Part shown: positions 1 to 39,110 of the stretch, one piece after another | Numbering within the stretch: the first letter of the stretch is position 1 | Layout: every line of letters begins with the position of its first letter | From: an uncultured Chloroflexota bacterium | GTDB taxonomy: Bacteria; Chloroflexota; Dehalococcoidia; Lucifugimonadales; GCA-002694895 | DNA: 39,110 nucleotides | Assembly: GCA_950054395.1 (NCBI GenBank) | Contig: CATLOZ010000006.1 | Span: 1-39,110, forward strand | Reading direction: 5' to 3' | Translations under genes and position numbers: made by a program | Notes under the pieces: model-generated | Told to the model about the DNA's origin: nothing | What the model saw: only the letters and a program-made list of their open reading frames with translations | Databases searched by the model: none

Positions 1-47
1 CATAATCTAATCTCTCTTTTTCACTTTATAAAAAACAATAACACATT

Positions 48-1271
48 TTAATTTTTTTCATCTTTATTAAATTTAATAAAGATGAAAATTGTTGTAATGA
101 ATATAATTGATAATATTATACCCAAATTTAAGAGTCCTATGATTTGAAATACTTTTTTATATGAAAATATATTAATAAGAATTCCAATAACAATTGGACC
201 AAAAACTTTCCCAAAATTTCTCAAAGAACCAATTATTCCCATAACTGTTCCAATATTATTTACATTTGTATGTAATGATACAAGGGCTATAGCGGATGGG
301 AGTACAGTAGCCTCAGAAATTCCAATAAAAATTGCAGGTATAAATAATGTAGAAGTGTTTAGTGAATATGATACAAAAAACATAGCTATACTAAGCAAAA
401 TAAGGCCAAAAATTATATTAGGATAATATCCTAATTTATCCCCGGAAATACCTCCTAACGGTCTTAGCAAGATATGAATAATTTCAGAAGTTGTTAAAAA
501 AGATCCTGCTATTAGAGTATTGTGCCCTGAGGTAACTAAATATAAAGGTATAAAGACTTTCATTGAATAAAATACTGCGTAAAAAGACCATTCTATTAGT
601 CCTACAATCCATATTTGACGTAATTTTGTTAATTGTATAATTTTGTTAATAAATATAGTAATTTCTTTTTTTAAATTTGTATTTTTATTATTATTCGGTA
701 AATTATAAGAACGATCTGTTAAGATTGGAATAAATGCTAAAAAGCTAATTAATCCCGTTATTATAAATAATGTTTTTGGTTGAAAATAAAAAAGTATTAC
801 ACCTCCTGTTATTGGACCTAACAAATAACCAATAGTTCTCGCAGTTCCAAACCATCCAATATAAGAAGCTCTATTATTCACGTATATACTAGTAATTACT
901 GCTAAAGTAATTGGCCCATATATAGCTGTAGATAGTCCATGAAATAATCTTATAATTATTAATTGATAAGGTTCATAAATAATAAGGTATAAAATTGGTG
1001 TTACTGAAAATATAATATTAGCAATTATTAGTAATTGCCTTTTACTGAATTTATCTCCTAGGCCTCCAATAATTGGTTTTAAAAATATTCCTGTTATTGT
1101 TGAAATTGAACTTATAGTTCCTATTAAAGCAGCATTTGCTCCTAATCCTTTTGCAAAAAATGGTAATGCAAACTTTCCAGTCATATAAGCTGATCTATTT
1201 ATTAGTTCAGCTGACCATAAATTTATTAATGTTTTATTATCAGCTTTTAAGTTTTTTTTGAAATTGTACAT
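48..1271 (-). CDS. MFS family transporter
   Basis: 407-aa ORF with about 12 hydrophobic segments; MFS-type motif 'GGLGDKFSKRQLLI' after TM2 and a related 'GGISGDKLG' in the second half. Confidence 0.85.
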   Translation of the reverse strand: MYNFKKNLKADNKTLINLWSAELINRSAYMTGKFALPFFAKGLGANAALIGTISSISTITGIFLKPIIGGLGDKFSKRQLLIIANIIFSVTPILYLIIYEPYQLIIIRLFHGLSTAIYGPITLAVITSIYVNNRASYIGWFGTARTIGYLLGPITGGVILFYFQPKTLFIITGLISFLAFIPILTDRSYNLPNNNKNTNLKKEITIFINKIIQLTKLRQIWIVGLIEWSFYAVFYSMKVFIPLYLVTSGHNTLIAGSFLTTSEIIHILLRPLGGISGDKLGYYPNIIFGLILLSIAMFFVSYSLNTSTLFIPAIFIGISEATVLPSAIALVSLHTNVNNIGTVMGIIGSLRNFGKVFGPIVIGILINIFSYKKVFQIIGLLNLGIILSIIFITTIFIFIKFNKDEKN

Positions 1272-1357
1272 AACTTTTGCTATGAAGTTTATGATATAGG
1301 AAAATGTAATTTTTCATTATTAATACTTTAATTAGCTGTTTATTCGTATTTACAGAC

Positions 1358-1386
1358 TTGACACATTCTACTCTATAAGAGAAAAT
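1358..1386 (+). promoter_or_regulatory. Candidate sigma-70 promoter upstream of SBP gene
   Basis: TTGACA at 1358-1363, 17-nt spacer, GAAAAT at 1381-1386 (4/6 match to TATAAT). Confidence 0.35.
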
Positions 1387-1466
1387 GAATCACCTTCTTT
1401 ATTTATGAAAGGGGGATTTATTAAGGTAATTTTTTAGATAACTTAGTAAAAATGGAGGTGACTAAA

Positions 1467-3266
1467 TTGTATATAATTAAATGGTTACCAGTTTTAGCTG
1501 TCTTTTCGATAATGATGGTTGTTGCTTGTTCTTCGGAAGAAGCTGCAGCACCAGCACCAGCACCAGCTGCTGTTGCTGCTCCAGCTCCAGCTCCCGCAGC
1601 GGCCCCAGCATCGAAAGCACCAGTACAAGCAAGTTCAAGCGGACAAGCTTCAGCACCAGCTGCTGATCCTTCGAAAGCTGTTGCAGGTGGTGGTGGTGAA
1701 AGCGAGCCAAAATTTGGTGGTAAATTACGATATGTAGTTCAGGGCAGTATAAAGTATGTAGATACTATGGCTACCGGTGCTATTGTTACAGGTACTGTTG
1801 GCAGGCATGCTTACGATCAGTTGTTCTGGAGAGATAAAGATTATAATATCTATGGCCAGATGGTAAGTGATTGGAACATGACTCCCGATGGTCTGACTTA
1901 TACTATGACACTTCGTGATGGTCAAACATTCCATAATGGGGATGCTTTGACAGCAGAAGATGTTATGGAGTCTCACAGTCGTTTTGCAAGAGTTGATCCT
2001 TTGGGTCGACAATTGTTAGCGATTTCACCTGGTAATGAAGGTAAAGCTTCTAAGGATTCAAGTTTAAGTCAAACTGCTAGTGGTAATACTATTACTATGA
2101 AGTTTTCTAAACCTACTAGTATGGTTTTAGAATTCTTAGCTCAGCTTGATCCTAGACAGCCTTCTATTATGCATAAGGATATTTGGTCCATAAAAGTTGG
2201 CGCACCTGTAAAAGACGTTATAGGTACAGGAGCTTATAAAATGGATCTATGGATTCAAGGTGAAAAATTAGAATTTTCCAAATTTGATGGATACGTGCCT
2301 AATAAAGGTGAAGAATGGGATTTCACTAAAGGTGAAATTACTCAGTATTTAGATGGTTTCGTAGCATTAGATATTCCGGATCATTCAACAAGAATTGCTG
2401 CTTTACAGACAAATGAAGTAGATGTTCTTGATGACTTTTCTATTGACTTGGCTTCAAACTTAGATGGAGTTGATGGTGTGATATGGGGATCAATTAGAGA
2501 TGGTAACATGGGAGTATTTGCGTTCAATATGAACCATGGTCCATTTGATATGTCCCCAGCTGGTAGGTTAGCTAGAAGAGCTATTGCTGCTGCTGCACCA
2601 AATGCTAAAGTTATGATGGCTGCTGTCGGTGGAGATGATAAATGGACAGAATGTTACATGGCTATTCACTGTGGAACTCCCTGGAGATCTTCTATTACAG
2701 ATATAATACAAAAAGAAGGTCTTAAAACTAAGGGTGGAAACATGAAATTAGGAAAAGAAATATTGGCTAAAGCAGAAGTATTACAGCCTGGTATTTCTGA
2801 AATGGAACTTAGAATAATAGCTGCTAACGATATGCCATTTATGCCTGAGGCAGGATTGGTTATGTGGGAAGCTTTGAGAAACTTAGGTTTCGTGAATACT
2901 GAATTAGTATCATTGGACTGGGGTAGCAGGGTTGCTATAACTGGTGGTGAAGGACCTTGGGAAGCAGCGACTTCCTGGTCAAACTTTGCTAACGGTCTTA
3001 ACCCATTAGCTCCTCATATGTTCGCTGGAAAATCATCTAGTGGATATTTGGATCCAAGAATTGATGCGGTTAGAGATCAATTCTTAGTCGAAACAGATCC
3101 TAAGAAAGCACAGGCTCAGTTTGATGAGATGAATAGATTATTTTATGATAATCCTCCATCTCTTAACTTCTTTCAATTCCAGCCACCACGAGCTATTAGG
3201 GACAACGTTAAAGGCTATTGCTTAAATTGTTTGTTCCCAATACTTCATAATGTTTGGTTGGACTAA
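1467..3266 (+). CDS. Peptide/oligopeptide (SBP family 5) ABC transporter substrate-binding lipoprotein
   Basis: ORF track starts at 1452, but GGAGGTGA (1454-1461) is an ideal Shine-Dalgarno 5 nt before TTG 1467; signal peptide MYIIKWLPVLAVFSIMMVVAC with lipobox; Ala/Pro linker; SBP_bac_5-like body ('GMTPDGLTYTMTLRDGQTFHNGDALTAEDV'-type segment). Confidence 0.9.
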   Translation: MYIIKWLPVLAVFSIMMVVACSSEEAAAPAPAPAAVAAPAPAPAAAPASKAPVQASSSGQASAPAADPSKAVAGGGGESEPKFGGKLRYVVQGSIKYVDTMATGAIVTGTVGRHAYDQLFWRDKDYNIYGQMVSDWNMTPDGLTYTMTLRDGQTFHNGDALTAEDVMESHSRFARVDPLGRQLLAISPGNEGKASKDSSLSQTASGNTITMKFSKPTSMVLEFLAQLDPRQPSIMHKDIWSIKVGAPVKDVIGTGAYKMDLWIQGEKLEFSKFDGYVPNKGEEWDFTKGEITQYLDGFVALDIPDHSTRIAALQTNEVDVLDDFSIDLASNLDGVDGVIWGSIRDGNMGVFAFNMNHGPFDMSPAGRLARRAIAAAAPNAKVMMAAVGGDDKWTECYMAIHCGTPWRSSITDIIQKEGLKTKGGNMKLGKEILAKAEVLQPGISEMELRIIAANDMPFMPEAGLVMWEALRNLGFVNTELVSLDWGSRVAITGGEGPWEAATSWSNFANGLNPLAPHMFAGKSSSGYLDPRIDAVRDQFLVETDPKKAQAQFDEMNRLFYDNPPSLNFFQFQPPRAIRDNVKGYCLNCLFPILHNVWLD

Positions 3267-3304
3267 TTAGAAAAGATACTTATCTTATGTAATTAGGTTT
3301 ATAC

Positions 3305-3338
3305 AAAGAGGAACCAGGCCTTGGCTTGGTTCCTCTTT
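3305..3338 (+). terminator. Strong GC-containing hairpin between SBP and permease genes (attenuator/mRNA stabiliser candidate)
   Basis: AAAGAGGAACCA GGCCTTGGCT TGGTTCCTCTTT: 12-bp perfect inverted repeat extendable through a G/T pair and GCC/GGC; no long U tract after it. Confidence 0.7.
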
Positions 3339-3433
3339 GAAGCTACACTTACATTGATTTAATTATTCATAATTAAATCATGTTAGTTTTATTTATCAAT
3401 TTCCATCTTTAAATACAACAGAGGTATAAAAAT

Positions 3434-4393
3434 ATGGGTAAATATATAGCAAGAAGAACTCTGTTGGTCATCCCTGTTTTATTTATTGTTTCAATTATCA
3501 CGTTTTCTATTATGCAACTTGCTCCCGGTGATCCTGCTGCCATTGTATTAGGTGGGGATTATATTATGTATGCAACTGCTGAAGAGATAGAAGAAATAAG
3601 AGAAAATATGGGAATTAATAGACCACCTATAGAACAATATTTGAGTTGGCTAGGTGGTTTTTTTGTAGGAGAACTAGGCAAATCTTTATTTACAACTGAA
3701 TCAGTTTCATTACTTGTAAGTCAAAAAATTGAAGCAACTATTTCCACAGTTCTTTCAGGTATTACTATAGCTGTAGTTTTAGGCGTACCAATGGGAATAC
3801 TTGCAGGATGGAAAATGAATACATGGATTGATAGATCCGTTATGGTTTTTGCTGTACTTGGATTCGCCATTCCAGGGTTTTGGCTTGCATTTAATTTAAT
3901 TTTTGTATTTTCATTAAAATTAGGATGGTTTCCTGTTTTTGGATTTCGAAGCTTGATGACAGATGGGCCTATAGAATTTTTAAGATATATTACTCTCCCA
4001 GGTATAACTCTAGGAGTTGCTTTTATGGCTTTAATCGCTAGAATGACTAGATCTAGTTTAGTTGAAGTATTAAGTGAAGATTATATTAGGACCGCAAGAG
4101 CCAAAGGATTGAGTGAAAGAATAGTTCTTATAAGACATGCTTTAAGAGCTGCCTCAATGCCTGTGGTTACAGTTATAGGATTGGTTTTTGCTGCTGCTGT
4201 TACTGGGACAGTTATTACAGAGACAGTTTTTGCTATACCAGGGATGGGTAGAATGTTTGTTAAAGCAGTAGGAGATAGAGATTTCCCTGTTATTCAGGGG
4301 CTTATGATGATATTTGCTACATCTTACGTTTTTGTTAATTTATTAGTTGATATTTTGTATGCATATTTAGATCCTAGGGTGAGGTATTCATGA
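3434..4393 (+). CDS. ABC transporter permease, DppB/OppB family
   Basis: 319 aa; 'IARRTLLVIPVLFIVSIITFSIMQLAPGDPA' N-terminus and 'EDYIRTARAKGLSERIVLIRHALRAA' EAA-type loop. Confidence 0.93.
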   Translation: MGKYIARRTLLVIPVLFIVSIITFSIMQLAPGDPAAIVLGGDYIMYATAEEIEEIRENMGINRPPIEQYLSWLGGFFVGELGKSLFTTESVSLLVSQKIEATISTVLSGITIAVVLGVPMGILAGWKMNTWIDRSVMVFAVLGFAIPGFWLAFNLIFVFSLKLGWFPVFGFRSLMTDGPIEFLRYITLPGITLGVAFMALIARMTRSSLVEVLSEDYIRTARAKGLSERIVLIRHALRAASMPVVTVIGLVFAAAVTGTVITETVFAIPGMGRMFVKAVGDRDFPVIQGLMMIFATSYVFVNLLVDILYAYLDPRVRYS

Positions 4394-5292
4394 CTACTAG
4401 CAATAGAGGGTTTAATCCAAATGAAGTAAGACAGGCTAAAGGTGTAGGTTCTAGGATTTATATTCAATTTATGCGTATGTTAAAAAAGAACCCTAATATG
4501 ATAATTGGATTAGTTATATTAATATTATTTACTACATTGACTATATTTGCTGAATTCTTAGTGAAATATGATCCTACAGCTATTGAACCTATTGATAGAT
4601 TTATGCCACCAGGTGCTAAACATTGGTTTGGATCAGATGTAGTAGGAAGAGATGTGTATGCCAGAGTCATTTACGGAGGAAGAGTATCCTTGTTAGTTGG
4701 TTTTATGGTTGCTACTTTTGTTACAGTAGCGGGATTATTTATTGGTTTAGTTTCAGGATATACTCCTAAATTAGACATAGTAATTCAAAGAATAATGGAT
4801 GCGATTATGTCATTTCCAACATTATTATTAGCGTTAGCTCTTATAGCTATGTTAGGTGGCAGCGTTTGGAATGTAATTGCTGTGATAACAATAGTTGATA
4901 CACCAAGAATGGTTAGAATAGTAAGATCAGCTGTATTATCTGTAAGAGAGCAACAATATATTGATGCAGCAAGGGGAATTGGAGCTCCTGTATCAAGGAT
5001 ATTATTTAATCATATAGCTCCTAATACAATGGCTCCTGTTATTGTTCAGGCAACATATTTCTTTGCAGCGGCTATATTAACAGAAGCTTCTTTGAGCTTT
5101 CTTGGATTAGGCATACCTCCTGAAGATCCAAGTTGGGGTAATATTCTATCTTTAGGTAGAAAATATTTGCAACAGGCATTTTGGATAGCATTTTTCCCGG
5201 GATTAGTTCTAACTATTAACGTGTTAGCTATGAATTTGGTTGGTGATGGCTTAAGAGATGCGTTAGATCCTAAACTTTCAAGAAGCGTGTAA
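4390..5292 (+). CDS. ABC transporter permease, DppC/OppC family
   Basis: 300 aa; 'HWFGSDVVGRDVYARVIYGGRVSLLVG' and 'QQYIDAARGIGAPVSRILFNHIAPN'; 4-nt ATGA overlap with upstream permease. Confidence 0.93.
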   Translation: MTTSNRGFNPNEVRQAKGVGSRIYIQFMRMLKKNPNMIIGLVILILFTTLTIFAEFLVKYDPTAIEPIDRFMPPGAKHWFGSDVVGRDVYARVIYGGRVSLLVGFMVATFVTVAGLFIGLVSGYTPKLDIVIQRIMDAIMSFPTLLLALALIAMLGGSVWNVIAVITIVDTPRMVRIVRSAVLSVREQQYIDAARGIGAPVSRILFNHIAPNTMAPVIVQATYFFAAAILTEASLSFLGLGIPPEDPSWGNILSLGRKYLQQAFWIAFFPGLVLTINVLAMNLVGDGLRDALDPKLSRSV

Positions 5293-5304
5293 AATCTAAA
5301 TCTA

Positions 5305-5778
5305 ATGATATATTTTATGTCGAATTTTGGAACGATTGCAAGAATATTAAGTGGTATTGGCCTTTCAGTGTTTTTTGGTATATTTGCTTTTTTTACAGTG
5401 CAATCTATTTTTGTATTAACTGGGGGATCATGGGGCTACTGGCCTAAGCCAATAGTTATTTTTGCATGGTTTTATTTTCCAGGATTAATTGCTTCGATTG
5501 GATCTTTTTTACCTACATGGATATATAGTGAGTATCCAAATAGGTATAAGGCTTTAGCAATTTTAATAGTAATTATACTCGTGATTTTTGTAAGTTATTT
5601 TACATTTAATTATACTCTTAATACATATAAAGATTTGGACTATTGGTTACGGTATGGGATGATTAAGGATATGGCAAATACTATTGTATGGATGGCTATA
5701 ATTTCTTCTAATATTGTTTCGCTTTTTTTGTTAGGAGTAATATTTTTATATCAAAATAATTTTAAAAAAAGTTATTAA
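5305..5778 (+). CDS. Hypothetical membrane protein (about 4 TM)
   Basis: 157-aa ORF, strongly hydrophobic segments, 12 nt after the DppC-like permease; no family recognised. Confidence 0.6.
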   Translation: MIYFMSNFGTIARILSGIGLSVFFGIFAFFTVQSIFVLTGGSWGYWPKPIVIFAWFYFPGLIASIGSFLPTWIYSEYPNRYKALAILIVIILVIFVSYFTFNYTLNTYKDLDYWLRYGMIKDMANTIVWMAIISSNIVSLFLLGVIFLYQNNFKKSY

Positions 5779-5788
5779 TTTTTCTTAT

Positions 5789-6730
5789 TTAATATTTTTT
5801 ATATTCATTTGTGTTTACTTTGTCATAAGCATATGAATGTCCTTTTTCTTTAAACAATTCTATTTGTTTTTGTCTTTCTCTTGATTTATGCTTTTGATCT
5901 TTTGATCTTTTATTAAAGCAATTGGGGCATGATACTCCTATTTCATATTTTTCAGATTTTTTATCATCGTTTGAGATAGGATTTTTGCACCCTTTGCATA
6001 ATTCATATGAACCTGTAGATAAATCGTGCTTTACAGATACTCTGTTATCAAAAACAAAACATTCATCCTCCCATAGAGTATTTTTCTGATCAACTTCTTC
6101 AAGGTATTTCAAAATACCTCCTTCTAATTGATAAATATTTTTAAAACCTTCTTGCAACATATATGCTGATGCCTTTTCACATCTAATACCTCCAGTACAA
6201 TACATCGCAATATTTTGGTCTTTATTTTTAGATAATTCTGATTTTATAAAACCATCAAATTCAATAAAATTTTTTGTCCTTGGATCTGTTGAATTTGTGA
6301 ATCTACCAATTTTCGTCTCATATTTATTTCTTACGTCAATTATTAAAACTGAATCATTTTTAATAAAATTGTTCCAATTTTTAGGTTTTATGAATTCACC
6401 AGTTTTACTAGGATTTTTTACTTTATTTGCAAATGGGATGATTTCTTCTTTTAATTTAATTTTTAATTTGTAAAATGGCATTATTTTGGTATAAGAATAT
6501 TTCATTTCAGTATTATTGAAATTAAATTTATTTAATAATACTGAAAATTCGTTAATGGAATCATTTAATCCTGCAACGGTTCCATTTATTCCTTCAGGGG
6601 AAAGAATTACAGTGCCTTTAATATTTTTTTCATTACAAAAATTATTAAATTGTTTTTTATATTTTGTGAATTTAGATTTAATTCTTCTAAATTCATGAAA
6701 TGCAATAACAGTAAAATGATCTGAATTCAT
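5789..6730 (-). CDS. trhO: tRNA uridine(34) hydroxylase / rhodanese-domain UPF0176 family
   Basis: 313 aa; N-terminal domain 'GTVILSPEGINGTVAG', rhodanese active-site loop 'MYCTGGIRCEKASAYM', C-terminal Cys-rich 'CKGCKNPI...SCPNCF'. Confidence 0.92.
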   Translation of the reverse strand: MNSDHFTVIAFHEFRRIKSKFTKYKKQFNNFCNEKNIKGTVILSPEGINGTVAGLNDSINEFSVLLNKFNFNNTEMKYSYTKIMPFYKLKIKLKEEIIPFANKVKNPSKTGEFIKPKNWNNFIKNDSVLIIDVRNKYETKIGRFTNSTDPRTKNFIEFDGFIKSELSKNKDQNIAMYCTGGIRCEKASAYMLQEGFKNIYQLEGGILKYLEEVDQKNTLWEDECFVFDNRVSVKHDLSTGSYELCKGCKNPISNDDKKSEKYEIGVSCPNCFNKRSKDQKHKSRERQKQIELFKEKGHSYAYDKVNTNEYKKY

Positions 6731-6736
6731 ATTTGT

Positions 6737-7963
6737 TTATATTAGTTCTTTACCATCTTCTTTAACAATATTCCCTCGTAGCATTACTGTACTTATATTA
6801 TGTAGTGCTTTAATATCGTCATTTGGATTACCATCAACAATTATAATATCAGCTGATTTTCCTTTATCTATGGTACCTGTTTCGTTATCTACATCTAAGC
6901 ATTCAGCCGAGGTTTTAGTACAAGCAACAATTGCTTCCATGTTACCCATACCAATTACATCTACCATTCTTTCAGGAGTGTAAGCTATGTCTCCGAATCT
7001 AACATATAACATCCCACTATCAATCCCTGAAACAAATTTTACACCACGTTTCCTCATATCTTGCAATATGCTAGCTCTTTCACCAGGATCTCTAAACATT
7101 CGTGCTTGTTCTTCATTAAAGTCAGGATCTCTAAATGTTCTCATATATCCGGTTGCTACTGTAGCATCCACATAAATTCCTTTTTCTACAATTTGATCAG
7201 CTACATTTTCTTTATAATCAAACATTTTATCTGGGTCTTCAGCGAGCCAAGTACAGTGAATTATATTATGCATTCCTGCTTTGACACAGTTTTCAACACC
7301 TATTGTTCCATGTGCATGTGAACATACTCTTCCTCCAAGTCTAATTGCATCATCAACAACAGCTTTTAATGTTTCTGCAGGGAATTGAGCAGCTCTCATG
7401 TTAGATCGAGGGGTAAAACCACCTCCGGTAGACATGATTTTTATCCATTCTGCTCCAAGTTTTATATTTGCCCTCGCTGCAGTTACTGCTTCATCTAATG
7501 TATCAGCTTCAGTTCCAAAATAATTGCAATGCCCGGCTGTGGTTGTAATTACTTGTCCGGCTAACAGAATTCTTGGTCCAGGTATAATCCCTGCATTTAC
7601 TGCATCTCTAATTGGAAAAGCAATATGATTCTTACTTCCAATGTCTCTCATTGTAGTAACACCACTCATTAGGGTTTTTCTAACAGCATCAGTAGCTCTT
7701 ATAGCTAAAACTGTATCGGAGTCATTTAATGCAGCTTCGTAATTTCCAGGTTCAGGGCTTACATGCATATGTGTATGAACTTCAATTAAGCCAGGCATTA
7801 TTGTTGCGTTAGGATAGTCAAGTATTTCATATCCTTCTTTGGGTAAATTATTAGCATCTGTTATATCTTTTATTTTTCCATTTTCTATTATGACAGCAGA
7901 ATTTTCTTTTGGCTTATTGCCATTTCCATCTATTAGATATTTGCCTTTAATAATCTTATTCAT
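6737..7963 (-). CDS. Amidohydrolase family protein (imidazolonepropionase/prolidase-like)
   Basis: 408 aa; 'GLIEVHTHMHV' metal motif, 'CSHAHGTIGVENCVKAGMHNIIHC', 'SGIDSG'. Confidence 0.88.
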   Translation of the reverse strand: MNKIIKGKYLIDGNGNKPKENSAVIIENGKIKDITDANNLPKEGYEILDYPNATIMPGLIEVHTHMHVSPEPGNYEAALNDSDTVLAIRATDAVRKTLMSGVTTMRDIGSKNHIAFPIRDAVNAGIIPGPRILLAGQVITTTAGHCNYFGTEADTLDEAVTAARANIKLGAEWIKIMSTGGGFTPRSNMRAAQFPAETLKAVVDDAIRLGGRVCSHAHGTIGVENCVKAGMHNIIHCTWLAEDPDKMFDYKENVADQIVEKGIYVDATVATGYMRTFRDPDFNEEQARMFRDPGERASILQDMRKRGVKFVSGIDSGMLYVRFGDIAYTPERMVDVIGMGNMEAIVACTKTSAECLDVDNETGTIDKGKSADIIIVDGNPNDDIKALHNISTVMLRGNIVKEDGKELI

Positions 7964-8057
7964 AATACCTCCTGTAATATTACAGAGATTATAACATTAA
8001 TTCTTTGTAGTAAGTAAATTTATTTTATCCTTATTTTTAAGATAGATTTATAAATTT

Positions 8058-8918
8058 TTGCAATTTATAATAATTCAGCAGTTATATTCTATTCATGGGA
8101 TTTTCTTGAATATAAATGAAATAAATGAGCTTGCGAAAAACATTCGAATTGACATATTAACTATGACTAGTAATGCAAATAGTGGTCATCCAGGAGGATC
8201 TTTATCTTCTGCTGATATATTAGCTGTGTTGTATGGGAATATATTGAAATATGATTCCAAAAATCCTAAATGGGAGGATAGAGATCGTTTTATACTAAGT
8301 AAGGCTCATGCATGCCCAGTTTTATATGCAGCTTTAGCTGAAAATGGATATTTTGACACATCAGAATTGCTAACTTTCAGAAAATTAAATTCTCGTTTGC
8401 AAGGACATTCACATATTAAAACACCCGGTGTTGAAATGTCGGGCGGCTCATTAGGTCAGGGATTATCTTTTGGTGTTGGTGTTGCTTTATCTGCAAGATT
8501 AGATGAAAAAAATTATAAAACTTATGTATTGTTAGGTGATGGCGAATTAAATGAAGGCCAAAATTGGGAAGCAATTATGACTGCTAAAAAATATGAATTA
8601 GGGAATTTGGTTGCAATTGTTGATAAAAATGGCATACAAAATGATAGATTTACTCATGAGGTAATGGATTTGAATCCATTACCAGAAAAATGGAAATCAT
8701 TTGGATGGGAATGTTTTGAGGTTGACGGTCATGATACAGAATCACTTATTCAGGTATTTCAATCTGTAAATTTTGAAAATCCCATACCAAAAGTAATTAT
8801 AGCTGATACTATTAAAGGTAAAGGGGTAAGTTTTATGGAAAACAATCCGGATTTTCATGGAAAGGCAGCAAATCCTGAGCAGTTAAAACAAGCAATTGCT
8901 GAAATTAATAATCAATAA
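8058..8918 (+). CDS. Transketolase, N-terminal (TPP-binding) subunit
   Basis: 286 aa; 'SNANSGHPGGSLSSADILAVLY', 'GDGELNEGQNWEAIM'; true start is probably downstream (near 8106) of the track start. Confidence 0.92.
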   Translation: MQFIIIQQLYSIHGIFLNINEINELAKNIRIDILTMTSNANSGHPGGSLSSADILAVLYGNILKYDSKNPKWEDRDRFILSKAHACPVLYAALAENGYFDTSELLTFRKLNSRLQGHSHIKTPGVEMSGGSLGQGLSFGVGVALSARLDEKNYKTYVLLGDGELNEGQNWEAIMTAKKYELGNLVAIVDKNGIQNDRFTHEVMDLNPLPEKWKSFGWECFEVDGHDTESLIQVFQSVNFENPIPKVIIADTIKGKGVSFMENNPDFHGKAANPEQLKQAIAEINNQ

Positions 8919-8930
8919 ATGGTATAAAAA

Positions 8931-9860
8931 ATGGATACTGCTTCAACGCGTGAATATGCTGGAAAAAAAATATTAGAATTAGGTGCTACTAATCCTGATT
9001 TATGTGTTGTTGGTGCTGATTTAAATAAATCGACATTTACAAATTTGTTTGCAGAAAAATATCCTGATAGATTTTTTGATGTAGGAATTGCTGAACAAAA
9101 TATGGTTAATATTGCTGCAGGATTAGCAGCTTCTGGTAAAATTCCTATTGTAAGTACGTTTGCTGTTTTTGGATCTACTAGACCTATGGATCAGCTAAGG
9201 GTTGGTGTAGCTCAATCGAATTTGAATGTAAAAGTTATATTGACTCATGCAGGCCTTATTACAGGAGAGGATGGTATTTCTGCTCAAAGTTTAGAAGATA
9301 TTTCTTTATTTTTATCTCTTCATTCTTTTTCTGTTTTAGTTCCTTCAGATGCTTATGAAGCACAAGCTGCAGTTGAACTTGCTGTTAATACACCTGGCCC
9401 TTTTTATATCAGACTTTCACGTCCTGAAACACCTGTTTTGAATCATGAAAATATTCAACTACAACAGGGTGGTTCTAATGTTATGGTAAACGGATCAAAT
9501 ATTTCAATATTTGCATGTGGATATATGGTTTATCATGCAATAGAGGCAGCTAAAATATTAAAAGAACAACATGGTATTAGTGCCAGAGTCGTTAATATAT
9601 ATTCTTTAAACCCAATAGATAAATCAATTATAATTAAGTGTGCCAAGGAATCTCAATTTATCTTAACTGCAGAAGAACATTTTAAGTATGGGGGGTTACA
9701 TAGTTTGATATCCCAAATTGTTGCACAAAATAATCCTGTTAAGGTATTGAGTGTTTCAATGAATACTTATGCTGAGTCAGGTACTTCAGATGAACTTATT
9801 AATAAATATGGATTAAATTTCAATAGTATTGTAGAAAAAGTGTTGGCTAATTTAAGTTGA
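8931..9860 (+). CDS. Transketolase, C-terminal (pyrimidine-binding) subunit
   Basis: 309 aa; 'VVGADLNKSTFTNLFAEKYPDRFFDVGIAEQNMVNIAAGLAASGKIP' typical of transketolase/DXPS C-terminal half. Confidence 0.92.
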   Translation: MDTASTREYAGKKILELGATNPDLCVVGADLNKSTFTNLFAEKYPDRFFDVGIAEQNMVNIAAGLAASGKIPIVSTFAVFGSTRPMDQLRVGVAQSNLNVKVILTHAGLITGEDGISAQSLEDISLFLSLHSFSVLVPSDAYEAQAAVELAVNTPGPFYIRLSRPETPVLNHENIQLQQGGSNVMVNGSNISIFACGYMVYHAIEAAKILKEQHGISARVVNIYSLNPIDKSIIIKCAKESQFILTAEEHFKYGGLHSLISQIVAQNNPVKVLSVSMNTYAESGTSDELINKYGLNFNSIVEKVLANLS

Positions 9861-9891
9861 TAATATATAACTTAAATTAGCCAACACTTTT
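9836..9891. terminator. Bidirectional intrinsic-terminator-like hairpin overlapping transketolase 3' end
   Basis: AAAAGTGTTGGCTAATTTAAG (9836-9856) / CTTAAATTAGCCAACACTTTT (9871-9891): 21-bp perfect inverted repeat, 14-nt loop containing the TGA stop; A-run at one end and T-run at the other. Confidence 0.85.
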
Positions 9892-9923
9892 AGTTTTCTA
9901 CCATATGATTGGATTGTTTGCTA

Positions 9924-10340
9924 TTATTCTTGGAATAGGTGTTGAAGATGTTTAATGGGAATTTTCTTCTCAATTTCATTGCAATCATTATCAAGACATT
10001 CTTTTAGAATAACTGTAACTTTAGGTGAGTAATCTTCGATAACAAATGAGAATTCTAGTTCATTTCCGGTTTTACCACTTTCTACATTTATCCATTCTAC
10101 AGTTGAGTTTGCAATTGTTTGATGTGTTGCACAGGTTATTTTTAGTACCGTGGCATCTAATACACATCTAACTTCAAGTTTTTCACGTAAAGTGGTTAGC
10201 ATGGAATCATCAGAATCAGAAGCAGGAGTGGATGCAGCTGGAGCTGTTATAAGGTTATTTTTTTCTATAGTATCTACATCATTATTAGAACTACATCCAA
10301 TAATAAAAAATATTATAGTTAATGTTAAAAATATTTTCAT
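9924..10340 (-). CDS. Small putative lipoprotein, unknown function
   Basis: 138 aa; signal peptide with lipobox 'IIFFIIGCSSNND'; Ser/Asp/Ala-rich linker, small C-terminal domain with 4 Cys. Confidence 0.7.
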   Translation of the reverse strand: MKIFLTLTIIFFIIGCSSNNDVDTIEKNNLITAPAASTPASDSDDSMLTTLREKLEVRCVLDATVLKITCATHQTIANSTVEWINVESGKTGNELEFSFVIEDYSPKVTVILKECLDNDCNEIEKKIPIKHLQHLFQE

Positions 10341-10462
10341 TTGTGTATTTTACTTTATTATTAATGTTTTATTATACTGTTTTTATCAAAATACTGTAAA
10401 TAAAATTATATAAAATATGTGTAAAGTTTAGTTTTGGTTAATTAAAGTTAACAATATATAAC

Positions 10463-11479
10463 TTAAGCTTTTTTTAATTTTGAACCTGCATAAGTTCTGC
10501 AGCATTTGCAGTCTGCTACCATATGGTTAGGTTTCATTTCTTTTAGGCTTGGGGGAGTTTTAGAACAAGTACATTTGCTTTGATTTAAACATCTTGGTTG
10601 AAAAACACATCCTGGTGGCGGATTTAAAGGACTGGGGACATCACCTTCTAAAATTATTTCATCATCTCTTACTATATCTGGATGAGATGGTAATGCTGCC
10701 GACATTAAAGCTCTGGTGTAATTATGTAAGGGGTCATCAAATAGGTCAGTAGCGTTAGCTTCTTCCATTAAATTCCCTAGATACATTACTCCCATTTTAT
10801 CGCACATGTATCGTACGGTTGCTAAGTGGTGAGCTATTAGTAAATAACTTAAGTTATATTCTTTTTGTAAATCAACTAATAGGTTCATTATTTGTGCTCT
10901 TATAGATACATCTAATGCTGAAACAGGCTCATCTAATATAATTAATCTTGGATTTAAAGATAATGCTCTTGCTACACCTAGTCTTTGTCTTTGTCCTCCA
11001 CTAAATTCGTGAGGATAGAGATTTGACTGATAAGCCTGCAAGCCAACTTCAACTAATAATTCATCTACCCGGCTTCTTATTTGTTTTTTTGTCATATCAG
11101 TATTAATTTCTAGTGGTTCTCCTATAATATCTCTTACTCGCATTCTTGGGTTTAAAGATGCCCATGGATCTTGAAATACAGCTTGCACTGAAGATTTATA
11201 TATTTTTTTGTACTCCGGGTCAGTTTTTGAAGCTTCAAATACATCTTGGTCATTGAAAATAATAGTACCTTCAGTTGGGTTTTCTAGCATAAGTATCATT
11301 TTAGCTGTTGTAGTTTTTCCACATCCGGATTCGCCGACCAGTCCGTATGTTTGACCTTCTTCAATTTTAAATGAAATATTATTTACAGCTATAAGGTCTT
11401 TTGATCCTGAGCCTAAAAAACCGCCGCCAACCTGAAATATTTTTTTTATATTTTGTAATTCTATTAAAGTGTTTGCCAT
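10463..11479 (-). CDS. Oligopeptide ABC transporter ATPase, DppF/OppF type
   Basis: Walker A 'GESGCGKTT', signature 'FSGGQRQRLGVARAL', Walker B 'LIILDEP', C-terminal oligo_HPY-type Cys cluster; MANTLIE start at 11479 sits just after the upstream stop. Confidence 0.92.
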   Translation of the reverse strand: MANTLIELQNIKKIFQVGGGFLGSGSKDLIAVNNISFKIEEGQTYGLVGESGCGKTTTAKMILMLENPTEGTIIFNDQDVFEASKTDPEYKKIYKSSVQAVFQDPWASLNPRMRVRDIIGEPLEINTDMTKKQIRSRVDELLVEVGLQAYQSNLYPHEFSGGQRQRLGVARALSLNPRLIILDEPVSALDVSIRAQIMNLLVDLQKEYNLSYLLIAHHLATVRYMCDKMGVMYLGNLMEEANATDLFDDPLHNYTRALMSAALPSHPDIVRDDEIILEGDVPSPLNPPPGCVFQPRCLNQSKCTCSKTPPSLKEMKPNHMVADCKCCRTYAGSKLKKA

Positions 11480-11480
11480 T

Positions 11481-12524
11481 TTATTTTTTACTTGATTTAC
11501 ATGTACCACGACAGCACTTACATCCGTCGACTAAATGTCCTGGTTTTATTTCCACCATTTCATATTTTTCATTTATACAAACATCACAGCACGGCGATTC
11601 TTTTCTAGGTGAAAACCTACAGCCATCAGGGACATCCCATAAGGCTGGTGGTTGGCCTGGGATTGAATATAATCTGTCTATATCTTCATCCATACTTGGT
11701 ACAGATTTAATTAATCCCTGGGTATAAGGATGTTTTGGGTTGTTGAAAATTTCCCTTACTTCGCCGATTTCAACAATTCGTCCAGCATACATAACAGCAA
11801 CTCTGTCACACATTTTAGCAACTATTCCAAAATCATGAGTTATAAATAATATAGCCATACCAAATTCGTTTTGTAAATCTTTGAGTAATCTTAGATACTG
11901 AGCTTGAATTGTGGCATCTAATGAAGTTGTTGGTTCATCAGCAATTAAAATGGTTGGGCTACATGAAACTCCAATAGCTCCAACAACTCTTTGTCGCATT
12001 CCTCCGCTTAATTGATGCGGGTAGTCTTTCATTCTCTCTTCAGCTGCAGGGATATTAACTTTTTCTAACATATCTATAATTGAGTTGTATAATTGGGACC
12101 CTTTAAGTTTTTTATGAATACTTAAGGTTTCTCCAACTTGATCTGCGATATTGAATACAGGATTTAATGCAGTCATTGGATCTTGTAATACCATAGCAAT
12201 TCTTGATCCTCTTACAGATTGCATTTCTTTGTCAGATTTATTTAATAGATTTTCACTTTCTAAATTTATTTCGCCACCTACGATAAATCCCGGTGGAGAT
12301 GGTATTAGTTGCATTATTGATAAAGCAGTAACCGATTTTCCAGATCCGGATTCCCCTACAACAGCTAAAGTTTCTTCTTTTTTTAAATCAAAACTAAGTC
12401 CGTCTACAGCTTTAACTAAACCCCATTTAGTATAAAAATGAGTTTGTAAGTCCTTTACAGATAAAACTATTTCTTCAATTGCTTTTTTCTTTGATGTTTG
12501 TTTTTTTGATTGTTTATTTACCAT
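11481..12524 (-). CDS. Oligopeptide ABC transporter ATPase, DppD/OppD type
   Basis: Walker A 'GESGSGKSV', 'LSGGMRQRVVGAIGVSCSPTILIADEPTTSLD', C-terminal oligo_HPY Cys cluster. Confidence 0.92.
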   Translation of the reverse strand: MVNKQSKKQTSKKKAIEEIVLSVKDLQTHFYTKWGLVKAVDGLSFDLKKEETLAVVGESGSGKSVTALSIMQLIPSPPGFIVGGEINLESENLLNKSDKEMQSVRGSRIAMVLQDPMTALNPVFNIADQVGETLSIHKKLKGSQLYNSIIDMLEKVNIPAAEERMKDYPHQLSGGMRQRVVGAIGVSCSPTILIADEPTTSLDATIQAQYLRLLKDLQNEFGMAILFITHDFGIVAKMCDRVAVMYAGRIVEIGEVREIFNNPKHPYTQGLIKSVPSMDEDIDRLYSIPGQPPALWDVPDGCRFSPRKESPCCDVCINEKYEMVEIKPGHLVDGCKCCRGTCKSSKK

Positions 12525-12616
12525 ATGATTAGAATAAGAATTACTGTTCAGGAAAATATAATAAATTGAATATAAAAAATCAACTGATAATTAAAGTATA
12601 TTTAGTATTTAAATTC

Positions 12617-13393
12617 CTAGATAATAGATCTACTCCAACCCCCATCTATATTGATACAAGTTCCTGTTAAAAATCCAGAATTCTCTGAAGCAAGAAAAGT
12701 TACAAGGTCCCCTATAGGTTCTGGCCATCCAAATTTACCTATAGGTAAATTTTCTTTAATAAATTGATCTACTATTTCTTTTTTGTTTTCATTTTGAAAT
12801 TTTTCCCATCCTCCTCCGGGATGAGCCACTGGACCAGGTGCAACAGCATTAATTAAAATACCATATTTTGCTACATCTATTGCGGCATGTTTTGTTATGC
12901 TATTTAGTGCTGCTTTTGCTGTCATATAAGATAAATTCCCACCTAACTCACGTCCAAATACTGATGAAATATTTATTATTCTTCCCCAATTATTGGATTT
13001 CATTTTGGGGATTACGAGTTGCATTAATTTTAGTGTTGGATCTATATTTAATTCAAAAGCTTTATTTAAATCCTTGATCTCAGTTCCTTCCACTCCTTCT
13101 CGTTTTACCGAACCTCCTACATTGTTTACCAATATTTCTATTGGGCCTAATTTAGTCGTAATTTCTTCAGTTAAACTACTAAGAGATGATATATTTGTTA
13201 TATCTGATTTAATTGCAATAGATTGAGGACTTAGTACTTTTATTTCATCAAGGGTATTATTAAGAGTATTTTGATTTCTACCACATATAACTACTTTTAC
13301 TTCCTCTTTTGCTAATGAAAGTGCACATGATTTTCCAATCCCTCTGCTACTACCTGTGACTAAAGCTATTTTATTTTTAATTCCTAATTCCAT
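12617..13393 (-). CDS. Short-chain dehydrogenase/reductase (FabG-like)
   Basis: 258 aa; 'VTGSSRGIGKSCA', 'NNVGG', 'ISSVFGRELGGNLSYMTAKAAL' YxxxK, 'NIDGGWS'. Confidence 0.9.
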   Translation of the reverse strand: MELGIKNKIALVTGSSRGIGKSCALSLAKEEVKVVICGRNQNTLNNTLDEIKVLSPQSIAIKSDITNISSLSSLTEEITTKLGPIEILVNNVGGSVKREGVEGTEIKDLNKAFELNIDPTLKLMQLVIPKMKSNNWGRIINISSVFGRELGGNLSYMTAKAALNSITKHAAIDVAKYGILINAVAPGPVAHPGGGWEKFQNENKKEIVDQFIKENLPIGKFGWPEPIGDLVTFLASENSGFLTGTCINIDGGWSRSII

Positions 13394-13409
13394 TGTTCCC
13401 CTTTATAAT

Positions 13410-15428
<2,019 letters not shown>

Positions 15429-15540
15429 TTAGTACTTATTTTATTATTCTATATTCCCTGTGTATTTTAGATATCTATTAATGTTTAATATTAATATATA
15501 TTTAGTTTATTTTTATATAAATTATATAGTTCTGATCAAG

Positions 15541-17346
15541 ATGAGTTTAACAACAGATATAAAAAATAAAATTTCAGTTTTAGACTTGGTTTCTGAACAT
15601 GCGGATTTAAAAAGACAAGGAAAACTTTATAAGGCTTTGTGCCCATTTCATAATGAAAATACACCTTCTTTTATTGTCGATCCTGAAAAAAATATATGGA
15701 GATGTTTTGGCGCTTGTTCGGTGGGTGGAGATATATTTTCTTTTTTAATGAAAAAAGAAAATATATCTTTCATTGAGTCATTAAAATATTTTAGTAAAAA
15801 ATTAGGCATATCAGATATATCATTTAATTCGAGCAGAAGTAAAATTTTAGAAGAAATTAGAAAAATTAATAATCTAGCTGTTAATTTTTTTAAACATTCT
15901 TTATTTTCAGATAAAGGTGCTTTGACAAGAGATTATTTGAAAGAACGAGGAATTACAAAAGAATCAGCTTTGAAATTTAATTTGGGTTACAATCCAAAGG
16001 GAAATGAATTATATAATTATTTAATCAGTCATGGAATTGAATCTAAAAATATAATTGATTTTGGTCTTGCCTCTGAAAATAGCAAGGGAGATGTAATAGA
16101 TTTTTTCTCGGAAAGATTGATTTTTCCTATTATCGAATTAAAAGATAATGTATTAGGATTTGGAGGGAGAATCATGTCTGATAAAAACCCAAAATATATT
16201 AATACTAAAAAAAATTTATTATTTGATAAAGGTTCTGTGTTATATGGATTAGATCAAGCTGCAGAAAATATTCGAGACGAAGATGAATGTGTTTTAGTAG
16301 AAGGTTATACAGATGTTATTACTGCCCACCAGTTTGGATTTAAAAATGTTATTGCTTCAATGGGAACAGCAATAACTATATATCAGGCAAGTAAGATTTC
16401 AGATATTTCAAATAGTGTAATTATAGCTTTGGATTCAGATCAAGCAGGATCAGAAGCAACTTTAAATGCTTTGGATAAAAGCTGGGGAGTATTTAAATCA
16501 AATAATAAGGAATTACCTGCTGGCATTACTAATAAATCAATAAAGAAAAACTTTAATCTTCGTATTGTTACTTTACCTGACAATTCAGATCCTGATGATT
16601 TTATTAGAAATTCTTCAGAGAAATGGAAAGAAAGTATATTAAATGCAAGTCCGATTGTAGAATATTTAATTGAATCACTTTCAAACAAATTTGATTTATC
16701 TACTGCTGAAGGCAAAGAACTTATTGAAGAAATTATAAGACCATTTATATCTAAAGAAAAAAATCCTTATATTCAGGATCAATATGTATCAATGTTAAGT
16801 AAAGAATTAAATGTTTCAGAAGAACGAATTAAGGCTGGATTTGATTCAAAAACAAAAAGATTTAATGATAATTCAAACAGATTGTTTAAATTAAAAGAAA
16901 ATTCTTTTAATAGTTTACAGGCTACTCCAGAGGACAAGAATAGGTTAAAAATTTTATCAGAATATTTAACAGGAATAGTTTTATCTAATAAGAATTTAAA
17001 TAAAGACCTGTTTATTGATTGGGATATTGAGATGATTGATGATACAATTTGTAAGCAGATTTTATATAAATGGTCTAAAGAAGATAATTCAATTGAAAAT
17101 GAAAATAAAATTGAAGAAAATTTATATAATGAAATAAATTATTTTCAATCTGATAAATTAATATTTTTTGATAATGAAAAGTTAATTAACGTTATATCAC
17201 AATGCAAGAATGATATAGAAAGGGAATATTTGATAGCAAAAAATGTGATTTTAATGCTAGATTATCAAAAAAATATTGATGAGATTAATAAAATAGAAAA
17301 TCGTATTAAGATTTTAGATAACACTACTATCAAAAAAATATATTAA
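15541..17346 (+). CDS. dnaG: DNA primase
   Basis: CHC2 zinc motif '[31 protein letters not shown]', TOPRIM 'VEGYTDV...ALDSDQAG'; start [20 protein letters not shown] at 15541 favoured over track start 15460. Confidence 0.95.
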
Positions 17347-17369
17347 TATTATTCAAATTAGGTTTTTAT

Positions 17370-18944
17370 ATGTCAAATAAAATGTGGAATAGTGAACAGG
17401 ATTCTGTTTTAGTGGATTTTATTCAATCAGCTAAAAAAAATATGATGCAAAGGGAAGAATTTAGTGATGACCCGGAAGATATAGCCAAAGATTTTATGAG
17501 TTTGAAAATTTCCAAAGAACCTACGAATGATAATTCTGAAAATCTCAATGACGAGATGGGTGATGCTTATAGATTGAATAATGAAGGAGAATTAGTTTTA
17601 CTTGATGATGTAGTTAATGATACTCCTGAAATAATTGATGATCCTGTGAGGCTTTATTTACGTGAAATAGGACGAGTTAGTTTATTAAGTGCCAAAGATG
17701 AAAGAGAATTAGCACGATCTATGGAAGAAGGAGAGTTTATAGATCAGACTGCTGAAAATCCAACTTTGAATAATGATGCAGCTTTAACAGATACATTTAT
17801 ATCAAATATAGCCTTAGAAAAAATAATAGATAACTTTAAAATTTTTGAATTAATATTAAAAAATATAGGTTATAAAGTTCCTAGAGTAGGCTTGCATGTT
17901 AATCAGTTACTAAATTATTCTGAATTATTAGATAAAAGACAATTAAAAAAATATAACAAATATGTTTTTGATATATTAGATGAAGAATTGATTAATTATT
18001 TAGCAGATTCAATGAACCTTGAACCTACAGAGGTGAGTGAAAGATTACGATCAACTTCAACTGCTATGAGGTTACTCCCATCATTTTTTCATGAAATTTT
18101 AAATGGATATCAATCTAATAAAGAAATAAAAAAAGCATTAAAAAATGGAGAAATATTTAAAAAATTTAATAAAAGTAAATTAGATTTAGCTGATTTTTAT
18201 TCTCAAAAAAGAATAATGTCCAATAATAGTAAAAAACTATTATCAGAAGCTAATTTAAGATTGGTTGTTAGTGTTGCTAAAAAATATATTGGAAGGGGTA
18301 TGTCCTTATTAGATCTTATCCAAGAAGGTAATATAGGATTAATAAGAGCTGTTGAAAAATTTGATTATAGAAAAGGATATAAATTTAGTACTTATGCTAC
18401 ATGGTGGATTAGACAAGCAATAACAAGAGCAATTGCTGATCAAGCCAGGACAATAAGAATACCTGTACATATGGTTGAAACAATTAATAAATTATTAAGA
18501 ACAAGCAGGAAATTAGTGCAGGAATTTGGAAGAGATCCTTCTAGCGAAGAAATAGCAAAGGAAATGGAAGTTACTCCAGAGAAAGTACGTGAAATATTGA
18601 AAATATCACAAGAACCTGTATCACTTGAAACCCCGGTTGGTGAAGAAGATGACAGTGATTTGGGTGATTTTATTGAAGACAGAACAGCGATTGCACCAGC
18701 AGATGCAGCTTCTCATCAATTATTAAAAGAACAAGTAGAAGATGTATTAGAAACTTTAAGTGAAAGAGAAGCAAAAGTTTTGCAATTACGTTTTGGATTA
18801 GAAGATGGAAGGAGCAGAACTTTGGAAGAAGTGGGTAAAGATTTTGGTGTGACAAGAGAAAGGATAAGACAAATTGAAGCAAAGGCTTTACGTAAATTAC
18901 GTCATCCAATGAGATCAAAAAAATTAAGAGATTTTTTGGATTAA
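17370..18944 (+). CDS. rpoD: RNA polymerase primary sigma factor (sigma-70)
   Basis: 524 aa; '[26 protein letters not shown]', '[49 protein letters not shown]', '[48 protein letters not shown]'. Confidence 0.97.
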
Positions 18945-18946
18945 AA

Positions 18947-20218
18947 TTATCTTATTCTTATATTTCCTTTTCCAGTTAAAATCCATTTATAGCTACATAA
19001 GTTTTCGAGGCCCATAGGTCCTCTTGCACCATATTTGTTTGTACTTATTGCAACTTCAGCACCAAGTCCAAATTCTCCTCCGTCATTAAATTGAGTACTA
19101 GCATTTACCATAATAGCTGCCGAATCAATATTATTAACAAAAGTTTTAATACTATTTTTTGATTCTGCGATAATACCATCAGTATGCCCAGATCCATAAT
19201 CGTATATATGGGATATGGCTTCTTCAATAGAATATACACATTTTATTGATATGATGAGATCTAAAAATTCTTTTCCCCAATCACTTTTTGATGATTTTAA
19301 TACGTTATTGTAGTTATATTTTTTTATTTCATTATAAGATTTCGTATCACATCTTATTTCAACATTTGATTCTGATAAACTTTTTATCATAAGGGGCAAA
19401 AAAGTAGGTAAAATTTTTGAATGTATAAGTAATGTATCTAATGCATTGCATACGCTTGGTTTGGAAACTTTAGAATTTAATACTACAGGTATGGCTTTAT
19501 ATATATCTGCTGAAGGATCTATGTATATATGAGTCACCCCAATACCCCCAGTAATTGAAGGCATTTTAGCCTCTTTTTCAACCATTTTAACTAAACTTTT
19601 TCCACCTCTAGGTATCATTAGATCAATGTATTCATTAAGTTGAAGAAATTCTTTTGTTATTTTCCTGTCAGTTGATTCAATTAAATTAACAAAATTATCA
19701 TCTGTTCCAAATTCTTTTAGAGATTGCTTAATGATCGAAGTAAGGCATAAATTAGTATTTATTGATTCTTTCCCACCTTTTAGGATTACTGCATTACCTG
19801 ATTTTATACATAAGCTTGATATATCTGTAGTTATATCTGGTCTGCTTTCGTAAATTACACCTATAACGCCTAATGGAACAGTAATTTTTTTTAAATTCAT
19901 TTCATTATCTAATATTTTATCCTCAATAATTTTGCCTACAGGGTCATTTAATGAAATTATGTTTTCTATTCCATTTAGCATAAGTTCGATTTTGTGTTCT
20001 GTTAAAGTTAGTCTGTCAATGAATGCAAAATCTTTGTTCATATCTTTTGAATTTCGGATATCAATTTTGTTATTTTTTAATATATTATTTCGATTTTTAT
20101 ATATATTGACATGAATAAGTTTTAGTAATTTATTTTTATCATCGGAACTAAAATTACTTAGTGTTCGTGATGCTTTATGTGTTTTTTTAGTTAAGTTAAT
20201 TAAATCTTGTTTTTTCAT
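18947..20218 (-). CDS. proA: Glutamate-5-semialdehyde dehydrogenase
   Basis: 423 aa; 'VIYESRPDITTDISSLCIKSGNAVILKGGKES', 'SKPSVCNALDTLLIH', 'FNDGGEFGLGAEVAISTNKYGARGPMGLENLCSYKW'. Confidence 0.97.
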   Translation of the reverse strand: MKKQDLINLTKKTHKASRTLSNFSSDDKNKLLKLIHVNIYKNRNNILKNNKIDIRNSKDMNKDFAFIDRLTLTEHKIELMLNGIENIISLNDPVGKIIEDKILDNEMNLKKITVPLGVIGVIYESRPDITTDISSLCIKSGNAVILKGGKESINTNLCLTSIIKQSLKEFGTDDNFVNLIESTDRKITKEFLQLNEYIDLMIPRGGKSLVKMVEKEAKMPSITGGIGVTHIYIDPSADIYKAIPVVLNSKVSKPSVCNALDTLLIHSKILPTFLPLMIKSLSESNVEIRCDTKSYNEIKKYNYNNVLKSSKSDWGKEFLDLIISIKCVYSIEEAISHIYDYGSGHTDGIIAESKNSIKTFVNNIDSAAIMVNASTQFNDGGEFGLGAEVAISTNKYGARGPMGLENLCSYKWILTGKGNIRIR

Positions 20219-20235
20219 AATTTATCTTTTAGAAA

Positions 20236-21369
20236 TTATAAATTTACTAAATTATTTTTATGTATAATTTCTTCGGTGTGTATATAGCCTAGGTTATTAA
20301 TTATATCTGTAGATTGCTTTCCTTTAATTTTATTTATTTCTTTATTAGAGTAACTAGTAATTCCGCAAGCGATAAGTTGTTTTTTTTTATCTAATATACA
20401 TACTACTTCACCTGCTTTGAAAGAACCTGATACAGATATTATTCCTGGAGGAAGAAGGCTGGTATTATTTTGTAAAATTGCATTTTTAGCTCCCTCATCT
20501 ACAGTTAAAGACTTAGATCTGGACATATTATTTAATAACCATCTTTTCTTTCTTTCAATTATTTTTAACTTTGCAGGGAAAAAAGTCCCAATTTTTTCAC
20601 CATTTATAATTTTTAATATATTATCAGGATTTTTGCCACTGGTGATTATAACATCAGTTCCAGATACAGACGCCAATTCAATTGCTTTTAACTTTGTATT
20701 CATTCCTCCAGTTCCAAGGTTGTTTGTAGTAGGCCCACCTAATGAATCAATATCCCGAATACCAACATTTTTTATTTCTGAGATAAGTTTAGCACTTTGC
20801 GGGTATAGATTAGGATCGGTAGTAAATAAACCTTCGATAGAGCTTAAGATTATTAGTAGATTTGCATCAATAATATTACTTACAAATGCAGACAAAGTAT
20901 CATTATCACCGAACTTTTCACCTTCAAGTTCTTCAGTAGACACAACATCATTTTCGTTTATTATTGGAATAATTTTAAATTCAATTAATTTTTCAATTGT
21001 ATTTTTAATATTTAAATAAGTTGATTTATCCTCTGTGATTTCTTTTCTTGTTAATAATATTTGAGAAGTTTTTATATCTAATTTGTCAAATATTTCTTGA
21101 TAATGTTTCATAAGATATGGCTGACCTAAAGATGCAAGTACTTGTTTAATTGAAGTTTGTTTTTGATTTATATTATCAATTAGCTTTTTATTAATTAATT
21201 GCATACCAGCACCTACAGCACCTGAGGAGATAAGTACTATTTCATAATTTAATTCAATTAACTTTTTACAAACTTCAGAAAGATTAGAAATAAATTTATA
21301 ATTTAAATCCCCATCTTTCTTAGTTATGAGTGAAGTTCCAATTTTAATTACTATTCTTTTATATTTCAT
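20236..21369 (-). CDS. proB: Glutamate 5-kinase (with C-terminal PUA domain)
   Basis: 377 aa; 'VIKIGTSLITKKDG', 'LISSGAVGAGM', 'IINENDVVSTEE...FGDNDTLSAFVSN', 'GTGGMNTKLKAIELA', PUA-type tail. Confidence 0.97.
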   Translation of the reverse strand: MKYKRIVIKIGTSLITKKDGDLNYKFISNLSEVCKKLIELNYEIVLISSGAVGAGMQLINKKLIDNINQKQTSIKQVLASLGQPYLMKHYQEIFDKLDIKTSQILLTRKEITEDKSTYLNIKNTIEKLIEFKIIPIINENDVVSTEELEGEKFGDNDTLSAFVSNIIDANLLIILSSIEGLFTTDPNLYPQSAKLISEIKNVGIRDIDSLGGPTTNNLGTGGMNTKLKAIELASVSGTDVIITSGKNPDNILKIINGEKIGTFFPAKLKIIERKKRWLLNNMSRSKSLTVDEGAKNAILQNNTSLLPPGIISVSGSFKAGEVVCILDKKKQLIACGITSYSNKEINKIKGKQSTDIINNLGYIHTEEIIHKNNLVNL

Positions 21370-21457
21370 ATTAATTATTTAAATACAATAAAATGATGAT
21401 TTTGTTTATTATTGAAAATAAGTGTATATTTTATATTATTAGCTTACTAGGTATGTA

Positions 21458-22288
21458 GTGGAAGGATTTAATAGTTTAGAAATTAATAAAATTCAAGAAT
21501 TATCTCAGAATTTAGCTTTTATTGCTGGTTCTTACATCTTGGAAAATGTAAGTAAAGTTAATGAAAAAATGTATAAAGATAATACTGATGGGAACAAAGA
21601 AGTAGTTACTAAAATTGATTTAGATATACATGAAAAATTATATGGGATAATAAGTAAAGATTATCCAGATCATGAAGTTTTATCTGAAGAAGATATTAAT
21701 AGTAATAATATTGATTACAAGAAACCGATTTGGATTATTGATCCTTTAGATGGTACAACAAATTTTTCAAATGGCCTTCCTATTTTTGGAAGTTCAATAT
21801 CTTTTGTATTTAATTATCAAACTGAAGTATCAGCGTTATTTATCCCTTCTATTGAAAAAATGGGAGGCAAATGTATTTCCTGGTCTAAAAGTAATGGAAT
21901 TTTAGTAGATAGTTGTAATTTTTTATTCAAAGAGAATTCTAATATTTCTTTTGTTCCAGAATATTTATATTCAAATACAAAATTAATAAAAAAATACAAT
22001 AAATTAAATTTTTTATCTAAAGATTTTAGAAATTTAGGAAGTATTTCTTATGAAGGGGCAATGGTTATATTAGGTAATGGAAAATCATTATTATGTAACA
22101 ATCCTAAAATTTGGGATGTTTCAGCGTTAATCGGTATATTTTCTGAGCAGAATAAGGCGATTTATATTAGCAAAACTGGAAAGAATAATAAAAAATGGAA
22201 TAAATTAAAAAGTATGGATGAAATTTATAAAAATATAGATAAAAAATCTTATAGGATAGGGTTTGATATATTTTTTATAAATGAATAA
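21458..22288 (+). CDS. Inositol monophosphatase family phosphatase (GTG start)
   Basis: 'EEDINS..PIWIIDPLDGTTNFSNGLPIFGSSISF' and 'WDVSALIGIFSEQ'. Confidence 0.88.
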   Translation: MEGFNSLEINKIQELSQNLAFIAGSYILENVSKVNEKMYKDNTDGNKEVVTKIDLDIHEKLYGIISKDYPDHEVLSEEDINSNNIDYKKPIWIIDPLDGTTNFSNGLPIFGSSISFVFNYQTEVSALFIPSIEKMGGKCISWSKSNGILVDSCNFLFKENSNISFVPEYLYSNTKLIKKYNKLNFLSKDFRNLGSISYEGAMVILGNGKSLLCNNPKIWDVSALIGIFSEQNKAIYISKTGKNNKKWNKLKSMDEIYKNIDKKSYRIGFDIFFINE

Positions 22289-22294
22289 TAATTT

Positions 22295-23053
22295 TTATAT
22301 TAAAGGCCATGGAATATTATCGTTTTGATTGATTGGGGGTAGTTTTTTTGTTTCTAGAATTAGATCTAATCTTTCAGTAATTGCTTTAATTTCGCTGTTA
22401 GAAAGTAGCTCTTTAAATAAAGTTTGTATATTTTTATCATTAATAAATTTTAATTTTAATTTTGTTATTTCTTTTATAATTTTTCCAGATATTATTTTCT
22501 CCCAAACATCAAACATAACTGTTCTAACTTTAAAAATTTCATGAAAAGTAACACCATGATCAATACTCCATAATTTATTCTCTTCATCTAAAATGCAATG
22601 ACCACCCTTTCTATCAGCATTGTTTATTAAGAAATCAAATATAGCGAATTTAAAAAAATCATTGGTTTTAATTTTTAATAAATCAAAATAATTTAAGCCT
22701 TTATTAAAAATTATCTTTTGTATTGATCCATGTCCATAAGGATCAATATTAACTATAAATGTTGGTGGGATATTTGGCCATCCTAGCAATAAAGAAAAAA
22801 TATAACTTGCATATTCTCTTTTGTAAAGGCATCCTAAAGGAAAATCATATAATGGCCTTTCCCCTATTTCAGGTTTATAGATTGCATATTCTTCATTAGC
22901 AAATTCAAGAAGTAAATTACTGTTAGTACCTTTCTGTAAATTGTATATATTTTTTATTTTTTTATTTAATGTGTATAAAAATTTTTCTGATTCAAAATGA
23001 TTAAAAGGATCTTCATGAACAATTGTTATATTCAGCTTTTGTTTGGAATTCAT
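22295..23053 (-). CDS. SCO1664-family protein (PI3/4-kinase-like fold)
   Basis: 'YKPEIGERPLYDFPLGCLYKREYASYIFSLLLGWPNIPPTF', 'FDFLINNADRKGGHCILDEENKLWSIDHGVTFH'; MNSKQK start at 23053 immediately follows the upstream stop. Confidence 0.85.
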   Translation of the reverse strand: MNSKQKLNITIVHEDPFNHFESEKFLYTLNKKIKNIYNLQKGTNSNLLLEFANEEYAIYKPEIGERPLYDFPLGCLYKREYASYIFSLLLGWPNIPPTFIVNIDPYGHGSIQKIIFNKGLNYFDLLKIKTNDFFKFAIFDFLINNADRKGGHCILDEENKLWSIDHGVTFHEIFKVRTVMFDVWEKIISGKIIKEITKLKLKFINDKNIQTLFKELLSNSEIKAITERLDLILETKKLPPINQNDNIPWPLI

Positions 23054-23054
23054 T

Positions 23055-23582
23055 TTAGTTTTTTTGTTTATAATGCCCATTTTTCCTTGGGCAATTTATG
23101 CAAATATCAGTATTGGAATTAGTTTTATCATTTTTATTCATAGGCCGATAGCATAATTTGCATAAAGGTCGGCCTTTTGATGCTAATTTTAAACTTGATT
23201 TTGAAAAAAATAATGCTTGATTAAAATTTAAATTAATTTTTAATTTGTTAAATATTTCAGTTTCTGTTTCTTCTCTGAAATATAAAATGAATATTTTATT
23301 GTTGTTTTGAATTTCAATTTGTATATTGTTAGATTTAATTTCTTCATCAATATAATTGAAATCATGTTTATTTTCTTCTCCATTTGAATCAGAGACATTG
23401 ATGCTGTATAAATTTCTAATAATATATTCACTGACAGATATTAGTTGTTCTTTTTCAACAAAAATTTTATATGATTTTTGAGATGTATATAATTCAATAC
23501 TGAATACACGATTACCTGGTTCGCCAGATGTCATAGGCTTGATATATTCAACTTTATTTAATTCATTATCAAAATTTACCAT
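23055..23582 (-). CDS. DUF3090 family protein
   Basis: 'TSGEPGNRVFSIEL...SYKIFVEKEQLISVSEYI', C-terminal 'GRPLCKLCYRPMN...CINCPRKNGH' zinc-ribbon-like tail. Confidence 0.82.
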   Translation of the reverse strand: MVNFDNELNKVEYIKPMTSGEPGNRVFSIELYTSQKSYKIFVEKEQLISVSEYIIRNLYSINVSDSNGEENKHDFNYIDEEIKSNNIQIEIQNNNKIFILYFREETETEIFNKLKINLNFNQALFFSKSSLKLASKGRPLCKLCYRPMNKNDKTNSNTDICINCPRKNGHYKQKN

Positions 23583-23648
23583 TGTACTTTATACTATATG
23601 TTTTATAATAATTCTTTCAATACAACTTTATAAAATAAGGAAGGATTT

Positions 23649-24548
23649 ATGACAGAACAATTTAAAATTGGTTTTATTGGGTTGGGGATAATGGGTGCTC
23701 CAATGGCAAAAAATTTGATTAATGCTAAGTATGAAGTGTATGTTTATGATATTAGACAAGAATCTATAAAAAATTTAGTAGAAAGTGGAGCGATAGCTAC
23801 AAAAAATTCTCAAGATTTGGGTGAAAAAGTCGATGTAGTTGTTATTATGGTTCAGGATTCTGCAAATTCTGAAGAAGCTATAATTTCTGATAATGGTGTT
23901 TTAAATACTCTTAAAAAAGGTACTACTATTATTGATATGAGTTCAATTTCGCCCTTGGTTTCACAGAAAATTTCAAAATTATGTGAGCAAAAGGAAGTTG
24001 ATTTTTTAGATGCTCCTGTTAGCGGAGGCGAACCTATGGCAATAAGTGGTGATTTAGCTATTATGGTTGGTGGAAAAGAAAATGTATTTAAAAAATTTGA
24101 ATCTATATTTGATGTTATGGGAAAAAGTAAAGTTTATTGTGGAAAGGCAGGAGCAGGAAATACTACTAAATTAGCAAATCAAATTATAGTTGCAGCTAAT
24201 ATAGAAGGTTTAAGTGAAGCTTTGGTTTTGTCAAAAAAGGCCGGTTTGGATCCTAAAGTGGTATTAAATGCTATACAAGGAGGTTTGGCAGGCAGTACAG
24301 TTATGAACACTAAAGGACCTATGATGGCTGATGGCAATTTTACTCCTGGATTTAGAATAAAATTACATCAAAAAGATTTAAATAATGCATTAATGACTGC
24401 AAAAGAATTGGGGGTCTCCATACCAGTAACTGGATTAATTCAACAAATGATTACTTCTTTAGTAAATGAAGGAAAAGGTGATTGGGATCATTCAGGAATT
24501 GCTACATTTATCGAGAATATATCAGGAGTTAAAATCAGCGAAGATTAG
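23649..24548 (+). CDS. 3-hydroxyisobutyrate dehydrogenase / 2-hydroxy-3-oxopropionate reductase family
   Basis: 'IGFIGLGIMGAPMAKNLINA', 'DAPVSGGEPMAISGDLAIMVGG', 'GAGNTTKLANQIIVAANIEGLSEAL'. Confidence 0.93.
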   Translation: MTEQFKIGFIGLGIMGAPMAKNLINAKYEVYVYDIRQESIKNLVESGAIATKNSQDLGEKVDVVVIMVQDSANSEEAIISDNGVLNTLKKGTTIIDMSSISPLVSQKISKLCEQKEVDFLDAPVSGGEPMAISGDLAIMVGGKENVFKKFESIFDVMGKSKVYCGKAGAGNTTKLANQIIVAANIEGLSEALVLSKKAGLDPKVVLNAIQGGLAGSTVMNTKGPMMADGNFTPGFRIKLHQKDLNNALMTAKELGVSIPVTGLIQQMITSLVNEGKGDWDHSGIATFIENISGVKISED

Positions 24549-25092
24549 GTTTTATAATTTCCATAAAAACAAAATTTTTATTATCTTTTTGTATCTCTCT
24601 TATTATTTTGAAACCACATTTAATAAATGCTTGTTGAGCCCGGGTATTCCATTTTAAAGTATGTAAGTATATTTTGCTAAAATCTGTATTATTGAATATA
24701 AATTTAATCATTGTATTGACACTATCAGTTCCATATCCTTTATTCCAATAATTTTTTTTACCTATCATAATCCCAAGTTCCATAGATTTGTTAAAATAAT
24801 CTAGGTTATAAAGCATACTGTTTCCTATATGTTCATTATTAATAAAAACAGAAAATCTTGCCGTATTTTTTGTATTTTTAATTATTTCTGATTTATATGC
24901 TTTTATAAAATCTTTGAAAGATAAATCTAATGGATATGTGGCATCAAGCGTAGATAATTCTGCATCAGTTCTCCACATATAATCATTTGCAAAATCGTTA
25001 AATGATTTGTTTTTTAAAATAATTTTCTCACCTTTTATTTCTTTTATTTCATTTAAAAGAATATTTGTATAAGTAAAAGTATTATTATTCAT
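24535..25092 (-). CDS. GNAT family N-acetyltransferase
   Basis: 'LGIMIGKKNYWNKGYGTDSVNTMIKFIFNN' acetyl-CoA loop; MNNNTFTYTN start at 25092 favoured over the track start, which overlaps the upstream gene. Confidence 0.85.
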   Translation of the reverse strand: MNNNTFTYTNILLNEIKEIKGEKIILKNKSFNDFANDYMWRTDAELSTLDATYPLDLSFKDFIKAYKSEIIKNTKNTARFSVFINNEHIGNSMLYNLDYFNKSMELGIMIGKKNYWNKGYGTDSVNTMIKFIFNNTDFSKIYLHTLKWNTRAQQAFIKCGFKIIREIQKDNKNFVFMEIIKPNLR

Positions 25093-25096
25093 ATAT

Positions 25097-25516
25097 TTAT
25101 ACCAAGAGAGTAGCTTTAGTAACCAATTTTTTTTCATTAGTATATTTTAATAATTTAATTGCTTCATTAGAATCCGCCCAGATAATTTTATCAAATTCTT
25201 TGTCATGATTTTTAAAACTTCCATCTATAGCTTCCATAATATAAAAAGCAACTTTTTTATTTAACATATTATTTTGGTTATCTATGAATTTGTAATATAT
25301 ATTTGATAAAAATACTTTTATTTTAACTTCTAATCCTGTTTCTTCTTTCACTTCTCTTATTGCTGTATTGCAAATTGATTCATTAAATTCTTGTGTTCCT
25401 TTGGGTAGATGCCATCGATTTGTTTTATTTTTGTAACATAAAACAAAATATATTACACTATGGTTTTTTTTATATACAAGGCCACCGGCCGAAATTCTAT
25501 CGTAGATTTTTTTCAT
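25097..25516 (-). CDS. NUDIX hydrolase
   Basis: Nudix box 'GTQEFNESICNTAIREVKEETGLEVKI'. Confidence 0.93.
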   Translation of the reverse strand: MKKIYDRISAGGLVYKKNHSVIYFVLCYKNKTNRWHLPKGTQEFNESICNTAIREVKEETGLEVKIKVFLSNIYYKFIDNQNNMLNKKVAFYIMEAIDGSFKNHDKEFDKIIWADSNEAIKLLKYTNEKKLVTKATLLV

Positions 25517-25585
25517 ATTATGAAATAAAATTAATAAATATAAGATATAAATATATTATCTCAGAAATATAAAATACTTTAAATT

Positions 25586-26365
25586 ATGTTTAAAATTTTT
25601 AACAAGGGTAAAATTGCTGTAATCAAAATACATGGAACTATAGGTTCCACTGTAAAGTATGAGCAAATTTCACCTTTAATAATTAAAGTAGAAAAAAATA
25701 AATCAGTTAAAGCAGTGATTATTGATATTAATTCACCTGGTGGTGGAGTGACTGATTCAGATTTAATTTATTCCTCCTTAGTTTCTTTGAATAAATTAAA
25801 ACCGGTTATCGCATATATTCAAGGTCTTGGAGCTTCCGGAGGATATTTGCTTGCATGTGCTTCAAGAAATATTATTGCGACTGAAGCATCGGTTGTAGGA
25901 TCTATAGGCGTAATATCAATTCGTCCTGTGTTAGTTGATCTGTTAAATAATTTAGGCGTAAAAGTGGAAGTGAATAAGACTGGAGAATTTAAAGATTCAG
26001 GGTCAATCTGGAGAAAGCAAACAAAAAATGATTCTAAATATTTTCAGGAATTTATAGATGATTATTATGAAAGGTTTTTAAAAATTGTTTCTATAAATAG
26101 AAATAAAGATTATAAAGAAATAAAAAAAATTGCTGATGGTAAAATTTATTGGGCACCCAAAGCTAAAGAATTAGGATTAATTGATAATATTGGTGATTTT
26201 AATGATGTTATCAAATTAGCAGCCAAGGAAGGAAATTGTTCAGAAAAAATAGTTCTTTACAAACCCAAAGTTTCAATACTTAATAAATTTTTCAAGAACG
26301 CAGCATCAGGTGCATATGAAACTTTAATTGATAAATTGTCTACTGATCAAATTAGATTAGTTTGA
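25586..26365 (+). CDS. sppA: Signal peptide peptidase SppA-like S49 protease
   Basis: 259 aa; 'INSPGGGVTDSD', 'GLGASGGYLLACASRNIIATEASVVGSIGVI'. Confidence 0.9.
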   Translation: MFKIFNKGKIAVIKIHGTIGSTVKYEQISPLIIKVEKNKSVKAVIIDINSPGGGVTDSDLIYSSLVSLNKLKPVIAYIQGLGASGGYLLACASRNIIATEASVVGSIGVISIRPVLVDLLNNLGVKVEVNKTGEFKDSGSIWRKQTKNDSKYFQEFIDDYYERFLKIVSINRNKDYKEIKKIADGKIYWAPKAKELGLIDNIGDFNDVIKLAAKEGNCSEKIVLYKPKVSILNKFFKNAASGAYETLIDKLSTDQIRLV

Positions 26366-27049
26366 TTTCAAGGCATTTAAAAGTATAACTGATCCGAAGG
26401 CTTTCTTTTTTATTATTATTTTTTTGAATCCATTTTTTTGTAATAAGCTATTTATTCCTTTCTCAGTTAAAAAAGTATTTGATGATTTAGGTAAGTACAA
26501 ATAAGCTGAAAAGTTATTTGAAAAAATCATGCCAAAAAAAGGGGCTAAGATAAAAAATCCTAGGTTAAATATAAATGATTTAATATTATTATAAGGTTTG
26601 ATGATTTCTATAATATTTAATGTACCTTTATTATTTAAAACATAATTTATTTCCTGTAGTGATTGAGTGATATTTTCAAAATTTCTTATACCATAAGCTA
26701 TAGTTATATGATCAAAATAATTTTTTTTAAATGGTAAATAATGACTATCTCCTAAAATTAAGTTTGACACTTTGTTTTTTGCTATCGAGAGCATAGCATT
26801 AGAGAAATCTAATCCTATTACATTATTATTAGGTGAATTTTTAATTATTTCTTGAGTTAATGAGCCAGTTCCGCAAGCAATATCTAATATTTTATTTAGT
26901 TTTTTTGAATTGAATTTTATTGATTGAACAATTTCTTGTTCCCATTTTTTATGATTCCCAAATGACATTATGCAATTCATTAAATCATAGTTTTTTGCTA
27001 TTTTATTAAACATGAATTGAATATTTTTTGATTTAGTGTTTTTTTCCAT
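26357..27049 (-). CDS. UbiE/MenG-family quinone methyltransferase
   Basis: 'MFNKIAKNYDLMNCIMSFGNHKKWEQE', 'ILDIACGTGSLT', 'FDHITIAYGIRNF'. Confidence 0.92.
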   Translation of the reverse strand: MEKNTKSKNIQFMFNKIAKNYDLMNCIMSFGNHKKWEQEIVQSIKFNSKKLNKILDIACGTGSLTQEIIKNSPNNNVIGLDFSNAMLSIAKNKVSNLILGDSHYLPFKKNYFDHITIAYGIRNFENITQSLQEINYVLNNKGTLNIIEIIKPYNNIKSFIFNLGFFILAPFFGMIFSNNFSAYLYLPKSSNTFLTEKGINSLLQKNGFKKIIIKKKAFGSVILLNALKSN

Positions 27050-27062
27050 TTAGAATATAAAT

Positions 27063-28616
27063 TTAATTATTTTGATTAATTAATTTTGATATGCCATTGA
27101 TCAATTTAGAGGCGGTTGATCCGTGTATGCCATATTTTTCTTTTGATAATTCTCCAGATTCAGATATAAGAGAAACAGCTAAAATTGTACTATGTTCTGA
27201 ATTTAATCCCTGTGCTAAAAAGCTGTTAATTACACCTGCCAAAACATCTCCTGTCCCACCTTTGGCTAATCCGGGATTTGGTCTATTTAACATATATTTT
27301 TTATGTGTATTTCCTATAAACGTTAATGGTCCTTTCAATACAATTGTAACATTCCAAAGTTTTGTGTAAGTTTCTAATATTTCAATAGGGTTTTTATTTA
27401 TTTCGCTTATGCTCAACCCTGTAAGCCTGGACATTTCCCTTACATGAGGAGTAATTATTGTATTTTTAGGTAATTTATATTTCCACCATTCATTTATTTT
27501 GGATAAGTTATTCAAACCATCAGCATCAATGACAATTCCTTTTAAGTATTTAAAATGATTCGATATATTTTTTAATAAATATTCAACTGATTCTTGAGTT
27601 GTTTTGTTTACCTCCATTCCACAACCAATTAATAATGAATTTATTCTTTTTTTATTTTCAAATAAATGTTTAATGTTATCTTTTGATATAAATTCCTGAT
27701 TATTTTTTATTGTATCTAAAGTTGCTTCTGGAATTTTTCCTGCTATAACTCCATAAATGGATAAAGGTATAGCTAAACTTAATAAACCAACTCCGGTTTC
27801 TAGGCTTGCTGAAGCAGCCATAAGTATTGAACCAGGATATTTTTTTGATCCTCCTACAACCAATGTTTCCCCTGATAATCTTTTGTCACCATAAGTATCC
27901 TTTTTTGGAATTAATTTAAAAGCTGATTGTGGATTGATAAGAAATTTATATTTATAATTTTTTGGATATTTTGTAATGCCTATATCCAGATTAATTAATT
28001 TATTTGAATATTTATGCCCATTTATTGTTAAACAGCAATCTTTTATTCCTGAAATGCATAAAGTTTCACTAGCAATTATAGTATTTGTGTTATTGTTCTT
28101 TTGCTCATACACAGAAGATAACCCCGAAGGGACATCAATTGACAATACATATTTGTTTGAAGAATTTATATATTTAATCATTTGACTGATATTACCTGTG
28201 ATATTTTTATTTAACCCGATACCAAATATGCCATCTATAATAATTTTAGTATCATCTATTAATTTTTTGACATTATCAAAATTATTTAAGTAATAAAGTT
28301 GATTTGCATACTTCTGTAAATCATAATCCCATGATTTATAATCTGAATCTTTAAATACGAATAGAATATTTGTTTTATATTTTGATTTTAATAGTTGAGT
28401 AAGAGCAATATATCCATCTTTTGCATTATTACCTTTGCCTAATATAAATAAAATTTCTTTTTCTTTAGTAAAATTATTTTTTATATAAGCTGCTATTTCA
28501 TTCCCGGCATTATTTATCAAGGTAGATTCTGATTTACCTTTATCTATGGTAAGTTTTTCCATAGATTTCATTTCTTCGTATGTCACTATTTTTTCAAAAT
28601 AATTATCAATTTTCAT
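27063..28616 (-). CDS. Bifunctional NAD(P)H-hydrate epimerase / ADP-dependent dehydratase
   Basis: 517 aa; N-domain 'GKGNNAKDGYIAL', 'IIDGIFGIGLN'; C-domain 'VVGGSKKYPGSILMAASASLETGVGLLSLAIP', 'NPGLAKGGTGDVLAGVINSFLAQG'. Confidence 0.94.
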   Translation of the reverse strand: MKIDNYFEKIVTYEEMKSMEKLTIDKGKSESTLINNAGNEIAAYIKNNFTKEKEILFILGKGNNAKDGYIALTQLLKSKYKTNILFVFKDSDYKSWDYDLQKYANQLYYLNNFDNVKKLIDDTKIIIDGIFGIGLNKNITGNISQMIKYINSSNKYVLSIDVPSGLSSVYEQKNNNTNTIIASETLCISGIKDCCLTINGHKYSNKLINLDIGITKYPKNYKYKFLINPQSAFKLIPKKDTYGDKRLSGETLVVGGSKKYPGSILMAASASLETGVGLLSLAIPLSIYGVIAGKIPEATLDTIKNNQEFISKDNIKHLFENKKRINSLLIGCGMEVNKTTQESVEYLLKNISNHFKYLKGIVIDADGLNNLSKINEWWKYKLPKNTIITPHVREMSRLTGLSISEINKNPIEILETYTKLWNVTIVLKGPLTFIGNTHKKYMLNRPNPGLAKGGTGDVLAGVINSFLAQGLNSEHSTILAVSLISESGELSKEKYGIHGSTASKLINGISKLINQNN

Positions 28617-28617
28617 T

Positions 28618-28983
28618 TTATTTTGTAGATGCCACAGCTACAGCAAATGCTGTCGAACGTGAATGAGAAATTGATATTTCTATATCAATTATTTTTTTCT
28701 TTATTGCAATATTCTTAGCTTTGTTATAAAGATTAATAGTAGGTTTATGCCCTCTTTGGCGATGAATTTCAATTTCCTTCCATCCAACTCCTCTTACACC
28801 AGTGCCCAATAACTTCATGACGGCTTCTTTTGCAGCAAATCTCCCCGCAAGAGAATTCACCTTTCCGTTGCAAAAATTTATTTCATGTTCTGTATATATT
28901 CTATTTAGGAAACGTTGACCATAATTTTCTATTGTTTTAGATATTCTATCTATTTCAATTAAATCAGTTCCTACTAAAACCAA
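28618..28983 (-). CDS. acpS: Holo-[acyl-carrier-protein] synthase
   Basis: 'VGTDLIEIDRI', 'SLAGRFAAKEAVMKLLGTGVRGVGWKEIEI', 'ISISHSRSTAFAVAVA'. Confidence 0.96.
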   Translation of the reverse strand: MVLVGTDLIEIDRISKTIENYGQRFLNRIYTEHEINFCNGKVNSLAGRFAAKEAVMKLLGTGVRGVGWKEIEIHRQRGHKPTINLYNKAKNIAIKKKIIDIEISISHSRSTAFAVAVASTK

Positions 28984-29050
28984 AACTTGCCTTTAATATA
29001 ATTTAATTTTATTATAAAATCTCTTAGAAAAATTGTATGTAGAGGAATGC

Positions 29051-29938
29051 GTGAAAACAAAATTAATAGATGGGAAATTGATTTCATCGGATATCAGATT
29101 AGAAATCACCGAAGATGTTTCCAAATTAAAAAATGAATATAATATAGTGCCTAAATTATGTGTAATTTTAATAGGTGATGACCCTGCATCTCATGTTTAC
29201 GTCAGAAATAAACAAAAATCAGCTATTTCTGCTGGTATGTATGCAGAAGATTATAAGTTTAGTGAAAATGATAATACAGAAAATGTTATTAAATTAATTA
29301 ATAAATTTAATAATGATAAAACTGTAAATGGTATATTGGTTCAGCTACCTTTGCCTGAAAATTTTGATAAAGATGAGATAATAAATTCAATTGATCCTTT
29401 AAAAGATGTTGATGGCTTACATCCTCATAATGTAGGACTTTTAAGCTTAGGACAACCAAGATTTATTCCAGCCACTCCATTTGGAATATCTGAATTGTTA
29501 AATAGAAATAATATTAAAGTAGAAGGATCAAACATGGTAATTATTGGTAGAAGTAATATTGTGGGAATACCATTAGCAAATTTATTTGTTCAGAAGAATA
29601 AAAATTTTAACGCAACTGTAACTGTTTGTCATTCTAGATCTAAGAATATCTCTGAATATACATTAAATGCTGACATAATTATTGCTGCGATAGGCCAAGC
29701 TAATTATTTGCATTCTGATATGGTTAAATCAGGTTCAGTGATTATTGATGTTGGAATTAATAGAATTTCAGATGATACTAAAAAATCTGGTTTTAGATTG
29801 GTAGGAGATGTTGATTTTGAATCTATGATAGGTAAAGTAGATGCAATAACACCTGTTCCCGGAGGTGTAGGTCCTATGACAATAGCTATGTTATTAAAAA
29901 ACACATTTAATGCTGCATTGTTACAAATGAATCATTAA
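29051..29938 (+). CDS. folD: Methylenetetrahydrofolate dehydrogenase/cyclohydrolase
   Basis: 'VILIGDDPASHVYVRNKQKSA', 'GILVQLPLPENFD', 'ATPFGISELL', 'ITPVPGGVGPMTIAMLLKNT'; GTG 29051 preceded by AGAGG favoured over TTG 29033. Confidence 0.95.
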   Translation: MKTKLIDGKLISSDIRLEITEDVSKLKNEYNIVPKLCVILIGDDPASHVYVRNKQKSAISAGMYAEDYKFSENDNTENVIKLINKFNNDKTVNGILVQLPLPENFDKDEIINSIDPLKDVDGLHPHNVGLLSLGQPRFIPATPFGISELLNRNNIKVEGSNMVIIGRSNIVGIPLANLFVQKNKNFNATVTVCHSRSKNISEYTLNADIIIAAIGQANYLHSDMVKSGSVIIDVGINRISDDTKKSGFRLVGDVDFESMIGKVDAITPVPGGVGPMTIAMLLKNTFNAALLQMNH

Positions 29939-29952
29939 ATAATTACCTTTTA

Positions 29953-31125
29953 GCTTGCATTAGGTTTTATACCACATTACTATTTCTACACGGAGGTATA
30001 TCATGAGTAGTTTAGATGAATTATATGAAAAATTAGGTGTAAGAAAAGGAATAAGTGCTGCAGGTACAGCAACAATATATGGTGGTTCAAAATTACGCCC
30101 TGAAGTTACACAAATAATGATTGAAGCATCAACTGTGATGCTTGATATGGATGAATTAAATATTGCAGCCGGAAAAATGTTGGGAGAATTAACTGGTTCA
30201 GAATATGGTTTGGTTACTAGTGGTTCTGCAGGAGGGTTATTATTACAGGCTTGTGCTGTAATTGCGGGTGATGATCCGGCTAAAATGGCAAGACTCCCTG
30301 ATACTGAGGGAATGAAAAATGAAATTATTATTCAGAGATCTCATAGATTCGCTTATGATCAATGTTATAGAGCTGCGGGTGCAAAATTTGTAGAAATAGG
30401 TGATGGAAAAAGATGTCATGAATGGCAATTAGAGGCTGCTTTTTCTGATAAAACAGCTGCAGTTGCATATTTATTCTCACCTGGCCTTTCTAAGATGGCG
30501 TTATCATTAGATAAAGTATGTGAAATAGCACATTCAAAAGGTGTGCCTGTAATAGTTGACGCAGCCTCAATGTTACCTCCCAGAGAAAATTTATCAAAAT
30601 ATCATAAATCAGGAGCAGATTTAGTTATCCATAGTGGAGGAAAAGGGATTAGAGGGCCGCAGGGAACAGGTATTTTATCAGGTAAGAAGGAATTAATTAA
30701 AGCTGCATATGCAAATGCTGCCCCTCATCAATTTCTTGGAAGATCAGCTAAAGTTGCAAAAGAAGAGATAGTGGGGCTTCTTACAGCTTTAAATAATTTT
30801 GTTAATGAAGATGAACAGGTTGAAAACTTTGATTTTAGAAATAAAAGTCAGAAAGTAGTAGATGCTTTTAGTGAAACTCCAGGATTGGATGCTGCAGTGA
30901 AGCATGACAATGTAGATTATTTAACACCAGTATCGTCTTTATATTTCACTGATGAATGGGAGGGGCCTAAAGCTGGTGAAATTCTTCAGCGGCTTCAGGA
31001 AGGTAATACACCAATATTTATGCATAACCTTATACATCCTGATGAATTAATATTTGATCCTTTAAATGTTGATGATGATGAAGTAGATGTAGTGATTAAA
31101 AAAATACGCGAATCAATGGATTAAA
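29953..31125 (+). repeat. Copy 1 of exact direct tandem repeat (1,173 nt; offset 1,187 nt)
   Basis: Leader GCTTGCATTAGGTTTTATACCACATTACTATTTCTACACGGAGGTATATC plus whole CDS repeated at 31140-32312. Confidence 0.93.
30003..31124 (+). CDS. SelA-fold / aminotransferase class V-like PLP-dependent enzyme, copy 1
   Basis: 373 aa; PLP-Lys region 'GADLVIHSGGKGIRGPQGTGILSGKKEL', 'PVIVDAASMLPP', 'LVTSGSAGGLLLQACAVIAGDD'; strong SD GGAGGT. Confidence 0.85.
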   Translation: MSSLDELYEKLGVRKGISAAGTATIYGGSKLRPEVTQIMIEASTVMLDMDELNIAAGKMLGELTGSEYGLVTSGSAGGLLLQACAVIAGDDPAKMARLPDTEGMKNEIIIQRSHRFAYDQCYRAAGAKFVEIGDGKRCHEWQLEAAFSDKTAAVAYLFSPGLSKMALSLDKVCEIAHSKGVPVIVDAASMLPPRENLSKYHKSGADLVIHSGGKGIRGPQGTGILSGKKELIKAAYANAAPHQFLGRSAKVAKEEIVGLLTALNNFVNEDEQVENFDFRNKSQKVVDAFSETPGLDAAVKHDNVDYLTPVSSLYFTDEWEGPKAGEILQRLQEGNTPIFMHNLIHPDELIFDPLNVDDDEVDVVIKKIRESMD

Positions 31126-31139
31126 TAATTATCTTTTTT

Positions 31140-32312
31140 GCTTGCATTAGGTTTTATACCACATTACTATTTCTACACGGAGGTATATCATGAGTAGTTT
31201 AGATGAATTATATGAAAAATTAGGTGTAAGAAAAGGAATAAGTGCTGCAGGTACAGCAACAATATATGGTGGTTCAAAATTACGCCCTGAAGTTACACAA
31301 ATAATGATTGAAGCATCAACTGTGATGCTTGATATGGATGAATTAAATATTGCAGCCGGAAAAATGTTGGGAGAATTAACTGGTTCAGAATATGGTTTGG
31401 TTACTAGTGGTTCTGCAGGAGGGTTATTATTACAGGCTTGTGCTGTAATTGCGGGTGATGATCCGGCTAAAATGGCAAGACTCCCTGATACTGAGGGAAT
31501 GAAAAATGAAATTATTATTCAGAGATCTCATAGATTCGCTTATGATCAATGTTATAGAGCTGCGGGTGCAAAATTTGTAGAAATAGGTGATGGAAAAAGA
31601 TGTCATGAATGGCAATTAGAGGCTGCTTTTTCTGATAAAACAGCTGCAGTTGCATATTTATTCTCACCTGGCCTTTCTAAGATGGCGTTATCATTAGATA
31701 AAGTATGTGAAATAGCACATTCAAAAGGTGTGCCTGTAATAGTTGACGCAGCCTCAATGTTACCTCCCAGAGAAAATTTATCAAAATATCATAAATCAGG
31801 AGCAGATTTAGTTATCCATAGTGGAGGAAAAGGGATTAGAGGGCCGCAGGGAACAGGTATTTTATCAGGTAAGAAGGAATTAATTAAAGCTGCATATGCA
31901 AATGCTGCCCCTCATCAATTTCTTGGAAGATCAGCTAAAGTTGCAAAAGAAGAGATAGTGGGGCTTCTTACAGCTTTAAATAATTTTGTTAATGAAGATG
32001 AACAGGTTGAAAACTTTGATTTTAGAAATAAAAGTCAGAAAGTAGTAGATGCTTTTAGTGAAACTCCAGGATTGGATGCTGCAGTGAAGCATGACAATGT
32101 AGATTATTTAACACCAGTATCGTCTTTATATTTCACTGATGAATGGGAGGGGCCTAAAGCTGGTGAAATTCTTCAGCGGCTTCAGGAAGGTAATACACCA
32201 ATATTTATGCATAACCTTATACATCCTGATGAATTAATATTTGATCCTTTAAATGTTGATGATGATGAAGTAGATGTAGTGATTAAAAAAATACGCGAAT
32301 CAATGGATTAAA
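31140..32312 (+). repeat. Copy 2 of exact direct tandem repeat
   Basis: See copy 1; identical over the compared sequence, including the untranslated leader. Confidence 0.93.
31190..32311 (+). CDS. SelA-fold / aminotransferase class V-like PLP-dependent enzyme, copy 2
   Basis: Protein identical to 30003..31124; antisense ORFs also identical. Confidence 0.83.
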   Translation: MSSLDELYEKLGVRKGISAAGTATIYGGSKLRPEVTQIMIEASTVMLDMDELNIAAGKMLGELTGSEYGLVTSGSAGGLLLQACAVIAGDDPAKMARLPDTEGMKNEIIIQRSHRFAYDQCYRAAGAKFVEIGDGKRCHEWQLEAAFSDKTAAVAYLFSPGLSKMALSLDKVCEIAHSKGVPVIVDAASMLPPRENLSKYHKSGADLVIHSGGKGIRGPQGTGILSGKKELIKAAYANAAPHQFLGRSAKVAKEEIVGLLTALNNFVNEDEQVENFDFRNKSQKVVDAFSETPGLDAAVKHDNVDYLTPVSSLYFTDEWEGPKAGEILQRLQEGNTPIFMHNLIHPDELIFDPLNVDDDEVDVVIKKIRESMD

Positions 32313-32326
32313 ATAAGAGTTCATAC

Positions 32327-33427
32327 ATGTTAAAACAATTTCAGATTCCTGAACGGGATGTAATAAGGGTAGATTCCATTTCTTTAAGAAAAGTTGTTAA
32401 AGATATTTTTATTAATTGTGGTGTACCAGAATTAGAATCAGAAATTGGGTCTGATGTGCTAGTTTCAACTGATTTAAGAGGTGTAGATACACATGGAGTA
32501 TCAAACATGCTCCGTATTTATGTAAAAGATTATCAAGATGGTAAATTAAATCCATCTTCCAATATGAAAATAGCAAAAGAAAGTACATCTACGATTAATA
32601 TTGATGGTGATAATGGTCTGGGTATTTTACAGGGACCAACAGCTATGGAATATGCTATTAAAAAAGCAAAAGAATCAGGTGTTGGCATTGTGACATTGTA
32701 TAATAGTGGTCATATAGGTGCTGTTGGGCATCATGCAAGAATAGCAGCAGATAATAAAATGGTAGGTATATGCCTTACTGCCGGAGGGACTCTTGTTTTA
32801 CCTACTTTTGCATCAGAGTCTAGAACGGGAACAAATCCAATTTCTTTGGCTGCTCCTTCAAATAAATATCCCTTTTTTTTATTTGATGCTGCAACTTCTT
32901 CTATAGCAGGAAATAAAGTTAGATTAGTTGCGAGAAATGGTACTAAGTTGAGTGCAGGCTCAATTGGAGATGAAAATGGAAATCCTGTAATGAAACCTAT
33001 GAGCGTTGATGTTTCTGAAGATTTTATTGATATTCCTAACTTATTACCGCTTGGAGGAAATCGCGATCAGGGGTCTCATAAAGGTTATGGATTATCTTTA
33101 TTTGTAGAAATTTTATGCACAATATTATCTGGGAATGTACCGAATATGGTGGATCCTAATGGTAATTTATGTCATTTTTTTGCTGCTTTTAATATTGAAT
33201 CATTTACTGAATATAATATTTTTATATCTAATATGGATGATATGTTAGAAACTTTATTAAATACTCCACCTACCCCTGAAGCAGATAGAGTTATTTATCC
33301 TGGTATTATGGAGTATGAAAATGAACAGGACAGAATAGAAAATGGAATCCCTTTACATAAAGAGGTAGTTGAATGGTTTTCTGGTACTAGCAAATCGATG
33401 AAAATTGATTCTGTGAAGTTACTTTAA
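32327..33427 (+). CDS. Malate/L-lactate (sulfolactate)-type dehydrogenase, Ldh_2 family
   Basis: 'STDLRGVDTHGVSNMLRIYVKDYQDGKLNP', 'NSGHIGAVGHHARIAADNKMVGICLT', 'GTNPISLAAPS', 'HKGYGLSLFVEILCTILSG'. Confidence 0.9.
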   Translation: MLKQFQIPERDVIRVDSISLRKVVKDIFINCGVPELESEIGSDVLVSTDLRGVDTHGVSNMLRIYVKDYQDGKLNPSSNMKIAKESTSTINIDGDNGLGILQGPTAMEYAIKKAKESGVGIVTLYNSGHIGAVGHHARIAADNKMVGICLTAGGTLVLPTFASESRTGTNPISLAAPSNKYPFFLFDAATSSIAGNKVRLVARNGTKLSAGSIGDENGNPVMKPMSVDVSEDFIDIPNLLPLGGNRDQGSHKGYGLSLFVEILCTILSGNVPNMVDPNGNLCHFFAAFNIESFTEYNIFISNMDDMLETLLNTPPTPEADRVIYPGIMEYENEQDRIENGIPLHKEVVEWFSGTSKSMKIDSVKLL

Positions 33428-34827
33428 TTAGGATGTTTGTTATGCCAATTGGTTTCATTTTGTATTAATTGAGCGCATTTAATGATGAGGCGATCTGATT
33501 GTATATTACCCATTATTTGAAAGCTGGTAGGTAGTCCATTTTTATCAAATCCGTTAGGGATACTAATTCCTGGTAAACCAATTAAATTTCCAATTGCTCC
33601 AATTAGAGTTATAGGATGATCTTCGCTAAATTCTTTTCTGGTAGCCCATCTGAAGTTCTCATTTATTTTACTTGCAGTTGATGGTTTTACAGGACTTATT
33701 ATGATATCTACATTATTAAATATTTCATTCATTTGTTGATGTAAAATGTTTTGAATTCTTAATGATTTTATATAATCTTTTGCAAGAACTGCATTCGTTG
33801 CTAAAGAGCTATAATGAGTTTCCTGTGCATTTAATTTTGTTTGCAATCCCTTTTCGAAAATTTCCTCAAAAGCTGAACTAGCTTCTGCTGATAGTATAGT
33901 TCTTGTTGCAGCACTTATTGGAAGCTCAGGTAATTTTATAGGAATTAATTTGTACTGTGATTCCAAAATTTTTAATGTTGTGTTGAAATTATCTTTTACT
34001 TCTTTTTGAATATTATTTGTAATATTATCGGGTATCCCTATTTTTAAATTTTTTGGTATTTGATTCATTAAATTAAAAGAGTTTTCAATTGAATATGGAT
34101 CTTTATTATCTTTGCCAATGATATTTTGAGTGATAATTTCAATATCATTTGATGATAAGGCTAAAGGCCCTATTTTATCCAGTGTCCATGATAAAACCAT
34201 AGATCCATATCTGCTAACAATACCAAAAGTAGGTCTTAATCCTGTAATTCCGCAGTTAGATGCAGGAGACAAAATTGAACCCCATGTTTCAGAGCCTATG
34301 GCAAAAGGAATTATTCCTGACGCAACTGCAGAACCAGATCCACTTGATGATCCTCCGCTCCAAAATGATTTGTTCCAGGGATTAATACCTGGGCCAAAAG
34401 CACTGGCATTTGGTTGTTGATATCCCATACCTCCGGCAAATTCGACCATTGAAGTTTTTGCACATAAAATAGCTCCTGCAGAATTTAATTTTGTAATTAT
34501 TGTAGATTCTATTTCATAACTTTGGTTTAAAAAAGGTTTTGCCCCCCATGTGGTTGGACTACCATCATTTGTTGATAATAAATCTTTAGCAGCATAAGGA
34601 ATTCCATGCAAAGAGCCGAGGTATTCATTATTAAAAATTTTCTTTTCTGCTTTTTTAGCTTGTTTTAAAGCAGATTTTTTATTTATGTGGGCTATGGCAT
34701 TATACTGAGGACCAATTGTTTCAAGTTTTTTTAAAAAGTAAAGAGTTAATTCTACGGGAGATACTTTTTTATTTTTAATTAAATTTGAAAGTTCAGATAT
34801 TGAACAAAAAGAAAATTGATTATTCAT
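33424..34827 (-). CDS. Amidase-signature family hydrolase (GatA/AtzE-like)
   Basis: 467 aa; 'LHGIPYAAKDLL', 'WSGGSSSGSGSAVASGIIPFAIGSETWGSILSPASNCGITGLRPTFG' Ser-cisSer-Lys signature. Confidence 0.93.
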   Translation of the reverse strand: MNNQFSFCSISELSNLIKNKKVSPVELTLYFLKKLETIGPQYNAIAHINKKSALKQAKKAEKKIFNNEYLGSLHGIPYAAKDLLSTNDGSPTTWGAKPFLNQSYEIESTIITKLNSAGAILCAKTSMVEFAGGMGYQQPNASAFGPGINPWNKSFWSGGSSSGSGSAVASGIIPFAIGSETWGSILSPASNCGITGLRPTFGIVSRYGSMVLSWTLDKIGPLALSSNDIEIITQNIIGKDNKDPYSIENSFNLMNQIPKNLKIGIPDNITNNIQKEVKDNFNTTLKILESQYKLIPIKLPELPISAATRTILSAEASSAFEEIFEKGLQTKLNAQETHYSSLATNAVLAKDYIKSLRIQNILHQQMNEIFNNVDIIISPVKPSTASKINENFRWATRKEFSEDHPITLIGAIGNLIGLPGISIPNGFDKNGLPTSFQIMGNIQSDRLIIKCAQLIQNETNWHNKHPN

Positions 34828-34999
34828 TATTATTAATTTTTGGAGGATACTCCATATTATGAATTTTATATTTATTTAATTCTTCAGAATCTTGAGCGAT
34901 ACCATTTATTCTGTTTTTAATTAGGTCAATATGATCTTTTGGTATTTTATAATTAATTTTATTTGAAATTATTTTAAAAAAATTTTCTATATTTGACAT
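34820..34999 (-). CDS. 59-aa small protein, GatC/AtzG-like (DUF4089-type) candidate amidase partner
   Basis: Hand-translated: MSNIENFFKIISNKINYKIPKDHIDLIKNRINGIAQDSEELNKYKIHNMEYPPKINNNE*; overlaps the amidase start by 8 nt; just under the 60-aa ORF cut-off. Confidence 0.7.
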   Translation of the reverse strand: MSNIENFFKIISNKINYKIPKDHIDLIKNRINGIAQDSEELNKYKIHNMEYPPKINNNE

Positions 35000-35003
35000 A
35001 ATA

Positions 35004-35933
35004 TTATTTGCCTTTATTTGTTGCTATACACCAATTAATATATTTGGGGTTTTTACCAGTAACACATTCAAAATAGAGTTCTTGGATTTGTTTTGTTATT
35101 GGTCCTACATCACCATTACCAATTTTTCTGTTATCTAAAGAACCGACAGCTGTTACATGAGCTGCAGTTCCAGTTAAAAATAATTCATCTGCAATATATA
35201 TTTCAGATCTTCTTATATTTTGCTCAATTATTTTTATATCTAATTCTTCAGAAGCTAGTTTTATAACAGAATCTCTAGTTATGCCAGTTAAATTATTTGC
35301 AGTAACAGGTGGCATAATTATAGTTTTATCTTTTATAAGGAATAGATTTTCACCTGCTCCTTCTGAAACATAACCATCTTGAGTTAAAAATATCGCTTCA
35401 TCGAATCCTGAAAGAGTTGCCTCTGTTTTTGCCAGGATACTATTTACATAATGACCTCCTATTTTAAATCTAGTAGGTATCATAGTATCATCGATTCTTC
35501 TCCATGAAGATGTGCAGCAATTAATTGCCCTATCAGAATCAATGTAAAGGCCAAAAGGTACTGCTACTAATGCAAAATCGCTTGATAAATCCTGTAATTT
35601 TAAATTAGCTACTAATTCCTCACTTTTATAGGCTAGAGGTCTAATATAAACATCTTCTTTAAAATTATTTTTAGCTAATAATTCTATAGTAATTTTACAT
35701 AGATCTTCAGAATTATACGGGATATCTATCATTAACATTTTACAACCTTCTAATAACCTGTCGAAATGTTCTTTGATTCTAAAAACATATAGAGTTTTAT
35801 CATCTTTATTCCAGTTTCCTCTTATGCCTTCGAATATAGAAGTCCCATAATGCAGAGCGTGTGTTGTGATATGTAAATTTGCTTTGTCATAAGGAATAAA
35901 TTCACCTTTAAAAAACGCTATCTGTGCTTTCAT
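35004..35933 (-). CDS. Class IV aminotransferase, branched-chain aminotransferase-like
   Basis: 309 aa; 'HALHYGTSIFEGIRG', 'FKIGGHYVNSILAKTEA' PLP-Lys region, 'DGYVSEGAGENLFLIKD', 'ELFLTGTAAHVTAV'. Confidence 0.93.
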   Translation of the reverse strand: MKAQIAFFKGEFIPYDKANLHITTHALHYGTSIFEGIRGNWNKDDKTLYVFRIKEHFDRLLEGCKMLMIDIPYNSEDLCKITIELLAKNNFKEDVYIRPLAYKSEELVANLKLQDLSSDFALVAVPFGLYIDSDRAINCCTSSWRRIDDTMIPTRFKIGGHYVNSILAKTEATLSGFDEAIFLTQDGYVSEGAGENLFLIKDKTIIMPPVTANNLTGITRDSVIKLASEELDIKIIEQNIRRSEIYIADELFLTGTAAHVTAVGSLDNRKIGNGDVGPITKQIQELYFECVTGKNPKYINWCIATNKGK

Positions 35934-36535
35934 AATTTGTCCTTTGTATTATTGACCATAGAATTTTTGAATCTGTAAGTTGTAAACTCTGGTTCGACAG
36001 GTGTTATTTCAGGGAATGTTCCGGTTTCTTTGGTTTTTGCAACTATCATTGTTGGGCCGTTTAGTTTTAATGATTTAGTAAAAGTATTTTTAAATTCATC
36101 AATATTAGTACATTTGAAAGTATTTTTAAATCCGCAGGATTTTGCAACATGTTCAAGTTCAGTATTAAAAGCTGTTGCTGTTGGTTGATATCCTGTTTGT
36201 GCCCACATTTCATTATCACACACTATAATAATTAAATTTACAGGGCTTACTCTTCCTATAGTAGACAGAGTTCCTAGGTTCATTAATAAAGAACCATCGC
36301 CGTCGATAGATATCACTGTTTCAGAAGTGTTTATTGCAATTCCAAGAGAAATTGAAGAGCATAACCCCATTGAACCATAAGTATAAAAATTACGATTTCT
36401 AGGATGTAGTTCAAGATCATTTGTAGCTTTCCATAATTCATCAGACGTAGGGCCTAAATTCGAAACAATTGGTGCATTATCACTTTTATCAAGGATTGTT
36501 TTGATTAAATCATATCTAAGCAATTTTACCTCCAT
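35930..36535 (-). CDS. Sulfopyruvate/phosphonopyruvate decarboxylase beta subunit (TPP-binding, ComE-like)
   Basis: 201 aa; 'FYTYGSMGLCSSISLGIAI', TPP motif 'ISIDGDGSLLMNLGTLSTIGRVSPVNLIIIVCDNE'. Confidence 0.85.
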   Translation of the reverse strand: MEVKLLRYDLIKTILDKSDNAPIVSNLGPTSDELWKATNDLELHPRNRNFYTYGSMGLCSSISLGIAINTSETVISIDGDGSLLMNLGTLSTIGRVSPVNLIIIVCDNEMWAQTGYQPTATAFNTELEHVAKSCGFKNTFKCTNIDEFKNTFTKSLKLNGPTMIVAKTKETGTFPEITPVEPEFTTYRFKNSMVNNTKDKL

Positions 36536-37025
36536 GTAATAAGGGAGTTAAACATAATGCTAATGGGCTTCTATTGGCATAGCAAAGTTTAATGTTTCCT
36601 GAAACATTTTTTTGTAAATTTATTTCACTGTCAAGAGTTATATGAGGTATGTTGAGTAAATCAAGGATAGGTTTTGTTGAACGACCCATTGTAACTTGAG
36701 CTATATTAAATTCTCCAATTTCTCCCCTTAAATTAATAAACATAGGAATTGGTATTCTTGCCGGAATGTTTAGACTAGCTAAAGCATTAATACAATTACC
36801 AAAACCACTAGATTGCATAAATATTGCTGCATTTACTCCTGATATATAAGATCCTGAAGCTATTCCAATACATTCTTCTTCTCTCGTAGCTGGAATTACA
36901 GTAAAATAATTATCTGATTCTATTTCTTTTGTTATATTATCAATGCTTATATCGGGAATATAACTTATTACAGATATATCGTGTTCTTTTAAAGAGTTAA
37001 TTATTATCTTTACCCATTCTTTCAT
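36516..37025 (-). CDS. Sulfopyruvate/phosphonopyruvate decarboxylase alpha subunit (ComD-like)
   Basis: 169 aa; 'YIPDISIDNI', 'ATREEECIGIASGSYISGVNAAIFMQSSGFGNCINALASLNIPARIPIPMFINLRGEIGEFNIAQVTMG'. Confidence 0.85.
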   Translation of the reverse strand: MKEWVKIIINSLKEHDISVISYIPDISIDNITKEIESDNYFTVIPATREEECIGIASGSYISGVNAAIFMQSSGFGNCINALASLNIPARIPIPMFINLRGEIGEFNIAQVTMGRSTKPILDLLNIPHITLDSEINLQKNVSGNIKLCYANRSPLALCLTPLLHGGKIA

Positions 37026-37033
37026 ATTTTGAT

Positions 37034-37810
37034 TTAAATCCCCATTATGTTATATCCTGAATCAACATGTAATATCTCTCCGGTTATACCTGAACTCATA
37101 TCTGAAAGTAAAAATAAAGCTGAGTTTGCAACTTCATCCAATGTAATATTTCTTTTTAAAGGAGATTTTTCTGAAGCTGCCTTTTCCATGATTTTATAAC
37201 CTTGAATTACTCTAGAAGAAAGTGTGGCAACCGGACCTGCAGAAACAGCATTCACTCTTATTTTTGATTCCCCTAATGTATAAGCAATTTGTCTGACTTC
37301 GTGTTCAAGAGCTGCCTTAGCTGTTCCCATGACATTATATCCAGGAAAGACTTTTTCAGAAGCTTGGAATGTAAATGTTATAATACTTCCTTGTTCATTC
37401 ATAATTTGCCTTGCCCCGTTACAAAGAGATATGAAAGAATATGCACTAATATCCATTGCAAGTTTAAATCCATTTCTGCTTAGACTAAGATAATCCCCGC
37501 CTAATTCGTTTTTATCAGCCATAGCTATACTGTGCACTAGCATATCAATCTTTTGATTAGCATTATTTAAATTAGCATATAATTTACTTATGTCATTATC
37601 ATTTGATACATCACATTCTATAATCATAGGGTTGTAATTCCATTCCGATACTAACTTTAATAAATTTTCTTTCATTTTTTCCCCATAAACGGAAAAGATT
37701 ATCTTGGCTCCAGATTTATGTAATTTATTTGCAGTATGCCAAGCTATACTTCTGTGATTAGAAAAACCAAATATTAATGCAGTTTTATTATTTAAATTTA
37801 TTTCAAACAC
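37034..37810 (-). CDS. Enoyl-ACP reductase (FabI)-like SDR
   Basis: 258 aa; 'HRSIAWHTANKLHKSGAKIIFSV', 'GGDYLSLSRNGFKLAMDISAYSFISL', 'GYNVMGTAKAALEHEVRQIAYTLG' Yx6K, 'GITGEILHVDSGYNIMG'. Confidence 0.88.
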   Translation of the reverse strand: MFEINLNNKTALIFGFSNHRSIAWHTANKLHKSGAKIIFSVYGEKMKENLLKLVSEWNYNPMIIECDVSNDNDISKLYANLNNANQKIDMLVHSIAMADKNELGGDYLSLSRNGFKLAMDISAYSFISLCNGARQIMNEQGSIITFTFQASEKVFPGYNVMGTAKAALEHEVRQIAYTLGESKIRVNAVSAGPVATLSSRVIQGYKIMEKAASEKSPLKRNITLDEVANSALFLLSDMSSGITGEILHVDSGYNIMGI

Positions 37811-37865
37811 ATTTTCTCTCTTTGGTTAATGTTAATTAAGATGTAATAAAAAAATAAATTTAAAA

Positions 37866-38786
37866 TCAAAATTTGTTATCCCCTGAAGTAACATCAATAG
37901 GTTTATTAAATAAACTGTTTAAGTTTTTGATAGCTGTAATTACTTTGGTTTTTTCATTTTTAGATAAGTATGGCAGAGGTGGGATTGGTGATCCGCAATC
38001 TATATTTAATCTATAAGATATTATTTCTTTTATAGTAGCATGCATATCAAAATCTCTTATTATATTTGAGAATTGAGTTGCATTTTCTTGTGCTTTAATT
38101 GATTGGTCAAGTTTTTTATTTTTAAACAGATTCCAGATTTCTACCCATAATTCAGGAGCTGCATTAAGCGGACCATCAATACATCCTGAAGCGCCAAGTG
38201 TTAAAGCAGGTAGCATTAATGTTGCATTACCAATAAAACATGATAGGCCAAGTTTGACAAAACCTCTTAGGTCTGTGAATTTTGGGCCAGAATGTTTTAA
38301 TCCTGCTACATTAGGGATTTCAGTACTGATCATATTCATTGTTTCGGGAGTAATTTCTGTTCCAGTAGATTGAGGTAAATTATATACAAAGAATGGTAAA
38401 TTACCAGATGCATCTGATATAGCTTTATAGTGGTTTATTATAGTATTTATGGATGGCCCATAAAAAAATGGTGGGACTGCGCAAATAGCATGTGCGCCAG
38501 AATCTGCTGCTGAGTATGCCAAATCTTGAGATGTTTTTGTTGTTAAGGAGCCTACATGTGCAATGATTTTTGCTCTATCATTACTTTGATTCACTGCAGA
38601 TTTTATTACTCTTTTTATATCTTCAGGGTTTACATAAACGCTTTCCCCGGTTCCACCTGACACCCAAAATCCATGTACTCCTGCTTGAATATTGAATTCA
38701 ACTACTTTCCTAAATTCTTCTTCTTTTAATTTATTTGTTTCGTCCAAAGGGGTTATGATAGCTGGGTAAACACCTTCAAATTCCAT
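37866..38786 (-). CDS. Dihydrodipicolinate synthase/N-acetylneuraminate lyase family aldolase
   Basis: 306 aa; 'GVYPAIITPLDETNKL', 'GFWVSGGTGESVYV', 'FFVYNLPQSTG', Schiff-base region 'VAGLKHSGP'. Confidence 0.9.
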   Translation of the reverse strand: MEFEGVYPAIITPLDETNKLKEEEFRKVVEFNIQAGVHGFWVSGGTGESVYVNPEDIKRVIKSAVNQSNDRAKIIAHVGSLTTKTSQDLAYSAADSGAHAICAVPPFFYGPSINTIINHYKAISDASGNLPFFVYNLPQSTGTEITPETMNMISTEIPNVAGLKHSGPKFTDLRGFVKLGLSCFIGNATLMLPALTLGASGCIDGPLNAAPELWVEIWNLFKNKKLDQSIKAQENATQFSNIIRDFDMHATIKEIISYRLNIDCGSPIPPLPYLSKNEKTKVITAIKNLNSLFNKPIDVTSGDNKF

Positions 38787-38938
38787 ATTTTACCTCACAT
38801 TGAATTTATTTATATTAAATATTTATTATAGATTAAATTATAAATCTATAATTTGTAAATCACCAGAAATTAATTAGTGAAAGATTTTTAGATCGTTATA
38901 TTGATTTATTTTACTTTTATTTGTTAGGTTTTTTGAAG

Positions 38939-39088
38939 TTATCTTCTTAAAGATATTCTTTTAAAAGTATCTGCGTATTGTACTCCTTTTTCTCTCCCTC
39001 TTGTTTTTCTCCATTCACCTACTCTTTCTTTTACTTCTTCTTTGGATCTTCCTCCCATTTGTGATTTATGGCTGTAGAGTGCGTCTAT
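38939..39088 (-). CDS. Truncated C-terminus of PIG-L/LmbE-family deacetylase (5' end lost at contig edge)
   Basis: Hand-translated open frame: ...IDALYSHKSQMGGRSKEEVKERVGEWRKTRGREKGVQYADTFKRISLRR*; 'ALxxHxSQ ... rG...g..YAdtF' pattern typical of PIG-L C-termini. Confidence 0.55.
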   Translation of the reverse strand: MDALYSHKSQMGGRSKEEVKERVGEWRKTRGREKGVQYADTFKRISLRR

Positions 39089-39110
39089 AGATCGGAAGAG
39101 CGTCGTGTAG
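39089..39110. other. Illumina TruSeq adapter read-through (artefact)
   Basis: AGATCGGAAGAGCGTCGTGTAG is identical to the start of the reverse complement of the TruSeq universal adapter. Confidence 0.97.

Follow-up and report, generated by a model that had tools for sequence, protein, structure and literature searches.

The window, a stretch of 39,110 nt, carries two adjacent head-to-tail copies of a gene for a PLP-dependent enzyme, and the reading favoured here, at a probability of about 0.7, is a real, recent tandem duplication of this one gene together with its promoter. Directly comparing 29953-31125 with 31140-32312 gave 0 mismatches over 1,173 bp at a period of 1,187, an identity far beyond chance, and the adjacent, direct-order and near-identical arrangement is that of a recent tandem gene duplication. 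Each block consists of a 50-nt leader with a Shine-Dalgarno (SD) sequence and a 373-codon gene, and the preliminary description, which had claimed that the copies were identical throughout these parts, was correct on this point, as both ORFs encode 373 aa. The features of the locus are as follows.

29033..29938, + strand: folD (methylene-THF dehydrogenase/cyclohydrolase), from Pfam THF_DHG_CYH and _C and the ORF; its end, CATTAAATAATT, is the left breakpoint
29934..29952, + strand: spacer 1 with the folD stop, ATTAAATAATTACCTTTTA; by alignment homologous, but not identical, to 31120-31139
29953..31125, + strand: copy 1 of the exact 1,173-bp repeat, from direct comparison
29955..29983, + strand: promoter-like TTGCAT-N17-TACTAT of copy 1, from conservation in the alignment with G001 and G004
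30003..31124, + strand: PLP-dependent enzyme, copy 1, 373 aa, DgaE/SelA-like fold type I, from the ORF, Pfam and alignment
31120..31139, + strand: joint, made of the end of copy 1 (ATTAAA microhomology) and spacer 2 (TAATTATCTTTTTT), from alignment
31140..32312, + strand: second copy of the exact repeat, carrying a promoter-like site (31142-31170) and an SD of its own
31190..32311, + strand: PLP-dependent enzyme, copy 2, 373 aa, from the ORF
32327..33427, + strand: Ldh_2-family (malate/L-lactate dehydrogenase type) oxidoreductase, from Pfam Ldh_2 (1.2e-91)
39089..39110, + strand: Illumina adapter read-through at the end of the contig (C6)

The repeat and its joint

Across 984 kb (44 contigs) of the same 1.26-Mb genome, no exact repeat other than this pair exceeded 77 bp; the next longest measured 77 bp and all lay at contig ends. 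Scanning 781 kb for other tandem repeats (a 150-bp stretch with >80% identity at spacings of 100-4,000) returned none, and the whole genome held no further copy of the unit, just paralogs at 28-44% protein identity.

The exact block has the extent given in the preliminary description, but homology between the copies starts about 19 nt further to the left, at 29934, as ATTAAATAATTA is present both at 29934-29945 and at 31120-31131. From there to the start of exact identity, a C/T and an A/T substitution and an additional T (a 1-nt indel) distinguish the two spacers, and judged from the alignment the duplicated segment appears slightly longer than the exact block. Spacer 1 is marked by ACCTTTTAGC and spacer 2 by ATCTTTTTTGC, while the 30-mer ATGGATTAAATAATTATCTTTTTTGCTTGC is characteristic of the joint.

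The motif ATTAAA is common to the end of folD and the end of the PLP gene before Ldh2 (GGATTAAAATAAG), and the joint, GGATTAAATAATTA, reads as gene end, six shared bases and folD end. At a random join, a 6-bp microhomology has a ~0.3% chance given the composition of the window, and a short direct match at the breakpoint agrees with a short-homology (RecA-independent type) duplication. As the match coincides with the ends of both folD and the PLP gene, the duplicated segment runs from stop codon to stop codon and disrupts no gene or promoter. The existence of the joint is probable, since its spacer 2 departs from spacer 1 at three places whereas an assembler-only duplicate, or a library or whole-genome-amplification chimera of a single clone, would repeat spacer 1 verbatim, and since a loop in the assembly graph needs reads through the joint.

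The ancestral state and the neighbourhood

In two congeneric genomes, G001 and G004, the order is acpS-folD-PLP-Ldh2-amidase-ilvE, with a single PLP gene at the same place and both flanks present; their PLP proteins are 84 and 82% identical to the one described here. The PLP-Ldh2 order is also found in G001, G004, G002 and several further genomes of the order, and in the window the Ldh_2 gene starts 15 nt downstream of copy 2. The PLP gene of G002 is the closer match (94% identical), but G002 is uninformative as a test of the duplication because its contig begins at codon 75 and folD was not found in its assembly. The downstream flank of copy 2 matches G002, and the upstream flank of copy 1 is the ancestral folD flank. 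The host is taken to be a SAR202-type Chloroflexota, because the genome scan returned named relatives that are marine Chloroflexi/Dehalococcoidia and SAR202 assemblies.

Among the genomes scanned, none other carried the pair, and a search of viral contigs for the joint was likewise negative. A mobile element was considered and rejected, as the unit has no other copy in the genome, the repeat ends at stop codons, and there was no transposase among the window proteins scanned.

Expression signals

The promoter-like site of the leader is kept in G001 and G004, where the alignment retains TTG, the 17-base spacing, TACTAT and GGAGGTAT, and the surrounding sequence is not kept. The leader promoter was absent from the output of a generic promoter scan, and the call comes from this conservation only. 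GGAGG also lies within the repeated leader, so that each copy, as read from the alignment, has its own conserved promoter-like site and ribosome-binding site. Because each copy carries its own signals, the expected effect would be a higher ratio of PLP enzyme to the neighbouring Ldh2.

The PLP-dependent enzyme

Pfam groups the PLP protein with SelA and class-V aminotransferases, and membership of this superfamily is borne out by a SelA (PF03841) match of 35.8 bits against a gathering score of 22.8 bits and by the PLP lysine. The closest solved protein is DgaE (PDB 7LC0, E 3e-49), and as in DgaE and SelA-like PLP enzymes the alignment is full-length and the PLP lysine is in the same place: Lys214 aligns with the PLP-binding lysine of DgaE. 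Naming the enzyme DgaE was nevertheless rejected, as it scored 208 bits against a cut-off of 600 bits (NF047797) and 221.5 bits against 385.3 bits (TIGR01437), well under both curated NCBIfam cut-offs. One reasonable but purely speculative possibility is that the enzyme works as a lyase, or in a related way, on an amino acid or an amino-sugar acid and that its 2-oxo product is then a substrate of Ldh2.

Many genomes of the order contain 5-10 matches to the PLP family. SelA/DgaE-like PLP genes also stand in head-to-tail pairs, only 50-52% identical within a pair, at L071:1-2227 (G075:C30) and L059:3669-6104, with similar pairs at L058 and L060; such diverged pairs occur in another genome of the order, in a Woeseiaceae genome and in gammaproteobacterial/proteobacterial MAGs. 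The L059 pair has signal-peptide-like N-termini.

Divergence between the copies

Fourfold sites differed between the copies at 0/155 positions, compared with 21/117 between a copy and the G002 gene (codons 75-373). With the identity taken at face value, the copies have diverged at fourfold sites by no more than ~1.9% (95% upper limit), roughly one tenth of what separates a copy from G002. Under equal neutral rates, the probability of two substitutions plus an indel within 14-20 spacer nt but no change at 155 fourfold (243 synonymous) sites is ~0.0001-0.012, so recency on its own does not account for so uneven a distribution. Candidate reasons are merging by the assembler, gene conversion, or mutations made together with the joint.

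What the assembly can and cannot support

Exact 77-bp overlaps at contig ends were found in four cases in this genome, G000 (C7/C26, C11/C24, C14/C25 and the first bases of C15), and contig C45 starts in the same Illumina adapter (L075:1-43) that ends the window. Together, the overlaps and the adapter at two contigs point to a short-read de Bruijn assembly with a final k = 77, and the assembler is likely, though not proved, to be SPAdes. The preliminary description had noted the adapter at the contig end and deduced short-read data from it, and both statements hold. Its argument that exact repeats normally collapse once they exceed the insert length still leaves room for a tandem pair, because an assembly graph may contain a simple loop that is traversed an extra time, and the graph would hold this pair as such a loop (unit, spacer 2, unit).

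The copy count is the assembler's choice, because at k = 77 an exact repeat of 1,173 bp can be passed only by read pairs or a loop heuristic, and perfect identity is not secure because consensus assemblers merge small differences. The number of copies (two or more) is likewise not secure, and 'two' should be read as a minimum or a guess. In assemblies of the metaSPAdes type, bulges are reduced to a consensus, and many repeats stay unresolved when inserts are <1 kb (PMC8021871). As a separate observation, C7:32088-32391 and C9:2-305 of this genome share a near-identical inverted stretch of ~300 bp, which contains exact blocks of 74, 72 and 58 bp and on one of the two contigs lies at the contig start.

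The favoured explanation and its rivals

Starting from an ancestral arrangement of folD - promoter - PLP enzyme - Ldh2, the end of the PLP gene (GGATTAAA) would have been joined to the folD end via the 6-bp match, which would create a second promoter-plus-gene unit before Ldh2 and presumably leave exactly two copies in one chromosome. The short, non-functional spacer may then have gained its two substitutions and one indel, while the units would read identical either through recombination that keeps the copies alike or through small differences merged by the assembler, and expression of the DgaE/SelA-like enzyme would be raised relative to Ldh2. The existence elsewhere of ~50% identical tandem pairs of the same PLP family lends support to a duplication. 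Recent amplification or ongoing conversion, or else an artefact, had been proposed at the outset; this set of options stands, and the 6-bp microhomology and the three spacer differences shift the balance towards a real joint.

The strongest competing account, still tentative, is a duplication that is real but imperfect, in which the copies differ at some sites or number at least three and the graph merged them into one consensus unit that was walked twice. It fits the k = 77 de Bruijn signature and the bulge collapse of metaSPAdes-type assemblers (PMC8021871), and it explains why differences are seen only in the spacer, as spacer 2 cannot form a bulge with spacer 1 when their left flanks differ. 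However, the contig shows no leftover variant, and that the assembler was of this type is only likely. This account is compatible with the favoured duplication in everything except exact identity and copy number, so the confidences placed in the two overlap. I consider it doubtful that the duplication is older and its copies are kept identical by gene conversion, so that divergence would persist only at the left edge, where conversion works poorly. Three changes in a short spacer against 0/155 fourfold sites would agree with this, and prokaryotic duplicate genes are known to evolve in concert (PMC6053082), but the pair is known from one genome only, and the spacer is so short that all three changes could date from the formation of the joint. 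A related version, an older maintained dosage array in which recombination keeps identity, only the spacer drifts and copy number may vary among ocean cells, is the least likely of the alternatives.

A pure artefact, in which a chimeric read, an amplification chimera, a strain mixture or a circle junction made the loop and the genome is single-copy, is unlikely, though several observations would suit it: the Illumina adapter at two contig ends, the pair being the only long repeat in the assembly, the single copy in G001 and G004, and the finding in Salmonella that duplication-like joints with <11 bp microhomology were not confirmed (PMC3411829). Against it, the joint edge in a k = 77 graph requires reads across it, and the joint falls exactly between two stop codons with all genes and promoters intact. 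A wholly artefactual joint appears unlikely above all because spacer 2 is not spacer 1 verbatim, as a one-clone chimera would give.

Relation to known systems

A duplication of this sort is an ordinary kind of event, well known in bacteria (PMC3411829). The pair resembles the spontaneous tandem duplications and amplifications between short repeats described there in its direct order, short joint homology, whole gene with promoter and untouched functional flanks. Those duplications were confirmed at a homology of at least 11 bp, while the pair here has only 6 bp; it is also apparently fixed, or frequent enough to be assembled, and no selection is known. As in prokaryotic concerted evolution (PMC6053082), the copies are closer to each other than to the nearest ortholog, but here in a single genome, whereas concerted evolution would show as copies held similar across lineages that share the duplication.

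Work on paralog expansions of SAR202 enzymes (PMC6946804, PMC10444878) concerns the same broad bacterial group, in which the several matches per genome of the PLP family are a further likeness. Those papers stress the enolase and flavin monooxygenase families and, by the terms searched, do not mention the PLP family. If real, the pair is an early-stage tandem duplicate with its promoter in a compact, almost repeat-free genome, and would show the first step in enzyme-family growth in a marine group that is abundant, has largely escaped cultivation and is noted for expanded enzyme families. The case also illustrates in practice how an exact repeat in a short-read genome can be read: the joint deserves more credence than the copy number or the identity. 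Elsewhere in the window, Ala/Pro-rich repeated codons at 1538-1679, in the early part of the gene for a family-5 solute-binding protein (1452-3266), likely encode a linker.
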